Assembly (NCBI RefSeq): GCF_000733755.1 | Contig: NZ_JPOF01000001.1 | Coordinates: 414,001-478,000, forward strand | DNA length: 64,000 bases | Reading direction: 5' to 3' | DNA from: Lachnoclostridium phytofermentans | Lineage (GTDB): Bacteria; Bacillota; Clostridia; Lachnospirales; Lachnospiraceae | Shown here: positions 1 through 64,000 of the stretch, in pieces | Numbering within the stretch: the first letter of the stretch is position 1 | Layout: the number at the start of each line of letters is the position of its first letter | The notes under the pieces: generated by a model | Seen by the model: the letters and a program-made list of their open reading frames with translations, nothing else | The model's database searches: none | What the model was told of the DNA's origin: nothing | Translations under genes and position numbers: made by a program

Positions 1-166
1 CCCTTTCATAATTACATATAATCTATTTGTTATACAAGTAGCGTAAGCGGTTTGCGGATATCAGCTTTGACTAGAATATGATCTTTTCGGTCGTTTGTTC
101 TTACTCTATTATAGAAACTGAGTTTAGCACAAACATTCTAATCGGTAAAGTAATTTAAAAAAAGGT

Positions 167-195
167 TTGAATCTATTTATAGTCTGGTGTATGAT
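167..195 (+). promoter_or_regulatory. sigma-A-like promoter of the ABC exporter
   Basis: TTGAAT at 167-172 and TATGAT at 190-195 are separated by 17 bp. They lie 130 bp upstream of the first ABC gene, and the rest of positions 1-324 shows no gene. The long untranslated leader contains a small GGCGCT/AGCGTC inverted repeat at 296-309, just before the ribosome binding site. Confidence 0.5.
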
Positions 196-324
196 GGAAA
201 TACACTTTGTATTTGGGCATGGGAAGAAAAATGGTGAAAGCAAATCTTCCTGGCTGTTATTGAACCAATCGACAAAGTTGCTTTTGTGATAAGAGGGCGC
301 TAAAGCGTCAGAATAGAGGTTGAT

Positions 325-2178
325 ATGATAGGAAAGTACATCAAGAGATATAAATGGAGTTATCTCCTTGGTATTATAACTTTATTTGTAGTAGACCTGT
401 TGGGTTTACTTATTCCAGAGTATACTGGTAGAATCACCGATGGACTGAAATATAAAACAATGGATTTCCAAGGTGTTCTACATATGATAGGCTTGATTCT
501 GGCGGTCGGAGGCTTAATGGCCCTCGGGCGTTTTTTATGGCGAATTTTTATCTTTGGTGGAGCAAGAAAAATAGAGTACGCTTTAAGAAATGATATGTTT
601 GAGCACCTTACTACACTTTCTACTCGTTATTTTAACGAAAATAAGACCGGGGATTTTATGGCTCACTTTACGAGTGACCTTTCTGCAATCCGTATGGCAC
701 TCGGACCTGCGGTGGTTACTACATTTGATGCGATTATTATGACGGTCATGGTAGTAGTAAAGATGGTATTTTATGTTGACCTTCGTCTCACTTTGCTTGC
801 TTGTATCCCGATGATTTTTATTATGATTGGTGGTATCTATTTTGGTAGTAAGGTGGAAAAAAGGTTTACGAAGAAGCAGGAAGCTTTCTCTAAGATGACA
901 GATGAGGTACAGGAAAGTATCTCTGGTGTTAGGGTAGTAAAGGCCTTTGTTCAAGAAGAAAAAGAAATAGAATCCTTTGCTGGGACAAACTTAAATAATA
1001 AGAAAGCTAATCTTTCGGTCGTGAAACTTCAGGCAACTGTGTTACCACTACTTGATTTACTGATTGGTATTTCTAGTGTTATTACAATTCTTTATGGTGG
1101 TAAGCTTGTACTTGATGGTGCAATTACTCCTGGTAAATTTGTTGCATTTAATTCTTATATTGGAATGCTTGTATGGCCAATGATAGCGGCTGGAGATAGT
1201 ATTAACATGCTTTCTCAGGGGCTTGCCTCGATGAAACGTATACGTAAAATTTTTATGGAACAACCGGAAATTATTGATGGACCTGAGTGTGACAACGAAA
1301 TTACGGAACTTTATGGTGAAATTGCTTTAAACAATCTCACATTTGCCTATAAGGAAGGTAGTTCTCCTGTTTTACAAGATATCTCAGTAAAGATTCCTCA
1401 GGGGAATACCCTTGCAATCCTTGGTCGTACCGGTAGTGGAAAGACCACAATAGCGAATCTATTACTTCGCTTATATGACGTTGAAGATGGGATGATAACA
1501 TTTGATAAAAATAGTATCCGTAAGATTCCGCTTTCTGTATTAAGAGAGCAGATTGCTTATGTTCCTCAGGATAATTTTTTATTTTCCGATACGATTCAAA
1601 CCAATATTGCGTTTGGTGTACGTAAACTGCGTGATATAGAAGAGGAAGAGAAGATGAAGCTATTCCCTTCAAGAAAGGAACGACTGGAAGCTCACTTGGA
1701 AAGTGACTTCATGAAGACAGAGAGCAAAGCAGATAGCATCTATCAAGATTTAGATATGGTGCAGGAAGCTGCGAAGGCAGCATGTATTCATGAGAATATC
1801 ATGGACTTTCCAAGACAGTATTCTACGATGGTTGGGGAACGGGGAGTAACTGTTTCTGGTGGACAAAAGCAACGTAGTTCCATTGCAAGAGCTTTAATGA
1901 AGGATGCACCAATACTAATCTTAGACGATGCACTTTCCGCGGTTGATACCAATACAGAAGAGCAAATTCTACGCAATTTAAAAGAAAATCGCAAGAATAA
2001 GACAACGATTATTATTGCGCACCGTATTTCAACCATTCAAAATGCAGACAACATTTTAGTGCTTGAGGAAGGAAAGGTTGCTGAATATGGTAGTCATGAG
2101 CAGCTGATGAAAGAACAGGGTATTTATGCACAACTTTATGAAAAGCAGCAGTTGGAAAAACAATTAGAGAAAGAATAA
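325..2178 (+). CDS. ABC exporter half-transporter, degenerate-site subunit (BmrC/YheI type)
   Basis: This is a 617-residue fused membrane/ATPase half-transporter with an N-terminal six-helix exporter domain (about residues 10-310) and a C-terminal ATPase domain. Walker A GRTGSGKTT is at about 367, the signature VSGGQ at about 510, and Walker B ILILDDALSAVD at about 530. The catalytic Glu after Walker B is Asp, as in the degenerate site of heterodimeric exporters such as BmrCD. An extra charged segment of about 35 residues (after FGVRKL, near 435-470) sits between the Q-loop and the signature. AGAGG precedes the ATG. The next gene encodes the partner with the catalytic Glu. Together they probably export drugs, lipids or peptides; the substrate is unknown. 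Confidence 0.9.
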   Translation: MIGKYIKRYKWSYLLGIITLFVVDLLGLLIPEYTGRITDGLKYKTMDFQGVLHMIGLILAVGGLMALGRFLWRIFIFGGARKIEYALRNDMFEHLTTLSTRYFNENKTGDFMAHFTSDLSAIRMALGPAVVTTFDAIIMTVMVVVKMVFYVDLRLTLLACIPMIFIMIGGIYFGSKVEKRFTKKQEAFSKMTDEVQESISGVRVVKAFVQEEKEIESFAGTNLNNKKANLSVVKLQATVLPLLDLLIGISSVITILYGGKLVLDGAITPGKFVAFNSYIGMLVWPMIAAGDSINMLSQGLASMKRIRKIFMEQPEIIDGPECDNEITELYGEIALNNLTFAYKEGSSPVLQDISVKIPQGNTLAILGRTGSGKTTIANLLLRLYDVEDGMITFDKNSIRKIPLSVLREQIAYVPQDNFLFSDTIQTNIAFGVRKLRDIEEEEKMKLFPSRKERLEAHLESDFMKTESKADSIYQDLDMVQEAAKAACIHENIMDFPRQYSTMVGERGVTVSGGQKQRSSIARALMKDAPILILDDALSAVDTNTEEQILRNLKENRKNKTTIIIAHRISTIQNADNILVLEEGKVAEYGSHEQLMKEQGIYAQLYEKQQLEKQLEKE

Positions 2179-2184
2179 GTGGGT

Positions 2185-2210
2185 AGAGTGATCAATAAAT
2201 CGTTCACTCT
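2185..2210 (+). other. intercistronic hairpin between the two ABC genes
   Basis: AGAGTGA at 2185-2191 pairs with TTCACTCT at 2203-2210 in the 93-bp gap between the two ABC subunits. No T tract follows, so it is more likely an mRNA stabilising or processing hairpin than a terminator. Confidence 0.35.
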
Positions 2211-2271
2211 GCATGTTGTGATTGCGTTGCAACCACAAACTTAATAGTACAACGCAGAAATGAGGTAGAAG

Positions 2272-4038
2272 ATGAGCCGAAAAGAAATAGAATACGAAAA
2301 ATCAATTCATGGAAGTGTGTTCCTCCGTTTAATGAAGTATGCAATTCCATATCTTCCGATGATGGTTCTGGCATTTATCTTGGTACTGGCATTAACAGGG
2401 CTTGAGTTATTACGCCCTGCTTTGATTGGCCGAGCGGTTGATTTATTTACAATGGATGGAACCATGGATGATATTAAGTTTACAGCAATTATATACGGTG
2501 TTGCGTTGCTATTAAGTTTTGTATTTAACTTTTTGCAAACATGGATATTACAGCTAACTGGGCAAAATATTATCTATAATATTCGTCAGGAACTCTTTGA
2601 ACACATTCATAAATTATCGTTACGATTTTTTGATATCACACCAGTGGGTAAGATTGTTACGAGAGTGACCAATGACGTAGAGGCATTACATGAAATGTAT
2701 GCCAATATCCTAGTGAAGCTATTAAAAAATATTGTAAAAATCATCGGGTTAGCAATTGTAATGCTTTCGATGAATGTTCGAATCGCCTTGTTTGGTTTTA
2801 GTTTGTTACCGTTTATTGTTGCTTTGACCTGGATTTTTAAAAGAACCTCTAGATTAACTTACCGCATTACAAGAACTAGAATAACCGCAATCAATACCTA
2901 TTTATCGGAGCATTTATCTGGGATGAAGCTAATACAGATATTTGCGAGGGAAAAAGAAAAAAATGCAGAATTTAAACAAAAGAGCAAAGGATTATTTCGT
3001 GCCAATTACCGTGAAATGATGGTATTTGCAATCTTTCGTCCATTGATGTATATCTTATCCATCATCGCTTTAGTAATTATTGTGGCGGTTGGTGGTGATA
3101 GTGTGATAAAGGGTGCTGTTACTGTAGGTACACTATATACATTTATTCAGTATATCTCCTCTTTTTTTGAGCCAATTCAGGAACTTGCAGAGCAGTTTGG
3201 TACATTACAATCTGCCATGGCTTCCGCAGAAAAGATATTCACCTTATTAGATGAGCCAATTACGGTAAAGAATCCAGAACATCCAACATTGGTGGAGGAA
3301 ATCAAAGGGCGTATTGAATTTGATCATGTTTGGTTTGCCTACGAAGGTGAGAATTGGATTCTTAAGGATGTTAGCTTTGTAATTGAACCTGGACAAAGTG
3401 TTGCCTTTGTTGGTGCGACCGGAGCGGGAAAATCGTCTATCTTAAACTTAATCGGAAGATATTATGATATTCAAAAAGGACGTATTCTTGTGGATGGCAT
3501 AGATATTAAGGAATTAAAGAAAGAAGATTTGCGTAAGGCAATCGGACAGGTGCAGCAGGATGTGTTTATCTTTACTGGAGATGTTATGAGTAACATTCGA
3601 TTAAAGAGCGATAACATAACGGAAGATGAAGCAATTCAAGCAGCTAGATACGTGAATGCTGATCACTTTATTGAAAATTTAAGTAATACCTATTATGAGG
3701 CGGTTACAGAACGCGGAGCTACATTCTCTGCAGGTCAGCGACAGCTACTGTCCTTTGCAAGAACGCTAGCTTATAATCCTTCCATTTTAGTTATGGATGA
3801 GGCAACTGCTAATATTGATACAGAAACAGAGCAATTAATTCAAGAAGCATTGGAAAAACTAATGCAGGGAAGAACTACCATTATGGTTGCACACCGCTTA
3901 TCTACAATCCAGCATGCCGATAAGATTATTGTAATGCATAAGGGAGAACTCAGAGAAATGGGAACTCATCAAGAATTGCTAGAAAATAACGGTATTTATA
4001 AAAAATTATATGAATTGCAATTAGCAGGAGAGCATTGA
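2272..4038 (+). CDS. ABC exporter half-transporter, catalytic subunit (BmrD/YheH type)
   Basis: This is a 588-residue half-transporter with six predicted membrane helices followed by an ATPase domain. Walker A GATGAGKSS and Walker B ILVMDEATA keep the catalytic Glu, while its signature is FSAGQ instead of SGGQ. That is the mirror image of the upstream subunit: this protein supplies the complete Walker site and the upstream one supplies the canonical VSGGQ. One composite ATP site is therefore expected to be competent and the other degenerate, as in known heterodimeric exporters. The gene starts at ATG after GAGGTAGAAG and ends just before a strong terminator, so the two genes form one transcription unit. 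Confidence 0.9.
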   Translation: MSRKEIEYEKSIHGSVFLRLMKYAIPYLPMMVLAFILVLALTGLELLRPALIGRAVDLFTMDGTMDDIKFTAIIYGVALLLSFVFNFLQTWILQLTGQNIIYNIRQELFEHIHKLSLRFFDITPVGKIVTRVTNDVEALHEMYANILVKLLKNIVKIIGLAIVMLSMNVRIALFGFSLLPFIVALTWIFKRTSRLTYRITRTRITAINTYLSEHLSGMKLIQIFAREKEKNAEFKQKSKGLFRANYREMMVFAIFRPLMYILSIIALVIIVAVGGDSVIKGAVTVGTLYTFIQYISSFFEPIQELAEQFGTLQSAMASAEKIFTLLDEPITVKNPEHPTLVEEIKGRIEFDHVWFAYEGENWILKDVSFVIEPGQSVAFVGATGAGKSSILNLIGRYYDIQKGRILVDGIDIKELKKEDLRKAIGQVQQDVFIFTGDVMSNIRLKSDNITEDEAIQAARYVNADHFIENLSNTYYEAVTERGATFSAGQRQLLSFARTLAYNPSILVMDEATANIDTETEQLIQEALEKLMQGRTTIMVAHRLSTIQHADKIIVMHKGELREMGTHQELLENNGIYKKLYELQLAGEH

Positions 4039-4082
4039 GAAAAGAGTAAACAGGTTATAGTTTTTCTTGTTTGACGTAGTGA

Positions 4083-4121
4083 GAGACATCTTTAGAGATT
4101 TACTAAAGGTGTCTCTTTTTT
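4083..4121 (+). terminator. rho-independent terminator of the ABC operon
   Basis: GAGACATCTTTAG at 4083-4095 pairs with CTAAAGGTGTCTC at 4103-4115 with one G-U pair, followed by TTTTTT at 4116-4121. Confidence 0.85.
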
Positions 4122-4163
4122 AATAGATAGGAAATTGCAACGCAATTTCCTATCTATTAAAAA
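4117..4163. repeat. perfect 22-bp inverted repeat with 3-nt loop
   Basis: The arms at 4117-4138 and 4142-4163 are exact reverse complements around AAC. The left arm starts inside the T tract of the preceding terminator, so two hairpins share sequence. The right arm ends in AAAAA, which gives a T tract on the opposite strand. Confidence 0.8.
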
Positions 4164-4290
4164 CTCTCCGAGGGATGCGCACTCACCCTATGGGTTCGGC
4201 GCGAAAAAGTACCTTCGCCTCTAAGTATAAGACTTGATAAGCCTGAGTGGCGAAGTCACTTTGTTCTAGCTCCATATGTTTTAAAAGTTA
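4164..4290. other. GC-richer non-coding island of unknown nature
   Basis: This stretch is markedly richer in G and C than the surrounding DNA. It contains short complementary words (for example AGTGGCGAAGTCACT near 4247), but no ORF, tRNA fold or promoter that I can recognise. It lies between the 22-bp inverted repeat and the minisatellite. It could be a remnant of a mobile element or a small RNA. Confidence 0.3.
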
Positions 4291-4344
4291 CTAAGGTATA
4301 GAAAGAGACTCAAAATGCGATAATAGTATAGCTAGTGGAAACAG

Positions 4345-4600
4345 AAAATAATGATAAGAAAATAATGATAAGAAAATAATGATAAGAAAATAATGATAAG
4401 AAAATAATGATAAGAAAATAATGATAAGAAAATAAGCTGATAACAAAAAGGCTGATAATAAAAAATATGATAGGAAAAAGCTGATAATAAAAAAGCTGAT
4501 AATAAAAAAGCTAATAATAAAAAAGCTGATAATAAAAAAGATGGTAACAAAAAAAGATGGTAACAAAGAGAAGATGATAAGAAAGAAAAGATGGTATGGA
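4345..4600. repeat. A-rich minisatellite (14-bp then about 15-bp units)
   Basis: About six consecutive identical copies of AAAATAATGATAAG (14 bp) run from about 4347 to 4432. They pass into degenerate units of about 15 bp such as GCTGATAATAAAAAA, repeated to about 4570. In the plus frame the 15-bp part reads Ala-Asp-Asn-Lys-Lys repeats, but the 14-bp part breaks every frame. The array ends just before the ribosome binding site of the GNAT gene. Confidence 0.85.
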
Positions 4601-4617
4601 AGTAAAGGAGTGATGTT

Positions 4618-5199
4618 ATGATACAGCTTAAAATATTAGATGAAAAAGAAATTTGTAAGATTTATGAAGAACATGTAAAGATAGATTTTCCACCGGAAGA
4701 GCTAAAACCATTACCGATGATACTTACCTTAAAAAAGCAAGAAATATATTGTTGCTATGGATTGTATGACAATGAGGAATTTGTTGCTTATGCATTTTTT
4801 GCAAAACCTGAGACAATAGATTATTTATTGCATGATTATCTTGCTGTTTGTAAAAATTATCGCTCGAAACGATATGGAAGTAGATTCTTAAAGTTGCTGC
4901 AAAAAGAATTAAAAGATTACCAAGGAATTCTGTTTGAGGTTGAGAGTGGTGTTGATTCGAAAACAGAAAAAGAAAAGCAGATTTGTGAACGTAGGATTGC
5001 TTTCTACTTGCGTAATGGACTGACAAAAACTAAAATTAATATAAAGCTTTTTGGAGTGGATATGATTTTGTTGTATTTAAAGATTCAAGGTTTGCCAAGT
5101 GAAAAGACAATGAGCGAGGCACTGAATCATATCTATGATCTAGTGTTTGGAGAGGAAACTCACCGAAGGGAGATTTTTTGCAGAATTGTGGAGGAGTAA
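4618..5199 (+). CDS. GNAT-like acetyltransferase
   Basis: This 193-residue protein resembles the GNAT fold. Its middle part has strands around YGLYDNEEFVAYAFF, then DYLAVCKNYRSKRYGSRFLK (about 74-93), which matches the acetyl-CoA-binding motif A pattern (R-x-x-[KR]-x-[YF]-G-[ST]). IAFYLRNGL near 127-135 matches the C-terminal motif. The substrate cannot be read from sequence. The start is set by AAAGGAG seven bases before ATG. The promoter would have to lie in or before the A-rich minisatellite. The next gene begins 12 bp downstream, so the two were probably cotranscribed. Confidence 0.7.
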   Translation: MIQLKILDEKEICKIYEEHVKIDFPPEELKPLPMILTLKKQEIYCCYGLYDNEEFVAYAFFAKPETIDYLLHDYLAVCKNYRSKRYGSRFLKLLQKELKDYQGILFEVESGVDSKTEKEKQICERRIAFYLRNGLTKTKINIKLFGVDMILLYLKIQGLPSEKTMSEALNHIYDLVFGEETHRREIFCRIVEE

Positions 5200-5211
5200 A
5201 GGAGGTAAATT

Positions 5212-5531
5212 ATGAGAAGTTCATACTCAAGAAAGGAAATAAGTCAGATGACGATGCTTTCTGAAAGAACAATCAGAACCTATCAAAAAGATGGAAGATT
5301 AAAAGGGGAGAAGATACAGGGACAATGGGTCTTCTCCGAGGAAGATTTAGAAGAGTTTTTTGATGATCATAATGTGAAAAAAGTATTGAAATTAAGAATC
5401 ATTCGTTGGTTGATGATTTTATCGAAAATCGTTATAAACTTAAGGCAAAACTCTGCTCTATCTATGATATTCCGGTTGAAAATGAATGTAGAGCAGAACA
5501 ATTTTGCAATTGCTTTATATACTTAATATAA
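5212..5531 (+). pseudogene. HTH (MerR-like) regulator with a frameshift at an A6 run
   Basis: The first 55 codons encode a MerR/excisionase-type DNA-binding domain (SYSRKEISQMTMLSERTIRT, then GRLKGEKIQGQWVFSEEDLEEFF). At 5377-5382 there is a run of six A. The zero frame continues into an unlikely Ile/Leu/Arg-rich tail and stops at 5526. Slipping one base back gives a protein-like sequence (SIEIKNHSLVDDFIENRYKL...) that stops at 5531. The family I recall is roughly 150-180 residues, so the gene has probably also lost its C-terminus. A sequencing error, or slippage on A6 as a real recoding event, cannot be excluded. GGAGG precedes the ATG, just after the GNAT gene. Confidence 0.6.
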
Positions 5532-5549
5532 ATCCATAGTGCGTTCTTT

Positions 5550-5805
5550 TTGCTGGATAAAAGTAGCTACTTAAAATATGTTTCGTGTTCAAAACACACA
5601 TTGAGTGGAAAGGTGTATCAAATGATAGATGATTTCAAAAGAGAGTTTAGCATCAGAGATGCAAATGTAATGAGGAGTGTGTACATAGAAGTTGAGAAGT
5701 GTATCAAGAAGATTATTTTTTCCAGCCTTTGGACTGAGTCCAAAAAAAACAGCAAAAAGAGCAGATATTCTTACCTTTTTACATGGTGAAACGAGGGATT
5801 TAACT
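5550..5805 (+). pseudogene. remnant coding stretch, unrecognised
   Basis: A readable stretch from about 5550 encodes roughly 50 plausible residues (KVYQMIDDFKREFSIRDANV..., CIKKIIF). After the T6 run near 5718 the better-looking continuation is in another frame (PAFGLSPKKTAKRADILTF, ending LHGETRDLT at a stop near 5805). No ribosome binding site precedes it. It looks like a decayed downstream gene or the broken tail of the HTH gene. I do not recognise the family. Confidence 0.3.
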
Positions 5806-5825
5806 TAGGTAAACACTGGAATTCC

Positions 5826-5854
5826 TTGAAATTGTAGATTTTTTCCGATATACT
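5826..5854 (+). promoter_or_regulatory. promoter of the CAP-domain lipoprotein
   Basis: TTGAAA at 5826-5831 and TATACT at 5849-5854 are spaced by 17 bp, about 120 bp before the start codon. Confidence 0.65.
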
Positions 5855-5975
5855 AATCGTATCCTTATTGTCGACAAATTAGGATAGAATGAAGGCGATC
5901 TATGAAGATGAGAACAGATACGTTACAGAAAGTTTGCAAAAAATAGCAGGCAATTTGTAACACATGGAGGTTAAC

Positions 5976-7433
5976 ATGAGTAAAAAGCTGCTTCTTATTT
6001 CTGTGTTAGCATTGATATTCTTGACAGCATGCGGCAATGCGAAAAAGACCAGTAAGGAAATTTCGGATGCCCAACAATCAAAGGATGCAGAGATAATAAA
6101 CAATTTTGATGAAACGAATCAACAAGTCACCGAGGAACAAGAAAATCAGAACACAAATGAATCCGATAACGATAGATTAACACAAAATCTTCCGGGTGAA
6201 AATCAGGACATACCTTCGGTACAAAGTCAACGAGAAGGTAATAACGGAAATTTGCCCGACGAAGTTACATCATATAAAAATTCACAATCAGACAACTCTA
6301 TAAATTCACAAACAGATAATTCCCAGACAGAAGATTCCTCCGAAGGTAACATTGGAAATCAATCTCCATCCATAGGAAATGATTCCACAAACCAAGGAGA
6401 TAGCGATATACCTACAGCACCTACCGATATACCTGTAACCCCTGAGGCGACAATCAAGCCAACCAAGGTTCCAGACATAGTACCAACCCAAGCACCGGTG
6501 CCGACCAAAACGCCACAACCTACTAAGCTACCAACGATTACACCAACCAAAGTACCAGTTGTTACGCCAAAACCAACAAATGTTCCAGTACCAACTAAGG
6601 TACCTACCGTAACTCCGCCTACGAATGTAAGTAAAGCTGATAGTATTTCAGTTCGTGGGGAGACGATATCTATTGGAGATAGTAAAAGTGAAGTTATAAG
6701 TGCTTATGGTACACCAAATCGAACAGATGCGACGGAATATAATTATGATTTTATGGTTTATAATGATAATTATAAGAAGTTTATGATGATTGCGATTGCT
6801 GATGGTAAGGTCGTTGGATGGTATACAGATGCTACTGACTTTTCTTACCAAGGGCTTACCACCTCATCTAAGGTTTCTTCCATCAATTCTGTTTTTGGAA
6901 AGAGCGCGTCGCTAAACCGTACGATTTCTGTTTCAGATAGTGGAAACAAAATAACCTTCTTTATGGATAGTATAGGAGACGGTACCATCGATGGAATTTC
7001 TGTGTTTGATGGTAATGTTTCTAAAGGGAGTACCACAAATACTGTGTTAAAAGCTTGGGAGAAAGAAATTCTCGACTTAACAAACTCTTTCCGCGTACGT
7101 AATGGTTTAAGTGCCTTAAGTTGGTCAGATGCTGCCGCAACTTCAGCAAGACTTCACAGTGAAGATATGGCAAAAAATAATTACTTTAGTCATACAGGAC
7201 GTAATGGTTCTACCCCTGGGGATCGAATGAAAGCACAAGGAATTAGCTATCGAAGCAATGGAGAGAATATTATCGGCGGGTATGGTAATGCGCTGTTTTC
7301 CTCCAATGGTTGGATGAATTCCAGTGGTCATAGATCCAATATGTTAAACAAGAGTTTTACGTATCTTGGAGTAGGATATGCATTAGGTGGTTCGTATGGG
7401 AATTATGCAACACAGAATTTTTACTCTAAATAG
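5976..7433 (+). CDS. CAP/SCP-domain lipoprotein with CAP-associated domain
   Basis: The 485-residue product starts with a lipoprotein signal (SKKLLLISVLALIFLTACG), so it should be anchored outside the membrane at the Cys of LTAC. A long Asn/Gln/Ser-rich stretch and a Thr-Pro-Lys-Val-type linker (about 150-215) span the wall. Next come a CAP-associated domain (RGETISIGDSKSEVISAYGT..., about 225-345) and a C-terminal CAP/SCP-PR1 domain (about 355-485) with HSEDMAKNNYFSHTGRNG, GENI and WMNSSGHRSNML, the usual active-cleft motifs. B. subtilis YkwD is comparable. The function of bacterial CAP proteins is poorly defined. GGAGG at 5964-5969 selects this ATG over the one 12 bp upstream. Confidence 0.88.
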   Translation: MSKKLLLISVLALIFLTACGNAKKTSKEISDAQQSKDAEIINNFDETNQQVTEEQENQNTNESDNDRLTQNLPGENQDIPSVQSQREGNNGNLPDEVTSYKNSQSDNSINSQTDNSQTEDSSEGNIGNQSPSIGNDSTNQGDSDIPTAPTDIPVTPEATIKPTKVPDIVPTQAPVPTKTPQPTKLPTITPTKVPVVTPKPTNVPVPTKVPTVTPPTNVSKADSISVRGETISIGDSKSEVISAYGTPNRTDATEYNYDFMVYNDNYKKFMMIAIADGKVVGWYTDATDFSYQGLTTSSKVSSINSVFGKSASLNRTISVSDSGNKITFFMDSIGDGTIDGISVFDGNVSKGSTTNTVLKAWEKEILDLTNSFRVRNGLSALSWSDAAATSARLHSEDMAKNNYFSHTGRNGSTPGDRMKAQGISYRSNGENIIGGYGNALFSSNGWMNSSGHRSNMLNKSFTYLGVGYALGGSYGNYATQNFYSK

Positions 7434-7496
7434 TGAGTGTTAAGCTAATAAATGAAATAAGAACTATTCGAGTAAGTTTTAGAATAGTGATGCATG

Positions 7497-7532
7497 TTGG
7501 AGTGTCATACTAAGTATGGCACTCCAATTTTA
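7497..7532 (+). terminator. terminator of the CAP lipoprotein gene
   Basis: TTGGAGTGTCATAC pairs with GTATGGCACTCCAA around TAA, followed by a short T tract. It lies about 60 bp after the stop codon. Confidence 0.75.
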
Positions 7533-7676
7533 CATAGGTTAGATGATGACCTATAAGCTTGACCTAATTATATTACCCAAGCCCCATTTGCTGTAATGTA
7601 CTCTAATCGAACTTTAACTTAACAGGAAGAATAATAAATGGTAAACTAGATGTAATTGTTATTGTGGGGGGATTGT

Positions 7677-8058
7677 ATGAAGAAGCAAATAGCTATTGTT
7701 ACCGGTGCCAGTGGTGGAATTGGAACAGCCAGTAGCATACCTCAATTTATATGCGGCAACGAAGGTGTTCGAAAGAAGCTATAGCAGAGCAATCCATATG
7801 GGTTAGAAAAAGAAGGGAAGAGATATGTCTGTGTGTACCTTCTATGTCAAATACATGCATTTCCTGTCTAAAATTTTTCCTCAAAAGCTAGTAATGAGGA
7901 AATGGATAAGAAGTATAAAAAAATACATATAAATCTTAGGAGTAACCTATACAATGGAGGCTGGGATGTTAATCTCTTATCATGTTATGGGTGGTAAAGA
8001 GGAAGAGAAGGAAAAAGATATTTTTAAGCAGGCAATGGAAAAGTTAAGAAAAAAATAA
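7677..8058 (+). pseudogene. decayed short-chain dehydrogenase (internal deletion)
   Basis: ATG at 7677, after GGGGGG, starts MKKQIAIVTGASGGIGTAS, the NAD(P)-binding TGxxxGIG motif of classical SDRs. The frame ends within about 35 codons. Immediately after, in another frame, comes LNLYAATKVFERSYSRAI with the catalytic YxxxK motif, then scattered fragments, and finally a plausible C-terminus (HVMGGKEEEKEKDIFKQAME...) that stops at 8058. About 100-130 residues of the middle are missing and several frame changes are present, so no functional enzyme is expected. Confidence 0.8.
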
Positions 8059-8077
8059 TTCAGAATTGAGGTTAAAT

Positions 8078-8914
8078 ATGAAGATTACAGCATTGATAGA
8101 GAATACTTCCAAGGGGGATTTATTAAATGAGCATGGGTTATGTGTGCATATCTCCTATAAGGGAAAGAACTACTTATTAGATACCGGAGCATCTGACTTA
8201 TTTATAACAAATGCAAAGACATTAAATATCGACCTAGATGAGATAGATGCAGGTATATTATCTCATGCTCATATGGACCATTCTGGTGGATATAAGGCTT
8301 TTTTTAAGTGCAATCAGAAAGCAAAAGTTTATCTTAGGAAAGAGGCAAAGGAGCAATATTATATCAAGAAACTATGGATTAAAAAGTACATTGGATTACC
8401 AGAGGATTTATTATCAGAATATCCGAACCGTTTTATTTATGTAACAGGGTATCACAAGATAGATGAGGGAGTTACACTAATCGCCCATACGACGAAAGAC
8501 TTAGAAAAGCGTGGAAAGGCAATGAATATGTACCGAAAGGTAAATAGCCATTATCAGTTAGATGATTTTTCTCATGAGCAGAGCCTGGTATTTGAAAGCG
8601 AGGAAGGACTTGTGATTCTAAATAGCTGCAGTCACGGTGGAATAGAAAATATTATAAAGGAAGTAAAAGAGGTTTTCCCTAATCAAGAGATACTAGCTGT
8701 AATAGGAGGGTTTCATCTAATGGGCTTGCTTGGACCTAACACGATGCGTCTTAGTGAGGAGGAAGTTAGGAAACTTGGAAAAGAACTTTTATCTTCTGGA
8801 GTGAAAAATATCTATACCTGTCATTGCACAGGTGATAAAGCATTCGTCTTACTAAAAGAAGAGTTAGGGGAGCAATTGCAATATTTCCATACAGGTGATA
8901 GTTTGGAGTTTTAA
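8078..8914 (+). CDS. MBL-fold metallo-hydrolase
   Basis: This 278-residue metallo-beta-lactamase-fold protein belongs to the subgroup often annotated as 7,8-dihydropterin-6-methyl-4-(beta-D-ribofuranosyl)-aminobenzene-5'-phosphate synthase-like. The first metal motif is SHAHMDHSGG (about 62-71), preceded by YLLDTGASD, the strand and turn typical of the fold. Later metal ligands fit LNSCSHGG (about 186-193) and the final CHCTGD. The protein is probably cytoplasmic. GAGG at 8069-8072 supports ATG 8078 over the in-frame start 12 bp earlier. It directly follows the SDR remnant without an obvious promoter. The substrate is unknown. Confidence 0.82.
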   Translation: MKITALIENTSKGDLLNEHGLCVHISYKGKNYLLDTGASDLFITNAKTLNIDLDEIDAGILSHAHMDHSGGYKAFFKCNQKAKVYLRKEAKEQYYIKKLWIKKYIGLPEDLLSEYPNRFIYVTGYHKIDEGVTLIAHTTKDLEKRGKAMNMYRKVNSHYQLDDFSHEQSLVFESEEGLVILNSCSHGGIENIIKEVKEVFPNQEILAVIGGFHLMGLLGPNTMRLSEEEVRKLGKELLSSGVKNIYTCHCTGDKAFVLLKEELGEQLQYFHTGDSLEF

Positions 8915-8942
8915 TTTCTTATTTTAATATAAAATATTTAAG

Positions 8943-8989
8943 AAGCAATAATTAAATTCATTCTGGTTCATTAAGTAATGCTTTTTTTT
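8943..8989 (+). terminator. weak terminator after the MBL gene
   Basis: AAGCAATAATTAA and TTAAGTAATGCTT form an imperfect stem with a 15-nt loop, followed by eight T residues in all. Confidence 0.5.
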
Positions 8990-9126
8990 CTATAAGCTGT
9001 AGTGTATAATGAGATAGCTATAGTAGGGAGATAAGCTTTATATCAATAGTTTTTCATGGAACATGGGAATAGATACGTGAAACCTTATCGTAATTGTTGT
9101 AAGTATAATTACGGAGGAAGAATAGT

Positions 9127-9660
9127 ATGGAAGTGGTGTATTTTATCCTATGCGTATTACAACCAATCTGCCTCCCTATTCCAGAGATGGTGACTGTATT
9201 ATGGGGAAGTGTTGAGATAGGTCCGATAAAAAGTTTTATTTTAGGGGTAGTTGGAGCAATTCTTGGCATCGGTGTTATGTACTGGATTGCGAAGAAAGGT
9301 TCAAATTTTCTTATTCGTAAAATGAAATGCGAGAAAAAAGTAGCGCTCTTTCAAGAGTATGTTTGTAGATATAAAATATATATCATTGGAATTTTGTTTA
9401 TTGTTCCAATTTTACCTGATGAAATAATTTGTATTGGTTCTCCTTTCGTTGGTATCAAATACTCTGTGTTTATGGGGATTGCAGTAATTTCAAAAATTAT
9501 TTCGGTTGGTATGATTGCTTTTTCAGGGCAGATTGCAAGGATTTGCTCCTTAAATAGAGTTGAGCTCATCATAATGGAACTTGTGGCATTATTTATTGTG
9601 GCTAAACTTTATACCAGAAGAGAAAAAAGGAGAGATCAGGATACTATTATGAGTAATTAG
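9127..9660 (+). CDS. VTT/DedA (TVP38/TMEM64-like) membrane protein
   Basis: This 177-residue integral membrane protein has about four hydrophobic segments. It carries the hallmarks of the VTT (SNARE-associated/DedA) domain: an N-terminal re-entrant LPIPEMVTVLWGS, then a Gly-rich helix (FILGVVGAILGIGVMYWIAKKGS). The second re-entrant element is VPILPDEIICIGSPFVGI (about 98-115). DedA/TMEM64 proteins are lipid scramblases or transporters needed for membrane homeostasis. The C-terminus is basic (TRREKRRDQD) and probably cytoplasmic. GGAGG lies ten bases before ATG. It is a single gene, and I found no convincing promoter. Confidence 0.78.
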   Translation: MEVVYFILCVLQPICLPIPEMVTVLWGSVEIGPIKSFILGVVGAILGIGVMYWIAKKGSNFLIRKMKCEKKVALFQEYVCRYKIYIIGILFIVPILPDEIICIGSPFVGIKYSVFMGIAVISKIISVGMIAFSGQIARICSLNRVELIIMELVALFIVAKLYTRREKRRDQDTIMSN

Positions 9661-9768
9661 ATCCAGCCAAGAGTAAGCAAACGAAATGCAGGGGATTGAT
9701 AACCAGTATTCATAAGGTAATAAAAAAATAAAAATACTATATAAGGTAATAAAAAATAAAAAATAACA

Positions 9769-9797
9769 TTGACAGTATTGAATTTTTGTTATATAAT
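9769..9797 (+). promoter_or_regulatory. consensus sigma-A promoter of infC-rpmI-rplT
   Basis: TTGACA at 9769-9774 and TATAAT at 9792-9797 with a 17-bp spacer match the consensus exactly, as expected for a highly expressed ribosomal operon. Confidence 0.9.
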
Positions 9798-9804
9798 ATA
9801 AAAG

Positions 9805-9978
9805 CTTTGATACGGAAAGAAAGTATCAAGCATAGCAAGTAGAGTATCCACTCTCACCCCAAGCAAGTAGGCGAACGGGTTACAATTTTCTAAAGTATAC
9901 AATGATAGAACTAGGTTCTTAGATACATTGTATCGTTTAAGAGATTTGAAAGTGGATAGCATGCTATTCACTTTTTTT
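9805..9978 (+). promoter_or_regulatory. infC/L20-type autoregulatory leader with attenuator
   Basis: The leader contains a terminator hairpin, AGTGGATAGC (9951-9960) pairing with GCTATTCACT (9963-9972) plus seven T residues. The upstream word TATCCACT (9845-9852) is complementary to AGTGGATA of the terminator's 5' arm, so it can act as antiterminator. Between them is a two-part hairpin (ATACAATG/CATTGTAT outside, AGAAC/GTTCT inside) that resembles the L20-binding mimic in Firmicutes L20 leaders. By family knowledge, excess L20 would favour termination. Confidence 0.8.
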
Positions 9979-10034
9979 ATGTTAAGGAAAAATAAACCGT
10001 AACAAGTGTTATAATCCTATGGAGGTGCAGAACT

Positions 10035-10541
10035 ATTAGCGAATTAATGATTAATGAGCAAATCAGAGACAGAGAGGTTCGTCTTATCGGAGAAGATGGA
10101 GAACAACTTGGTGTAGTGTCAGCAAAGGACGCATTGAAGATGGCGCAGGATGCAAATCTTGACTTAGTAAAGATTGCCCCTACAGCAAAGCCACCAGTAT
10201 GTAAAATTGTTGATTACGGTAAGTACCGTTATGAGCTTGCTAGAAAAGAAAAAGAAGCCAAGAAGAAGCAAAAAGTGACTGACGTGAAAGAAATCCGTTT
10301 AACGCCGAACATCGATGACAATGATTTGAGCACAAAAGCCAATCAAGCAAGAAAGTTCATCACCAAGGGGGATAAGGTTAAGGTATCTCTACGTTTCAGA
10401 GGAAGAGAGATGGCTCACATTAGCTCCGGAAGACAGATTCTCGACAGTTTTTATGAGATGCTTCAGGACGTGGCAGTTGTTGAGAAACCAGCAAAAATGG
10501 AAGGCAGAAGCATTTTTATGTTTTTGACTGAAAAACGATAG
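10035..10541 (+). CDS. infC: translation initiation factor IF-3
   Basis: IF-3 binds the 30S subunit and checks initiator tRNA and start codon. The product contains the N-domain motif (LMINEQIRDREVRLIGEDGE), the Lys-rich linker (ARKEKEAKKKQ) and the C-domain (VKEIRLTPNIDDND... KVSLRFRGREMAH). GGAGGTG at 10021-10027 lies nine bases before ATT at 10035, reading ATT-AGC-GAA-TTA-ATG, but 20 bases before the first ATG at 10047. I therefore place the start at the AUU codon (168 residues). AUU starts are conserved in infC and let IF-3 repress its own translation. The gene heads the infC-rpmI-rplT operon behind an attenuator leader. Confidence 0.93.
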   Translation: MSELMINEQIRDREVRLIGEDGEQLGVVSAKDALKMAQDANLDLVKIAPTAKPPVCKIVDYGKYRYELARKEKEAKKKQKVTDVKEIRLTPNIDDNDLSTKANQARKFITKGDKVKVSLRFRGREMAHISSGRQILDSFYEMLQDVAVVEKPAKMEGRSIFMFLTEKR

Positions 10542-10573
10542 AACAATAGGAGCACATGGTGTAACCCTATTGT
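10541..10573 (+). other. hairpin between infC and rpmI
   Basis: ACAATAGG pairs with CCTATTGT across a 16-nt loop directly after the infC stop. There is no T tract, so it is not a terminator. It may be a processing or translational control element. Confidence 0.4.
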
Positions 10574-10631
10574 CATTATAAAATCAAAGGTTAGTGCATT
10601 ATGTGCAACCGAATTTTAAGGAGGAAATATC

Positions 10632-10829
10632 ATGCCTAAATTAAAGACAAGCAAAGCTGCAGCTAAGCGTTTTAAGGTAACCGGTACAGGTAAATTAAAG
10701 AGAATGAAGGCGGGAAAACAGCATATCTTGACTAAGAAGTCCCACAAAACAAAGAGAAATCTTAGAAAAGCAACAATGATGGATCCAAGTAACGAAAAGA
10801 ACATGAAGAAGATTTTACCATATCTCTAA
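10632..10829 (+). CDS. rpmI: 50S ribosomal protein L35
   Basis: The 65-residue, strongly basic protein starts [20 protein letters not shown] and contains [16 protein letters not shown], the diagnostic L35 sequence, at normal family length. AAGGAGG stands before ATG. It is the middle gene of the infC-rpmI-rplT operon and part of the large ribosomal subunit. Confidence 0.97.
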
Positions 10830-10856
10830 GATTAGGTAACAAGGAGGGAATAGACG

Positions 10857-11213
10857 ATGGCAAGAATTAAAGGCGGCTTAAACGCTAAGAAGAAGCATAA
10901 TAAAGTATTAAAGCTTGCAAAAGGTTACAGAGGTGCCAGAAGTAAGCAGTATAGAGTAGCAAAGCAGTCCGTTATGAGAGCTTTAACTTCCGCTTTCGCA
11001 GGACGTAAAGAGAGAAAGAGACAGTTCAGACAGTTATGGATTGCAAGAATCAATGCAGCTGCAAGAATGAATGGTCTTTCTTATAGCAAATTTATGTACG
11101 GCTTAAAGTTAGCTGAGGTTTCTGTTAACAGAAAAATGTTAGCTGAACTTGCTGTAAATGATGCAGAAGGCTTCAAGGCTTTAGTTGAAGTAGCAAAATC
11201 TAAATTAGCTTAA
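10857..11213 (+). CDS. rplT: 50S ribosomal protein L20
   Basis: The 118-residue product has the standard L20 start ([20 protein letters not shown]) and core ([40 protein letters not shown]). L20 binds 23S rRNA early in 50S assembly and is the known repressor of this operon in Firmicutes, acting through the leader. AAGGAGGG precedes ATG, and a strong terminator follows. Confidence 0.97.
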
Positions 11214-11239
11214 TACACTTCGGTGATTTTATAGAGCAG

Positions 11240-11294
11240 GAGCATTTACAAGATAACTTTCATAGTTATGTTGTAAATGCTTCTTCTTTTTTTT
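11240..11294 (+). terminator. terminator of infC-rpmI-rplT
   Basis: AGCATTTACAA pairs with TTGTAAATGCT, with an inner ATAACT/AGTTAT stem, followed by a T-rich tract (TTCTTCTTTTTTTT). Confidence 0.9.
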
Positions 11295-11475
11295 GTGTAT
11301 TAAGTTTCTTTGAGAAATGTTTACTCATATCTCCAACAAAAATACAAATACAGATAGTGTAAGATGCTTTCACGGAATTAATTGGCAACATTATGTTGTT
11401 GGAACAGTAATCATGTTTCTGTTTTCTCTTATTACCATGTATGATTTTTATAATCAGCAAATGATATGACACAAA

Positions 11476-11504
11476 TTGACATTTATGTTATAAAATAGTA
11501 TATT
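11476..11504 (+). promoter_or_regulatory. promoter of the zinc-ribbon membrane protein gene
   Basis: TTGACA at 11476-11481 and TATATT at 11499-11504 are spaced by 17 bp. The rest of 11295-11475 holds nothing I can name. Confidence 0.75.
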
Positions 11505-11546
11505 ATCACTGTAGCGTATAATAAAAAATGGAAATGAGGGAATTCT

Positions 11547-14141
11547 ATGTATTGTCAACATTGTGGGAAATTCACAGAGAATGTCGATGGGGTCTGTGAA
11601 ACGTGCCGTGATACCTTAGAGGCAACAAATGAAATGATAAAAGAATCACGGGATTTAGCGGATAACACACAAGAACCAAAAGTAATGATAGTGGAAAAAC
11701 AAGAGGAGAAAGAGGTAACAGAAGAAGAGATAACAAAAAAAGAATTAACAGAAGAAATATTATCAGCGAAGCAAGAGATTTTCGTAGAGACACAAGAATC
11801 AGTAATAGAAGAGAAATTAAGTGAAAATGAATCATCCAAAGAGGAAGAGAAGCAAGGCGAAAATAATACAAGTCTAAAAAAAGCTCTCTCTCCAAGTTTA
11901 AAAAATTTCCAACAATTTGGAATCCAGAAGTTAAATGATTTCGTAAAAGGTACTGGAAAAGAAATGATAAGTGTTTCAACGATAAAAGAATCAGCGTTTT
12001 TACTTGTTGCAACATTAATCTTATCAACATTATTATCGGTGGTTATAGCAATTATCGCGAATCTCATATTAAAGAATCAGATCAATTTATTGTGGGGTCA
12101 GATGGTAGGTTCCTATGTGGAAGACTCAAAAGGAGGATTCCTAACCTTTTATCGACTTTTACGAATGTCATATTTACATACGTTAAGATTATCTGTGTCG
12201 ACGATGGGCGGAAGTGTAGTATTAGGTATGAATGTACATATTTTGATATTAACATTGATTCCATTTGCATCAATGTTTATCGCTTGGAAACTGTTAAGTC
12301 ATCAGTCGATAAGGTCCTCCTTAAAATTTTTATTTTCTGAGGAACCTGTTTTTAAAACTAAAAAAGTATTACCAATAACACTGAATTTTAGCTTGGTTTT
12401 AGCTATATTATACTTTGCAACATCCTTCATCCGGGTGAATGTAGCGAAGAACGAATTATTTGCAATGAAATTATCCTATGGCGCACTGAGCTCCATTTTT
12501 GGAACAATCTTGGTTACCTTAATATCGTGTTACATCATTACTGGAATCTTAAAACTAAGAGATAGAAAAATACTGACAGCAGGAAGTGTTTTGTGGAGCT
12601 TAAAGCAATATTATATGAAATACAGTATTGGGGTTATCGTGGTATCTATCTTAATTATTCTGATAACTGTAATACGTTCTAATATGTGGAAACAAATAGG
12701 GACTGTTTTGCTTTCTCTACCGAATATATTTCTTATTGCAGCAAATTCATTATCTTTTGGTGGAATTCAGACAATTAACAGAGGAGAGGTAGATACCTTA
12801 AGAAGCTCATTAAGTGGAGTTCAAGTTGTATGTTCTATTTTATTGGCACTTACATGGTGTATTTTCCTTTGGTATCTGCTCTATCAGACTTATCTAAAAT
12901 TCGACAAATCGAATAAGAAGAATTACATAATAAATGTTGGAATCTTGTCTGGAATTATCCTAGTAATACAATTTGCTTTTTATTATATCTCAAAAGTGAG
13001 TATATCACTAAGCATGTTGGGAGAGGCAGAGGTAGGAGTAGGAATTAAAGTAAATATTCTCTTAAGTTTATTCGTACTGGTTCTAGTATCCGTAGGAGCT
13101 GCAGCTTGTGCTTATTACTTCCCGAATTTGCTTTATAAAAAGGGCAGTAAAGAGGAAGTATTATTAGTTGGAACATGGAAGCATCTTAATATGTCAGTAC
13201 TGATAGCATTATCGATCCTTGTATGTCTTACATTTCTTGTAATGACGAAGAAGCAATCTGGCTCTGTGGAAAGTGGCTCTTTTACTGGAAAAGAGAACTA
13301 TTCCAAAGAAGAAGCTTACACCATGATAGACCCGGAAAATATCGATGTTTTTTCCGACGGATTCGTATTTCGTGATTATAGCAGAATATACGCTTACCAA
13401 AAAGGTAAGGTGAAAAAAATTAGTCTTGATGAGGAATCATATTTTAGCGATTCTGATTATCATTTCTCCAAGACATCCGAACGCATATTAAAAGTTAGTC
13501 AGAATAGTGCTATGTTATTAGATAGTAAAGGGAAAGAGCTATATAAGCAAAAGGTCAGCTTTGATCAATTACTTTGTGCTACCACTGAATTTGATAAACT
13601 AGTGTTTTTAGTAGATGGAGATGTCACGTTATATGATAAAAAAGAGAATAATTTTACTGTATTAGATGGTATAACGAATTATGAATATGCCGATTTTTAT
13701 TTCGACGAATCAGATGAGAATCTGTATCTAGTGGATAGTTCTATCCGTAGCTACAATCTTAAGTCAAAAACTATGGAAGTAGTGAAGGAACAGACACCAG
13801 AATATATACTAGATTCTAAAGATGATTTCACAGCAAAACTTTATTTGGTGGATGCAGGTAAATTAGTTTCACCGGTTGGAGATACCAAGATCAGATATTA
13901 TGTTAGAAATATGATAAGAGAGTATGAATCCTATTGCGTCATTATAGAAAATGGGAAGGAAAGCCCTGTTCCCCTTCCAGATATGGTCTCTGCAGAAGCA
14001 ATCAATAGGGAAGGAACTAAGTTTTTAGTGACCTTTACTGAGTATGGGGATTACTACCTCTATGATGCAGAGAAAGCAGAATTGACGAATATCTCCACTC
14101 AGATTCGCTATCTAACATCAAACAAAAAAGTTGAGGGGTAA
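11547..14141 (+). CDS. zinc-ribbon polytopic membrane protein with extracytoplasmic repeat domain
   Basis: I do not recognise a named family. The 864-residue product starts with a zinc ribbon (Cys3, 6, 17, 20). A Glu/Lys-rich low-complexity segment follows (about 25-110), then about nine hydrophobic segments between 145 and 565. The C-terminal half (about 590-860) contains short beta-rich repeats of the form 'YDKKENNFTVLDG', 'SYNLKSKTMEVV' and 'YLYDAEKAELTNIS', suggesting a beta-propeller outside the membrane. The shape suggests an envelope sensor or transport-associated protein. AGGGA precedes ATG. The next gene, a membrane-anchored lipoprotein, starts 52 bp downstream and is probably cotranscribed. 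Confidence 0.7.
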   Translation: MYCQHCGKFTENVDGVCETCRDTLEATNEMIKESRDLADNTQEPKVMIVEKQEEKEVTEEEITKKELTEEILSAKQEIFVETQESVIEEKLSENESSKEEEKQGENNTSLKKALSPSLKNFQQFGIQKLNDFVKGTGKEMISVSTIKESAFLLVATLILSTLLSVVIAIIANLILKNQINLLWGQMVGSYVEDSKGGFLTFYRLLRMSYLHTLRLSVSTMGGSVVLGMNVHILILTLIPFASMFIAWKLLSHQSIRSSLKFLFSEEPVFKTKKVLPITLNFSLVLAILYFATSFIRVNVAKNELFAMKLSYGALSSIFGTILVTLISCYIITGILKLRDRKILTAGSVLWSLKQYYMKYSIGVIVVSILIILITVIRSNMWKQIGTVLLSLPNIFLIAANSLSFGGIQTINRGEVDTLRSSLSGVQVVCSILLALTWCIFLWYLLYQTYLKFDKSNKKNYIINVGILSGIILVIQFAFYYISKVSISLSMLGEAEVGVGIKVNILLSLFVLVLVSVGAAACAYYFPNLLYKKGSKEEVLLVGTWKHLNMSVLIALSILVCLTFLVMTKKQSGSVESGSFTGKENYSKEEAYTMIDPENIDVFSDGFVFRDYSRIYAYQKGKVKKISLDEESYFSDSDYHFSKTSERILKVSQNSAMLLDSKGKELYKQKVSFDQLLCATTEFDKLVFLVDGDVTLYDKKENNFTVLDGITNYEYADFYFDESDENLYLVDSSIRSYNLKSKTMEVVKEQTPEYILDSKDDFTAKLYLVDAGKLVSPVGDTKIRYYVRNMIREYESYCVIIENGKESPVPLPDMVSAEAINREGTKFLVTFTEYGDYYLYDAEKAELTNISTQIRYLTSNKKVEG

Positions 14142-14171
14142 GTTGGAAAGAATATATTTCTTTCCAACTTT
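14142..14171 (+). other. possible attenuator hairpin between the two envelope genes
   Basis: GTTGGAAAGAA pairs with TTCTTTCCAAC around a short AT loop, followed by only TTT. The stem lies between the upstream stop and the lipoprotein's AAAGGGG, so it may tune readthrough without stopping it. Confidence 0.4.
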
Positions 14172-14193
14172 AGAAAGGGGCATTGATATCAAT

Positions 14194-16002
14194 ATGAAAA
14201 AAATACAATTGTTTTTAGTATCTCTATTTTGTATGCTTGTGCTTTCTGCCTGTGGTGCTGAAATCACAACAACGACGAATATCAATAAAGATGGTTCTGG
14301 AGAGCTTATCGTAACTGCGGTAGCTTCCTCTTCCGAAGCAGAGTACCTGAATGGTGGTTTTGATGCATTAAATCAATTATTGCTAGATAAGGCACCTGAA
14401 GGGCTTGAGCTATCTGTAGTTTATGATGAAACCAATTCTGATTATACGTATTCTTATAAAATAGCATTTAAGGATTCAAATGACTATAATAATAAGATAG
14501 CTACACTGTTTGGAACCCAAGGTCTCGCAGAATTTACAGATACTTCCGATTATTTTACACATAAGATAATATATAAGGATTTAACCGATAAAGCACTTTT
14601 TATTGGTTGGGCTTTAAATGCTATTGATGAATCAGGAATTTGCAGTTATGATTCTTCTGAGATATATTCCTGGGGTTATCGTTATTTAAATTACGATGGA
14701 GAAGAAGTTTACTCTGGATATCAGGAACCTACCATGGAGAAGACGACAACTGTAGGTGTATCAAAGGTTAAGTGTTTTTCGGAGTATGATATTAATTCCA
14801 ATGCAAGAAAGACATTAGAAATATACCTAAATACTGAGGATCTCGTAGGGATAAAAGAAGATGATATACTTTCCTATTTTAAAAAATTTGATCAAAATGT
14901 AGAATACAATGCTACAACAGGTACGATAACTTATCGTTTGGATAATCTTGAAAAGATAAATCAATTCTTATTATCCGTTATGAATTCAGACGGAGAAAAT
15001 GATGTGTCAGAGCCACCGGTTAAGTTATCAGTTACGGATTCTTCTATTTTTGCTTTCTCTTATGAGTTAGAGGAATATTATAACCTTGGTAATCTTTTTA
15101 AAGCATTAAGGATGGATACCGATTATATTGATGTGTATTTGTCAGTGCCAGAAAATCTTAACTATGACTGGTATGATTTTACTTCTTACCAGGCTGCTAG
15201 TGAGGTAGCGGATGCAAAATATAATTATCAAGGTGCCTGTTATTATGATAGTTCTTTTAGCAGTAACTTTGAAGCAGAGCAGTCTGTTATGGTTAAGGAT
15301 ATTGATGTCAAATGTATCCTAGAAGATGATATGTCCGGAAAGCTAACAACTGAGTTTTCTTTTTTACCAAATGGCTGTGACATTGATGAGGCGAAATGTA
15401 AAGAGTTTTATAAAGACCTAGATCAGGAGATAGCTTATCAAGAGCAAGGAGACGCTGTGGTAGTTACCTTTACCAAGAAATTCGATAAAGGGGAAAGTTA
15501 TAGTGATAAATCTAACGTTTTGCAGGTGAAGGAGTCTTCTCTTTCTAACCGTAAAACTAAGGTTTATACTTTTGATCATGTGTTTATGTTATCGGGCTTA
15601 GTTCCAATGGATGATTGTGAAGTTAATTATAAGATAATGGTTCCAGATTCTCTAAAGGTAACGTACTACCATTCCAACGAGAAAGTTCTTACAGGAAAAG
15701 AAACGGAAAGAATTCAGAAGAATGGATATTATACAGAAAGTATATCAACCTATGGAGGAACTGTTTCGGTCTCGGTAGCAATAGAAAAAGCGAATGTATT
15801 GTTTTATGTTATCGTAGTTGTTATCGTCGTGGCATTAGTGGGAGCTGCTGGGGTAATAATATTTTTATTTCTTAGAAAAAATAAAGCCAGAAAAGTAGGA
15901 ATGGTGAAATCTGTAACTTCTATGGAAACTGTTAGTTCAGAGGAAATTGCTACTTCAAAGGAAACTACGAATCCTCAAGCAGAAGCTAAGGAAAATGAAT
16001 AG
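14194..16002 (+). CDS. LppM-like lipoprotein with C-terminal membrane anchor
   Basis: The 602-residue product starts with a lipoprotein signal (KKIQLFLVSLFCMLVLSACG). The N-terminal domain (EITTTTNINKDGSGELIVTA, about 20-140) resembles the LppM/DUF3153 fold, and similar beta-rich stretches recur near 185-280 and 385-530. A hydrophobic segment (YVIVVVIVVALVGAAGVIIF, about 550-575) and a basic tail follow, so it may be anchored at both ends. The function is unknown. The conserved Thr-rich start after the lipid Cys is typical of Clostridia 'IDEAL-like' lipoproteins annotated only as hypothetical. AAAGGGG about 13 bases upstream is the best ribosome binding site. It is probably operonic with the zinc-ribbon gene upstream. 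Confidence 0.7.
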   Translation: MKKIQLFLVSLFCMLVLSACGAEITTTTNINKDGSGELIVTAVASSSEAEYLNGGFDALNQLLLDKAPEGLELSVVYDETNSDYTYSYKIAFKDSNDYNNKIATLFGTQGLAEFTDTSDYFTHKIIYKDLTDKALFIGWALNAIDESGICSYDSSEIYSWGYRYLNYDGEEVYSGYQEPTMEKTTTVGVSKVKCFSEYDINSNARKTLEIYLNTEDLVGIKEDDILSYFKKFDQNVEYNATTGTITYRLDNLEKINQFLLSVMNSDGENDVSEPPVKLSVTDSSIFAFSYELEEYYNLGNLFKALRMDTDYIDVYLSVPENLNYDWYDFTSYQAASEVADAKYNYQGACYYDSSFSSNFEAEQSVMVKDIDVKCILEDDMSGKLTTEFSFLPNGCDIDEAKCKEFYKDLDQEIAYQEQGDAVVVTFTKKFDKGESYSDKSNVLQVKESSLSNRKTKVYTFDHVFMLSGLVPMDDCEVNYKIMVPDSLKVTYYHSNEKVLTGKETERIQKNGYYTESISTYGGTVSVSVAIEKANVLFYVIVVVIVVALVGAAGVIIFLFLRKNKARKVGMVKSVTSMETVSSEEIATSKETTNPQAEAKENE

Positions 16003-16081
16003 GGCAAATCTCATCTACTTATCATGTAGTTTAGGATGAGAAGTTCTAGGAAAGAGAATAATTTGTAGGTTTAATACAATT

Positions 16082-16154
16082 AGCGAGGACATCTTGATAC
16101 TTCTATAAGAGGCAAATATGCTTCCTATGAAATCAAGAGTGTTCTCGCTTTTTA
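16082..16154 (+). terminator. terminator after the LppM-like lipoprotein gene
   Basis: AGCGAGGACA...TTGAT pairs with ATCAA...TGTTCTCGCT over a long internal loop, followed by TTTTT. The stem closes with seven or more pairs at its base. Confidence 0.75.
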
Positions 16155-16176
16155 ATGATTCTAATAGAATTCTAAC

Positions 16177-16205
16177 TTGCAAGAAAAGGGGTGCTGTAAT
16201 AATAT
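16177..16205 (+). promoter_or_regulatory. promoter of the LiaF/LiaG-like pair
   Basis: TTGCAA at 16177-16182 and TAATAT at 16200-16205 have a 17-bp spacer, 88 bp before the LiaF-like start. Confidence 0.55.
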
Positions 16206-16292
16206 GATTACATAAGAAGAGAGATCGTGTCAGGCGAAGGGAAAACAGATTCATGAAGTAATTGCCTGAAAATAATAAGGAGGAGGTTTGTT

Positions 16293-16961
16293 ATGCGGCA
16301 TCGGATATCGAATGTATTATGGGGCTTATTTTGGATGGCTCTTGGTGTTATAATTGCAGGAAATGTGTTTCACTGGTGGGATGTATCATTATTTTTCCCA
16401 GGATGGTGGACCTTGTTTTTAATCGTTCCTTGTGGTATCTCAATCATCAGTAATGGATTTGGAGGATTTTCTCTCATTGGTCTGGTAGTTGGTATTATGT
16501 TACTGTTAAACAGTCAGGGTATTTTCTTAGCAGATACCGTAAGAAAGCTTATTGTTCCTGTTGTTTTAATTATTATCGGACTTAATATTTTAGTACGTAC
16601 TGCATTTAATGGAAGCAGCAAAGTGAAGATACCGATACCAAAAGAATGTAGTTATGCAGCTACCTTTAGTGGGAATACGGTGCAATTTTCAAACCAACGA
16701 TTTCAAGGAGCAGAGTTAAATTCTATCTTTGGAGGCGTTAAACTTGATTTAAGAAGTGCTATTATTGAGGAGAATGTTTGTATTGATGCAACCTCAATCT
16801 TTGGTGGTATTGATATTTATGTTCCAGAAAATATTCGTGTTAAGGTATCTTCCAGCTCCTTCTTCGGTGGAGTAAGTAATCACCGCAGACGAGTATCAGG
16901 AGAAGTACCAACAATCTATATTAATGCGACTTGTATGTTTGGAGGTGTAGATATCCGATGA
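16293..16961 (+). CDS. LiaF-like envelope-stress membrane protein
   Basis: The 222-residue product has an N-terminal set of about three or four membrane helices (VLWGLFWMALGVIIAGNVF, WWTLFLIVPCGISII, SLIGLVVGIMLLL, LIVPVVLIIIGLNILV). It ends in a C-terminal LiaF-type beta domain with repeated FGG turns (NSIFGGVKLDLR, SIFGGIDIYVPENI, SFFGGV, CMFGGVDIR). In B. subtilis LiaF inhibits the LiaRS two-component system that senses cell-wall antibiotics. Here no LiaRS genes are adjacent. GGAGGAGG precedes ATG. The stop overlaps the next start as ATGA, so the two are translationally coupled. Confidence 0.82.
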   Translation: MRHRISNVLWGLFWMALGVIIAGNVFHWWDVSLFFPGWWTLFLIVPCGISIISNGFGGFSLIGLVVGIMLLLNSQGIFLADTVRKLIVPVVLIIIGLNILVRTAFNGSSKVKIPIPKECSYAATFSGNTVQFSNQRFQGAELNSIFGGVKLDLRSAIIEENVCIDATSIFGGIDIYVPENIRVKVSSSSFFGGVSNHRRRVSGEVPTIYINATCMFGGVDIR

Positions 16962-17866
16962 GTCCTTTACAAAGAGTGATTAAGTATTTTGCTATGGGGT
17001 TTGCAGCATTTCTTATGGTAGGTATTTTATCTAGCATTGTTGCTGTAGTATCCGGAGTTGGTTACGGATTTAACTCCTATGAAGATAATAAGAATTATGT
17101 TAGTTTTACTAAGGATTTTGACAATGTAAAAAATCTAAATATCTCTAATCATGATAAGAAGCTTACCATAGTAAGTGGTGATACCGAGAAGGTCATTGTA
17201 GAAGTGAAAAATGTACCAGATACTCTAGAGGTAAAGGTTACTTCTGATGGTACACTCGTAATCGAAGATAAGAATAGATTTTATATTTCCTGGATATTCG
17301 GTTTAGCAGGGGATTGGAACCATGATATGGAGATCCTTGTGACGGTACCGCGTGACTTTACTGCAGGAAGAGTTGAACTTGATGGTGGTTCCGCTGCTAT
17401 GGAGGTTGAAGATTTAACTGCGGATTATATGATTATTGATGGTGGTTCTGGAAGCTTTGTTGGGCGCAATCTATATGCTAAAAAGGCAAATATTAATTTT
17501 GGATCAGGATCAAACCGACTAGAATATGTGGAGTTTAAAAAAGGAAAGATGGATTGTGGCTCAGGGGATATAAAACTCCAGAACGCAATATTTACCGACG
17601 TTGAGATTGACGGTGGTTCAGGATCTCTCTCCTATTCCGGTCAATTGCTTGGAGAGACATACCTTGATGGTGGTAGTGGTAGAAATTCCTTTGAGTTAGT
17701 GGGAAAACGTGAGGATTACAGTATCGATTGTGACGGTGGTTCTGGCGGGTTATGGATTGACGGAAAAAGTGAAGATGATTATAAAGATCGAAATAGCGAT
17801 GCTAACAATGAAATAAGAATCGATGGCGGTTCTGGGCGGATTGTTATTGATTTTTATAGTGAATAA
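16958..17866 (+). CDS. DUF4097/LiaG-like beta-helical surface protein
   Basis: The 302-residue product has one N-terminal membrane helix (about 10-38) followed by an external DUF4097 domain. The domain is a ladder of repeats in which [ILC]DGGSG or GSG motifs recur every 20-30 residues (LDGGSAAM, IDGGSGSF, FGSGSN, CGSGDI, IDGGSGSL, LDGGSGRN, CDGGSGGL, IDGGSGRI). This fits a right-handed beta-helix like LiaG. GGAGGTG lies inside the end of the LiaF-like gene, and ATGA overlaps its stop, which selects this start over the ATG 27 bp upstream. It probably works with the LiaF-like partner in envelope homeostasis. Confidence 0.82.
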   Translation: MSPLQRVIKYFAMGFAAFLMVGILSSIVAVVSGVGYGFNSYEDNKNYVSFTKDFDNVKNLNISNHDKKLTIVSGDTEKVIVEVKNVPDTLEVKVTSDGTLVIEDKNRFYISWIFGLAGDWNHDMEILVTVPRDFTAGRVELDGGSAAMEVEDLTADYMIIDGGSGSFVGRNLYAKKANINFGSGSNRLEYVEFKKGKMDCGSGDIKLQNAIFTDVEIDGGSGSLSYSGQLLGETYLDGGSGRNSFELVGKREDYSIDCDGGSGGLWIDGKSEDDYKDRNSDANNEIRIDGGSGRIVIDFYSE

Positions 17867-18049
17867 ATATAATATTAATCTTTAAGAGTTAAAAATAGGG
17901 ATAAAAAATAAGAGTTAAAAATAAGGATTAACAACAAGGATTAATAATTAGGATTAAAAGCTAGATAAAAAACAAGGATTAATAAAATAGGATTATAAAG
18001 ATTTAAAAACTAGGATTTAAAATGCCTAGTACTTAAAAAACTTTGATAG
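17867..18049. repeat. AT-rich stretch of degenerate AGGATTAA/GAGTTAAAAATA repeats
   Basis: The words AGGATTAA, AGGATTAAAA, AAGAGTTAAAAATA and TAGGATTTAAAA recur about ten times with irregular spacing. No gene is present. Like the array at 4345-4600, it looks like a slipped, decaying minisatellite. Confidence 0.6.
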
Positions 18050-18133
18050 CTGTCTTAAAATCATTGTATCATCTAAGAGGTAGAACATATTTTTACCATA
18101 TTAGGTTATCCAATCTTTTTGAGACAGTTTTTT
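18050..18133 (+). terminator. long imperfect hairpin terminator
   Basis: CTGTCTTAAAATCATTG at 18050 onward pairs imperfectly with CAATCTTTTTGAGACAG ending at 18127, and TTTTTT follows. The stem extends about 30 bp with mismatches. It ends the LiaF/LiaG-like unit. Confidence 0.65.
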
Positions 18134-18209
18134 ATTACTAATATACTCATGAGGATGTTTCTCGTCTCTCGTAAAATTTTCACATCCTGTGGACAAATTC
18201 TTAGCAAGA

Positions 18210-18238
18210 TTGCATTTTTATGGATATCGTGATAAAAT
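18210..18238 (+). promoter_or_regulatory. promoter of the MalY/PatB-like gene
   Basis: TTGCAT at 18210-18215 and TAAAAT at 18233-18238 with a 17-bp spacer lie 34 bp before the start codon. Confidence 0.55.
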
Positions 18239-18271
18239 ACGCGTACAAAGTAACGAAAGAAGGATTAAACT

Positions 18272-19459
18272 ATGGGGAAATATAATTTTGATAGATGGAT
18301 AGAGCGGGCAGGTACCAATTGTGTTAAATACGATTTTGCAAAGGAATGGGGGTATTCTGGTGAGGAGCTATCACTTTGGGTAGCGGACATGGATTTTGAA
18401 ACTGTACCAGAAATCACAGATGCCCTTGTGGAACGTGCAAAGCATGGAATTTATGGTTACTCCATGCCAAAGGAGAATTATTGGGATACTGTTATCTCCT
18501 TTATGGAAAAAGAACATAATTATAAAACAAAAAAAGAGTGGTATGTGAATACACCAGGAGTGGTATTTGCTATAGCGATGGCGATACGTGCTCTTACGAA
18601 AGATGGAGATTCTGTCTTAATACAAAGACCTGTGTATCACCCTTTTACAAAGATGGTTGAAAAAAATAATCGTAGATTGATAAATTCTCCTTTAAAAGAA
18701 GTAAAGTCGCAGGGGTCCATTCATTATGAGATCGACTTAGCAGACTTTGAAGAAAAAATCAGGTTACATAATGTAAAACTATTTATCTTATGCAACCCAC
18801 ATAATCCAGTTGGACGAGTATGGACGAAGGATGAACTGATTGCGATGGGTGATATTTGTAGAAAATATGGTGTCGTTGTTGTTTCTGACGAGATCCATTT
18901 TGACTTTATTTACCCAGGTTTTGTACACACATGCTTTGCTTCGATTAGCAAAGAATTTTCTGATATGACAATTACATGTACCTCACCAACAAAGACTTTT
19001 AATTTAGCTGGGTTACAAGTCTCTAATGTTATTATTGAAAATAATGAGCTCCGAGAAAAGGTGAATGAGGAGATAAAAAGCAATGGCTATGATGAACCAA
19101 ATATCTTTGGAATGGTAGCATGCAAAGCTGCCTATGAGTTTGGAAAGCCATGGTTAGAGGAACTAAATGAGTACCTATTAGGAAATCTTAATTTTGTAAG
19201 AGAGTTTGTAAAGGAGCATTTGCCAAAGGTATCTCTCATTGAGCCAGAGGGAACTTATCTTCTATGGCTTGATTTTAGAGCATACCAGTTATCAAAAGAA
19301 GAGCTTGAAGAAAAGATTGTGAAAGAAGCAAAGCTGTGGTTAAATTCTGGATCGATGTTTGGAGAAGAAGGGGAAGGCTTTGAACGAATTAACATTGCAA
19401 CTCCTAGAGCTTATTTAGAAAAGGCAATGAATCAATTAAAGTTGCTTTTTCTGAATTAA
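18272..19459 (+). CDS. PLP-dependent cystathionine beta-lyase (MalY/PatB type)
   Basis: The 395-residue product is a fold-type I class II aminotransferase of the MalY/PatB branch. Hallmarks are YDFAKEWGYSGEELSLWVADMDF at the N-terminus, YGYSMPKENYW, the NPHNPVGRVW substrate-binding motif (about 175), SDEIHFDF (about 210) and the PLP Lys241 in SPTKTFNLAGLQ. Such enzymes cleave C-S bonds of cystathionine or cysteine conjugates to pyruvate, ammonia and a thiol. They belong to methionine/sulfur metabolism, and MalY also moonlights as a regulator in E. coli. The protein is cytoplasmic and the length is normal. GAAGGA precedes ATG. The gene appears monocistronic. Confidence 0.9.
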   Translation: MGKYNFDRWIERAGTNCVKYDFAKEWGYSGEELSLWVADMDFETVPEITDALVERAKHGIYGYSMPKENYWDTVISFMEKEHNYKTKKEWYVNTPGVVFAIAMAIRALTKDGDSVLIQRPVYHPFTKMVEKNNRRLINSPLKEVKSQGSIHYEIDLADFEEKIRLHNVKLFILCNPHNPVGRVWTKDELIAMGDICRKYGVVVVSDEIHFDFIYPGFVHTCFASISKEFSDMTITCTSPTKTFNLAGLQVSNVIIENNELREKVNEEIKSNGYDEPNIFGMVACKAAYEFGKPWLEELNEYLLGNLNFVREFVKEHLPKVSLIEPEGTYLLWLDFRAYQLSKEELEEKIVKEAKLWLNSGSMFGEEGEGFERINIATPRAYLEKAMNQLKLLFLN

Positions 19460-19675
19460 GGTAAAAACATTGAAAACAGACGTAAATTTAATAAATCATC
19501 AATATAAACTTAACGGATAGTTTAAAAATAGGTGTTATACTATAGGTAGAAAGTCCTTAGATTAGGGGGCGGGTGCAGAAAATGTATTTCTTTAGATATC
19601 TTGGGATAAGGACTGAAAGAGAAGTGAGAGTAAGAGAATAACAGTTGATATGTATGAATAAACGGAGGATTCAAT

Positions 19676-20479
19676 ATGAAGAAGGAAAGAGAGAAAGTGT
19701 TCCTATGGAATCGTAAGTTAAAGTGCGCCATGGTGCTTTTTACTTTTGTACTTGTATTAACCATTACGGGATGTAGCAATAAAAAGGATAAGCAAACTGC
19801 AGTGGATGATACACTTATAACACCAGAAGCAAGTAACAATGTAACAACTACACCACTCCCAACACCAGTAGCAATGACTCCAGCACCTGGAATTACGTTA
19901 TCTCCGACACCAGAGGTAACTGTGACTCCAACGCCAACGAAGACCCCACTAGGAGATCTTTCGGAAGAAGAAGCACAAAAACTTGTTCTGGCAAAGCTAG
20001 ATACTTCAAAATATAGCGTAGGTCTATCCGATGATCATTTAAATATCGATGGTGAATCCTACTATGTTTATGTTGTATCGGATTCCAACGGACCTATGGA
20101 GCCAGCTATTATTGTGAATAAGAAGAGTGGAACTCTTTATAGTTATGATGTAGATGGGAATGTAACTGCATTTACAAAGTTTCCATTAGATAATGTAGAG
20201 AGTGTAGATCAGAATGAAGATACGATAACAGAAGCAGAAGCATTGGAACTCTTAAAGAAGGTAAAAAAGGATAAGCTTGGATTAGTGAATACCCTATCAC
20301 ATTATAATGTCGTTGCAGATTCTTGGACTACTGTGGTTGCGGGAGAAGAATGCTATTGTTTTAATGTATTTGAAGGTCGTGCAGAGAATCAATTGGTAGG
20401 CATGTATTATGTTTCCGTTTCAGGAGAGAATATTTATCGTTTTGAAGAAGAAAGTTCAGATTTCACTAAAATAAATTAA
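19676..20479 (+). CDS. PepSY-like lipoprotein with Thr/Pro linker
   Basis: The 267-residue product carries a lipoprotein signal with the lipobox LTITGC. A Thr/Pro-rich wall-spanning linker follows (TPLPTPVAMTP...PTPTKTP, about 55-95), then two copies of a PepSY-like module. One begins LSEEEAQKLVLAKLDTSKYS and the other ITEAEALELLKKVKKDKLGL. Each has a helix followed by strands containing YYVYVVSD or CYCFNVFEG. PepSY-type domains often modulate protease or wall enzyme activity, but a role here is inference. GGAGG lies before ATG. A terminator follows about 30 bp after the stop. Confidence 0.7.
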   Translation: MKKEREKVFLWNRKLKCAMVLFTFVLVLTITGCSNKKDKQTAVDDTLITPEASNNVTTTPLPTPVAMTPAPGITLSPTPEVTVTPTPTKTPLGDLSEEEAQKLVLAKLDTSKYSVGLSDDHLNIDGESYYVYVVSDSNGPMEPAIIVNKKSGTLYSYDVDGNVTAFTKFPLDNVESVDQNEDTITEAEALELLKKVKKDKLGLVNTLSHYNVVADSWTTVVAGEECYCFNVFEGRAENQLVGMYYVSVSGENIYRFEEESSDFTKIN

Positions 20480-20510
20480 TATATAGGAGGCTTAATTTAC
20501 CTTCTATGAG

Positions 20511-20556
20511 AACGAGAATAGTTCATGTAGTACTTATATGGGCTGTTCTCGTTTTC
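20511..20556 (+). terminator. terminator of the PepSY-like lipoprotein gene
   Basis: AACGAGAATAG pairs with CTGTTCTCGTT (one mismatch), followed by TTCTTT. It lies just outside the left end of the insertion element. Confidence 0.75.
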
Positions 20557-20696
20557 TTTGTTGTAGGGCTATCTTTAATAAACCACCGGCTAGGCCGGTG
20601 GATCACAATGGCTTCTAGCATTTTCATAATAAAACTCCTTTGTTATAATAAGTGTGGGTCTCAAACCGCACTAAATATAACAAAGGAGGTATCCAA

Positions 20697-21166
20697 TTGG
20701 ATAAGAATACATTATCACATACAACATGGGAATGTAAATATCATATTGTTTTTGCACCGAAATTTAGAAGGCAGATAATTTATGGAAGTATAAAGGCAGA
20801 TGTTGCAAATATACTAAGTACATTGTGTAAAAGGAAAGGTGTAGAAATTATAGAGGCTGAATGCTGCAAAGATCACGTGCATATGCTAGTTAGAATACCA
20901 CCGAATATAAGCGTTTCGGAATTCATGGGGTATTTGAAGGGAAAAAGTTCATTGATGATATTTGATAGACATTCAAATTTAAATACAAATATGGAAATAG
21001 AAAATTCTGGTGTAGAGGATACTTTGTAGATACAGTTGGAAAAAATGCAAAGAAAATAGAAGAATACATCAGAAGCCAGTTGATGGATGACCAAGCAGAA
21101 GATCAACTAAGTTTGAAAGAATTTATTGACCCGTTCACGGGTGAGCCAGTAATAAAAGGCAAATAA
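20697..21166 (+). pseudogene. tnpA: IS200-type Y1 transposase TnpA, frameshifted
   Basis: Translation should begin at TTG 20697 after AAAGGAGG (DKNTLSHTTWECKYHIVFAP). The HUH motif HVHMLVRIPP is intact near residue 62. After about residue 95 the frame is lost at ATTTAAATACAAAT near 20979-20992. One missing A would restore KYKYGNRKFWCRGYFVDT, which carries the catalytic Tyr region, and the C-terminus KEFIDPFTGEPVIKGK that stops at 21166. With the missing base the product would be 156 residues, the normal IS200 length. As read, the frame stops at 21029 without the catalytic Tyr, so the copy should be inactive. Confidence 0.85.
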
Positions 21167-21295
21167 TAAACCCTTGTAAGGGTTAGCCAGAGAAAGTGGT
21201 GCGGTTGGGGCCTTTACTTTCGAAGGACCTTTGAGGTCCATGCCGGCAATAGCCCCTTACAGGGGCAGAGCAAACCACCAGTTCACACTGGTGGT
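21167..21295 (+). other. structured right end of the IS200-type element
   Basis: This 130-nt stretch after tnpA contains several stems: AACCCTTGTAAGGGTT, GGACCT-ttg-AGGTCC, GCCCC-ttaca-GGGGC and the terminal CCACCAGT palindrome. It is GC-rich next to its surroundings and would fold well as RNA. It resembles the conserved right ends of IS200-like elements. A guide-RNA-like role as in TnpB systems is not supported, since no tnpB is present. Confidence 0.5.
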
Positions 21296-21306
21296 GCTGA
21301 TTCTTA

Positions 21307-21375
21307 TATAGTTCATGATAAAAATGATATATGATTCATGATAAAAATGATATATGGTTCATAGTAAAGATGATG
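21307..21375. repeat. three tandem 23-bp repeats
   Basis: The units at 21307-21329, 21330-21352 and 21353-21375 follow the pattern TAT[AG][AG]TTCAT[GA].TAAA.ATGAT.. . The first two differ at one position and the third at about five. They end five bases before the -35 box of the next operon. Confidence 0.75.
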
Positions 21376-21379
21376 ATTG

Positions 21380-21408
21380 TTGAAAAGATTGTCACAAAAT
21401 GATATAAT
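21380..21408 (+). promoter_or_regulatory. promoter of the DUF5717/Hsp70-like operon
   Basis: TTGAAA at 21380-21385 and TATAAT at 21403-21408 are spaced by 17 bp, a near-consensus sigma-A promoter, directly downstream of the 23-bp repeats. Confidence 0.8.
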
Positions 21409-21450
21409 TATTGGAATAATGATATGGTAAAAAGGGCATGGGGTGAAACG

Positions 21451-24400
21451 ATGAAAGAGAAGATTGAGCAATTAGCAAAGGGTGTATTTGTCTATAATTT
21501 ACCTGAGATTATCCTCTCAGAAGAATCGCTAGAACTCAATGTTGAGTGTGGGAGTATTTATAGTGGGACCTTTATTATACGTAATAGTCATAATACTAGG
21601 ATGAAAGGTGTCTTATATTCTACCAATCGAAACTTACATATCGAGAATGATCGGTTTATTGGTGAAGTAACAACAATTCAGTATTGTTTTACAGCTATGT
21701 ATCAGGAGACTCTTAGCGATTATCAGGAAGAGATTCATATAATTTCAGATTGTGGTGAATTTGTACTTCCGGTTACGATACATATCACTTCGCCAAGTTG
21801 TGAATCTTCCATAGGAAAGATAAAGAACTTATTTGAATTTGCTGGACTAGCGCAGACAAATTGGGAAGAAGCGAAAGATGTTTTTCAATCAGAGAAATTC
21901 GCACAAGTGATAGCTTATTATGATAACCAATATCTATCACTCTATCAAGCACTCATAAAGAGTAGTTCTGCCAGCCAAGCACTCGAAGAGTTTCTAATTG
22001 CTACCCACAAAAAAGTACCTGCTGTATATCAGGTAGATAAAACAGAACTTAGCTATGATGCAGGTCCATATAACTTTATGGATAAGATCATGATCAAAAA
22101 GGAAGGCTGGGGGCACTCTGAAGCTATTGTCGCTACAGATGCGAAATTTCTTAAACTTCAGAGTAATACACTACCAACAGAGAGTTTTACAGCTGGTGAA
22201 GCAGAACTTAATTTTGTTGTACAAACAGAAGGAATGAAGGAAGGGATACATTGTGGCAACATCTATGTCGATGTCGCTTTGCAGCGATTTGTTATAAAAG
22301 TTAGCGTTCGATGTAGCAGACAAAATGTAGGTAGGCGAACTGCTTTACGAAAAGAGAAGTCTTGCTATGTAAAGCTGACAGAGAATTACTTAAACTTTCG
22401 CTTGGACAGGATTTCTTCATCGAAATATGTAAGTGAAGCAGAGAGTATGTTACTTAACTTACTATCTGGAGAAAAAGAAAATATACTTTTTGAATTATAC
22501 CACCTTCATCTTAAATTAATTTCAGGAAAAGAAGGGATGGTTACCGCAACTTTTGAGGCACTGGAGCAAAAGAAAGAGGAACTTAAGAAGACGGAACCAG
22601 TGGCATATGGAATTTTTCTATATTTAACAACATTACGCAAAAAAACAAATCAGGATACTCTTAGTATATTTCAAGAGGTAAGGGAATTGGCGGATGAATA
22701 TCCAAAAGAATTGTTTCTCTTTTGGTGTCAGTTATACTTAAATAAGTCGTATACTACAAATTCGGCAGAAAAATTCAAAGATATGAAGGAGCGTTTTGAG
22801 CAAGGGATTCATAGCCCAATCTTATATTATGAAGCAGCCCTTTTACTTCGTGAGGATACTCTTTTGTTAAGAGAGTTAGAAACGTTTGAATTACAAGTAA
22901 TCTCATTTGCTCTCAGAAATCACTTTTTGAAGAAAGAAACTGCAACTACGGTAGCTTATTTGGCAAGCAAGTGTAAGGTTCCTCACAGACTTTTACTTAA
23001 AATATTGAACCAGATCTATGAACAATTTGAATTAAAGGATGCTCTCTATGCGATGATAAGTATCTTGATACGAGGGCATAAGAGAGAAACTCACTATCAT
23101 CGTTATTATAAGCTTGGAATGGAACAGCAGCTAAGAATTACTGAACTTCCAGAATACTATATTTATAGTATGGGAGAGGAGTATCAAGAGATACATCCTG
23201 CAGTAATCTCATACTTTTCTTACGAGAATAAGCTTCCAGATAGAAAAAAAGCGTTCTATTATGCTTGTTTACTAACCAAACATAGTGATAATTTGTCTTT
23301 TTTAGAACAATATCGCGTGGAAATATTACAGTTTTTAAAACGTCAGCTGCTTGCGGGTGTATTTAATCGCCATCTGATGGTTCTGGCAGATGCATTACTT
23401 CCGAATACACCAGTAGACACAGAACTTGCTGAAATGATACCTAAAATTGCGTTTATTCATGAAGTAACTTGTGAAAATCCCAATATTAAGAGTGTTGCTA
23501 TTGTTCACAAGGAGTTACAGGAGGAATGTATTGTTCCATTAATAGAGGGTCATGCTTTTGTGAATCTCTATACAGATCAAGCGCAGATATTTTTCATTGA
23601 TTATAGCGAGAAGCGTTATTATACTTTGATTTCGTACACTTTAAAGAAGTTGACTCATCTAACACCTTTATTAGAAACTTGTTATTCAATAAACCCTGAT
23701 CAAGCGGAATTAATTTTATATTTATCAGAGAAAGCACAATTTTATCAAAAGTTTGATGAGTATACAATTGAGCTAAGAAAGAGAGTAGCACAGCTTTCAA
23801 CGTTAACCAAGGAATACCGAAGAGATTTTGTTCAAACGCTAATACATTACTATTATGATAATTTTGAAGGTGAAATCTTAGAAAGTTATCTAAAGAATAT
23901 TGATTTAAAGGTATTTGAGCAACAAAGTCGGTATAAGTTGATTGATTTTATGATACTGCGTGAATTATATCCAATTGCACTTCATGCGATGGAGGAGCTA
24001 GGGTATGAAGGCGTTGAGCTAAAGAAGCTTCAGAAATTATGTTATCGTTTGCTAACGAATGCAGATGGTGTACCGCAAAATAAAGAGATCTTATTGCAAA
24101 TAACATTTTACTTATTTAAGAAAGGGAAGTATGAAGAAGCAAGCCTTTCTTACTTGGTGAAATATTTTTATGGCACGACAGCCCAGATGTATGAATTATG
24201 GAAAATAGCTAAAGAAAATGGCATAGATACCCTTGATTTAGAAGAGCGCCTTTTGGGACAAATGTTATTTGCAGAAAGCTATGTTGGGAATGCGATGCAG
24301 GTATTTTTATCCTATTATAATAAAGGCTGTAATAAGAAGTTAATCCGTGCATTTCTTTCATTTTATAGTTATAAATATCTGGTACGTGACCGTGTTACAG

Positions 24401-25008
24401 AAACAGAATTGTTTGAGGTTATCCGAAAAGAACTAAATTATGAGGAGAATGACGTAGCATTACTTGCAATATTGAAGCACTATTCCACGAAGGAACAGTT
24501 AACAGATAATGAAGTGAAATTTATTGATTATCATTTGAGTAGATTGGTTCAGAAGGGAGTTGTACTACCATTTTTTAAAGAGTTTCAAAGAAATATGAGC
24601 ATTCCTCAGCAGATGTTTGATAAATGTTATGTAGAATATCGTACAAATCCCCAACATCGCGTTATGATACACTATTCTTATGGAAATGAGAATGGAGAAG
24701 ATGCTTTTATCACAGAAGAAATGCAAAATCAGTGTTATGGTATCTACGTTAAAGAATTTATACTGTTCTATAACGAAGAATTGCAGTATTATATTACAGA
24801 AATTACTGAACAAGGAGAAGAGATAACAGAAAGTAAAACTTTAGTTGGAAATCTTGAAGAAGAGACAACGAAAGAAAACTGTTATACGTGGCTAAATCAT
24901 ATTATCGAAGCGAGAGAGTTAAAGGATGAGGCAACTGTTTTGCAACTTTTAGATACTTATATAAAGCAAAAATATACAATTGATACATTATTCGGACCTA
25001 TTCACTAG
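21451..25008 (+). CDS. large Ig-like plus helical-solenoid protein (DUF5717-like)
   Basis: The 1,185-residue product has two N-terminal beta-sandwich, Ig-like domains. One is about 15-110 (LSEESLELNVECGSIYSGTF..., ending VLPVTIHI). The other is about 185-295 (YQVDKTELSYDAGPYNFMDK..., ending FVIKVSVRC). The remaining 850 residues are a Leu/Tyr/Glu-rich helical solenoid of TPR character. There is no signal peptide or membrane helix. It resembles the Lachnospiraceae family DUF5717, which has no known function. GGGGTG at 21440-21445 supports ATG 21451. An ATG at 21424 lies only about 10 bases after the predicted transcription start. It is the first gene of a four-gene operon whose gaps are 14-15 bp. 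Confidence 0.75.
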   Translation: MKEKIEQLAKGVFVYNLPEIILSEESLELNVECGSIYSGTFIIRNSHNTRMKGVLYSTNRNLHIENDRFIGEVTTIQYCFTAMYQETLSDYQEEIHIISDCGEFVLPVTIHITSPSCESSIGKIKNLFEFAGLAQTNWEEAKDVFQSEKFAQVIAYYDNQYLSLYQALIKSSSASQALEEFLIATHKKVPAVYQVDKTELSYDAGPYNFMDKIMIKKEGWGHSEAIVATDAKFLKLQSNTLPTESFTAGEAELNFVVQTEGMKEGIHCGNIYVDVALQRFVIKVSVRCSRQNVGRRTALRKEKSCYVKLTENYLNFRLDRISSSKYVSEAESMLLNLLSGEKENILFELYHLHLKLISGKEGMVTATFEALEQKKEELKKTEPVAYGIFLYLTTLRKKTNQDTLSIFQEVRELADEYPKELFLFWCQLYLNKSYTTNSAEKFKDMKERFEQGIHSPILYYEAALLLREDTLLLRELETFELQVISFALRNHFLKKETATTVAYLASKCKVPHRLLLKILNQIYEQFELKDALYAMISILIRGHKRETHYHRYYKLGMEQQLRITELPEYYIYSMGEEYQEIHPAVISYFSYENKLPDRKKAFYYACLLTKHSDNLSFLEQYRVEILQFLKRQLLAGVFNRHLMVLADALLPNTPVDTELAEMIPKIAFIHEVTCENPNIKSVAIVHKELQEECIVPLIEGHAFVNLYTDQAQIFFIDYSEKRYYTLISYTLKKLTHLTPLLETCYSINPDQAELILYLSEKAQFYQKFDEYTIELRKRVAQLSTLTKEYRRDFVQTLIHYYYDNFEGEILESYLKNIDLKVFEQQSRYKLIDFMILRELYPIALHAMEELGYEGVELKKLQKLCYRLLTNADGVPQNKEILLQITFYLFKKGKYEEASLSYLVKYFYGTTAQMYELWKIAKENGIDTLDLEERLLGQMLFAESYVGNAMQVFLSYYNKGCNKKLIRAFLSFYSYKYLVRDRVTETELFEVIRKELNYEENDVALLAILKHYSTKEQLTDNEVKFIDYHLSRLVQKGVVLPFFKEFQRNMSIPQQMFDKCYVEYRTNPQHRVMIHYSYGNENGEDAFITEEMQNQCYGIYVKEFILFYNEELQYYITEITEQGEEITESKTLVGNLEEETTKENCYTWLNHIIEARELKDEATVLQLLDTYIKQKYTIDTLFGPIH

Positions 25009-25023
25009 AGAGAGGAGGAAACC

Positions 25024-26286
25024 ATGGGGGAAGGAAAACAATTATTACTTGGTTTTGAGATTACCAATGAAACCTCACAAATTTATTATTATCAGATGCA
25101 GAACCAAGATGCTATTCCTATTTTTATGACACCAAACCAATCCAATCCATTGTTTCCTACCTGCTTAGCAGTCAAGGAATCCACAAAGGAATGGATGATA
25201 GGGGAAGAGGCACTGCGTCTTTTTGATCTTGGGGGGGCAGCCTTAATTGATAATTTACTTCATAAAGCAGAAAACAAGGAAAGTGTAACAGTTTACGGAG
25301 CAACCTTCACCCCGGAAATGCTACTCACGAAGTTTTTTAAAAGAGCATTCATGGTAGTAAGGCAACAGTTTCTAAATAGCAGCATACAAAAGTTAGTAAT
25401 TACCGTACCTAATCTTACACCGACCATGACAGAACTTATTTATCAAAGCTTAGAGGAATTAGGGCTTCTTAAGTGTAGGGTACATATTATAAGTCAAGTG
25501 CAAAGCTATATGTATTATGTACTTAGCCAGAAGGCGGAAATTTGGGCACATGATGTTTCATTGTTTACTTACGATGAAACAGGATTGTTTTATTATAATC
25601 TAACCGTTAATCGAAGAATGCAGCCATACGCCATCATTGTGAATCGTATGGATTTAAGTAATGAACTGACACCAGAGCTATTAGAACAAGAACCGCTAGA
25701 GCGTGTTGTGTACCGTCTGGAAAAGTTAATCAATCAAGTGTTGTATAAACGTTTAACAAGTGCTGTGTTTGTAACAGGAAAGGGATTTGAAGGAAACTGG
25801 ATTCGTGAGGTGTTAATTCGTTTAAGTAAATCACGCCGTGTTTTTATAGGACAGAATTTATATGCAAAGGGAGCATGCCTAGCTGCGAAGGGATTTATTG
25901 ATGATAGCTTCTCAAATTATTTATTCCTTAGTGACGAGATGATTACATCTACTATCTCTTTACGACTATATGAGAATGCAAAAGAAATAGATTATGTAAT
26001 GGTAAAAGCGGGAACTCCATGGTGGAAAGCAAACAAAACAGTTACAGTTATACTTGATCAGACGAAGGAATTATCTTTTACAGTAACCAATCTTTTAAAT
26101 AGGGAGCCACTTCATGAGGTACTATCATTGGACGGACTCTTAGAGAGAGAAAATAAGACGATTCGTCTTTCGATAACGGTTCACTTTATAGATCGATTGA
26201 CAGCGCTTGTTACTGTTCGTGATGTTGGATTTGGCGTTTTTTATGAGACAAATTATCGTATTTGGGAGCAAATGCTTACCTTATAG
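25024..26286 (+). CDS. degenerate Hsp70/actin-fold protein (DUF5716-like)
   Basis: The 420-residue product follows the Hsp70 ATPase order. LGFEITNETSQ (9-19) stands where phosphate-1 GIDLGTTNS is expected, and WMIGEEAL (57-64) matches Hsp70 IGEEA. LVITVPN (124-130) matches VITVPA, and VSLFTYDETG (178-187) sits where the DLGGGT loop belongs. VFVTGKGFEGNWIREVL (248-264) and YAKGACLAAKG (280-290) match the adenosine motif VxLxGG...VR and the terminal AxGAAxxA. Key phosphate-loop glycines and the catalytic Asp/Thr are altered, so ATP hydrolysis is doubtful. A short beta-rich tail replaces the usual substrate-binding domain. The order with DUF5717 matches what I recall of DUF5716. GGAGG precedes ATG. 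Confidence 0.75.
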   Translation: MGEGKQLLLGFEITNETSQIYYYQMQNQDAIPIFMTPNQSNPLFPTCLAVKESTKEWMIGEEALRLFDLGGAALIDNLLHKAENKESVTVYGATFTPEMLLTKFFKRAFMVVRQQFLNSSIQKLVITVPNLTPTMTELIYQSLEELGLLKCRVHIISQVQSYMYYVLSQKAEIWAHDVSLFTYDETGLFYYNLTVNRRMQPYAIIVNRMDLSNELTPELLEQEPLERVVYRLEKLINQVLYKRLTSAVFVTGKGFEGNWIREVLIRLSKSRRVFIGQNLYAKGACLAAKGFIDDSFSNYLFLSDEMITSTISLRLYENAKEIDYVMVKAGTPWWKANKTVTVILDQTKELSFTVTNLLNREPLHEVLSLDGLLERENKTIRLSITVHFIDRLTALVTVRDVGFGVFYETNYRIWEQMLTL

Positions 26287-26300
26287 ACAGGAGGATAGCG

Positions 26301-27137
26301 ATGGGAAAATTAATTCTTTGTACAGGGGATACGGCAAAAGAACCATATTGTTTCAAGCTAACAGGTACTCTAGTCTATACGATTGAAGAGCTTTGCTACT
26401 ATATCTGTCATAATCTGGAAACGATTAGTGAGGAACTATTTAATCAGGAGTTAATCGTCTTTATTAGAGAAGAATTAGGCCTAAAAGAGAGGGCAGATTT
26501 TCTTGAGGAATTGCTGCGAAAGAAAGCTGGTATTAAGGATCTAGTGGTTAGTATTCTTTGTAGTTGTGACTTATATGATAAGAACGAGATAAATCAACTA
26601 CTTGCTGAAATTGATATTTTATTTCGATTAACTCCAGTACAAAGAAAAAAAAGACAAGCGGATTATTGTATCTCCCATCATCAGTATAAAGAAGCGAGAA
26701 AAGTATACATGGCTATTTTAAATAGTAGGGAGTTTACGGAGTTAACTAGTGAAGAATATGGAGATATCCTTCATAATTTGGGAGTCTTAGATACGAGAAC
26801 TGGTGCTTTTAAAGTAGCTGCAGAAAAATTCCGAGAGGCATACGAGCGAAATCATAATGAGATGTCGCTAAAACAATATCTTTATGCATTAAGGTGTAGT
26901 AATCAGGATGCTTTGTTTGAAAGAGAAATTAAATTGCTTGTGGATAATAGAGAATTATTAAAACAAATAGAAGAAGAGCTTTATCATGCCTTGGATGCCT
27001 CGGAATATACTGGACTTTATGCCGAGGTGATAAGACTTTCAGAGCTAAAAGAAAGTGGTAAGTTCACAGAGTTTTATGAACGCTTGAACGAGCTTATTAC
27101 TCAGCTAAAAACAGAATACCGCAAGGATAGTATATAG
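26301..27137 (+). CDS. TPR-like cytoplasmic protein of the DUF5717 operon
   Basis: The 278-residue product starts at ATG 26301 behind AGGAGG; the in-frame ATG 39 bp upstream lies inside the previous gene. The N-terminal third contains LILCTGDTAKEPYCFKLTGT and a helical region. From about 115 it shows two to three TPR-like helix pairs (ADYCISHHQYKEARKVYMAI, GDILHNLGVLDTRTGAFKVA, FREAYERNHNEMSLKQYLYA). No membrane segment is seen. It probably acts as an adaptor for the Hsp70-like neighbour, which is inference from TPR-Hsp70 pairings elsewhere. The C-terminal Glu/Leu-rich helices could form a coiled coil. Confidence 0.65.
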   Translation: MGKLILCTGDTAKEPYCFKLTGTLVYTIEELCYYICHNLETISEELFNQELIVFIREELGLKERADFLEELLRKKAGIKDLVVSILCSCDLYDKNEINQLLAEIDILFRLTPVQRKKRQADYCISHHQYKEARKVYMAILNSREFTELTSEEYGDILHNLGVLDTRTGAFKVAAEKFREAYERNHNEMSLKQYLYALRCSNQDALFEREIKLLVDNRELLKQIEEELYHALDASEYTGLYAEVIRLSELKESGKFTEFYERLNELITQLKTEYRKDSI

Positions 27138-27151
27138 AAAAGAGGAATGAT

Positions 27152-28441
27152 ATGGGTTTATTTTCATCTCGAAAGAAGAATATAGAAGACGAACGAATAG
27201 AAACTACAGATTTTGTTCAGATGTCTGTGGAGGAGGCGTTAAAAAAGTATGCAAGTTCCTCCCTGGATCAATCTCAAGATCTTATTGAGGAGGAGAATCT
27301 TTCTTTTCGAGAGAAGAGGAAAAGGAAAAAAGAGCAGGCAAAGAATAAGAAAAATAGTAAGCTACTAGAAACAAAAGGCTTGAATCCATTTCAAGGTGAA
27401 TTAAAAGAGGAAGACATCGGAAATGTGATTAAGGACCATAAAAGCCAGATACTTGAGTTAACTGCTCAGCTAGAAGAAACGAAACAAGAGTATGAAGCAG
27501 TGACTGCCTATCTCTCTGATATTCAAAAAATTGAGCAAATTCCAGATGGTCAAAAAAAGCCTTATTTGGATGCGGCTAATAAAATAATCAACTTTGAAAA
27601 AGAGAGAAAGATGTATCTAAACATCGATCGTAAGCTATCAGAATCTCAGTTTGCAGAGATGAACAGGTTGGAGGAGGATATTAAGCGAGAACTTCCAAAG
27701 TTAAGGGAGCAGGAACAATATCAGCAACTGATTAAAGAAGATCTTCGTCAGCTTGAGGGAGAGAAAGGTGTATTAAATTACGACAGAGAACAGGCAATTT
27801 CGAAAACAAAATTTCTAAAAAAATTAGCAAGTTGGGGCTTTATTATGATTCTTTTCTTATTTGCAGGATTATTCTTATTGGATAGTAAGGTAGAGGTTAA
27901 TTTATCGTTGCCAATAATAATGACTGGTTTTTTTGGAGTTTTTCTCGTTGCCTATATCATCTACGATACTAGAAGATGCTCCTATAAGCTAAAGATGGCA
28001 GAACTAAAATTAAATCGTGCGGTTGCATTAATTAATAAAGTAAAATTAAAGTATGTAAATTGTACTGCAACCTTAGAATATTCTTATGAGAAATACCATA
28101 CCACTGGATACCAAGAGCTTATGGTTAGATATCAATTGTTTTTAAAAGAGAGGGAAGAATTAGAGCGATTAGAGCAAAATACCGAACTATTGGGTTACTA
28201 TCAAGAAGAGTTAGTGAAGGAACTTCGAAAGCATGGGATAGATGATGCAGAAGTCTGGGGATATCAAGCAGATGCCTTACTTGATAAAAAAGAGATGGTT
28301 GAGGTTCGTCACCGACTTAATGTGCGTAGACAAAAGCTTCGTGAGCGTATCGATTTATGTGCGAAACAACTGGATTTAGTTCGTAATTCATTGGAAGGAA
28401 TACGAACTAGAAATCCTGGGTATGAGAGTGAAATGATATAG
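27152..28441 (+). CDS. coiled-coil membrane protein of the DUF5717 operon
   Basis: This 429-residue protein of unknown family has a basic N-terminal region (RKRKKEQAKNKK, about 55-68). A long coiled coil follows (about 95-222), then two closely spaced membrane helices (about 227-243 and 251-271, WGFIMILFLFAGLFLL and LPIIMTGFFGVFLVAYII). A second coiled coil runs from about 280 to the end. Both soluble parts should face the cytoplasm, which would give the operon's proteins a membrane anchor. AGAGG precedes ATG, 14 bp after the TPR gene. It is the last gene, followed by a strong hairpin. Confidence 0.7.
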   Translation: MGLFSSRKKNIEDERIETTDFVQMSVEEALKKYASSSLDQSQDLIEEENLSFREKRKRKKEQAKNKKNSKLLETKGLNPFQGELKEEDIGNVIKDHKSQILELTAQLEETKQEYEAVTAYLSDIQKIEQIPDGQKKPYLDAANKIINFEKERKMYLNIDRKLSESQFAEMNRLEEDIKRELPKLREQEQYQQLIKEDLRQLEGEKGVLNYDREQAISKTKFLKKLASWGFIMILFLFAGLFLLDSKVEVNLSLPIIMTGFFGVFLVAYIIYDTRRCSYKLKMAELKLNRAVALINKVKLKYVNCTATLEYSYEKYHTTGYQELMVRYQLFLKEREELERLEQNTELLGYYQEELVKELRKHGIDDAEVWGYQADALLDKKEMVEVRHRLNVRRQKLRERIDLCAKQLDLVRNSLEGIRTRNPGYESEMI

Positions 28442-28514
28442 GAAAATAACAGCTGTCGTACAATGGATCTGCGATAGTACTTGTTACAAAGGATTATATT
28501 AACAGTATAACAAA

Positions 28515-28607
28515 GCGTCTTAAAATTAAGTGAACTCCGTTATCAGACAAACGATATTGTCTAAGGAAAGGGATTCACTTTATATTAAGACGCATTTTTT
28601 GTATTTT
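28515..28607. terminator. bidirectional terminator hairpin
   Basis: GCGTCTTAAAATTAAGTGAA pairs with TTCACTTTATATTAAGACGC with two bulges and an AT-rich apical loop, followed by ATTTTTT on the plus strand. It ends the four-gene operon and lies just before the 3' end of the convergent TetR gene. Confidence 0.8.
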
Positions 28608-28618
28608 TTTCTATGATG

Positions 28619-29197
28619 CTATTTTACAGAACCTTTATTGGTATTTCTATAGTTCATAATGGCAGTATTTGATAATTGATAAATAAGTGAGGCCATTTCC
28701 TTGCTTTTAATATTATATTCACACTGAATCCAGTGTTGAATGACACTTAAGCTTCCCATAATTACAAAATTATAGATATATTCTGAGATATCAGGAGGGC
28801 AGTTTAGCATGACAGCAGCATTTAGATGAGCTAAGATGTCCTTCATAAATTTTGTCTGGAACGATAAGTTTTCCTGCGGTCTTAATAGTGTATTAAAAAT
28901 CATGGAGTTATCTTTGATATAATCTAAAAATGTAATTAGATAAGGAAGAGTATCTTGATTAGAATCCACTTTTCCGAGAAATTCTTTGGCATTATCTAAA
29001 ACTTCATTCTCTAATTCCACTAACAAGGAAACTGGATCAGTATAATAAAGATAGAATGTGGAGCGATTAATACCTGCATTCTCACAGAGCTCTTTCACAG
29101 TGATTTTTTCTACGGGTTTCTCATGCATTATTTCTATAAGGCTATTCTTTAATAACATTTTTGATAATTTCACTCTTTGGTTACTTTTTTCTGCCAT
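28619..29197 (-). CDS. TetR/AcrR-family transcriptional regulator
   Basis: The 192-residue product has an N-terminal TetR helix-turn-helix (MLLKNSLIEIMHEKPVEKIT, then VKELCENAGINRSTFYLYYT) and a helical ligand domain with a Trp/His-containing pocket (SLSVIQHWIQCEYNIKS). GGAGG eight bases before ATG 29197 sets the start; upstream in-frame ATGs lack a site. It is transcribed away from the SDR-like gene at 29565, which it probably controls, since TetR genes usually regulate a divergent neighbour. The 367-bp intergenic region would hold the operator. Confidence 0.88.
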   Translation of the reverse strand: MAEKSNQRVKLSKMLLKNSLIEIMHEKPVEKITVKELCENAGINRSTFYLYYTDPVSLLVELENEVLDNAKEFLGKVDSNQDTLPYLITFLDYIKDNSMIFNTLLRPQENLSFQTKFMKDILAHLNAAVMLNCPPDISEYIYNFVIMGSLSVIQHWIQCEYNIKSKEMASLIYQLSNTAIMNYRNTNKGSVK

Positions 29198-29564
29198 GCA
29201 AGAATCCTCCATACAAAAAGAATAATTTTTGTTCGTAATACGACATCTGCAGAATATTTGTTGAGATAACAACAGATGAAGTTAAACTGATGGTTGTTAA
29301 TCCAACACAGTGTAGATATGATTAGTAATAAGATAACCGATCAAATCGTAACAATAAATTCTTTGCTATTTATGATAGTTGAAATAAATGGAACTGTCAA
29401 CAGGGTTCAATTAGAGGATGTGAAACAATAAAACATTCAAAAATAGCTTATCGACATGTGTGCTAAAGCATACAAAAAGGAGTTCGTGTGAAAAACTAAT
29501 TTTTTCTCACACGAGTTTGAGCTGTTACCCAAGTTCGCAGGATTGCGACAGAACGGAGGTAAGC
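29198..29564. promoter_or_regulatory. divergent intergenic region of tetR and SDR genes
   Basis: The best candidates for control elements are GATAGTT-N11-AACTGTC near 29368-29398 (an imperfect dyad) and a stable hairpin at 29482-29516 (TTCGTGTGA pairing with TCACACGAG, with an A4/T6 inner stem). The hairpin lies in the leader of the SDR gene and could be an attenuator or the TetR operator. No consensus promoter stands out. Confidence 0.4.
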
Positions 29565-31088
29565 ATGAAAAAGACAAGAGTCTTATTAACTGGATCTACT
29601 GGCACTATGGGATACAGTGTTCTGAAAGAACTGGTGAAGGAGCTAGATAAGTTTGAGTTAATACTAATGGTCCGCCACATGGATCCAAGGAAAGAGTTAA
29701 TACAGCCCTACGAGAAAGTAAGTGGTGTGGAAATATATTGGGGAGATTTAACAAATTATGCAGAGGTATTCGCTTGTGTGAAACGTGCAGATATCATATT
29801 ACATGTTGCTGCCTTTGTTTCACCGGCAGCAGATTATGATCCACTTCTTGCAATGAAAACCAACTATGGTTCCACAAAAAATATACTAACTGCAATCAAG
29901 GAGCAAAATCGTTTAGCAGAAGCAAAACTTGTGTATATTGGTACAGTCGCAGAGACGGGAGATCGAAGGCCTCCGATACATTGGGGAAGAGTAGGTGATC
30001 CGATAAAACCAAGTATTTTTGATTATTATGCAGTGTCAAAGGTCGCAGCAGAACGCATTGTGATTGAGTCAGGATTAACTTACTGGGTAAGTCTTAGACA
30101 AACTGGGATCATGGGGGCGGCAATGAGTAAAATCAATGATCCAATCCTATTCCATAATGGACTTCATAATGTATTGGAATATGTTTCTGATCGTGATTCG
30201 GGGAGGTTACTGCGAAATCTTTGTATGATGGAACATCAAGGAGAGTTAAGTCCAGAGTTTTGGAAACATATCTACAATGTTGGTGGCGGTGAGACTTGTC
30301 GTGTTGATACTTATTCAATGTTTCAAGATGTATTTGGTGCTATTGGGATAAAAGAGTTAGATTATGTGATTAGCCCAAAATGGTTTGCTACGAAAAATTT
30401 TCATGGTCAATATTATTTGGATTCAGATAAGCTTGAGGAGTTTCTTCATTTTCGTCAAGATTCCATGACGTATTTTTATGAAGAGTATATTAAGAATTTA
30501 GGGATAACAGCATCGATATCAAAAGTTATCTGTAAGCTGCCAGGTGGTCAGAAGTTAATGGGAGGTATCTTAAAGAAAGTTTTTTTAAAGATGGCAAGAA
30601 CAGAACATGGGACGATACACTTTATAGAGAATCATATGGAGAATCAAATTGCTGCATATTGGGGAAGTAAAAGTGAGTGGGAGCAGATACCAGAATCGGT
30701 TCATGACTTGGTAAGACCAAAAGACTGGAACCAAATAACAGTGCTGGACCATGGATATGACGAAGAAAAACCTAAGAACAAGTTAAAACTTAGTGATATG
30801 AGTGAAGCTGCCATATTTCGTGGAGGAAAACTGGATTCAATTAGCATGGAACAGGGAGACTTAAGTACTCCGCTTACCTATACATGTGCATTTGGACATA
30901 CCTTTGAAGCTAGTCCAAAGCTTATATTAGAGGGAGGTCACTGGTGTCCTGTATGTGAACGAGAAAGTTGGAATTATGGAAGGAGGGCAATGGTAGATCC
31001 ATTTTTTGCGCAAGTATGGAAACCGCTACATGATGGGGAGGAGCCACAGAAGGAATATAAAAAGATAGTGAATGAACTTATGGTTTAA
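29565..31088 (+). CDS. NAD(P)-dependent epimerase/dehydratase-like protein with C-terminal CxxC domain
   Basis: The 507-residue product starts as an extended SDR. TGSTGTMGYSVL (8-19) is the TGxxGxxG nucleotide motif, then YWGDLTN, ILHVAAFVSP, YIGTVAETG and the catalytic YYAVSKVAAER (YxxxK, about 155-165). The normal SDR domain ends near 330. The remaining 170 residues carry a helical region and a small domain with AIFRGGKL, TCAFGHTFEAS and WCPVCERESW, a likely metal site (His/Cys and CxxC). The substrate is unknown. GGAGG lies before ATG 29565. It is divergent from the TetR gene. Confidence 0.8.
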   Translation: MKKTRVLLTGSTGTMGYSVLKELVKELDKFELILMVRHMDPRKELIQPYEKVSGVEIYWGDLTNYAEVFACVKRADIILHVAAFVSPAADYDPLLAMKTNYGSTKNILTAIKEQNRLAEAKLVYIGTVAETGDRRPPIHWGRVGDPIKPSIFDYYAVSKVAAERIVIESGLTYWVSLRQTGIMGAAMSKINDPILFHNGLHNVLEYVSDRDSGRLLRNLCMMEHQGELSPEFWKHIYNVGGGETCRVDTYSMFQDVFGAIGIKELDYVISPKWFATKNFHGQYYLDSDKLEEFLHFRQDSMTYFYEEYIKNLGITASISKVICKLPGGQKLMGGILKKVFLKMARTEHGTIHFIENHMENQIAAYWGSKSEWEQIPESVHDLVRPKDWNQITVLDHGYDEEKPKNKLKLSDMSEAAIFRGGKLDSISMEQGDLSTPLTYTCAFGHTFEASPKLILEGGHWCPVCERESWNYGRRAMVDPFFAQVWKPLHDGEEPQKEYKKIVNELMV

Positions 31089-31091
31089 AAA

Positions 31092-31141
31092 ATGCCCAGT
31101 AGAATACTACTAATAAGTGGATATAGTATTCTACTGGGCAT
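31092..31141 (-). terminator. terminator hairpin, T tract on the minus strand
   Basis: ATGCCCAGTAGAATACTA pairs perfectly with TAGTATTCTACTGGGCAT. On the minus strand the stem is followed by TTTTTT, so it terminates the peroxiredoxin gene. On the plus strand it may still slow readthrough from the SDR gene. Confidence 0.75.
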
Positions 31142-31245
31142 TCACATAGATGAAGTATTTCATAATAAGATATAAAGTAGATAACAAAGAGCACGGATTG
31201 TTAGTTAGGCTTTAAATGCTAGGAGAATGAACAATTATGTTCGAT

Positions 31246-31893
31246 TTACTGTATATCTTTATAACACCAATACCAATCCTTACATTCTAATCCTTCTCCT
31301 GTTGGATTGTTTTCTCTGTTTACCAATTGATCATAAGTGGCAGGAGCGGGTACCATAACTGGATCGCCAGGGTGCCAGCATGCAGGTGTAACAACATTAA
31401 ATTCATCTGTAGTCTGAAGTGCATGTAATAAACGAATAATTTCTGCGATACAGCGACCATTCGTGAGTGGGTAGATTAAGATAGCGCGAACAACTTGTTT
31501 TGGGTCAATAAAATATACATTACGGACAGTTGAAGTAGTACTTACATCAGGAGCGATCATGCCGTATAACCTTGCGATATCGCCGGAGCGATCCGCTATT
31601 ATTGGGAATGGAATCTGAACACCAGTATTTAGGTAAATGTTATTCACCCAAGCAAGGTGAGATGGATTACTATCAATACTAAGTCCAATCAGACTAGTAT
31701 TTAGTTTATCGAAGGTTGGAGCGTGCTGTGCAAATGCGATAAATTCAGTAGTACATACTGGGGTGAAATCACCAGGATGAGAAAATAAAATAACCCAACG
31801 TCCTTTATAATCAGACATTTTCATTGGACCAAAGGTTGTTACTGCTTTGAAATCCGGTGCAGTCATACCGATACTAAGATGATTATTTTCCAA
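31246..31893 (-). CDS. peroxiredoxin (Prx6/1-Cys-like)
   Basis: The 215-residue product is a thiol peroxidase that reduces peroxides. The peroxidatic Cys47 lies in FSHPGDFTPVCTTEF, and the Prx6 arrangement continues with SIDSNPSHLAWVNNI, IIADRSGDIARLYGM and RNVYFIDP. The C-terminal tail ECKDWYWCYK has two Cys residues, like archaeal-type Prx6 enzymes in which tail cysteines take part in resolution. GGAGG seven bases before TTG 31893 points to a TTG start (LENNHLSIGMTAPDF). The longer frame upstream has no ribosome binding site. The gene is transcribed toward the SDR gene. Confidence 0.9.
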   Translation of the reverse strand: MENNHLSIGMTAPDFKAVTTFGPMKMSDYKGRWVILFSHPGDFTPVCTTEFIAFAQHAPTFDKLNTSLIGLSIDSNPSHLAWVNNIYLNTGVQIPFPIIADRSGDIARLYGMIAPDVSTTSTVRNVYFIDPKQVVRAILIYPLTNGRCIAEIIRLLHALQTTDEFNVVTPACWHPGDPVMVPAPATYDQLVNRENNPTGEGLECKDWYWCYKDIQ

Positions 31894-32037
31894 GGAAGTG
31901 CCTCCAAAGAATAGCTTATCAGTAATATGATATGCAGAGGAAATAAAGCCGTTACAGCAGAGTGACAAGTAAAATAAGTTCTATTCCTAGATTTTTTAGA
32001 TATGCAGTTTAAAATTGACTCTAGAGAGGCGTTCTAG

Positions 32038-32817
32038 TTATAAAAAATCCTTTCGAAATTCCCGTGGTGATGATTTCACTAGCTGAAAAAACACACGATT
32101 AAAGGTACGTTGTGTAGCAAACCCACATTCATATGCTATTTCGGTGATAGTTTTTTCTGTATTTTGAAGCAAGTGTTTTGCATAACTAACTCTCAATTCC
32201 ATTACATAATGAGTTAAGGTACAATGAACTCGCTCAGAAAATAACCGTGACACATAAGAAGGATGGAAGCCTAAATGGGAAGCCAAATCCTTCAGAGTAA
32301 ACTGTTCTAAATAGTGCGCTTCTACAAAAAGCAATAGGGAAGGGAGGATATCGCAACAAGGAGAAGTTGCTTTTTCTGTAAAGGTTGCTTGTTTTAGGAT
32401 AAGAGAGAAAATAACGGAGAGATAACTTAACATTAACTCTTGATTACGGTCGATTCTCCATTCTTCTAATAGCATCTGAATAAAAGGTGTTATTTTTTTT
32501 GTCTGTTCCTTTTGAAAAAAAGGTGAAGTAAATTCTTTTTGGTAATAAGGTTTAAACATAGGCAGTGTACTCGGAGATATAATGCAGAGTATATATTCGC
32601 AGTTATCTGGTGTCTCATAGGAATGGATTGAATTTGGTAAAGCAACCATTATTTCAGATTCTTGTAGTATATATGTTTGTTGATTGCAGGTGGCTTCTAC
32701 AGCCCCCTTTTTACAGATCAATATTTCGATTTCCTTATGTAGATGAGGAGGAAATGTCATATCGGTACCCTCATATAAATTAATCATTTGTGACTTCTTT
32801 TCGTAAAATAGTTTCAC
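32038..32817 (-). CDS. AraC-family transcriptional regulator
   Basis: The 259-residue product has an N-terminal cupin sensor (FPPHLHKEIEILICKKGAVE, then LQESEIMVALPNSIHSYETP) and a C-terminal double HTH (FTLKDLASHLGFHPSYVSRL, then ITEIAYECGFATQRTFNRVF, ending SSPREFRKDF). The binding pocket is of the sugar type. A GTG start at 32817 follows GGAGG. It is divergent from the ThuA-like and Gfo/Idh/MocA genes, and AraC regulators of this type usually activate such carbohydrate genes. Confidence 0.88.
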   Translation of the reverse strand: MKLFYEKKSQMINLYEGTDMTFPPHLHKEIEILICKKGAVEATCNQQTYILQESEIMVALPNSIHSYETPDNCEYILCIISPSTLPMFKPYYQKEFTSPFFQKEQTKKITPFIQMLLEEWRIDRNQELMLSYLSVIFSLILKQATFTEKATSPCCDILPSLLLFVEAHYLEQFTLKDLASHLGFHPSYVSRLFSERVHCTLTHYVMELRVSYAKHLLQNTEKTITEIAYECGFATQRTFNRVFFQLVKSSPREFRKDFL

Positions 32818-33117
32818 TGATAATCCTCCCTATATGCTCATCTATTATTTATATTATACAGAAATATTAAATAACTTACAATGTCTTATAGGTAAAAATA
32901 TGACTACTTTATCTAAGCTATTTTCTTTCACTTATTTCCTTTTATTGTTACACTAAGAATTAATCAAGGGAGTCAATCGTTACTTGTATTCGCAGGCAAG
33001 ATTGCTAATATTATGAGTAGCGAAAAAACGTAGAAAAGAGGTAAGGCTAAAATATTAGATACTAATTTTAAACCTCCCAAGTTGTAAACGTGCAAGAGCA
33101 CGCAGAAAGGAGTAACG
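32818..33117. promoter_or_regulatory. AraC/ThuA divergent intergenic region
   Basis: This 300-bp AT-rich stretch should hold divergent promoters and AraC sites. I see only a weak TTGTAT-N17-AATATT near 32979-33007 on the plus strand and no clear direct repeat. Confidence 0.3.
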
Positions 33118-33771
33118 ATGAAAAAAGCATTAATAGTTCAAGGTGGATGGGATGGTCATGAGCCAGTTTTAGTTAGTAAGGTATTTCGAAAAATGTTAGA
33201 AGAGGAAGGCTTTTTGGTAGAAGTATACGATACCCTAGAATGTTTATCAGATGCTGAAAAGTTAAAAAGTTATAACTTAATTGTTCCAGTTTGGACAATG
33301 GGAACTATTCCATCTTCTTATGTACATAATGTATCATTAGCGGTTTCCTCAGGTACTGGACTTGCAGGATGTCATGGTGGAATGTGTGATGCGTTTCGTA
33401 ATGAGGTGGAGTGGCAGTTTATGACGGGCGCTCAGTGGGTAGCTCATCCTGGAAATGATGGTGTTGAGTACATGGTGCATGTATCAAATGATGACTACTT
33501 TACGAAAGGACTTTCTGATTTTAAAGTTTGTTCTGAACAATATTATCTTCATGTTGATCCAGCGATCAAAATCTATGCTACCACCACATTTCCAGTAGTG
33601 GATGGACCTCATGCTGCGAATGGAAATGTAGAAATGCCTGTTGTTTATACAAAGATGTTTGGAGAAGGAAAAGTATTCTATACCTCACTCGGACATCATG
33701 CGGATATATTTGATATTCCAGAAGCGTATGAGATTATGAGACGTGGATTTTGCTATGCAGCGAGACAGTAG
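33118..33771 (+). CDS. ThuA-like protein
   Basis: The 217-residue product has the class I glutamine amidotransferase-like fold of the ThuA family (trehalose utilisation). Motifs are ALIVQGGWDGHEP at the N-terminus, LIVPVWTMGTI, TGLAGCHGGMCDAFR (around residue 90), VSNDDYFTKGL and GKVFYTSLGHH at the end. ThuA proteins occur with Gfo/Idh/MocA oxidoreductases and are linked to 3-keto-glycoside or disaccharide metabolism. AAAGGAG precedes ATG. It is probably cotranscribed with the oxidoreductase 76 bp downstream and controlled by the divergent AraC regulator. Confidence 0.88.
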   Translation: MKKALIVQGGWDGHEPVLVSKVFRKMLEEEGFLVEVYDTLECLSDAEKLKSYNLIVPVWTMGTIPSSYVHNVSLAVSSGTGLAGCHGGMCDAFRNEVEWQFMTGAQWVAHPGNDGVEYMVHVSNDDYFTKGLSDFKVCSEQYYLHVDPAIKIYATTTFPVVDGPHAANGNVEMPVVYTKMFGEGKVFYTSLGHHADIFDIPEAYEIMRRGFCYAARQ

Positions 33772-33847
33772 CAACAAGAAGAATTTCATATAAGCAATGA
33801 ATTATAGAGAGTTACTCTTAGAAAACAAGTAGGAATCGGAGGTTATC

Positions 33848-34954
33848 ATGGAGAAAGTTAACGTTGGAATTATAGGCTGTGGAAACATTAGTAATATTTA
33901 TATGCAAAATATTACGAAACTTTTTATCAATTTAAATCTTTATGCGGTTTGTGATTTGGACGAAGAGAAAGCGAAGGTAGCGGCTGAAAAGTTCCAAATA
34001 GAGCATGTACTAACCTATGAGGAAATGATACATTCCTCAGAAATAACTATGATATTAAATTTAACGACACCGAAAAGTCATTATTCCATATGCAAAGATG
34101 CGCTATTAGCTGGAAAACATGTCTATGTGGAAAAACCTCTTTCGTTGAAATTAGAAGAAGGTAAGGAGTTAGTCGTCTTAGCCAGAGAAAAGAAATTATT
34201 GCTTGGATGTGCACCAGATACTTTTCTCGGAGCAGGTATCCAGACTTGCATCAAAGCAATTAACGATGGCTATATCGGAGAGGTAATTGGAGCTACAGCA
34301 TTTATGATGTGTCATGGACATGAAAGCTGGCATCCAGATCCAGAGTTTTATTATCAGACAGGTGGTGGACCGATGTTTGATATGGGGCCATATTACCTAA
34401 CTGCTCTGGTTTCCATGATTGGACCTGTGAAAGAAGTAGTTGGAATGAATTCGATTACGTTTCCAACTAGAACAATAACGAGTGAGAAAAAGTTTGGAGA
34501 GGTAGTCCCAGTAGAAGTTCCAACGCATGTTACTGGGTTGCTGCGCTTTGAAAATGGAGCAATTGGTAATATCATTACAAGCTTTGATGTATGGGGATCC
34601 ACTTTACCGAGAATTGAAGTTTATGGTACGAGAGGTAGTTTAATTGTACCTGATCCAAATTGTTTTGATGGAGAAGTTCTTATGAAACAGTATTTTTCCA
34701 AATCCTTTGAAGCTTTTCCTTTAAGCAGTATCTATAACATGAATAGCCGTGGCGCTGGATTATCAGATATGGCAAACTGCGTATTAAATCAAACAGATCA
34801 TAATCGGGCCAGTGGGGAATTGGCTTGTCATGTGTTAGAGATTATGCATGCTTTGCATACCAGTCAGAAGACAAAAGCTTTTGTTGAGTTAACCACGCAT
34901 TGTAACCCTCCGAAACCTTTAGAGATGAATCTGATACAAGGTAGTATTTCATAA
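33848..34954 (+). CDS. Gfo/Idh/MocA-family oxidoreductase
   Basis: The 368-residue product has an N-terminal Rossmann domain (VNVGIIGCGNISNIY) and the catalytic-loop motif VYVEKPLSLKLEEGK (EKP, about residue 96). The C-terminal alpha/beta domain contains GGGPMFDMGPYYLTAL with the typical His/Asp region replaced by DMGPY, as in many family members. It probably oxidises a sugar or sugar derivative with NAD(P). It is paired with ThuA. The start is set by GGAGG seven bases upstream. Confidence 0.9.
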   Translation: MEKVNVGIIGCGNISNIYMQNITKLFINLNLYAVCDLDEEKAKVAAEKFQIEHVLTYEEMIHSSEITMILNLTTPKSHYSICKDALLAGKHVYVEKPLSLKLEEGKELVVLAREKKLLLGCAPDTFLGAGIQTCIKAINDGYIGEVIGATAFMMCHGHESWHPDPEFYYQTGGGPMFDMGPYYLTALVSMIGPVKEVVGMNSITFPTRTITSEKKFGEVVPVEVPTHVTGLLRFENGAIGNIITSFDVWGSTLPRIEVYGTRGSLIVPDPNCFDGEVLMKQYFSKSFEAFPLSSIYNMNSRGAGLSDMANCVLNQTDHNRASGELACHVLEIMHALHTSQKTKAFVELTTHCNPPKPLEMNLIQGSIS

Positions 34955-34966
34955 ATAATTATTTTT

Positions 34967-35010
34967 TCATGGCAGTATTGAATCTACGAAAAGATTCCGT
35001 ACTGCCATGA
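34967..35010 (+). other. hairpin after the oxidoreductase gene
   Basis: TCATGGCAGTA pairs with TACTGCCATGA, with an inner GAATC/GATTC stem. No T tract follows, so it is a hairpin of uncertain terminator strength. Confidence 0.45.
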
Positions 35011-35091
35011 ATACCATAGTGAAAAACCTAGATACTACATAACAGAGATTATTGTAATTTATAATAGATGATGTTAGGTAGGTAAGTGTAC

Positions 35092-36114
35092 ATGTTTCAG
35101 CCAGAAAGAGTGATTTTTGAAAAAGAAGCCCTACAATACCCTTTAGGGCAAAAGCTTTATCAAAGCTTTTTGACAGAGTCCAAGGTAGAGCTATATGAAG
35201 CAGCTGGGAATCGGATTAACACGCATATCCCAGGGGCGGGATTATTTGATAAATACCGTGCGGGAAAGCAAACCTTAGTTGTTGGTGTTAAGAAAAGTTT
35301 AAAATTTCAAACCTGTAAGCCTTCTGCCCATTATCAATTACCGATTGTTAGTGGTTGTATGGGTCAGTGTGAATACTGTTATTTAAATACACAACTGGGT
35401 GATAAACCTTTTGTAAAAGTCCATGTAAATATTGAGGAGATTTTAGAGCAAGCGATGAAATATACGAGGGAGCGGGTACCTAATATCACAATATTTGAAG
35501 GATCAGCGACTTCAGATCCAGTTCCAGTTGAAAACTATACGAATGCACTTTCAAAATGCATCACTTATTTTGGGGAGCAAGAACTGACTAGGTTTCGTTT
35601 TGTAAGCAAGTATACGGATGTGGATTCCCTTCTTAAGCTAAAACATAATGGACATACGGAAATAAGATTTAGTATCAACACAGAGAGAATAATCCAAAAT
35701 TATGAACATCATACACCGAAAGCAGTCCATCGTATTGAGGCAGCAGCAAAGGTAGCAAGAAGTGGTTATCCGGTTGGTTTTTTAATTGCACCGGTTTTCC
35801 TATATGAAAACTGGAAGGAAGAGTATACTGACCTAATTAGTTATTTAAGTGAACAGTTTTCTAAGAATTTATGTTCCACGCTGACCTTTGAAGTTATTTC
35901 TCATCGATATACCTTAAGAGCTAAAGATAGGATTTTTGAGGTTTTCCCAGAAACTAAGTTGCCTATGGAAGAAAAAGACAGAGTATTTCAATATGGTCAA
36001 TTCGGATATGGAAAATACAAATACACCAAAGATCAATTAAAGGAGATGGAGCAGTTTTTTACGGAAGTAATAAAGAGGAAGATACCTGAGAGTAAGATAT
36101 TGTATATTATATAA
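35092..36114 (+). CDS. splB: spore photoproduct lyase
   Basis: The 340-residue radical SAM enzyme repairs the thymine dimer 'spore photoproduct' during germination. The cluster Cys residues are Cys89, Cys93 and Cys96 in SGCMGQCEYCYLNT. Other SPL hallmarks are NTHIPG near the N-terminus, FEGSATSDPV, RFRFVSKYTDVDSL, RFSINTERII and TFEVISHR. The length is normal. AGGTAGGT at 35076-35083 is eight bases before ATG 35092, preferred over a GTG six bases upstream. The gene supports a spore-forming host. Confidence 0.92.
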   Translation: MFQPERVIFEKEALQYPLGQKLYQSFLTESKVELYEAAGNRINTHIPGAGLFDKYRAGKQTLVVGVKKSLKFQTCKPSAHYQLPIVSGCMGQCEYCYLNTQLGDKPFVKVHVNIEEILEQAMKYTRERVPNITIFEGSATSDPVPVENYTNALSKCITYFGEQELTRFRFVSKYTDVDSLLKLKHNGHTEIRFSINTERIIQNYEHHTPKAVHRIEAAAKVARSGYPVGFLIAPVFLYENWKEEYTDLISYLSEQFSKNLCSTLTFEVISHRYTLRAKDRIFEVFPETKLPMEEKDRVFQYGQFGYGKYKYTKDQLKEMEQFFTEVIKRKIPESKILYII

Positions 36115-36304
36115 AAATAGTGGGATAGAAATAGACCTGTGATATGAGTCGTGGTTAAAGTGGATGAAGTATAGTAAAAAAGTAGTTTTCTGTAGGCAGA
36201 ATAGAAGAACAAAAAAATAGGGGAATATACAAAGCAAAATACAACGTAAATACAAAATACAGAATAATATACAGCGTAAATGACAGTAATATAAAAGAGG
36301 TATT
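36115..36304. other. A-rich gap without a recognisable gene
   Basis: The stretch is A-rich, with loose repeats such as TACAACGTAAATAC and TACAGCGTAAATGA. I see no promoter or ORF with a ribosome binding site. Confidence 0.4.
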
Positions 36305-36340
36305 AGGTAGAGCATGCAAATTATTGGAACTCTACCTTTT
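36305..36340 (+). terminator. terminator after splB
   Basis: AGGTAGAG at 36305-36312 pairs with CTCTACCT at 36330-36337, followed by TTT and a T-rich stretch. It lies 190 bp after the splB stop. Confidence 0.6.
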
Positions 36341-36487
36341 AGCTCTTTTCTTATAGTCTTGCTTTTTGTTACAGTTACAAGTTATAATAAACCTAGAATT
36401 ATAGTTGCTGCATTGGAGTGTTAAGTGTGAGTAAAGGCATCTACTTATCATTTGGGTTTGATGTCAATGCCACAGATTGGAGAAATT

Positions 36488-37207
36488 ATGAAAGTAACCT
36501 ATATTTATCACAGTTGCTTTACAGTGGAAGAACAGGATGTTGTATTAATTTTTGACTATTTCAAAGGTGACTTACCTCAGTTTGATAATGAGAAGAAGAT
36601 TTATGTTTTTTCCAGTCATAAGCACGCGGATCATTTTAACAGAATGATATTTGAACTTGCTAAGGATTATAAGAATATTTCATTTTTATTATCAAATGAC
36701 ATTAAAATGAACGAAAAATATATGGAGCGAATTCAAATCCCACAAGAAGCAAGAGATAAAATACAATATATGCATAAAAATGAAACCCATCAGATATCTA
36801 AGGATCTAAAGGTGGAAACCTTAACCTCTACGGATGAGGGGGTAGCTTTTGTTGTAACATTATTTGATAAGATCATTTACTTTGCAGGCGATTTAAATTG
36901 GTGGACCTGGAAAGGGGAGACCGAAGAGGAATATCAGGATATGACGAACCGTTTCTTAACTGAAATAAAGAAACTAAAGGGACGACATCTTGATCTTGCA
37001 TTTCTACCACTGGATGGAAGACAGGAAGAAAGATTTTATCTAGGATTTGATCATGTTATGCGAGAAGCGAAGGTTTGTAATGCATTTCCTATGCATTATT
37101 GGGAAAAACCAGAGGCTATTAAGAAATTAAAAGAGATGGATGTTTCGAAAGATTATAGAGATAGAATATTAGATGTGGTGGAACCAGGACAAGTGTTTGA
37201 GTGCTAA
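36488..37207 (+). CDS. MBL-fold hydrolase
   Basis: The 239-residue metallo-beta-lactamase-fold protein has the first metal motif SSHKHADHFN (HxHxDH) near residue 42. The upstream strand VVLIFDYFKG and later YFAGDLNWWTW (metal-bridging Asp) and FPMHYWEKP (last His) complete the site. It resembles UlaG-like hydrolases in Clostridia, but the substrate is not known. GGAGA upstream of ATG 36488 supports this start; the earlier in-frame ATG is not preceded by a site. It is followed by a small VOC gene. Confidence 0.82.
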   Translation: MKVTYIYHSCFTVEEQDVVLIFDYFKGDLPQFDNEKKIYVFSSHKHADHFNRMIFELAKDYKNISFLLSNDIKMNEKYMERIQIPQEARDKIQYMHKNETHQISKDLKVETLTSTDEGVAFVVTLFDKIIYFAGDLNWWTWKGETEEEYQDMTNRFLTEIKKLKGRHLDLAFLPLDGRQEERFYLGFDHVMREAKVCNAFPMHYWEKPEAIKKLKEMDVSKDYRDRILDVVEPGQVFEC

Positions 37208-37284
37208 CACATTAATAAAAGTCAGGCTTTTTTTTATTAGAACCATAATATAACGATCATTCAGAAATGGGAAAAGGAGATTTT

Positions 37285-37650
37285 ATGAATTTTAAATTTG
37301 CACATAATAATTTTAACGTATTAGATTTAGAAAAATCATTAGCATTCTATGAGGAAGCGCTAGGACTAAAGGAAGTGCGTAGACATGAGTCAAAAGATTT
37401 CACACTAGTTTACTTAGGAGATGGAAGTACAACACATAGCCTCGAGTTAACCTATCTTCATGACCGCAAAGAAGCTTATAACTTAGGAGAAAATGAGTTT
37501 CATTTGGCCTTTGTGGTTGATGATTACGAAGCAGCTTTAAAGAAGCATAAAGAAATGAATTGTGTGATTTATGAAAATCCTAACATGAACATTTACTTTA
37601 TTGTAGATCCAGATGGTTATTGGTTAGAGATTGTTCCAACGAAAAAATAG
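37285..37650 (+). CDS. VOC/glyoxalase I-like protein
   Basis: The 121-residue product has the two beta-alpha-beta-beta-beta modules of the vicinal oxygen chelate family (FAHNNFNVLDLEKSLAFYEE and NEFHLAFVVDDYEAALKKHK). Candidate metal ligands include His, Glu in LELTYL and Glu in WLEIVP near the end. It resembles lactoylglutathione lyase, although glutathione is often absent from Clostridia, so another substrate is possible. AAGGAG seven bases before ATG 37285 selects this start. Confidence 0.82.
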   Translation: MNFKFAHNNFNVLDLEKSLAFYEEALGLKEVRRHESKDFTLVYLGDGSTTHSLELTYLHDRKEAYNLGENEFHLAFVVDDYEAALKKHKEMNCVIYENPNMNIYFIVDPDGYWLEIVPTKK

Positions 37651-37703
37651 TTTTTCTGGGAAAATTTTCAGGAGCAAATTTTACTTCTGATAATGAAAAA
37701 GCC

Positions 37704-37732
37704 TTGACAATTAAGAGAAGTTTGCATATGAT
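37704..37732 (+). promoter_or_regulatory. promoter of the valS T-box transcript
   Basis: TTGACA at 37704-37709 and TATGAT at 37727-37732 with a 17-bp spacer lie 30-50 bp before the T-box stem I. Confidence 0.8.
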
Positions 37733-37784
37733 AAGAAATAGTTAAATTTCCTAAAAAATTGTCATAATTTCATAGGATAAATGT

Positions 37785-38083
37785 AGTGATGGAGAGGATT
37801 ACATAAGTAACCTTGTCAGAGAGAACAATCCATTGGCTGTAAGGTTGTTTCAAGAAGTACTTATCGAAGGTAGCTCCGGAACAGTGTTTCTGAAACTTTA
37901 AGTAGCGTGTAGGAAATGCCGGGAAGTCCCGTTATAGACGAGCGTTTTTGTTAGAAGACGCGAAAGAGGTGAATTCTAGAATAGTTTATTGTCACAATCG
38001 GTGACAAGGTTAGAAATAGTTCTAGTTCACAAATTAAGGTGGTACCACGGTTCTTCGTCCTTATCGGCGAAGAACCTTTTTTT
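37785..38083 (+). promoter_or_regulatory. T-box riboswitch of valS
   Basis: Stem I can be traced. GGAG (37791) pairs with CTCC (37874), and ATAAGTA (37803) pairs with TACTTAT (37858). CAGAGAG (37817) and ATTGGCTGTAAGG form the AG bulge and distal loop. The specifier loop holds GTA (37870-37872), a Val codon, before CTCC. The T-box AAGGTGGTACCACGG lies at 38036-38050. GGTTCTTCG/CGAAGAACC (38049-38076) plus TTTTTTT is the terminator. By family knowledge, uncharged tRNA-Val stabilises the antiterminator so that valS is transcribed. Confidence 0.93.
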
Positions 38084-38179
38084 ATGTGAGTATCTTTGTG
38101 GAAAGCTAATGTTTAGAGTAAGTTTATATTATTGGTAAATTAAGTTGAATAATTTTGAACGATAGGAAAGGAGATTCTT

Positions 38180-40858
38180 ATGCAGAAAGAGTTAGCAAAA
38201 ACCTATGCTCCAAAGGACATAGAAGACAGATTGTATGAGAAATGGCTGGAAAAGAAGTATTTTCATGCCGAAGTTGATAAGACAAAGAAACCATTTACGA
38301 TTGTGATTCCACCACCAAATATCACTGGACAGCTTCACATGGGGCATGCACTTGACAATACCATGCAGGACATTTTAATCCGTTTTAAGAGAATGCAAGG
38401 TTTTAATGCACTTTGGCAGCCAGGTACAGACCATGCTTCCATTGCAACAGAAGTTAAGATTATTGAGGCTCTAAAGAAGGAAGGCATTGATAAAGACCAG
38501 CTTGGTCGAGAAGGCTTCTTAAAGAGAGCCTGGGAGTGGAAAGACGAATACGGCGGACGTATTATTGAACAGCTTAAGAAATTAGGTTCTTCCTGTGACT
38601 GGGACAGAGAAAGATTTACGATGGATGAAGGCTGCTCAAAGGCAGTAGAAGAAGTATTTGTAAAGATGTATGAGAAGGGAATGATTTATAAAGGTTCTCG
38701 TATCATTAACTGGTGTCCGGTTTGCCATACTTCTATCTCTGATGCTGAGGTTGAATATGAAGATCAGGCAGGTCATTTCTGGCATATTAAGTATCCGGTA
38801 GTAGGTACAGATGAGTATCTTTGTTTTGCAACTACAAGACCAGAGACTATGCTTGGTGATACAGCGGTTGCGGTTCATCCAGAAGATGAGCGTTACATGC
38901 ACCTTATCGGTAAGAAGGTAAAACTTCCTTTTGTTGACCGTGAAATCCCAATCATCGGAGATAGCTATGTTGAGAAAGATTTCGGAACAGGTGTTGTTAA
39001 GATTACTCCAGCACATGATCCGAATGACTTTGAAGTTGGTAAGAGACATAACCTTCCAGAAATCAATATCATGAATGATGATGCTACGATTAACGCAAAT
39101 GGTGGCAAGTTTAACGGTATGGATCGTTATGCTGCGAGAAAGCAAATCGTAAAAGAGTTAGATGAGATGGGTTTACTTGTGAAAGTAGAAGATTATTCTC
39201 ATAATGTAGGTACTCATGACCGTTGTAAGACTACAATTGAGCCATTAATCAAACAGCAATGGTTTGTAAAGATGGAGGAGTTAATTAAGCCAGCGGTGGA
39301 AGCCGTTAAGAATAAAGAAGTTGAGTTAGTACCAGAGCGTATGGAGAAAACATACTTTAACTGGACGGATAACATCAGAGATTGGTGTATCAGCCGTCAG
39401 CTATGGTGGGGACATCGTATTCCAGCTTATTATTGCGATAAGTGTGGAAAGGTAGTAGTTTCTAAGACAGCTCCAACTGCTTGCGAATGTGGACATGATC
39501 ACTTTACACAAGACCCAGACACCCTAGATACTTGGTTTAGTTCTGCATTATGGCCATTCTCCACTCTTGGCTGGCCTGATAAAACAGAAGACTTAGAATA
39601 TTTCTATCCAACCGATGTTTTAGTTACTGGATATGATATTATCTTCTTCTGGGTTATCCGTATGATTTTCTCTGGATACGAACAGATGAATGAAAAACCA
39701 TTTAAGACGGTATTATTCCATGGTTTAGTTCGTGACTCACAGGGAAGAAAGATGAGTAAGTCCCTTGGAAATGGTATTGATCCATTAGAGATTATTGACC
39801 AGTATGGTGCAGATGCGCTCCGTTTTATGTTAATTACAGGAAATGCACCTGGTAATGATATGCGTTTCTATATGGAACGTGTGGAAGCAGCAAGAAACTT
39901 TGCTAATAAGGTATGGAATGCTTCCCGTTTCATCATGATGAACATGCAACAGATGGAAGAAGCAGGAATGGATGCTAAGGTAACTTCTGTGGATATGTCT
40001 ACTTTAACAGACGCGGATAAGTGGATTATTTCTAAGGTGAATACTTTGGCTAAAGATGTAACAGAAAATCTCGAAAAGTTCGAGCTTGGTATTGCAGCAC
40101 AGAAAGTTTACGATTTCATCTGGGAAGAGTTCTGCGACTGGTATATCGAAATGGTAAAACCTAGATTATACGGAGAAGCTAAGGAAACAAAGACCGCGGC
40201 AATCTATACCTTAAGAACAGTTTTAAGTTCTGCCTTAAAGTTACTTCACCCTTATATGCCATTTATCACGGAAGAAATCTTCTGTACCTTAAAGGAAATG
40301 GAAGGAAGACTGTCTGAGGATGAGTCTATTATGGTTTCCAAGTGGCCAGAGTACAAGGAAGAATTTAACTTTGCGAAGGAAGAGGAAGCGGTTGAAATCA
40401 TTAAGGAAGCGGTAAAGGCAATCCGTAATGTTCGTACTGAAATGAATGTACCACCAAGTAGAAAAGCAAAAGTTATTGTTGTTTCTGATAACGAAAAGGT
40501 AAGAGAAATCTTTGCTGACAGTAAGGTATTTTTTGCAACCTTAGGTTATGCAAGTGAAATCGTTATTCAGAGCGATAAGAATGGTATTGATTCTGATGCG
40601 GTTTCTGTTGTTACAGCTGTAGCTACCATCTATATTCCATTCGCTGACTTAGTAGATATAGAAAAAGAAATCGAACGTCTAAATAAGGAAAAAGAGCGTT
40701 TAGCTGGAGAGCTAAAGAGAGTAAATGGAATGCTTGCGAATCCAAACTTCGTTAATAAAGCACCAGAAGCAAAATTAGCAGAAGAGAGAGCGAAGTTAGA
40801 GAAATATAATTCTATGATGGTTCAGGTGGAGGAACGTTTGGCTCATTTTCAGAAATAA
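38180..40858 (+). CDS. valS: valyl-tRNA synthetase
   Basis: The 892-residue class I synthetase charges tRNA-Val. HMGH is at 53-56 ([15 protein letters not shown]) and KMSKS at 524-528. The editing domain lies between them ([17 protein letters not shown] and [17 protein letters not shown]). A C-terminal coiled coil ([20 protein letters not shown]) is the tRNA-binding arm. The length is normal for bacterial ValRS. AAAGGAG precedes ATG. Expression is controlled by the T-box leader. Confidence 0.98.
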
Positions 40859-40953
40859 TATAGATGTTTAGAATCAGATCATAACACTTATCAAGTATTT
40901 AATTGTAATAATAAAATTATAAAAGCCTGTAGGAATTTTCTATAATTTACTTT

Positions 40954-41205
40954 GTGGTAAAAGGAAAGCCAACAACCCCAGAACTAAAAAGTTATAAAGT
41001 AAATGCTACCTCTATTAGCGGAAAAGCTGATGCAGGAACTATGGTTTTTGTCAAAATAGGTTCAAAAACTCAAACTGTTATTGCAAGAGATGATAATACA
41101 TTTACTTTGAAAGTAGCCAAATTGACGAAAGGTAATAAGATAGCAGTCTATGCGAAAGATAATGCGGGAAATAAGAGCAATACTAAGACATATACTGTAA
41201 AGTAG
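40954..41205 (+). pseudogene. C-terminal fragment of an Ig-like (Big_6) surface protein
   Basis: The 83-residue fragment reads one bacterial Ig-like domain (SISGKADAGTMVFVKIGSKT, then VAKLTKGNKIAVYAKDNAGN, ending TKTYTVK). This is the usual pattern of Big_6/adhesin repeats at the end of large surface proteins. It starts only with GTG, lacks a ribosome binding site and signal peptide, and is closed upstream by a TAG at about 40925. It is probably the remnant of a larger gene. A strong terminator follows. Confidence 0.6.
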
Positions 41206-41236
41206 TTTAAATTGTAGTTCGTTAGAGTTATATTAG

Positions 41237-41279
41237 GCATCAGAGCAATTAGATTAGTTTATTGCTCTGATGCTTTTTA
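41237..41279 (+). terminator. terminator after the Ig-like fragment
   Basis: GCATCAGAGCAAT pairs perfectly with ATTGCTCTGATGC around an AT loop, followed by TTTTT. Confidence 0.9.
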
Positions 41280-41338
41280 AATTCTTATCCGATATATTAT
41301 TAAAAATCTTATGAAGGTACTTAGGGGGTCCTTTTCTG

Positions 41339-42745
41339 ATGATGAATGATTGGTCAAAACCAACCAAAGAATTGATGTTTAAAAATACAAAAGTAGATTT
41401 TCGCAATAATAAATTGGAAGCATATATTACTCTATATGCACCAGTGGGTAAAGATCGTTATACAAAGGAAATGATATATGAGATTCTACGCTACCATCAT
41501 GTTATCTATGGTATTGATGATGAGGTAATTGACAGGATTTGCGAAAAACCTTGCTATGGAAAAGAAATGTTAATAGCAAAAGGCAAGGAAGAGGTAGATG
41601 GAAGTGATGGATACTTTGTCTATTTTTTTGATACAAGTGTTGATACCAAACCTAGAATCTTAGAGGATGGTACTGTAGATTATTATGCAATGACTAGAAT
41701 TGTTACAGTTTCTCAAGGAGAGATTGTAGTAAGATATCACAAAGCAATTGAGGGGATGGATGGAATTGATGTATGTGGGTATCTTCGAAAGGCGAAGAAA
41801 GGTAAGGAGTTACCGCCACTAAAAGTAAAAGGGATTAAGTTATCAGAAGATCGACTAATCTATACGGCATTGATTACAGGAAAAATAGAGCTTTTTGGAG
41901 ATCGTATTACGATTAGTAATGTTTTAGAGATTAAAGAAGATATCGATTATTTACAAGGTGATATTCACTTCAAGGGAGATCTGGTGATTTACGGTAATAT
42001 ATCATCTGGTAAGGTTGTGGAATCAGAGGGTAGTATTGTTGTTCGAGGACATGTAGAGGGTGCAACCATAAGGGCAGGAAGAGACGTTATCTTAGAAAGC
42101 GGAATGCAAGGAGCAGGGAAAGGAAGTATAAGTTGTGGAGGTTCCATCTCTGGTAAATTCTTTGAGCAAGTACTGATGAAGGCAAAGGAAAATATAACAG
42201 CGAACACGATAATGAATTGTACGATGATTGCTGGGAATGAAATCATAGTGACAGGGAGAAGAGGAATATTACTGGGAGGTAGTGCCTATGCGGGAAAGAA
42301 AATAACAGCTTCCATCATCGGTAATTATGCATCCATTAAGACAGAATTAGTAGTGGGAGCACGAGGAGCTTTTCATAAGAAGTTCCTACGATTAGAAGGG
42401 GAAATCAAAGAACTTAAGGAACGGCTTTCTCAAGTAGAAGCAGCAATTGCAATGATTACAGAGAGAGATCTACCAGATAGCATTAGTCCTCTTCGGGAAC
42501 AGAAATTGAGATTAATCAGAACAAAAATAAACATAAATTCTGAGATTGCAGAGAAAGTAGATGAGTGGAGCGACTTAATGGACTTTATTAAGAATAGCAA
42601 AGAAGCAAAAATCGTTGTTCAAAAACTAATGTATCCAGGTTGTAAGCTTGCTGTGAATGGTTTATCTATGGAAATTAAGGATGAGATCGCTCTCACATCT
42701 TTTCAACGTAATGGTGATAAGATAGAGATGATACCGTTAGTTTAA
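41339..42745 (+). CDS. FapA/DUF342-family protein
   Basis: The 468-residue product has the FapA (DUF342) architecture. The N-terminal domain is about 1-180 (YAPVGKDRYTKEMI, DGIDVCGYL). A right-handed beta-helix with repeating turns follows (about 185-345: GDIHFKGDLVIYGNI, SEGSIVVRGHVEGATI, GSISCGGSISGKFF, GNEIIVTGRRGIL). A coiled coil runs about 355-430 (LEGEIKELKERLSQVEAAIA). DUF342 proteins occur near motility and polar-organisation genes, but no flagellar gene is seen here. GGGGG precedes two adjacent ATGs. The next genes are a 45-codon ORF and a zinc-ribbon TPR protein. Confidence 0.82.
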   Translation: MMNDWSKPTKELMFKNTKVDFRNNKLEAYITLYAPVGKDRYTKEMIYEILRYHHVIYGIDDEVIDRICEKPCYGKEMLIAKGKEEVDGSDGYFVYFFDTSVDTKPRILEDGTVDYYAMTRIVTVSQGEIVVRYHKAIEGMDGIDVCGYLRKAKKGKELPPLKVKGIKLSEDRLIYTALITGKIELFGDRITISNVLEIKEDIDYLQGDIHFKGDLVIYGNISSGKVVESEGSIVVRGHVEGATIRAGRDVILESGMQGAGKGSISCGGSISGKFFEQVLMKAKENITANTIMNCTMIAGNEIIVTGRRGILLGGSAYAGKKITASIIGNYASIKTELVVGARGAFHKKFLRLEGEIKELKERLSQVEAAIAMITERDLPDSISPLREQKLRLIRTKININSEIAEKVDEWSDLMDFIKNSKEAKIVVQKLMYPGCKLAVNGLSMEIKDEIALTSFQRNGDKIEMIPLV

Positions 42746-42886
42746 ACGAATGCTGTAATATTTTGCGATGGAAAAAGATTGCAATCATGGACAGGTATAC
42801 TATAATAAAGAAAAAGTCGTCCTATTTCCCATAAATCCCCGTGCATATCACATTCTAAAGTAGATATGATACTGCTAAAAATAAAA

Positions 42887-42914
42887 AGTGTGAAAAATGC
42901 TTTATTTTCACACT
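42887..42914 (+). other. hairpin between the DUF342 and small-ORF genes
   Basis: AGTGTGAAAA pairs with TTTTCACACT around a short loop. Only scattered T residues follow, so terminator function is weak. Confidence 0.4.
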
Positions 42915-42920
42915 AACTAC

Positions 42921-42949
42921 TTGATTTTTCGTGGTCTTCTCTGTATGAT
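42921..42949 (+). promoter_or_regulatory. promoter of the small ORF and zinc-ribbon TPR gene
   Basis: TTGATT at 42921-42926 and TATGAT at 42944-42949 are spaced by 17 bp, about 68 bp before the small ORF. Confidence 0.6.
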
Positions 42950-43016
42950 AGTACTAGAATGCAGAAATTATATGTAATCAAAGAAAAGTCAATGTTCTGT
43001 TGAAAAGAGGTATCCT

Positions 43017-43154
43017 ATGATTAATTTTGATGAAGAAATAGCGAAATTTCAACCGAGTCTGGAAGTAGATCAAGCGGAAGAAGCAATTTTTAATAATGAC
43101 TTGACGGATATCACAGACATGATAGAGTCTATTCTGAATGAGAAAAAGGGATAG
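43017..43154 (+). CDS. 45-residue acidic protein
   Basis: This small ORF reads MINFDEEIAKFQPSLEVDQA and ends IESILNEKKG. It is strongly acidic with a helical C-terminal half and no membrane segment. AAAGAGG six bases before ATG is a good ribosome binding site, and codon use looks like that of its neighbours. It lies 87 bp before the zinc-ribbon TPR gene and probably shares its promoter. I do not recognise the family. It may be a partner or inhibitor of the downstream protein, which is inference. Confidence 0.6.
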   Translation: MINFDEEIAKFQPSLEVDQAEEAIFNNDLTDITDMIESILNEKKG

Positions 43155-43241
43155 AGAAATTAGTACAACGTGACGTTAGTCACAAGCTGGACAAGCAAAG
43201 AAATGCAAGCCAGCAAAGAAGCGGACCATGGGGGGAATACG

Positions 43242-44651
43242 ATGAATTGTCCAAAGTGCGGCAATGTGGTCGCAGTTCGAAGAAACAGATGTGAATTTTG
43301 TGGGAAAGATCTAACGATAGCAAGAAAAGCTGACCTAATATCCAACACTTATTATAATCGAGGGTTGGAAAAGGCGAAAGTTAGGGACTTGACCGGTGCT
43401 GTACTTATGCTTAAGAAGAGCCTAGAGATGAATAAAAGAAATACCAATGCTAGAAATTTGCTTGGGCTTGTATTTTTTGAGATGGGAGAGACAGTAGCAG
43501 CACTTAGTGAATGGGTTATTAGTAAACATTTTCAGGCAAAAGACAACGATGCCGATGTCTATATTGGTGCAGTGCAGGCGAATCCAACAAAATTGGACTC
43601 GATGAATCAAGCCATTAAAAAATATAATATTGCGTTAGATTCTGCAAAGCAAGGTAGCGATGATCTAGCGATTCTTCAATTAAAAAAGGTGATCAACTTA
43701 AATCCGCACTTTATCCGTGCACTTCAATTATTAGCATTGATTTATATGAAAAACAATGAGTTTGAACGTGCAAGAAGGTGCTTAGTAAAAGCAAACAAGA
43801 TAGATTTAGCGAATACTACAACATTACGCTACTTAAATGAATTAAATCAGTTGGTAAGTGGTGGGGAGAATACGTCTGCGCCATACTGGAGTGATGGTGA
43901 GGTAAATCCAGAACCATTAGGAAGACCAATATCTCCAATATCCTCTTATAAGGAAGATAAGCCAAATGTTTGGCTCTTTATTAATCTTATTTTAGGCGTT
44001 ATCATTGGTGTTTCTGTACTCTTTTTCTTAATTGTTCCAACAGTAAAGAAAAATGCTCAGAATGAATACATGCAAAAGCAACGTGACTTTGATAGCGAAC
44101 TTCTAGTGTATCGTACCAAACTTACCTCCAGTGAGAGAGAAGTGGAAGACTTAAAAGCAAAACTTGCCCAAAAGCAGAAAGAACTAGATAGTATCGAGAT
44201 TCCAGAATACGATAAAAATATGTACGATAGTGTATTAAGCGCTGTATATCGTTATATTGAATTGGAATCATCGAATAGTCTGACTCCAGAAAATTCTCTT
44301 GAAGTTGCTGATTTGCTAACAAAGGTTGATCCAGCAAAGTTAGAAAATCAAGATGCTGTTAAGTTATATGAGATGGTAAAGCAAGAAATAGCTCCTATAG
44401 CATCCAAAGAAGCATACCAGCAGGGAAGAGCAGCATTTGATAAAAAGGAGTACGAGAATGCATTAACTTTGTTAACACAGGCCTATTCACTTGGTGATCC
44501 AGATGATTCTACCCTCTATTATTTAGGGAAGACTCATCAAGAGTTAGAGCAATACGAGGAAGCAAAAACGTATTATAACCAGCTATTAACGGATTATCCG
44601 AATTCCTCACTGGTGCAATATGCAAAACAACGTTTGAGAGATTTAGAATAA
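43242..44651 (+). CDS. zinc-ribbon TPR membrane protein
   Basis: The 469-residue product starts with a zinc ribbon (Cys3, Cys6, Cys17, Cys20). Cytoplasmic TPRs follow (YNRGLEKAKVRDLTGAVLML, LGLVFFEMGETVAALSEW, LQLLALIYMKNNEFERARRC), then one membrane helix at about 247-270 (WLFINLILGVIIGVSVLFFL). Next are a coiled coil (LVYRTKLTSSEREVEDLKAK) and outside TPRs at the end (GRAAFDKKEYENALTLLTQA, YYLGKTHQELEQYEEAKTYY). It links a cytoplasmic zinc-TPR region with an extracytoplasmic one. The CxxC-N10-CxxC spacing equals that of the protein at 11547. The start at 43242 is set by GGGGGG. Confidence 0.75.
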   Translation: MNCPKCGNVVAVRRNRCEFCGKDLTIARKADLISNTYYNRGLEKAKVRDLTGAVLMLKKSLEMNKRNTNARNLLGLVFFEMGETVAALSEWVISKHFQAKDNDADVYIGAVQANPTKLDSMNQAIKKYNIALDSAKQGSDDLAILQLKKVINLNPHFIRALQLLALIYMKNNEFERARRCLVKANKIDLANTTTLRYLNELNQLVSGGENTSAPYWSDGEVNPEPLGRPISPISSYKEDKPNVWLFINLILGVIIGVSVLFFLIVPTVKKNAQNEYMQKQRDFDSELLVYRTKLTSSEREVEDLKAKLAQKQKELDSIEIPEYDKNMYDSVLSAVYRYIELESSNSLTPENSLEVADLLTKVDPAKLENQDAVKLYEMVKQEIAPIASKEAYQQGRAAFDKKEYENALTLLTQAYSLGDPDDSTLYYLGKTHQELEQYEEAKTYYNQLLTDYPNSSLVQYAKQRLRDLE

Positions 44652-44701
44652 GAAAGAAACGATTGGCAACCGCTTTTTTGTTGCATGCAGATAAAAGATA
44701 C

Positions 44702-44736
44702 AAAAAGACATTTCTCATTAGGAGTGTCTTTTTTTC
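44702..44736 (+). terminator. terminator after the zinc-ribbon TPR gene
   Basis: AAAAAGACATTTCT pairs with GGAGTGTCTTTTT around a short loop, followed by further T residues. Confidence 0.85.
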
Positions 44737-44787
44737 TGAGTACGAGATGTAAAAAAATTACAATAATGGAAAGGAAAGATTTTATGT

Positions 44788-45171
44788 ATGAATTCTAAGG
44801 ACGAATTTATGTGGTTGGATTTTCAAAAAGTTGGTTGTGCAGATTTTGAAATTCTAAAATCTACGCTAATTATTCATATGAAGGAGGATTTGGATCACCA
44901 TAGTGCCATTTTTATCAGGGAGCAAGCGGACAAGTTGATAGAACAAAAAAATGTCAAAAATGTTATTTTTGATTTTAGTAAAGTATCATTTATGGACAGT
45001 TCAGGCATTGGCGTGATTATGGGACGTTATAAGAAATTGCTTCATGTTGGAGGAGGTGCCCTTGCTGTCATAGGGGTAACTGATCGGATTGACCGTATTC
45101 TAAAGCTCTCTGGTTTATATAAGATTATGAGCCGATATCAGGATATGCAAGAAGCATTAAACTGTATGTAA
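44788..45171 (+). CDS. spoIIAA: anti-sigma F factor antagonist SpoIIAA
   Basis: The 127-residue STAS protein binds the anti-sigma factor SpoIIAB and frees sigma-F in the forespore. The phosphorylated Ser lies in SFMDSSGIGVIMGRYK, and the rest (VKNVIFDFSKVSF, DRIDRILKLSGLY) is standard. AAAGGAAAG about 10 bases before ATG 44788 supports this start. ATG 44809, preceded by AAGGA, would give the 120-residue length closer to the usual one. It starts the spoIIA operon. Confidence 0.93.
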   Translation: MNSKDEFMWLDFQKVGCADFEILKSTLIIHMKEDLDHHSAIFIREQADKLIEQKNVKNVIFDFSKVSFMDSSGIGVIMGRYKKLLHVGGGALAVIGVTDRIDRILKLSGLYKIMSRYQDMQEALNCM

Positions 45172-45221
45172 TTTTCCGTATGTCACAAGCAGAGTGATAA
45201 TTCTTATGGAGGTGTAAATAT

Positions 45222-45695
45222 ATGGATCAGGAATTACAGAATAAAGAAATGAGGAATAACATAGAAATGGAATGTGACAATGAGATGGTATTGGAATTTG
45301 ACGCTATTTCTAAAAATGAAAGTTTTGCTCGTACCGTTGTTGCCGCCTTTACAGCTCAGTTGAATCCGACAATAGAGGAACTTGCAGATATAAAAACTGC
45401 TGTTTCGGAAGCAGTAACCAATTGTATTATTCATGGTTATGATAACAAGAAGGGAAAGATAAAACTTCATTGTACCATAACAGGAGATGAACTAATGATT
45501 GAAATAGTGGATTATGGAGTTGGGATTGCGAATATACCACTTGCTATGGAACCGATGTTTACTTCCAGGCCAGAATTAGAACGTTCCGGAATGGGCTTTT
45601 CCTTTATGGATGCCTTTATGGATGAGCTAACTGTAAATTCTGAGGTTTCGATAGGGACGACAGTCCGTATGAGAAAAAGGATCAGTACTACATAA
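45222..45695 (+). CDS. spoIIAB: anti-sigma F factor and Ser kinase SpoIIAB
   Basis: The 157-residue GHKL-fold protein holds sigma-F and phosphorylates SpoIIAA. The N-box is [13 protein letters not shown] (about 67-79). The G1 box is EIVDYGVGI, and the C-terminal lid is [15 protein letters not shown]. An N-terminal extension of about 15 acidic residues ([18 protein letters not shown]) precedes the usual start. GGAGGTG lies nine bases before ATG. Confidence 0.94.
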
Positions 45696-45730
45696 ATTCT
45701 TTTGCCGATTAGGTAGAAGGGAGGTCATTT

Positions 45731-46447
45731 GTGGACACACTGGATTTAATACGTTTGTCTAAACAGGGAGATAAAGCAGCGAGAGACCGTGTAGTAACTG
45801 AAAATGTTGGCTTAGTTTGGAGTATCGTCCGAAGATTTATGGGGCGAGGCCATGAAGCAGAAGATTTATTTCAAATTGGAAGCATTGGGCTTATGAAGGC
45901 AATTGATAAATTTGACTTAAGCTATGAAGTAAAATTCTCAACTTATGCGGTTCCTATGATAACGGGGGAAATAAAAAGATTTCTTCGAGATGATGGTATG
46001 ATCAAGGTAAGCCGGTCATTAAAAGAAACAGCAGGGAAAATACGACTTATGAGAGAAACCTTAGAATCAAAAAATGGAAGGGAACCAACGATTGAGGAAA
46101 TTGGGGAAGCTTTAGAGATAGCAAAAGAAGAAGTTGTTATGGCTCTTGAGTCAGGTGCTGAGGTAGAGTCACTTTATAAAACAATCTATCAAGGTGATGG
46201 CAATGCAATTTTTTTAATTGATAAAATCGAGCAAACCGATGATACAAGTGAAGAAATGATAGATCATATGGCATTAAGGGAAGTAATGGATTCACTTGAT
46301 GAAAAAGAAAAGGATATCATACGATTACGTTATTTTAAAGATAAAACACAAACAGAGATTGCAAAGCAACTAGGGATATCTCAAGTACAGGTGTCTAGGT
46401 TGGAACGAAAAATATTAAGAACAATGAGAGAACGTATGTTAGGTTAA
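45731..46447 (+). CDS. sigF: RNA polymerase sigma factor sigma-F (SpoIIAC)
   Basis: The 238-residue sigma-70 family factor starts early forespore transcription. Region 2 is FQIGSIGLMKAIDKFDLSYE, with FSTYAVPMITGEIKRFLRDD. Region 3 includes KVSRSLKETAGKIRLMRE, and region 4 is RYFKDKTQTEIAKQLGISQV with the recognition helix. The GTG start at 45731 follows GGGAGG six bases upstream. It is the last gene of the spoIIA operon, before spoVA as in Bacillus. Confidence 0.95.
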   Translation: MDTLDLIRLSKQGDKAARDRVVTENVGLVWSIVRRFMGRGHEAEDLFQIGSIGLMKAIDKFDLSYEVKFSTYAVPMITGEIKRFLRDDGMIKVSRSLKETAGKIRLMRETLESKNGREPTIEEIGEALEIAKEEVVMALESGAEVESLYKTIYQGDGNAIFLIDKIEQTDDTSEEMIDHMALREVMDSLDEKEKDIIRLRYFKDKTQTEIAKQLGISQVQVSRLERKILRTMRERMLG

Positions 46448-46517
46448 AGAAGTAACTATTTACCAGCATATTATAAATAGAATCAGAGATAATAGTAACA
46501 GATCACTTAATAAAGGG

Positions 46518-46602
46518 AGGCTGTTGCAAATCGTGAATGGAATACGATAGAACTTAAAAGTTGTTCTGTTGTTATACCTTAAAGAGCGGTTTGCAACAGC
46601 CT
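46518..46602. repeat. 16-bp inverted repeat with AT-rich loop (possible terminator or MITE)
   Basis: AGGCTGTTGCAAATCG pairs with CGGTTTGCAACAGCCT, with an inner AGAAC/GTTCT stem. Only TTTTCTT follows on the plus strand. It sits between sigF and the small gene before spoVAC. It could be the sigF terminator, but the long arms and GGCTGTTGCAAA ends also look like a transposon-derived MITE. Confidence 0.6.
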
Positions 46603-46659
46603 ATTTTCTTGAATAATAATTGTGAAATTCGCTTGGACATCTGGTTAGGAGGAGTAAGA

Positions 46660-46821
46660 ATGAAAGCGAAAAAAATATGTGTTATGTCACTTATATTACT
46701 TGCAGTTGCAATTGTTGTAGGATGTGTATGTTATTATACCCAGAATACAGAACAAGTATTTGAAGGGACATTTATCTGCATAGACAAATTTAATATAGGA
46801 GGTCTTTATGGCAGACGATAA
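46660..46821 (+). CDS. small membrane protein upstream of and overlapping spoVAC
   Basis: The 53-residue product starts MKAKKICVMSLILLAVAIVV and ends IDKFNIGGLYGRR. One hydrophobic helix with VAIVVGC near its end could be a lipoprotein signal or a single-pass anchor. AGGAGG eight bases before ATG is a strong ribosome binding site. Its last 14 bases overlap the start of spoVAC, and spoVAC's GGAGG lies inside it, so the two are translationally coupled. It may be part of the SpoVA channel. I do not recognise it. Confidence 0.6.
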   Translation: MKAKKICVMSLILLAVAIVVGCVCYYTQNTEQVFEGTFICIDKFNIGGLYGRR

Positions 46822-47311
46822 GAATAAGGTTTCAGCATCCCAGGTTGCCAATGAAAAAAATCAACAAGAACGTGATAAACTTTACAATAAGTATGTAAAA
46901 CAGGTGACACCAAAACATAGTTGGTTTGCGAATATGTGTAAAGCATTTGTATCTGGTGGTATTATCTGTGCTATTGGTCAGGGATTTATCAATCTATACT
47001 CTTCTTATGGTGCTGAAAAAGAATTAGCAGGTGCTTATACTACAATGTCATTGGTTTTACTAGCCATCATTTTTACCGGTTTTAATTGGTATCAAAAGAT
47101 TGCAAAATTTGCCGGAGCAGGTAGTGTAGTGCCGATTACTGGATTTGCTAATTCAGTGGCTGCACCAGCCATCGAGTTTAAGAAAGAGGGACAGGTGTTT
47201 GGCATAGGCTGTAAGATATTTACGATAGCAGGTCCTGTAATATTATATGGTATCTTCTCCTCTTGGCTATTAGGAGTTGTATACTATATCTTTACATTGT
47301 TTCAGAAATAA
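46808..47311 (+). CDS. spoVAC: stage V sporulation protein AC
   Basis: The 167-residue membrane protein has four predicted helices (AFVSGGIICAIGQGFINLYS, TMSLVLLAIIFTGFNWY, SVVPITGFANSVAAPAIEFK, SWLLGVVYYIFTLF). SpoVAC with SpoVAD and SpoVAE imports Ca-dipicolinate into the forespore and releases it at germination; AC behaves as a mechanosensitive channel in Bacillus. GGAGG lies six bases before ATG. In Clostridia the operon is usually only AC, AD and AE, as here. Confidence 0.95.
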   Translation: MADDKNKVSASQVANEKNQQERDKLYNKYVKQVTPKHSWFANMCKAFVSGGIICAIGQGFINLYSSYGAEKELAGAYTTMSLVLLAIIFTGFNWYQKIAKFAGAGSVVPITGFANSVAAPAIEFKKEGQVFGIGCKIFTIAGPVILYGIFSSWLLGVVYYIFTLFQK

Positions 47312-47376
47312 AATGGAATACAATTTATAGTGCTTAACAGCCTGCTAACAAATTATATAGAAAGAAGGGACAGCCT

Positions 47377-48444
47377 ATGACTCAAACGTCAGCCAAACAA
47401 TCGAAAATGGTAGGTAAGCAGAGCCTACAATTTTCTAATCCACCCGCTATTATTGGATGTGCCTCCATCGCAGGAAAAAAAGAGGGTGAGGGACCATTGG
47501 GTGCATTTTTTAATGTAGTGGAAGAAGATCCTATGTTTGGGCAAAAAACATGGGAAGAAGCAGAGAGTAAGATGCTAGGGATGGCAGTTGATGTAGCAAT
47601 ACACAATGCTGGACTAAAAAAGTCAGATATCCGCTACTTAGTTGGTGGTGACCTGCTAGGACAATTAATTGCTACAAGCTTTGGTATTGAAAATTTTGAG
47701 ATACCTCTTCTGGGAGTTTATGGAGCATGCTCTACGATGGGAGAATCTATCGTTGTTGCTTCCATGATTATAGATGGTGGATTTGCGGATAAAACACTCG
47801 CAATCACATCCAGCCATTTTGCTGGTGCTGAAAAACAATTCCGATTTCCGCTTGCTTATGGTAGCCAAAGGCCAAAGGCAGCAACATGGACAGTAACAGG
47901 AAGTGGTGCAGTGATCTTAGGACAGGAACCTGAAAAAGACAGTGAATTTGCAAAGCAATTTTCTCCGGTTATGATAAAAGTAAAGGGTGTTACCATAGGA
48001 AAAATCGTGGATTTTGGATTAAAGGACTCTTTAAATATGGGTGCCTGTATGGCGCCAGCAGCGTGTGAAACGATTGCACAAAATCTAAAGGATTTTAAGA
48101 TACAACCAGATTACTACGATCGTATTATTACCGGTGATTTAGGTGTGGTTGGTAAGGATATACTAATTGATTTATTAAAGCAAAAGGGATATGACATCAG
48201 TAGTAATCACATGGATTGTGGTATTGAAATCTTTGATTCTGAAGCACAGGATACTCATGCTGGTGGAAGCGGTTGCGGCTGTAGTGCAATCACTTTAACA
48301 GGATATATTTTACAAAAACTACGAAAACAAGATTGGAATAGAGTTTTGTTTGTACCAACCGGTGCACTTCTTTCTACGGTAAGCTACAACGAGGGACAGA
48401 GTGTTCCTGGAATCGCACATGCAGTGATGTTGGAATCTTGCTAG
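47377..48444 (+). CDS. spoVAD: stage V sporulation protein AD
   Basis: The 355-residue soluble protein binds dipicolinic acid and has a thiolase-like fold (LLGVYGACSTMGESIVVASM, SGAVILGQEPEKDSEF, AQDTHAGGSGCGCSAITLTG). It starts 65 bp after spoVAC; GAAGGGA precedes ATG. It is the second gene of the spoVA set and is expected in the forespore under sigma-G. Confidence 0.95.
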   Translation: MTQTSAKQSKMVGKQSLQFSNPPAIIGCASIAGKKEGEGPLGAFFNVVEEDPMFGQKTWEEAESKMLGMAVDVAIHNAGLKKSDIRYLVGGDLLGQLIATSFGIENFEIPLLGVYGACSTMGESIVVASMIIDGGFADKTLAITSSHFAGAEKQFRFPLAYGSQRPKAATWTVTGSGAVILGQEPEKDSEFAKQFSPVMIKVKGVTIGKIVDFGLKDSLNMGACMAPAACETIAQNLKDFKIQPDYYDRIITGDLGVVGKDILIDLLKQKGYDISSNHMDCGIEIFDSEAQDTHAGGSGCGCSAITLTGYILQKLRKQDWNRVLFVPTGALLSTVSYNEGQSVPGIAHAVMLESC

Positions 48445-48456
48445 AAAGGAGGAGAC

Positions 48457-48813
48457 ATGGATTATTTGATTTCATTTTTAGTTGGTGGTGCTATCTGCGC
48501 AATCGTACAAATTGTGATGGACAATACAAAATTAATGCCAGGCCGTATTATGGTTATTCTTGTATGTTTAGGTGCATTCTTAGGAGCGATTGGAGTTTAT
48601 CAGCCGTTTGTAGAATGGGCGGGAGCAGGAGCTTCCGTTCCTTTGGTTGGGTTTGGTAATGTGTTATTTAAAGGAATTAAGGAAGCGGTTGATAAGGAAG
48701 GATTTATTGGGCTATTTAAAGGTGGTTTTACATCATCTGCTGTGGGAATATCCTCTGCACTTATCTTTGGGTATCTTGCTTCATTAATTTTTAGTCCTAA
48801 GATGAAAGAATAA
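48457..48813 (+). CDS. spoVAE: stage V sporulation protein AE
   Basis: The 118-residue integral membrane protein has three or four helices (FLVGGAICAIVQIVMDNTKL, RIMVILVCLGAFLGAIGVYQ, GVGISSALIFGYLASLIF). The 12-bp gap after spoVAD and GGAGG nine bases before ATG confirm the start. It is part of the Ca-DPA uptake channel. Confidence 0.93.
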   Translation: MDYLISFLVGGAICAIVQIVMDNTKLMPGRIMVILVCLGAFLGAIGVYQPFVEWAGAGASVPLVGFGNVLFKGIKEAVDKEGFIGLFKGGFTSSAVGISSALIFGYLASLIFSPKMKE

Positions 48814-48886
48814 ATAATGATTTTTTTATAGATATTAAGATTTATTATTGTATACCAACGGAATATCGAGAAAAGTTAAGTATTAA

Positions 48887-48929
48887 AAACGAGTGGATGA
48901 CGTTTTTACAAAACGTTTCCACTCGTTTT
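48887..48929. terminator. bidirectional terminator between spoVAE and the PBP gene
   Basis: AAAACGAGTGGA pairs with TCCACTCGTTTT, with an inner GACGTTTT/AAAACGT stem. T tracts lie on both strands (TTTT after the right arm and AAAAA before the left), so it serves the converging transcripts. Confidence 0.85.
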
Positions 48930-49005
48930 CATGATACGTGAGGTAATATACTATTCTTTTTTATCGTTTTTATAATGTTGTATAATTACTTTAATTAGTG
49001 CAGAC

Positions 49006-51732
49006 TTATGGTCGAATATCCGATGGTGGAATAATTATTACCGGAGGAGGAGTTGTAGTTGGCGCCCAAGGTGTTTCTATATCTTCATTATCTGGATACT
49101 CTGGACCTACTGGTATCCCATTTTCATCCCCATCCATCGGTGGTGCAATAGTTCCTTCGCTATGGATTGGACAAGAGGTTGTGATATCTCCCTTTGGTAA
49201 GATATAAGGAGTATCATCGGTTGTACCGGTTTCCTCTTTTATCAAGTAAACTCTTTCCTCGATGGAATCGAGTGGGCAATAAGGACTTGCAAAATTTCCA
49301 GAAACCTTACAGATACTTACCTTTGTGTGAGTAGTACAGTTTTGTATTGGTTCGGTTCCTTTCGCGAAATATTCGGTTCTTGTGCAGTCACCACTTAGTG
49401 ATTTATCACAAAGTCCTGCAACTGCTTTCTGACCAGATTTTGTACATATCTTAGCAGATATAATAGAGTCTGGTTTCACAAATGCTTTGTTCTCTAACTG
49501 AAGCGTAGCGTGGATTTCCTCCATAATATTTTTCCATAAAACCTTGTGGTAGGATTTCTCCTTTTGTGAGAAAGGATAGTCAAATCCTGTCCAGATAGCA
49601 GAAGTATAATAAGGAGTGAATCCAACAAACCATAAATCATAATCTTTCGTCGAGGTACCTGTTTTGCCTGCAATTGGCATGGCATAATTTCGGAAGGTTA
49701 TGCTTATAGCAGTACCTCTCTTAATGGTATCTTCCATTGCATTGGTTAATAACCATGAGGTTGAAGTGTACATTACCTGTTTTGAATTTGGTTCGTTTGA
49801 GAGAATAACTTTTCCATTTTGGTCTACGACCTTGGTATAATAAATAGGCTCATTATAAATACCGCCATTCGCAATTGCAGCATATCCAGCGGTTAAGTCT
49901 ACGTTTGTTACACCTTCTGTGATACCGCCTAAGGCAAGAGGAACAACGATATCAGAATATGGTTTTCCATTTATCTCTTTATATTCAATTAAATCAAATC
50001 CAAGATTAGTTAAATAATCGAACCCTTTCCTTGGTGTCACTGCCTCCATAAAGCGACAGGCTATGATATTCATGGAATTATAGATGGCTTCACGCATTGT
50101 GCTTAAACCTTTGTATTTCTTATTCCAGTTTGTGACGGTACCACCATCTTTGGGATAGGAATATTCTGAGTCATCCATTACACTGGCAAGGGTATAGCGA
50201 CCAGAATCGAGAGCCGGAAGGAAAGAAGCAAGTACCTTAAAGGTAGAACCAACCTGACGCTTGGAGTTTGATGCACGATTGGTTGTAAGATTACCGGTCT
50301 TAGTACCACGGCCACCATAAAGTGCTACAACATGACCAGTATGCTGATCCATAATAGTTATTGAGGTCTGTGGCTGTAAGGTGATTTGCTTATTTTCCTT
50401 AAAATCCTGGTCAGCGTTTACTTTCGCATCACGGAACTCATTAATCTTTGCTTCCATATCTTCCTTACTAAATGAAAGAGTGTTAATACCCACCTTCGGG
50501 GTATAAGTTTCATGGTAGTAAAGGCCTTCTGTATCCTTAAAATCTTTAAAATATTCGAGTAGATCGTTCGTATGGTAATGAGTAAAGTTTTCTTTCTCAT
50601 CATAAACGGATAGGTCATATTTCATCTCATAATAAGAACCTTCCCCAATGGCCGGGAAATTAGATTCCTCTTGAAAATACTTATCTACAATGCTTTGAAT
50701 TGTTTTATCCTGAGTAGTATAGATATCTAAACCTTCACTATATAGCATATTAGTGGCATCATCCAGAGTATATCCTTTCTTCGTCTGAAGGTCGGATAAG
50801 ACTTGTTCATAAACTTCATCTGTAAAATAAGAATAATACGTACTTGGTGCCTTTTCGTCATTGTATTGTTTGATACGGCTGTACACATCATCGGTTAAAG
50901 CAGTATCATATTCCTCTTTTGTAATGAAGCCAAGACGCAACATAATATCTAAGCAGTCCAGCCTGCGTTTTGCATTTCTTTCAGGGTTATTAATAGGATT
51001 ACAATTAACAGGAGAAAGAGCAATAGGAGCAATCACTGTGGATTCTGATAAAGTAAGTTCAGAGACATCTTTACCAAAATAGCTTTGGGCTGCAGTCTGC
51101 ACACCATGGGCACTGTTACTAAGGTAGATATTATTCAGATAAGCTTCTAAAATTTCGTCTTTCGTGTAGATATCTTCTAATTTAATTGCGAGGTACTGCT
51201 CTTGTAATTTGCGAGTAATCTTATCTATAGCATTTTTTTCATTACCGTAATTAAATACTTTTATCTTCAATAATTGCTGTGTTATCGTACTTCCCCCAAA
51301 ACCAAGGCCTTTTGTTTTTAATACGGAGAAACCGGCACGAAAAATACCATAGACATCAATTCCATCGTGCTCGTAATAACGTTCATCCTCGAGTGCAATA
51401 AACGCTTGTTGAAGATGTATAGGGATATCTTCAATGGATACTAAGACTCGATTGGATCCTGCACCGATTAACTCTTGTGCTAAGGTTCCATCGCTATAAT
51501 AAATGTGGCTTGCAAAGCCTTTCGGATCGATGCTTACCTGATTTATGTCAGGAGCTGATTCTATAATCCCCTTAACTGCTCCGGATACGGCTACTACGCC
51601 TATGATGCCTAGAAAAACTATAGACATCATAGCAACCCGAAATAACGTTATGCGAATCTTAGAATTCAATCGCTTACTTGTAGACTTGATATCTCGCTGT
51701 TTTTTTATAACACCTTTTCTACTAAAATCCAT
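49006..51732 (-). CDS. class A penicillin-binding protein, PBP1A-like copy 1
   Basis: The 908-residue protein has a basic cytoplasmic tail and one membrane helix (about 28-55). The GT51 glycosyltransferase domain includes ALEDERYYEHDGIDVYG (catalytic Glu about 115) and GFGGSTITQQLLK. The transpeptidase domain has STFK with Ser496, the SMN motif in YNSMNIIACR and KTGTST. A Thr/Pro-rich tail (TTTPPPVIIIPPS) and Cys pairs (CTKSGQKAVAGLC, CKVSGNFASPYC) end it. Such enzymes polymerise and cross-link peptidoglycan outside the membrane. AGGAGG lies before ATG. A paralog of 910 residues, colinear along its length, lies directly upstream (52071-54803), suggesting tandem duplication. Confidence 0.94.
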   Translation of the reverse strand: MDFSRKGVIKKQRDIKSTSKRLNSKIRITLFRVAMMSIVFLGIIGVVAVSGAVKGIIESAPDINQVSIDPKGFASHIYYSDGTLAQELIGAGSNRVLVSIEDIPIHLQQAFIALEDERYYEHDGIDVYGIFRAGFSVLKTKGLGFGGSTITQQLLKIKVFNYGNEKNAIDKITRKLQEQYLAIKLEDIYTKDEILEAYLNNIYLSNSAHGVQTAAQSYFGKDVSELTLSESTVIAPIALSPVNCNPINNPERNAKRRLDCLDIMLRLGFITKEEYDTALTDDVYSRIKQYNDEKAPSTYYSYFTDEVYEQVLSDLQTKKGYTLDDATNMLYSEGLDIYTTQDKTIQSIVDKYFQEESNFPAIGEGSYYEMKYDLSVYDEKENFTHYHTNDLLEYFKDFKDTEGLYYHETYTPKVGINTLSFSKEDMEAKINEFRDAKVNADQDFKENKQITLQPQTSITIMDQHTGHVVALYGGRGTKTGNLTTNRASNSKRQVGSTFKVLASFLPALDSGRYTLASVMDDSEYSYPKDGGTVTNWNKKYKGLSTMREAIYNSMNIIACRFMEAVTPRKGFDYLTNLGFDLIEYKEINGKPYSDIVVPLALGGITEGVTNVDLTAGYAAIANGGIYNEPIYYTKVVDQNGKVILSNEPNSKQVMYTSTSWLLTNAMEDTIKRGTAISITFRNYAMPIAGKTGTSTKDYDLWFVGFTPYYTSAIWTGFDYPFSQKEKSYHKVLWKNIMEEIHATLQLENKAFVKPDSIISAKICTKSGQKAVAGLCDKSLSGDCTRTEYFAKGTEPIQNCTTHTKVSICKVSGNFASPYCPLDSIEERVYLIKEETGTTDDTPYILPKGDITTSCPIHSEGTIAPPMDGDENGIPVGPEYPDNEDIETPWAPTTTPPPVIIIPPSDIRP

Positions 51733-51812
51733 AGGTAACCTCCTAATGTTAGGGATACTTTATAATTGCAGATAGAAAAAAATACCATTTTTTATTATTG
51801 ACTGATTATCCA

Positions 51813-51841
51813 ATTTTATCATAACACTGTAAAATTTGCAA
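51813..51841 (-). promoter_or_regulatory. promoter of PBP copy 1
   Basis: On the minus strand TTGCAA (51836-51841) and TAAAAT (51813-51818) have a 17-bp spacer. The same boxes occur before PBP copy 2, so the promoter was duplicated with the gene. The gap 51842-51956 shows nothing else. Confidence 0.65.
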
Positions 51842-51956
51842 TAAATGTAAGGGAAACGGCTGCTTTACAGGGATGATAGATCCAATTTATGTATCCTCCA
51901 TTCGATTTTCTCCAACAAGAAAAAGTAATCTTTACGAGCTTTTCCATGTGATGAAC

Positions 51957-52006
51957 AAAAAAAGAATGAAAAGCATAGTTACGATTATGCTTTTCATTCT
52001 TTTTGT
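51957..52006. terminator. terminator of PBP copy 2
   Basis: AAAAAGAATGAAAAGCATA pairs perfectly with TATGCTTTTCATTCTTTTT around an 8-nt loop. Strong T tracts lie on both strands. Confidence 0.9.
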
Positions 52007-52070
52007 AAAAGTAAGTTAGTATGAACTATCTCGTATTTATATTTTATTAATTGCCTAAATCATTATTCCT

Positions 52071-54803
52071 TTAAGGTTGATTATCTGTAGGTGGAATAAT
52101 AATAACTGGAGGAGGCGTTGTCGTTGGTTCCTCCGGTGTTTCATTCTCTTCTCCGTCATCAGGAATCTCTGGCACTTCCGGTGTCTCATTCTCTTCTTCG
52201 TCTGTTGGTGGAGCAACAGTGCCTTCACTATGGATTGGACAAGGAGTTGCGATATCACCTGTAGGTAAGATATAAGGAGTATCATCGGTTGGGCTGGTTT
52301 CCTCTTTAATCAGGTAAACTTTTTCCTCTAAAGTATCGAGTGGGCAATAAGGACTTGCAAAATGTCCGGATTCCTTACAGATACTTACCTTCATATGAAC
52401 GGTACAGTTCTGTGTTGGTTCGGTTCCCTTTGCAAAATATTCGGTTCTTGTGCAGTCACCGCTTAAGGCTTTATCACAAAGTCCAGGAACTGCTAATTGG
52501 CCTGATTTCGTACAGATTTTAGCAGATACAATGGAGTCTGGTTTTGCAAATGATTTGTTCTCTAGCTTAAGAGTTGAGTGGATTTCCTCCATGATATTTC
52601 TCCATAATGCCTTGTGGTAGGATTTTTCCTTTTGAGGGAAATTATAATCAAATCCTGTCCAAATAGCAGAGGTATAGTATGGAGTGTATCCAACAAACCA
52701 TAGGTCATAATCTTTCGTTGAGGTTCCAGTCTTACCTGCGATTGGCATAGGGTAATTACGGAATCCAATACTTGTTGCAGTACCTCTTTTAATGGTATCT
52801 TCCATTGCATTGGTTAATAACCATGCAGTAGAGGTATACATTACTTGTTTGGAACTTGGTTCATTGGAAAGAATAACTTTACCATTCTGGTCTACGACCT
52901 TGGTGTAATAAATAGGCTCATTATAAACGCCACCATTGGCGATAGCAGCATATCCAGCAGTTAATTCTACATTTGTTACACCTTCTGTAATACCACCTAA
53001 GGCAAGTGGAACACCGATATCAGAATATGTTTTTCCATTTTCTAATACTTTTAATTCAATTAAGTCGAATCCAAGACTAGTTAAATAATCGAATCCCTTT
53101 CTTGGTGTCACTGCCTCTATAAAACGGCAGGCAATAATATTCATAGAATTATAGATGGCTTCACGCATTGTACTTAAGCCTTTGTACTTCTTATTCCAGT
53201 TGGTTACGGTATCGGTACTGTTTGGATACGTGTATTCTGAGTCATCCATTACACTGGCAAGTGTATAACGACCAGAATCAAGAGCTGGAAGGAAGGAAGC
53301 AAGTACCTTAAAGGTAGAACCAACCTGACGCTGCGAATTTGATGCACGGTTTGTTGTACGGTTACCAGTCTTAGTTCCACGACCACCATATAAAGCTACA
53401 ACGTTACCGTTGTGCTGATCCATAATGGTCATTGAGGTCTGTGGCTGTAAGGTAATCTGTTTATTTTCAACATATTCCTGATCATCTTTTACTTTCGCAT
53501 TACGGAATTCTTCAATCTTTGCTTCCATATCTTCTTTACTAAATCCAAGGGAGTTAATACCCACCTTCGAGGTATAAGGTTCATGGTAGTAAAGACCTTC
53601 GGTATCCTTAAAATCCTTAAAGTATTCCAGTAAATCATTGAGATGGTAGTGAGTTACATTATCCTCATCATCATAAACGGATAGGTCATATTTCATTTCA
53701 TAATAAGAACCTTCCCCTATGGCTGGGAAATTTGATTCATCTTGAAAATACTTATCTACGATACCCTGAATCGTTTTATCCTGAGTGGTATAGATTTTTA
53801 AACCGCCACTATAAAGCATATAAGCAGCATCATCCTGTGTATATCCTTTTTTTGTCTGAAGATCAGATAGTACTTGTTCAATTACTTCGTCTGTAAAGTA
53901 AGAATAATACGTACTAGGTGCCTTTTCTTCATTGTATTGTTTGATACGACTATACACATCATCAGCTAAAGCAGCATCATATTCCTCTTTCGTAATGAAG
54001 CCAATACGTAGCATATTATCCAAACAATTTTTTCTACGTTCTGCATTCTTTTCTGGATAGTTAATTGGATTACAACGTACTGGAGAAAGAGCAATTGGAG
54101 CAATAACAGAAGCCTCTGATAAGGTTAACTCAGAAACATCTTTTCCAAAGTAGCTTTGTGCTGCAGTTTGTACGCCAAACGCGCCATTACCAAGGTTAAT
54201 GTTATTTAGATAAGCCTCTAAAATCTCATCCTTAGAATAGATGTCCTCAAGTTTAATTGCAAGGTATTGCTCTTGTATCTTTCGGACAATCTTATCTACG
54301 GCATTAGCCTCATTACCATAATTAAATACTTTTATCTTGAGTAACTGTTGTGTAATGGTACTTCCACCAAAGCCTAAGCCTTTGGTTTTTAATACAGAGA
54401 AACCAGCACGGAAAATACCATAGACATCGATTCCATCATGTTCGTAAAAACGTTCATCCTCCAGAGCGATAAAAGCATGCTCGAGTACATCTGGGATTTC
54501 TTCAATGGAAACTAAGATACGGTTCGATTCTGCACCAATTAACTCTTGTGCTAAAGTGCCATCGCTATAATAAATGTGGCTAGCAAAGCCTTCCGGATCG
54601 ATGTTAACCTGACTGATGTCTGGGGCTGATTCAATAATCCCCTTAACGGCTCCGGATACGGCTACTGCACCAACGATGCCTAGAAAAACAATGCATATCA
54701 GACTTACACGAAATAGCGTGATACGAATTTTTGAATTCAATCGCTTACTTGTAGATTTGATATCGCGTTGTTTTTTCACAACACCCTTTCTACTAAAATC
54801 CAT
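52071..54803 (-). CDS. class A penicillin-binding protein, PBP1A-like copy 2
   Basis: The 910-residue paralog of copy 1 has the same domain order. It has a basic tail and one membrane helix, GT51 with ALEDERFYEHDGIDVYG, transpeptidase STFK with Ser496, SMNIIACR and KTGTST. Cys pairs and an acidic, Pro/Thr-rich tail close it (EVPEIPDDGEENETPEEP, ending IIIPPTDNQP). The catalytic residues match those of copy 1 at the same positions, so both should be active. The copies differ mainly near the C-terminus and at scattered surface positions. AGGAGG lies before ATG. Promoter and terminator are separate from copy 1. Confidence 0.94.
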   Translation of the reverse strand: MDFSRKGVVKKQRDIKSTSKRLNSKIRITLFRVSLICIVFLGIVGAVAVSGAVKGIIESAPDISQVNIDPEGFASHIYYSDGTLAQELIGAESNRILVSIEEIPDVLEHAFIALEDERFYEHDGIDVYGIFRAGFSVLKTKGLGFGGSTITQQLLKIKVFNYGNEANAVDKIVRKIQEQYLAIKLEDIYSKDEILEAYLNNINLGNGAFGVQTAAQSYFGKDVSELTLSEASVIAPIALSPVRCNPINYPEKNAERRKNCLDNMLRIGFITKEEYDAALADDVYSRIKQYNEEKAPSTYYSYFTDEVIEQVLSDLQTKKGYTQDDAAYMLYSGGLKIYTTQDKTIQGIVDKYFQDESNFPAIGEGSYYEMKYDLSVYDDEDNVTHYHLNDLLEYFKDFKDTEGLYYHEPYTSKVGINSLGFSKEDMEAKIEEFRNAKVKDDQEYVENKQITLQPQTSMTIMDQHNGNVVALYGGRGTKTGNRTTNRASNSQRQVGSTFKVLASFLPALDSGRYTLASVMDDSEYTYPNSTDTVTNWNKKYKGLSTMREAIYNSMNIIACRFIEAVTPRKGFDYLTSLGFDLIELKVLENGKTYSDIGVPLALGGITEGVTNVELTAGYAAIANGGVYNEPIYYTKVVDQNGKVILSNEPSSKQVMYTSTAWLLTNAMEDTIKRGTATSIGFRNYPMPIAGKTGTSTKDYDLWFVGYTPYYTSAIWTGFDYNFPQKEKSYHKALWRNIMEEIHSTLKLENKSFAKPDSIVSAKICTKSGQLAVPGLCDKALSGDCTRTEYFAKGTEPTQNCTVHMKVSICKESGHFASPYCPLDTLEEKVYLIKEETSPTDDTPYILPTGDIATPCPIHSEGTVAPPTDEEENETPEVPEIPDDGEENETPEEPTTTPPPVIIIPPTDNQP

Positions 54804-54969
54804 AGGTAACCTCCTAATTCTAAAGCAGCTATAAAATTTACAATACAGTAATATACTGATATGTAATTCATCTTGTAGATTTTTTATAGCCTGGGTAAAT
54901 CTCTTAACAGTTCCGGTAAAAATTAAATATAGAAATATCTTCCTATATTTATTATTGACCGATCACTAC

Positions 54970-54998
54970 ATTTTAGCATAGCGCTTTAAATTTTGCAA
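54970..54998 (-). promoter_or_regulatory. promoter of PBP copy 2
   Basis: On the minus strand TTGCAA (54993-54998) and TAAAAT (54970-54975) have a 17-bp spacer. A GTCAATAATAAA word just downstream is shared with the copy 1 leader, confirming common origin. Confidence 0.65.
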
Positions 54999-55040
54999 TA
55001 AAGTTAGAGATGCGATACTTTCCAAGGAATATTGTACCAA

Positions 55041-55697
55041 TTATGCTTTCTCAATCAGAATTTCTTGATCTAAAAAAGCATAAAAAACATCATCGAGTTC
55101 CTCCATAATGGCACGTCCATTTGTAGCTTCAGTTATTTTTTTCATAAATAATCCCAAAGAATCTGGTGGGATTAATAAAGTAGCTTTTACAATATCGGTA
55201 TAATCTGTTGATAATATTGTTAAATTCATTGTAGAAGCAATATATTGAAGCTTACCGATACCGTTATAGTCGGTAGTAATTTCAAGTTGTTTTCCATATT
55301 GTTTTTCTATGATTACGCTATTGGCTAAGCCCTCTTTCGTTGCGCCTTGATAAGCGCGTACTAACCCTCCAGTACCTAGTAAGGTACCACCAAAATAACG
55401 TGTCACTACAACGGCTGTATTATGAATTCCTTCTCCTAATAATACATCAAGCATAGGTCGTCCTGCTGTCTTGCTAGGTTCACCATCATCACTGCAACGC
55501 TGTAATTCATGATTTGAACCAAGAACATATGCAAAACAGTTGTGTGCGGCATCCCAATATTTTTTCTTCATCTGTTCTATAAAGGATAAGGCTTCTTCTT
55601 CTGATGTGATAGGAATCACTGTGGCAATGAAACGAGATTTCTTTTCTATAATTTCTCCGGTTCCCCCGGCATAAACTGTTTTATAGGAAGTTGGCAT
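55041..55697 (-). CDS. yigZ: YigZ/IMPACT-family protein (UPF0029)
   Basis: The 218-residue protein has the IMPACT N-domain signature. KKSRFIATVIPITSEEEA comes first, then AHNCFAYVLG, RCSDDGEPSKTAGRPML and VVVTRYFGGTLLGTGGLVRA. A C-terminal alpha/beta domain follows (DYNGIGKLQYIASTMNLTIL). The length is typical for YigZ. It is implicated in translation quality or nucleotide binding, but its exact role is unclear. AGAGG six bases before ATG sets the start. It is a monocistronic gene transcribed leftward toward the PBP pair. Confidence 0.9.
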   Translation of the reverse strand: MPTSYKTVYAGGTGEIIEKKSRFIATVIPITSEEEALSFIEQMKKKYWDAAHNCFAYVLGSNHELQRCSDDGEPSKTAGRPMLDVLLGEGIHNTAVVVTRYFGGTLLGTGGLVRAYQGATKEGLANSVIIEKQYGKQLEITTDYNGIGKLQYIASTMNLTILSTDYTDIVKATLLIPPDSLGLFMKKITEATNGRAIMEELDDVFYAFLDQEILIEKA

Positions 55698-56247
55698 AAT
55701 AGACCTCTATTCTGGCGCTTAGCGCCTTTATTAATAATGTTTTGGATGCTTTACTTTTGTACTCTTGTGCGATACAATAAGTACAAACAAGTGTACGCAG
55801 TAATCATTATTATATCAATAGCGAATTTGATGCGCAAGTTATTCATAAGGGAGAGAGAGCGAAAAGTAATTCCCGGTAAGGTGATAGCTTGCTAATTTTA
55901 TGAAATCCAATGGTTATGCGAATCTATTTTTATAAGAATATCTATGTAATAACCAGGTGACCTAAAACTGTTACAAATCTACCAGGTTATTATATTATAG
56001 TATATTAAGATAAAACTATTCAGTTATAAACGAAGTTCTTGAAAAAAGAAGAAGTTTGATACAATATCGTAGTTAACCTATGATGTTATTGTAAAAAATT
56101 TCATTATAGAAAGATGGAATATAAAATTAAGTTATCTATGACATTGATAGCGCGTATAGGTGACGATTTCAGAGTGATTGAAAATGGTTTCATCCGTAAG
56201 ATGTCTTAGAATTTAGAAAATAAAGGGAGTGGAGATTTAGCTATTAT
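55698..56247. other. 550-bp gap with two inverted repeats and no gene
   Basis: GGCGCT-t-AGCGCC at 55714-55726 is a palindrome just upstream of yigZ. TAATAACCAGGT/ACCAGGTTATTA at 55947-55992 is an imperfect 12-bp inverted repeat. I see no ORF with a ribosome binding site, no tRNA and no convincing promoter, although promoters for yigZ and the VanZ-like gene must lie here. Confidence 0.5.
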
Positions 56248-56775
56248 ATGAAGTTATTAATGGAAAAGAATACATCAAGAAAACAACGGTTTATGGCAGC
56301 TATCCCGATGTTATGCATGATGGTTATTATATTTTTATTTTCAGCGAAGACAGCCACGGAATCGGATGGGACAAGTATTCCAATCGCGCAGGTTTTTTTA
56401 AATATTTATCAAAGAATATTTGGGAGTATGGGAGCGGATTCTTATGATATTACACTTAGAGTAGCGAATGTCCTGATTAGGAAAGCAGCTCATGTTACCG
56501 AATATGGAATTTTGTCCATCTTTGTAAGCTATTATATATGGGTTAGTGGACATCGTGGTAAGAGCTTCTACATCATAACCTTACTTATCTCAGTAGGTTA
56601 CGCAGTAACGGATGAAATTCATCAGCTTTTTGTTCCTGGAAGAAGCGGGAGGATCTCAGATGTTTTGATAGACTCCGTTGGTTGTATCTTAGGAGTATTA
56701 TTATTCTTATTAATATGCCATCTGATAAATAACAGGAGTCTAAAAAAACAACTATCGAGCCATCTAGTAAAATAG
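56248..56775 (+). CDS. VanZ-like membrane protein
   Basis: The 175-residue protein has four membrane helices. The VanZ hallmark is RKAAHVTEYGILSIFVSYYI (helix 2), followed by VGYAVTDEIHQLFVPGRSGRISDVLIDSVG (about 112-141). VanZ proteins are linked to low-level teicoplanin resistance or envelope stress and are widespread. GGAG lies 13 bases before ATG, so the start is slightly uncertain. The neighbouring DUF4250 gene is on the other strand. Confidence 0.85.
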   Translation: MKLLMEKNTSRKQRFMAAIPMLCMMVIIFLFSAKTATESDGTSIPIAQVFLNIYQRIFGSMGADSYDITLRVANVLIRKAAHVTEYGILSIFVSYYIWVSGHRGKSFYIITLLISVGYAVTDEIHQLFVPGRSGRISDVLIDSVGCILGVLLFLLICHLINNRSLKKQLSSHLVK

Positions 56776-56810
56776 ATTTTATGAATTAAGAAGCCTCTGT
56801 TATAGAAAAA

Positions 56811-56984
56811 TTAGAGAAATTGATTACGTTCTTTGGAATAGTGGTAGTCAAGTTTATCTAAGGTCTCTATCAGTGTTTCTTCCTTTATATCTAGACTTTT
56901 ACAAAAATCTTCAAGGCTTTGAAATTCATCTCTTAGTTTTGTGTTCACATAACTTAATAAAATTATTGGATCGGTTGGTAACAT
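56811..56984 (-). CDS. DUF4250-family protein
   Basis: The 57-residue protein (LPTDPIILLSYVNTKLRDEF, SLEDFCKSLDIKEETLIETL, ending SKERNQFL) matches the short DUF4250 family of Firmicutes. Its middle segment resembles an HTH-like helix pair, but the function is unknown. AAAGGATG eight bases upstream favours the inner ATG at 56984 over the one nine bases earlier. It sits between VanZ and rarA, transcribed leftward. Confidence 0.78.
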   Translation of the reverse strand: MLPTDPIILLSYVNTKLRDEFQSLEDFCKSLDIKEETLIETLDKLDYHYSKERNQFL

Positions 56985-57119
56985 GGAAGTCATCCTTTCA
57001 TTCAGTTTAAGATGGTCTTATCATACTGCATGGTTTTTTCTCACGTCAAGGTATTAGTGTGAAAAAATCAATTATTTACTTTGAAAGAAAGGTATCAAAT
57101 CACCAGATTGGAGGTTATT

Positions 57120-58445
57120 ATGGATCTATTTGAATATATGAGAGAAAATACGAAGGAGAAAGAATCTCCACTTGCCTCTCGTCTTCGTCCAACGAAGTTA
57201 TCAGAGGTGGTCGGACAGAGCCATATCATAGGAGAAGATAAGTTGTTATACCGAGCAATCATGGCGGATAAACTTGGTTCGGTTATTTTTTATGGTCCTC
57301 CTGGAACTGGAAAAACTACGCTTGCAAAGGTGATTGCCAATACCACCAGTTCAAACTTTCATCAAATTAATGCAACTTCTGCCGGTAAAAAAGATATGGA
57401 AGAGGTTATTGAGAAAGCGAAACAAACACTTGGTATGTATGGAAAGAAGACCATTCTTTTTGTGGATGAGATTCATCGTTTTAATAAAGGGCAACAAGAT
57501 TATTTGCTGCCTTTTGTTGAGGATGGTACCATTGTCTTAGTTGGAGCTACGACGGAAAATCCTTATTTTGAAGTTAATAGCGCGCTTATCTCAAGATCAA
57601 TTGTATTCGAATTAAAACCTTTGGAGCAAAAGGATATCAAAGAACTTTTAATTCGTGCGATTACGGATAAAGAAAAAGGGCTAGGAGCTTATCGAGCGGT
57701 AATGGAGGAAGACGCTTTAGACTTTTTAGCAAGTGCAGCAAATGGAGATGCAAGGTCAGCCTTAAATGCGATTGAGTTAGGTGTATTAACAACAAAACGG
57801 AGTGAAGATGACTTAATTCATATTACGTTAGAAGTGGCATCGGAGTGTATCCAAAAACGAGTATTAAAATACGATAAGTCGGGGGATAATCACTACGATA
57901 CAATTTCTGCATTTATAAAGAGTATGCGTGGAAGTGATCCAGATGCTGCAATCTATTATTTAGCGAAGATGCTATATGCGGGAGAAGATGTTGCATTTAT
58001 TGCACGAAGAATTATGATATGTGCTGCGGAGGATGTATCGAATGCCGATCCGAATGCACTTGTAGTTGCAACAGCAGCAGCGCAGGCAGTGGAGAGGCTT
58101 GGTTTGCCAGAGGGACGTATAGTTCTTGCACAAGCTGCCGCTTACGTGGCATGCGCACCAAAGAGCAATTCAGCAATCGTAGCCATCGATGAGGCATCAG
58201 AGCTGGTTGCTAAGGATAAAACACCTCCGATTCCTTCTCATTTACAGGATGCTCACTACAAAGGGGCTGCGAAACTAAACCATGGAGTAGGTTATTTATA
58301 TGCGCATAACTATGAAAATCATTATGTAAAACAGCAATACCTACCAGATCCTTATGTCGGCCGTACCTTTTATCGTCCGAGTGATAATGGCTATGAAAAG
58401 ACGATTAAAGAGTATTTTCATAGAATAAAAGGAAATGAAACCTGA
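57120..58445 (+). CDS. rarA: replication-associated AAA ATPase RarA (MgsA)
   Basis: The 441-residue AAA+ protein acts at stalled forks. Walker A is GPPGTGKTT, Walker B is ILFVDEIHRF with FNKGQQDYLLP, and sensor 1 is GATTENP. The RarA C-terminal tetramerisation domain shows GSDPDAAIYYLAKML and RPSDNGYEKTIKEYF. GGAGG six bases before ATG 57120 corrects the start from an ATG 39 bp upstream without a site. The length is normal. Confidence 0.93.
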   Translation: MDLFEYMRENTKEKESPLASRLRPTKLSEVVGQSHIIGEDKLLYRAIMADKLGSVIFYGPPGTGKTTLAKVIANTTSSNFHQINATSAGKKDMEEVIEKAKQTLGMYGKKTILFVDEIHRFNKGQQDYLLPFVEDGTIVLVGATTENPYFEVNSALISRSIVFELKPLEQKDIKELLIRAITDKEKGLGAYRAVMEEDALDFLASAANGDARSALNAIELGVLTTKRSEDDLIHITLEVASECIQKRVLKYDKSGDNHYDTISAFIKSMRGSDPDAAIYYLAKMLYAGEDVAFIARRIMICAAEDVSNADPNALVVATAAAQAVERLGLPEGRIVLAQAAAYVACAPKSNSAIVAIDEASELVAKDKTPPIPSHLQDAHYKGAAKLNHGVGYLYAHNYENHYVKQQYLPDPYVGRTFYRPSDNGYEKTIKEYFHRIKGNET

Positions 58446-58528
58446 TTGTGTTTGGAAGGGATGTTTATGACAAATAGAGAGTGATAAGAATTAGCAAAAA
58501 AGGAATTTGAGAAAAGAAAGGATTTGGA

Positions 58529-58816
58529 ATGAAGACAAGTAAAACAAAACGAGTATTAGCAATCGTTGGCATTATCATATTACTGGGATTATATATATTT
58601 TCCCTTGTAGCAGCAATTATGGCAAAGCCATACGCCAACGGGTTATTTTTAGCAAGCATATTTGCAACCTTTATTATTCCAGTTTTCATCTACGTATTTT
58701 TATTGATGAGTCGTACCTTTGGAAAAGGCAAGGAAGGCTACACTATGCATGAAATCAATCAGATGAAGAAAAAAGGGTTTAAAGAAGCGAATCAGTCGAA
58801 GAAAGAGAAGGAATAA
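58529..58816 (+). CDS. small two-helix membrane protein
   Basis: The 95-residue protein has two membrane helices (AIVGIIILLGLYIFSLVAAI and LFLASIFATFIIPVFIYVFL) and a basic cytoplasmic tail (KKKGFKEANQSKKEKE). AAAGG lies eight bases before ATG. I do not recognise the family; similar small membrane proteins are common in Lachnospiraceae beside rarA, to my recollection. It follows rarA by 83 bp and may be cotranscribed. Confidence 0.6.
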   Translation: MKTSKTKRVLAIVGIIILLGLYIFSLVAAIMAKPYANGLFLASIFATFIIPVFIYVFLLMSRTFGKGKEGYTMHEINQMKKKGFKEANQSKKEKE

Positions 58817-58817
58817 A

Positions 58818-58976
58818 TTAATTGTTATTATCCTCCGTTTCCTCTACGATTTCTTCCAGGATACGAACCAAGTCTTTCGTATCATGAATGGTAACGTCAC
58901 GTTCTAAGATGCGGTTTTTTAAATCTATCGACAGAGTTTCAAACTTTGCCTGCATTTTGGGTGCAATATAAGACAT
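58818..58976 (-). CDS. 52-residue soluble protein
   Basis: This short minus-strand ORF reads SYIAPKMQAKFETLSIDLKN, then RILERDVTIHDTKDLVRILE, ending EEIVEETEDNNN. It is acidic with helical segments and no membrane helix. AAAGAGG seven bases before ATG is a good ribosome binding site. It converges on the membrane protein gene with one base between stop codons. I recognise no family, but the good start signal and real-looking composition support a gene. Confidence 0.6.
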   Translation of the reverse strand: MSYIAPKMQAKFETLSIDLKNRILERDVTIHDTKDLVRILEEIVEETEDNNN

Positions 58977-59240
58977 GTGGATACCTCTTTCTTAATTTAT
59001 AGAATTACTACTTGCCAAACGAATAGAAAGCCTTTATAATTAGGTTTTGACGAATATTAAGCCTGTGACTCCGTTGCCACAGGCTTAATCAAAAAGGGGA
59101 GGATAAGTATTTAACTCTTCTTTTGTATTGTTGCTTTTCATTGGAGGGGGAATCCAACTATTGAAAGAGCATACGCTAATCTAACCGTACTTCTAAGTCT
59201 CGCGATAGGCTGTTAGATATCGTGATTCCCAGAAATATCA
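58977..59240. other. gap with one hairpin, no gene
   Basis: ATTAAGCCTGTG pairs with CACAGGCTTAAT at about 59058-59092, with no clear T tract. The rest shows no ORF. A GC-mixed stretch at 59150-59225 folds weakly and has no family signature I can name. Confidence 0.4.
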
Positions 59241-59269
59241 TTAGACTAATTATAGTATTAGCGTATAAA
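59241..59269 (+). promoter_or_regulatory. promoter of the SEC-C gene
   Basis: TTAGAC at 59241-59246 and TATAAA at 59264-59269 have a 17-bp spacer and lie 55 bp before the start codon. Confidence 0.5.
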
Positions 59270-59324
59270 ATCTTTTTATACACACAAAAATAAGAAAACA
59301 TACATTTTTGAAAGGATGAATAAA

Positions 59325-59825
59325 ATGAGCTTATTAACTGACTGGAGAGACGTTGCGTACGCAGAAGATATGGATCAGAAAACCGGACAAGTTTTCTGGG
59401 GAAATTATTTCACAATTGAGAAGGGAATCTATGAGCAGCTTTTATCAAATCCAGAGGAAGTAGTTACTGGAACTGTAGAAGAGCTTGCTAACAAATATAA
59501 TACAACACTACAGATTATGACTGGTTTCTTAGATGGAATTAATGAAAGCTTAAAAGAGCCAAATCCAATTGAGACTATGGAAGCAAATACTGTAGTTAAT
59601 TTAGGATTTGATTTAGAAAAGCTTTATTACAATATGGTAGAAGCTAGTGCAGACTGGTTATATACTCTTCCACAGTGGGAGAACTTATTATCCGATGCAC
59701 GTAGAAAAGAATTATATCTTACTCAGAAGAAGTCCGGAACTATCGTGAAGGAAAAGAAAGTTGGACGTAATGATCCATGTCCATGTGGAAGTGGTAAAAA
59801 GTATAAATTCTGTTGTGGGAAATAG
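59325..59825 (+). CDS. SEC-C metal-binding motif protein
   Basis: The 166-residue protein ends with a complete SEC-C zinc site, [20 protein letters not shown], as in the tail of SecA. The N-terminal part ([60 protein letters not shown]) is helical and family-specific. Zn-bound SEC-C motifs bind SecB or ribosomes, so a role in nascent-chain handling is possible. AAAGGATG precedes the second ATG at 59325 with proper spacing; the first ATG directly abuts the site. Confidence 0.85.
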
Positions 59826-59839
59826 TGATAAATGAATAA

Positions 59840-59879
59840 AATGCAGGTGGTGAGATTCGTTCTAACTACCTGCATTTTT
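59840..59879 (+). terminator. terminator of the SEC-C gene
   Basis: AATGCAGGTGGT pairs with ACTACCTGCATT, followed by TTTT. Confidence 0.85.
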
Positions 59880-59910
59880 CACGCATTGCGAACTTTTCCT
59901 TGTCATGAAT

Positions 59911-59949
59911 AAAAAAAGCCCAAACGAAGTAACTTCGGTTGGGCTTTCT
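59911..59949 (-). terminator. terminator of the XRE regulator gene
   Basis: AAAGCCCAAACGAAGT pairs with ACTTCGGTTGGGCTTT with one mismatch. On the minus strand it is followed by a run of T residues. It could also back up the plus-strand terminator. Confidence 0.85.
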
Positions 59950-60006
59950 AATATATCTATGGGACATTGGAACTCTTGGTCTTGGGGCTACCCCACTTAT
60001 GCGATC

Positions 60007-60351
60007 TTACTCGTTTGAAGATTCCTGTTTGTATAGTAGATAGTTTGCGAAATTCTTCAATTCTGCTGCATTATTAGAATCTAATTGCTGATATAGATTA
60101 AAGAAATCCACGATATCTTTATCTAATACTTCACCGCCAACAGGAAGGTAGGCATCAGAAATACCAAGCAAGTAATCACACGATACATCAAAATATCTGG
60201 AGAGTGCGATTAGTTTTTCAAAAGATGGCTCGTTTCTACGTGACTCATAATTTGATACGGCAGTTGGCTTTAAGCCTAGAATCTCAGCAAGCTCGCTCTG
60301 TGTCAACTTATGCTTTTGACGCAATTGCTTTAAACGTATATTAAAATTCAT
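60007..60351 (-). CDS. XRE-family HTH regulator
   Basis: The 114-residue regulator has an N-terminal Cro/C1-type HTH (LKQLRQKHKLTQSELAEILG, KPTAVSNYESRRNEPSFEKL, VSCDYLLGISD). The C-terminal tail is helical (VDFFNLYQQLDSNNAAELKN). The HTH domain is complete, and the tail may dimerise. GGAGG lies before ATG. A near-consensus promoter and TAGCGC-type repeats upstream suggest autoregulation. It is divergent from the histidine kinase gene, which it might also affect. Confidence 0.87.
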   Translation of the reverse strand: MNFNIRLKQLRQKHKLTQSELAEILGLKPTAVSNYESRRNEPSFEKLIALSRYFDVSCDYLLGISDAYLPVGGEVLDKDIVDFFNLYQQLDSNNAAELKNFANYLLYKQESSNE

Positions 60352-60373
60352 ATTTGACCTCCAAGTCCTTTTC

Positions 60374-60410
60374 TTAGCGCTTGCATTTAATCTTTCGTGT
60401 AGCGCATACG
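60374..60410. promoter_or_regulatory. possible operator repeats of the XRE regulator
   Basis: TTAGCGCTTGCA at 60374-60385 and GTAGCGCATACG at 60400-60411 share the core TAGCGC[TA]T..[CA] with a 26-bp period. They lie between promoter and start codon of the XRE gene, where repressor binding would block transcription. Confidence 0.4.
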
Positions 60411-60423
60411 TATTTCTTCATTT

Positions 60424-60451
60424 ATTATAACAAAATATGGCAAAATGTCAA
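60424..60451 (-). promoter_or_regulatory. promoter of the XRE regulator
   Basis: On the minus strand TTGACA (60446-60451) and TATAAT (60424-60429) match consensus with a 16-bp spacer. Confidence 0.75.
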
Positions 60452-60489
60452 CATATTTTCCAAAGATTGATATACTAATCGCTATCACA

Positions 60490-60518
60490 TTGACAAACTT
60501 TTTTTGGTGAATTATCAT
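60490..60518 (+). promoter_or_regulatory. promoter of the kinase/response-regulator operon
   Basis: TTGACA at 60490-60495 and TATCAT at 60513-60518 are spaced by 17 bp, 32 bp before the kinase start. Confidence 0.65.
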
Positions 60519-60549
60519 ATTGTTAAGAATACGACAAGGGGGGTGCATC

Positions 60550-62022
60550 ATGAGCAATATTCCTTATGATTTAGTGTTTCAATATTGTACAGAGGGAATT
60601 TTTATTTTTAATCAAATAGGCCAGATTATTTATGCCAATGATGCTGCCAAGCAAGAAACTGGTTATTTGGATGAGTTAGAAAATACGAATATAATAGACA
60701 TATTTCCAAAAGCGTTAAGAGTACATAATAATAACGTATTTATAAATCGTTTTGAAGTAGAAGACGTGAAAGAGACACAGGAATATTCGATCATTGAAAC
60801 GTTTGCTTATCGAAAAAACCAGACCTGTTATCCAGTGCGTATGAAATTAATTTTTAGCAATAAATCAGAAGAGAATGCGGTTGTTTGCTTCATTCAGAAT
60901 ATGACAGAGTTAAATGCTGTGATAAAGAGAGAAAAGAATGCCAAGGAAGAATTAAAGGAAGCAACTGGTGTCAAAAATGAATTTTTGGCTAATATCACAC
61001 ATGAATTAAGAACGCCAGTAAACGGTATGAAAGGGTTAGCAGATGTTTTACTAGATTCGGAGTTAACACAAAGACAGAGAGAAAGTGTAAATATTATCAG
61101 ACGTTGCTGTGATAATATGACAAATATAATTAATGGAATCTTAGATTTCTCAAAAATTGCTGCTGGCAAGATGCAGCTTGAAAATAAAATAATTGATATT
61201 TCAGATTTTCTTAAAAATACACTATCTTATCATTTACCAAAGTTAAATGAGAAAGGGTTAAAGCTTCAAGTAAATATTGGGGATAACGTACCTAAAAAAA
61301 TACTAGGTGACGAACTTCGGTTAGAACAAGTACTTAGTAATTTGATTTCCAATGCAATTAAATTTACCTCTGTGGGACAAATTGTGATTGAAGTAATCAA
61401 TACATATCAAAATGAAGAGGAAGTAGAACTGTTTTTTATGGTGATCGATAGCGGGATTGGAATTTCGAAGGAAGATACAGATAAGCTTTTTCAAAGTTTT
61501 TCTCAAGTGGATAGTTCTATTACTAGAAAATATGGCGGAACAGGACTTGGTCTTGCAATCAGTAAAAGCTTAGTAGAATTAATGGGTGGTACGATTCATG
61601 TAAGTAGTGAGTTGGGAAGAGGAAGTACCTTTTCTTTTTCTATTCGATTTAAGGTCGTGAAAGAAGATTACGGAATGGATGCAGAACCTAAACTGGAAGG
61701 TAATCGTGAATTCACTATGGAAAATACTACGTGGAATGTAGTATCTGGTGATAGGCAGAGTGTGACAACATCAAGGGTGCCAGTACCATATGTACTTGAT
61801 AAAGAGGCAATTGCAGAATATTTAGAAAAGCTAATTATTTGTGTGGAGTTAGAAACTTGGGAAAAGGCGGAGAATTTTGCTAGTATAATAAAAAAAATGA
61901 TACCGGAGTCTGAGAAGGAAGGAAGAAGGAGCGCCTTTCGTTTAGAGTTGGCAGTAAGAAAAGAAGACTATGAGAGAACACAGAAACAGATGCAAGAATT
62001 GCAGGATTACTTACAGTCGTAA
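60550..62022 (+). CDS. PAS-domain sensor histidine kinase
   Basis: The 490-residue cytoplasmic kinase has no membrane helix. It begins with a PAS domain (about 5-130; YCTEGIFIFNQIGQIIYAND). HisKA follows with the phospho-His in FLANITHELRTPVNG, and HATPase with the N-box EQVLSNLISNAIKFT, G1 DSGIGISKED and G2 GGTGLGLAISKSLVE. The C-terminal 90 residues (LDKEAIAEYLEKLIICVELE...) are helical and recall an Hpt-like bundle without the phospho-His. No receiver domain is fused. The ATG at 60550 is chosen from AAGGGGGG eight bases upstream. The next gene encodes its likely response regulator 39 bp or less downstream. Confidence 0.88.
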   Translation: MSNIPYDLVFQYCTEGIFIFNQIGQIIYANDAAKQETGYLDELENTNIIDIFPKALRVHNNNVFINRFEVEDVKETQEYSIIETFAYRKNQTCYPVRMKLIFSNKSEENAVVCFIQNMTELNAVIKREKNAKEELKEATGVKNEFLANITHELRTPVNGMKGLADVLLDSELTQRQRESVNIIRRCCDNMTNIINGILDFSKIAAGKMQLENKIIDISDFLKNTLSYHLPKLNEKGLKLQVNIGDNVPKKILGDELRLEQVLSNLISNAIKFTSVGQIVIEVINTYQNEEEVELFFMVIDSGIGISKEDTDKLFQSFSQVDSSITRKYGGTGLGLAISKSLVELMGGTIHVSSELGRGSTFSFSIRFKVVKEDYGMDAEPKLEGNREFTMENTTWNVVSGDRQSVTTSRVPVPYVLDKEAIAEYLEKLIICVELETWEKAENFASIIKKMIPESEKEGRRSAFRLELAVRKEDYERTQKQMQELQDYLQS

Positions 62023-62061
62023 CATCGGGTGGCGAAGGAAAGAATACATGAGGTGATTGGT

Positions 62062-63138
62062 TTGGTATTAACAGAGAAGATAGAACAGGAAGTAAACATT
62101 CTTATAGTGGATGATGTGATTGCAAATCTTGTTGTGTTGACAGAAATGATACGAAAGTCTGGTTATGTGGCACGTCCGGTTACCAGTGTAAAACAAGCAA
62201 TACAGGCAATGGAGGTAACACTCCCACAACTGATTTTGTTAGATATCTCTATGCCGGATATGGATGGTTTTGAGTGGTGTGAGAGATTGAAAAAAGATGC
62301 AACAACAAGAGATATCCCAATTATTTTTATTTCAGCGCTAAATTCTACCGAGGACAAAATACGAGGGTTTAAACTTGGTGCAGTTGATTTTATTAGTAAG
62401 CCATTTGAACATGAGGAAGTGTCTCTTAGGATTAGTACTCATCTTAAAATACATCGAATGCAACAAGAGCTTGAAATGTATAACCAAAAGCTTCAAAAGT
62501 TAGTGAAAGAACAGATGGAAAAGATAGCAACAGAGGAGAGAAATCTGATCTATGCGATGGCTAGGATGTGCGAAGCAAGAGATAAAGGAAGAGCAAATCA
62601 TATTGAAAATATAGGTAAGAATAGTAGACTTCTTGCTATGAGCTTGCAATTTTCAGGGTTGTTTGAAGATGAGATTTCACAAGATTATATTGATACAATC
62701 GAACTAGCTGCTGCACTTCACGATATTGGTAAAATATTTATACCTGATAATATTTTGCAAAAAAGAGGGAAACTTACTATAGAAGAAGAAAAAGTGCTGG
62801 AATCACATGCAGAACTTGGTGCAAAGAATCTAAGTGAAGCTTATGCTCAAAGTGAATATAATGATTTTTTAAAGATGGCAATCGACATTGCTAAGTTTCA
62901 TCATGAGAAGTTTGATGGTACAGGATATCCAATGGGGTTAAGAGAAACGGAGATACCACTATCAGCCCGCATTGTAGCTGTTGTAAATATGTATGATAAT
63001 TTGTTAAAATGTTATGAAAAGGAAGGAGACGGTGCACACGAAGAAGCACTACGACGTATGAAGCTTGAAGCAAATCGTAGCCTTGACCCGGAGATTTTAG
63101 AAGTATTTTTAAAAGTACAAAGGCAACTAAAAAGATAA
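62062..63138 (+). CDS. HD-GYP response regulator (c-di-GMP phosphodiesterase)
   Basis: The product has a receiver domain (NILIVDDVIANLVVLTEMIR, phosphorylated Asp in ILLDISMPDMDGF, Lys in FISKPFEH). A coiled linker follows (MQQELEMYNQKLQKLVKEQM), then an HD-GYP domain with ALHDIGKIFIPD, EEEKVLESHAELGA and FHHEKFDGTGYPMGL. HD-GYP enzymes hydrolyse cyclic di-GMP, and all metal-binding motifs look intact. GAGGTG at 62050-62055 sits six bases before TTG 62062 (358 residues). A GTG at 62029 would extend it but has a weak site. It is probably cotranscribed with the PAS kinase. Confidence 0.87.
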   Translation: MVLTEKIEQEVNILIVDDVIANLVVLTEMIRKSGYVARPVTSVKQAIQAMEVTLPQLILLDISMPDMDGFEWCERLKKDATTRDIPIIFISALNSTEDKIRGFKLGAVDFISKPFEHEEVSLRISTHLKIHRMQQELEMYNQKLQKLVKEQMEKIATEERNLIYAMARMCEARDKGRANHIENIGKNSRLLAMSLQFSGLFEDEISQDYIDTIELAAALHDIGKIFIPDNILQKRGKLTIEEEKVLESHAELGAKNLSEAYAQSEYNDFLKMAIDIAKFHHEKFDGTGYPMGLRETEIPLSARIVAVVNMYDNLLKCYEKEGDGAHEEALRRMKLEANRSLDPEILEVFLKVQRQLKR

Positions 63139-63166
63139 ACGAAAACCCAAGATTCCAGGCTAATAG

Positions 63167-63198
63167 TCCGAAGGAACGACAGATAGATCTCGGACTTA
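63167..63198 (+). other. weak hairpin before the glycoside hydrolase gene
   Basis: AGTCCGA pairs with TCGGACT around a 17-nt loop. No T tract follows, so terminator function is doubtful. Confidence 0.35.
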
Positions 63199-63225
63199 CT
63201 ATAAGATTAGGAAGAGGAATAAGGA

Positions 63226-64000
63226 ATGAGAAAGAAAGATCATTATCTTAATTTTGATGCAAAACGTAGGAAACGAAAATTTACTTCGAAAAGAGGAATG
63301 AAAGGCTTCCTGGGAAGAGGGATAAATGCACTTCTTATTTTAGTAATTGCGTTAGGACTTGGTACTTGTGTGTTTTTTTATGCAAAAGCAAAAATGGAGG
63401 ATACGGATAAAAAGAATTTTGCTGATAATGAACTGATTAAACGAAAGTTAGAGGAGTTATCGGATCGAACCTCATCGGGACCATATGGGATGTGGATTAC
63501 GAATCCAGTACAAGAAGAGATTATAGAACCTGTAGAAGACCAAGAAGTCTGGATGGCGAACTTTACAGATAATCGAAAAGCTGTAAAAGCAAAGGGAATA
63601 TATATTACTGCGTCGAAAGCGAATAGTAGTATTGATGATTTGTTAAAGTTAGTAGATGATACGGAACTTAATGCAATGGTAATTGATATCAAAGATGATG
63701 ATGGGAGAATCACGTATCAGATGGATTATCAACCTGCTATTGATATCAATGCAACTAGGGGCTATATTAGTGATATTGAAGGGTTAATAAAGAAGTTAAA
63801 AGAACACGATGTTTATCTAATTGCCCGAGTTGTAGCATTTAAGGACCCTGTACTTGCAGAAAAAAGACCTGAACTTGCGCTTAAGTATAAAGATGGTTCT
63901 ACCTTTCGTGATAAAGATAAATTAGCGTGGGTAAACCCATTTAAAAAAGAAGTGTGGGACTACTTGGTAGGAGTAGCTTCAAAATGCGCTGAAATTGGTT
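63226..64000 (+). CDS. putative glycoside hydrolase (DUF4015-like), partial
   Basis: The frame starts at ATG 63226 after AAGGA and stays open to the window end, giving 258 codons. A basic N-terminus (RKKDHYLNFDAKRRKRKFTS) and one membrane helix (about 35-55, LLILVIALGLGTCVFFY) come first. A TIM-barrel-like start follows (AKGIYITASKANSSIDDLLK, MVIDIKDDDGRITYQ, YLIARVVAFKDPVLAEKRPE, KLAWVNPFKKEVWDYLVGVA). These are the signatures of the DUF4015 putative glycosidases, anchored outside the membrane. The 3' end is missing from the window. Confidence 0.82.
   Translation, partial: MRKKDHYLNFDAKRRKRKFTSKRGMKGFLGRGINALLILVIALGLGTCVFFYAKAKMEDTDKKNFADNELIKRKLEELSDRTSSGPYGMWITNPVQEEIIEPVEDQEVWMANFTDNRKAVKAKGIYITASKANSSIDDLLKLVDDTELNAMVIDIKDDDGRITYQMDYQPAIDINATRGYISDIEGLIKKLKEHDVYLIARVVAFKDPVLAEKRPELALKYKDGSTFRDKDKLAWVNPFKKEVWDYLVGVASKCAEIG

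Follow-up and report, generated by a model that had tools for sequence, protein, structure and literature searches.

An operon of four genes, equipped with a promoter and a terminator of its own, lies on the + strand at positions 21451-28441 of the window, by which we mean the whole 64,000-nucleotide stretch of Lachnoclostridium phytofermentans contig NZ_JPOF01000001.1 that was analysed (Table 1). The intergenic gaps between genes 1-2, 2-3, and 3-4 are 15, 14, and 14 bp, respectively, and a Shine-Dalgarno site is visible ahead of each gene, in agreement with a preliminary description of this DNA that recorded four genes spaced 14-15 bp apart, each with a good ribosome binding site, behind one strong promoter. 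The promoter is the only site in the region that matches the sigma-A type consensus at 11 of 12 positions and is the best among the region's 30 matches, a total that equals the shuffled mean (30.8). The hairpin that follows gene 4 resembles an intrinsic terminator, and none of 200 shuffles produced one equally good. For gene 1 we prefer the start at 21451 to an in-frame ATG at 21424, as the latter lacks a ribosome binding site; the homologues of gene 1 also start at the position matching 21451. No CIRCE-like heat-shock operator was found in 42 upstream regions (the best candidate had 7 mismatches in 18 positions), and none of the four products received an NCBIfam name.

Table 1. Features of the four-gene operon (window positions), predicted domains of gene 1 (residues), and proteins of the extended operon found in other families of the order
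Feature	Position	Strand	Length	Remarks
Promoter, sigma-A type	21380..21408	+		TTGAAA-17-TATAAT, TG before -10; 11/12 consensus matches
Shine-Dalgarno, gene 1	21440	+		GGGGTGA
Gene 1, DUF5717	21451..25008	+	1185 aa	
Gene 1, Ig-like domains (ASH/HYDIN/PapD-like)	residues about 19-124, 190-290			AlphaFold2, Foldseek, VIA-align
Gene 1, helical solenoid	residues 293-667			AlphaFold2
Gene 1, beta insert	residues 669-733			AlphaFold2
Gene 1, second solenoid	residues 738-1047			AlphaFold2
Gene 1, C-terminal beta domain	residues 1059-1132			AlphaFold2
Shine-Dalgarno, gene 2	25013	+		AGGAGG
Gene 2, DUF5716	25024..26286	+	420 aa	
Shine-Dalgarno, gene 3	26289	+		AGGAGG
Gene 3, TPR protein	26301..27137	+	278 aa	
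Shine-Dalgarno, gene 4	27141	+		AGAGGA
Gene 4, coiled-coil membrane protein	27152..28441	+	429 aa	
Intrinsic-terminator-like hairpin	28515..28606 (about)	+		U tail; dG -34.8 kcal/mol, z -7.1
Extended H1, Hsp70			about 558 aa	Pfam Hsp70
Extended GrpE fusion			about 600 aa	Pfam GrpE at C-terminus
Extended H2, DUF5716			about 515 aa	
Extended H3, Hsp70			about 545 aa	Pfam Hsp70
Extended HV, Hsp70-VWA			about 692 aa	Pfam Hsp70, VWA at end
Extended TPR protein			390 aa	

Gene 1 matches the Pfam families PF18984 and PF18983 (DUF5717_N and DUF5717; E 7e-282 and 1e-96, 938 and 324 bits, respectively, relative to a cut-off of 25). Its AlphaFold2 model has a pLDDT of 85.8, and the overall shape of the protein is uncertain because the pTM is only 0.57. 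AlphaFold2, Foldseek, and VIA-align uphold the earlier reading of the 1,185-residue product as an Ig-like/solenoid protein. By Foldseek and VIA-align the Ig domains match HYDIN, the SPD-2/ASH domains of CEP192, and MSP domains (single-domain Z about 11), the individual VIA-align values being Z 11.4 for HYDIN 2e6j (rmsd 3.4, 102 residues) and Z 10.4 for CEP192 ASH 6fvi (rmsd 2.0, 98 residues). FimC-type pilus chaperones and S-layer domains match about equally well, and we therefore describe the modeled domains as having a PapD-like Ig fold, a match of fold not being proof of membership in the ASH family. No hydrophobic segments were found in gene 1, which as modeled is a large soluble scaffold that combines a solenoid with two Ig domains of the ASH-like kind.

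That the nearest folds of gene 1 include the axonemal and centrosomal scaffolds HYDIN and CEP192, and that an Hsp70 is present in the same ciliary structure (7n6g_6K), raises the question of whether the operon builds a fixed membrane-associated structure, for division, shape, or polar organisation, and handles no client at all. The near-universal presence of the operon in Lachnospiraceae (see below) would also suit such a role. However, Ig folds of the ASH, PapD, and MSP kinds and TPR solenoids serve many purposes, and the probable descent of the operon from a GrpE-equipped set of Hsp70s, described below, points to the handling of clients; we consider a purely structural or morphogenetic scaffold unlikely.

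Gene 2 belongs to DUF5716 (DUF5716_C, PF18980, E 2e-94; 316 bits relative to a cut-off of 34.7), so that the assignment of genes 1 and 2 to the DUF5717 and DUF5716 families, made in the preliminary description, is borne out above the curated Pfam cut-offs. With the AlphaFold2 model of gene 2 (pLDDT 92.7, pTM 0.89) as query, Foldseek ranked DnaK first (E 4e-19), and VIA-align superimposed the model on DnaK 7kru with Z 23.0 over 387 residues (rmsd 5.8); structures of Ssz1 were among its best VIA-align matches (Z 22). The DUF5716 family profile in turn matches DnaK sequences with E 1e-15. Model, structure searches, and profile thus agree with the earlier proposal of a divergent Hsp70 fold, and we regard gene 2 as having a degenerate version of that fold, with a predicted actin-like NBD and SBD-beta. 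Relative to E. coli DnaK, residues K70, E171, T199, and D201 are replaced in the DUF5716 proteins of Lachnospiraceae and the phosphate-loop glycines are lost or scattered. In gene 2 lobe IIB (the GrpE contact, on the adenine side) is missing, as evidenced by a gap of ~72 residues relative to DnaK, and the protein stops after SBD-beta and so has no SBD-alpha lid. The most conserved positions of DUF5716 (G252, F255, W259, G283, and A284) sit at the former adenosine-side motif of Hsp70, for which reason it seems, from sequence conservation, that a new conserved site has taken the place of that motif. Given that its DUF5716 protein is missing lobe IIB and the lid as well as the catalytic residues, and that DnaK is the only other Hsp70 encoded in the genome of the window, the Lachnospiraceae operon is very unlikely to act by itself as an ATP-driven Hsp70 chaperone. 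Consequently, the preliminary suggestion of a scaffold or chaperone complex is retained for its Hsp70 fold and for the scaffold, and abandoned for an ATP-driven chaperone standing alone. No relative of gene 2 was found in viral contigs.

The product of gene 3 begins with a family-specific region containing the motif VYSxEELCY, followed by a short TPR array. Its earlier description as TPR-like is supported by relatives, 19 of 26 family members matching TPR_2, with the match of the window's own protein (P0003) weak and under the Pfam cut-off. The gene is present in one copy in its own genome and is homologous to the TPR protein of the extended operon described below. Gene 4 is alone among the four products in having strongly hydrophobic segments, two of them around residues 221-273, and its predicted architecture, also from alignment, is a coiled coil, a transmembrane hairpin (about 221-273), and a second coiled coil; no Pfam family matched it above cut-off. 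This accords with the two-helix coiled-coil membrane protein proposed earlier, although not with a universal anchor, as gene 4 occurs at 14 of 21 Lachnospiraceae loci. Six of the seven genomes whose loci lack it are wholly without the gene and the seventh has only a marginal partial match, from which it follows that tethering to the membrane is not indispensable. The membrane gene is nevertheless part of the system, optional in Lachnospiraceae: it is single-copy in all seven extended genomes studied, many extended genomes carry it apart from the operon, where it can directly adjoin valS (L186, L187, and L189), and valS lies downstream of the operon in several lineages. Both arrangements fit an ancestral order of operon, membrane gene, and valS.

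DUF5717 was identified in 243 of 250 Lachnospiraceae genomes (198 of the 201 of good quality). DUF5717 and DUF5716 were adjacent and on the same strand in all 48 Lachnospiraceae genomes of a sample of the order, and the order of genes 1-2-3 was kept at all 21 loci compared (20 family loci plus the window; at one, L082, an antisense frame overlapping gene 2 kept it out of the ORF list, and it was counted through its domain match in place). The synteny among relatives on which the preliminary description depended is therefore evident. The operon was absent from 14 control model genomes. A phylum-wide sample, which contained few genomes of the order, returned only Lachnospiraceae members above cut-off, and hence shows only absence or rarity outside the order. 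DnaK and GrpE are kept in every Lachnospiraceae genome tested, an extra Hsp70 is encoded elsewhere in the genome in 4 of 12, and none of the Hsp70s H1, H3, and HV described below was found beside the operon in this family. The near-universal retention of the operon suggests a housekeeping role, which is also consistent with the sigma-A type promoter and the lack of a heat-shock operator.

The two DUF families had been thought specific to Lachnospiraceae; this proved incorrect, as both extend to further families within the order, in a larger operon. DUF5717 was present in 97 of 247 sampled genomes of the order outside Lachnospiraceae (about 40%), and the larger operon was found in Defluviitaleaceae, Epulonipiscium, and Vallitaleaceae, including the cultured Defluviitalea phaphyphila. 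Its genes follow the order Ig / DUF5717 / H1 / GrpE fusion / DUF5716 (H2) / H3 / HV / TPR, sometimes with the membrane gene, and this order was fixed over 87 loci with no rearranged example, many of the contigs being partial. Catalytic residues are kept at 98-100% in H1, H3, and HV, in all of which the Hsp70 match ends after SBD-beta, so that these proteins are lid-less, with the VWA domain replacing the lid in HV. H2, by comparison, is already without K70, T199, and D201. Two GrpE proteins above cut-off were identified in each of seven extended genomes and one in each of four Lachnospiraceae genomes. The Ig and DUF5717 parts are separate genes at most extended loci and a single gene in the window operon, a fusion that supports the physical association of these two parts.

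The closest described neighbourhood to the extended operon is that of the GAP1-N2 GTPase-centric systems, which include an HSP70-GrpE theme and occur in Firmicutes among others (eLife 2020, PMC7159879). In both, HSP70, GrpE, Ig-like or FNIII and TPR proteins, and 2TM proteins are found together, and the 2TM proteins of the GAP1-N2 neighbourhoods are SLATT effectors (PMC7159879). By this analogy the operon might be a conflict, defence, or programmed-death device with gene 4 as a SLATT-like pore effector, for which there is also a single weak SLATT match of gene 4 (P0004, E 8.5e-5). However, a GAP1-N2 protein was found in 0 of 10 genomes, which led us to reject a GAP1-N2 conflict system, and SLATT was matched by 1 of 16 gene 4 family members, with no Pfam SLATT match, which led us to reject a SLATT pore as a trait of the family. 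In addition, genes 1-3 had no match among PADLOC defence families, and, unlike a defence island, the operon is inherited vertically and is nearly universal; such a device is highly improbable. The extended operon differs further from the GAP1-N2 systems in having three Hsp70s plus a pseudo-Hsp70 and a VWA domain fused to an Hsp70, and in being a vertically inherited core locus.

To place the four-gene form relative to the extended one we used a tree of 89 Hsp70 sequences rooted on DnaK. H1, H3, and HV each formed one clade. The DUF5716 proteins of Lachnospiraceae also formed one clade (support 99), sister to the DUF5716 of L079, a relative with the full system (support 100), and the two together were nested within the DUF5716 clade, to which the clade of the active H3 is sister. 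A DUF5717 tree was concordant, with L079 again adjoining Lachnospiraceae (support 100). This topology implies that the duplication leading from an active Hsp70 to DUF5716 predates Lachnospiraceae, and thus that the Lachnospiraceae ancestor should have had H3. Together with the single GrpE and the lack of H1, H3, and HV beside the Lachnospiraceae operon, the trees make it most likely that the four-gene form arose by reduction, Lachnospiraceae having lost the ATPase Hsp70s and GrpE, with the loss deduced from a tree with long branches, flagged by the tree program. In its full form this history would begin in the ancestor of much of the order with an eight- to nine-gene ATP-driven machine, made up of an ASH-solenoid scaffold, a coiled-coil protein in the membrane, a TPR protein, a GrpE fusion, and four proteins of Hsp70 descent, three of them lid-less Hsp70s (one VWA-fused) and the fourth a pseudo-Hsp70, and would end with an ATP-free scaffold in the core genome of Lachnospiraceae; we regard the odds on that sequence of events as even.

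Our preferred reading, to which we assign a probability of roughly 0.5, is that the products of the operon make up an adaptor scaffold that works without ATP, lies at the membrane's inner face, and is the core kept from an ancestral machine with several Hsp70s. In the ancestral machine, tethered to the membrane, ATP-cycling Hsp70s with their own GrpE would have loaded or remodeled a client on the scaffold, and the pseudo-Hsp70 may have served as a fixed docking partner of the cycling Hsp70s, as Ssz1 does for Ssb. In Lachnospiraceae the cycling parts would have been dropped, leaving the pseudo-Hsp70, the solenoid, and the TPR protein as a static platform for holding a client or for assembly, presumably tethered through gene 4 where that gene is present.

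The parallel with Ssz1 also allows for a role by proxy, in which the scaffolded pseudo-Hsp70 recruits the housekeeping DnaK (with DnaJ and GrpE) to particular clients and so borrows its ATPase. Ssz1, an Hsp70 that has no lid and hydrolyses little or no ATP, is fixed to a platform by its partner and docks the active, canonical Hsp70 Ssb through its NBD (PMC8476630). The rank of Ssz1 among the best structural matches and the presence of DnaK and GrpE in every Lachnospiraceae genome tested are both consistent with a borrowed partner. Against this, the operon's own Hsp70 partners have been lost, the old NBD residues are mostly unconserved, lobe IIB is missing, and the upstream regions carry no operator of the heat-shock type, leading us to view recruitment of DnaK as possible but rather doubtful. 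The likeness to Ssz1 of the eukaryotic (yeast) ribosome-associated complex (RAC, Ssz1/Zuo1), in lid-less Hsp70 fold and structural match, has further bounds: Ssz1 retains ATP binding and has a J-domain protein as its partner at the ribosome (PMC8476630), whereas DUF5716 is without the phosphate loops and lobe IIB. When the four products and the extended-operon proteins were scanned with Pfam, no J-domain was identified.

An adaptor scaffold left over from a larger machine would provide two DUF families and two unnamed ones with a common origin and with a function that can be tested. Pfam lists DUF5716 (PF18980) and DUF5717 (PF18983/PF18984) as separate entries with no function, and here their clear members, genes 2 and 1, share one operon with another two families for which Pfam has no model and are traced to an Hsp70 machine. 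In the literature searched we found no function for either DUF family and no account of the four-gene or the extended operon, in keeping with the earlier remark that the complex was undescribed. The parts are of known kinds; it is their assembly that is undescribed in that literature, the extended machine being the more novel element. Lachnospiraceae rank with the most abundant bacteria of the human gut, and if the proposed reduction is true, a chaperone machine turned static structure is part of their core genome. It would also offer an example from nature of an Hsp70 machine kept after the loss of its ATPases, and so would bear on the role of pseudo-Hsp70s.

With a GrpE of its own and three dedicated Hsp70s that have no lid, the extended operon represents an Hsp70 system in its own right, again one with no description in the literature searched. 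It resembles DnaK-DnaJ-GrpE in its Hsp70 fold, intact ATPase residues, and GrpE domain and differs from it in that its Hsp70s have no SBD-alpha lid; the Lachnospiraceae form departs further, having no active Hsp70, GrpE, or DnaJ of its own. The VWA part of HV is well conserved (77% mean identity over 14 loci), and its nearest listed matches beyond these clostridia were VWA proteins of Planctomycetia, at 34-38%.

The most conserved part of DUF5716, the pseudo-Hsp70 of the operon, is the motif GxGFExxW...RRVFxGxN...GA (residues 250-286 of the product of window 25024-26286), which occupies the former place of the Hsp70 adenosine-side motif and may represent a new ligand or partner site. Conservation is unusually high in the VWA domain fused to Hsp70 in the extended operon found outside Lachnospiraceae, with a mean column identity of 77% across 14 loci (alignment A3). 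In some Lachnospiraceae, DUF5717 is a shorter protein of about 850-900 aa that lacks the N-terminal Ig domains.

In two loci of genomes with the extended operon (L186:2266-9444 and L187:4010-11204) the membrane gene, the homolog of gene 4, lies near valS, a folC-like gene, a gene for a zinc-ribbon TPR protein that was found again in L189 and L191, and putative spoIIAA-spoIIAB-sigF genes, all named by sequence inspection. The association of the membrane gene with all of these neighbors is positional only.

The start of the operon is closely preceded by an IS200-like transposase, which is probably a broken copy, because its reading frame ends prematurely and appears to continue in a different frame. 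Elsewhere in the window, two neighboring large ORFs possibly form an envelope-related cluster with the LiaF-like and DUF4097 genes.

Coordinates of the features discussed
Feature	Location	Evidence or remark
VWA domain	L062:1498-2139	C-terminal to Hsp70, replacing lid; alignment A3
Short DUF5717	L098:5493-8186	N-terminal Ig domains absent
Short DUF5717	L086:5887-8448	N-terminal Ig domains absent
IS200-like transposase	window 20652-21029	Y1_Tnp, E 1.4e-28 (Pfam)
Large ORF, 864 aa	window 11547-14141	no match in Pfam and NCBIfam searches
Large ORF, 623 aa	window 14131-16002	no match in Pfam and NCBIfam searches
LiaF-like and DUF4097 genes	window 16293-17866	follow the ORF pair
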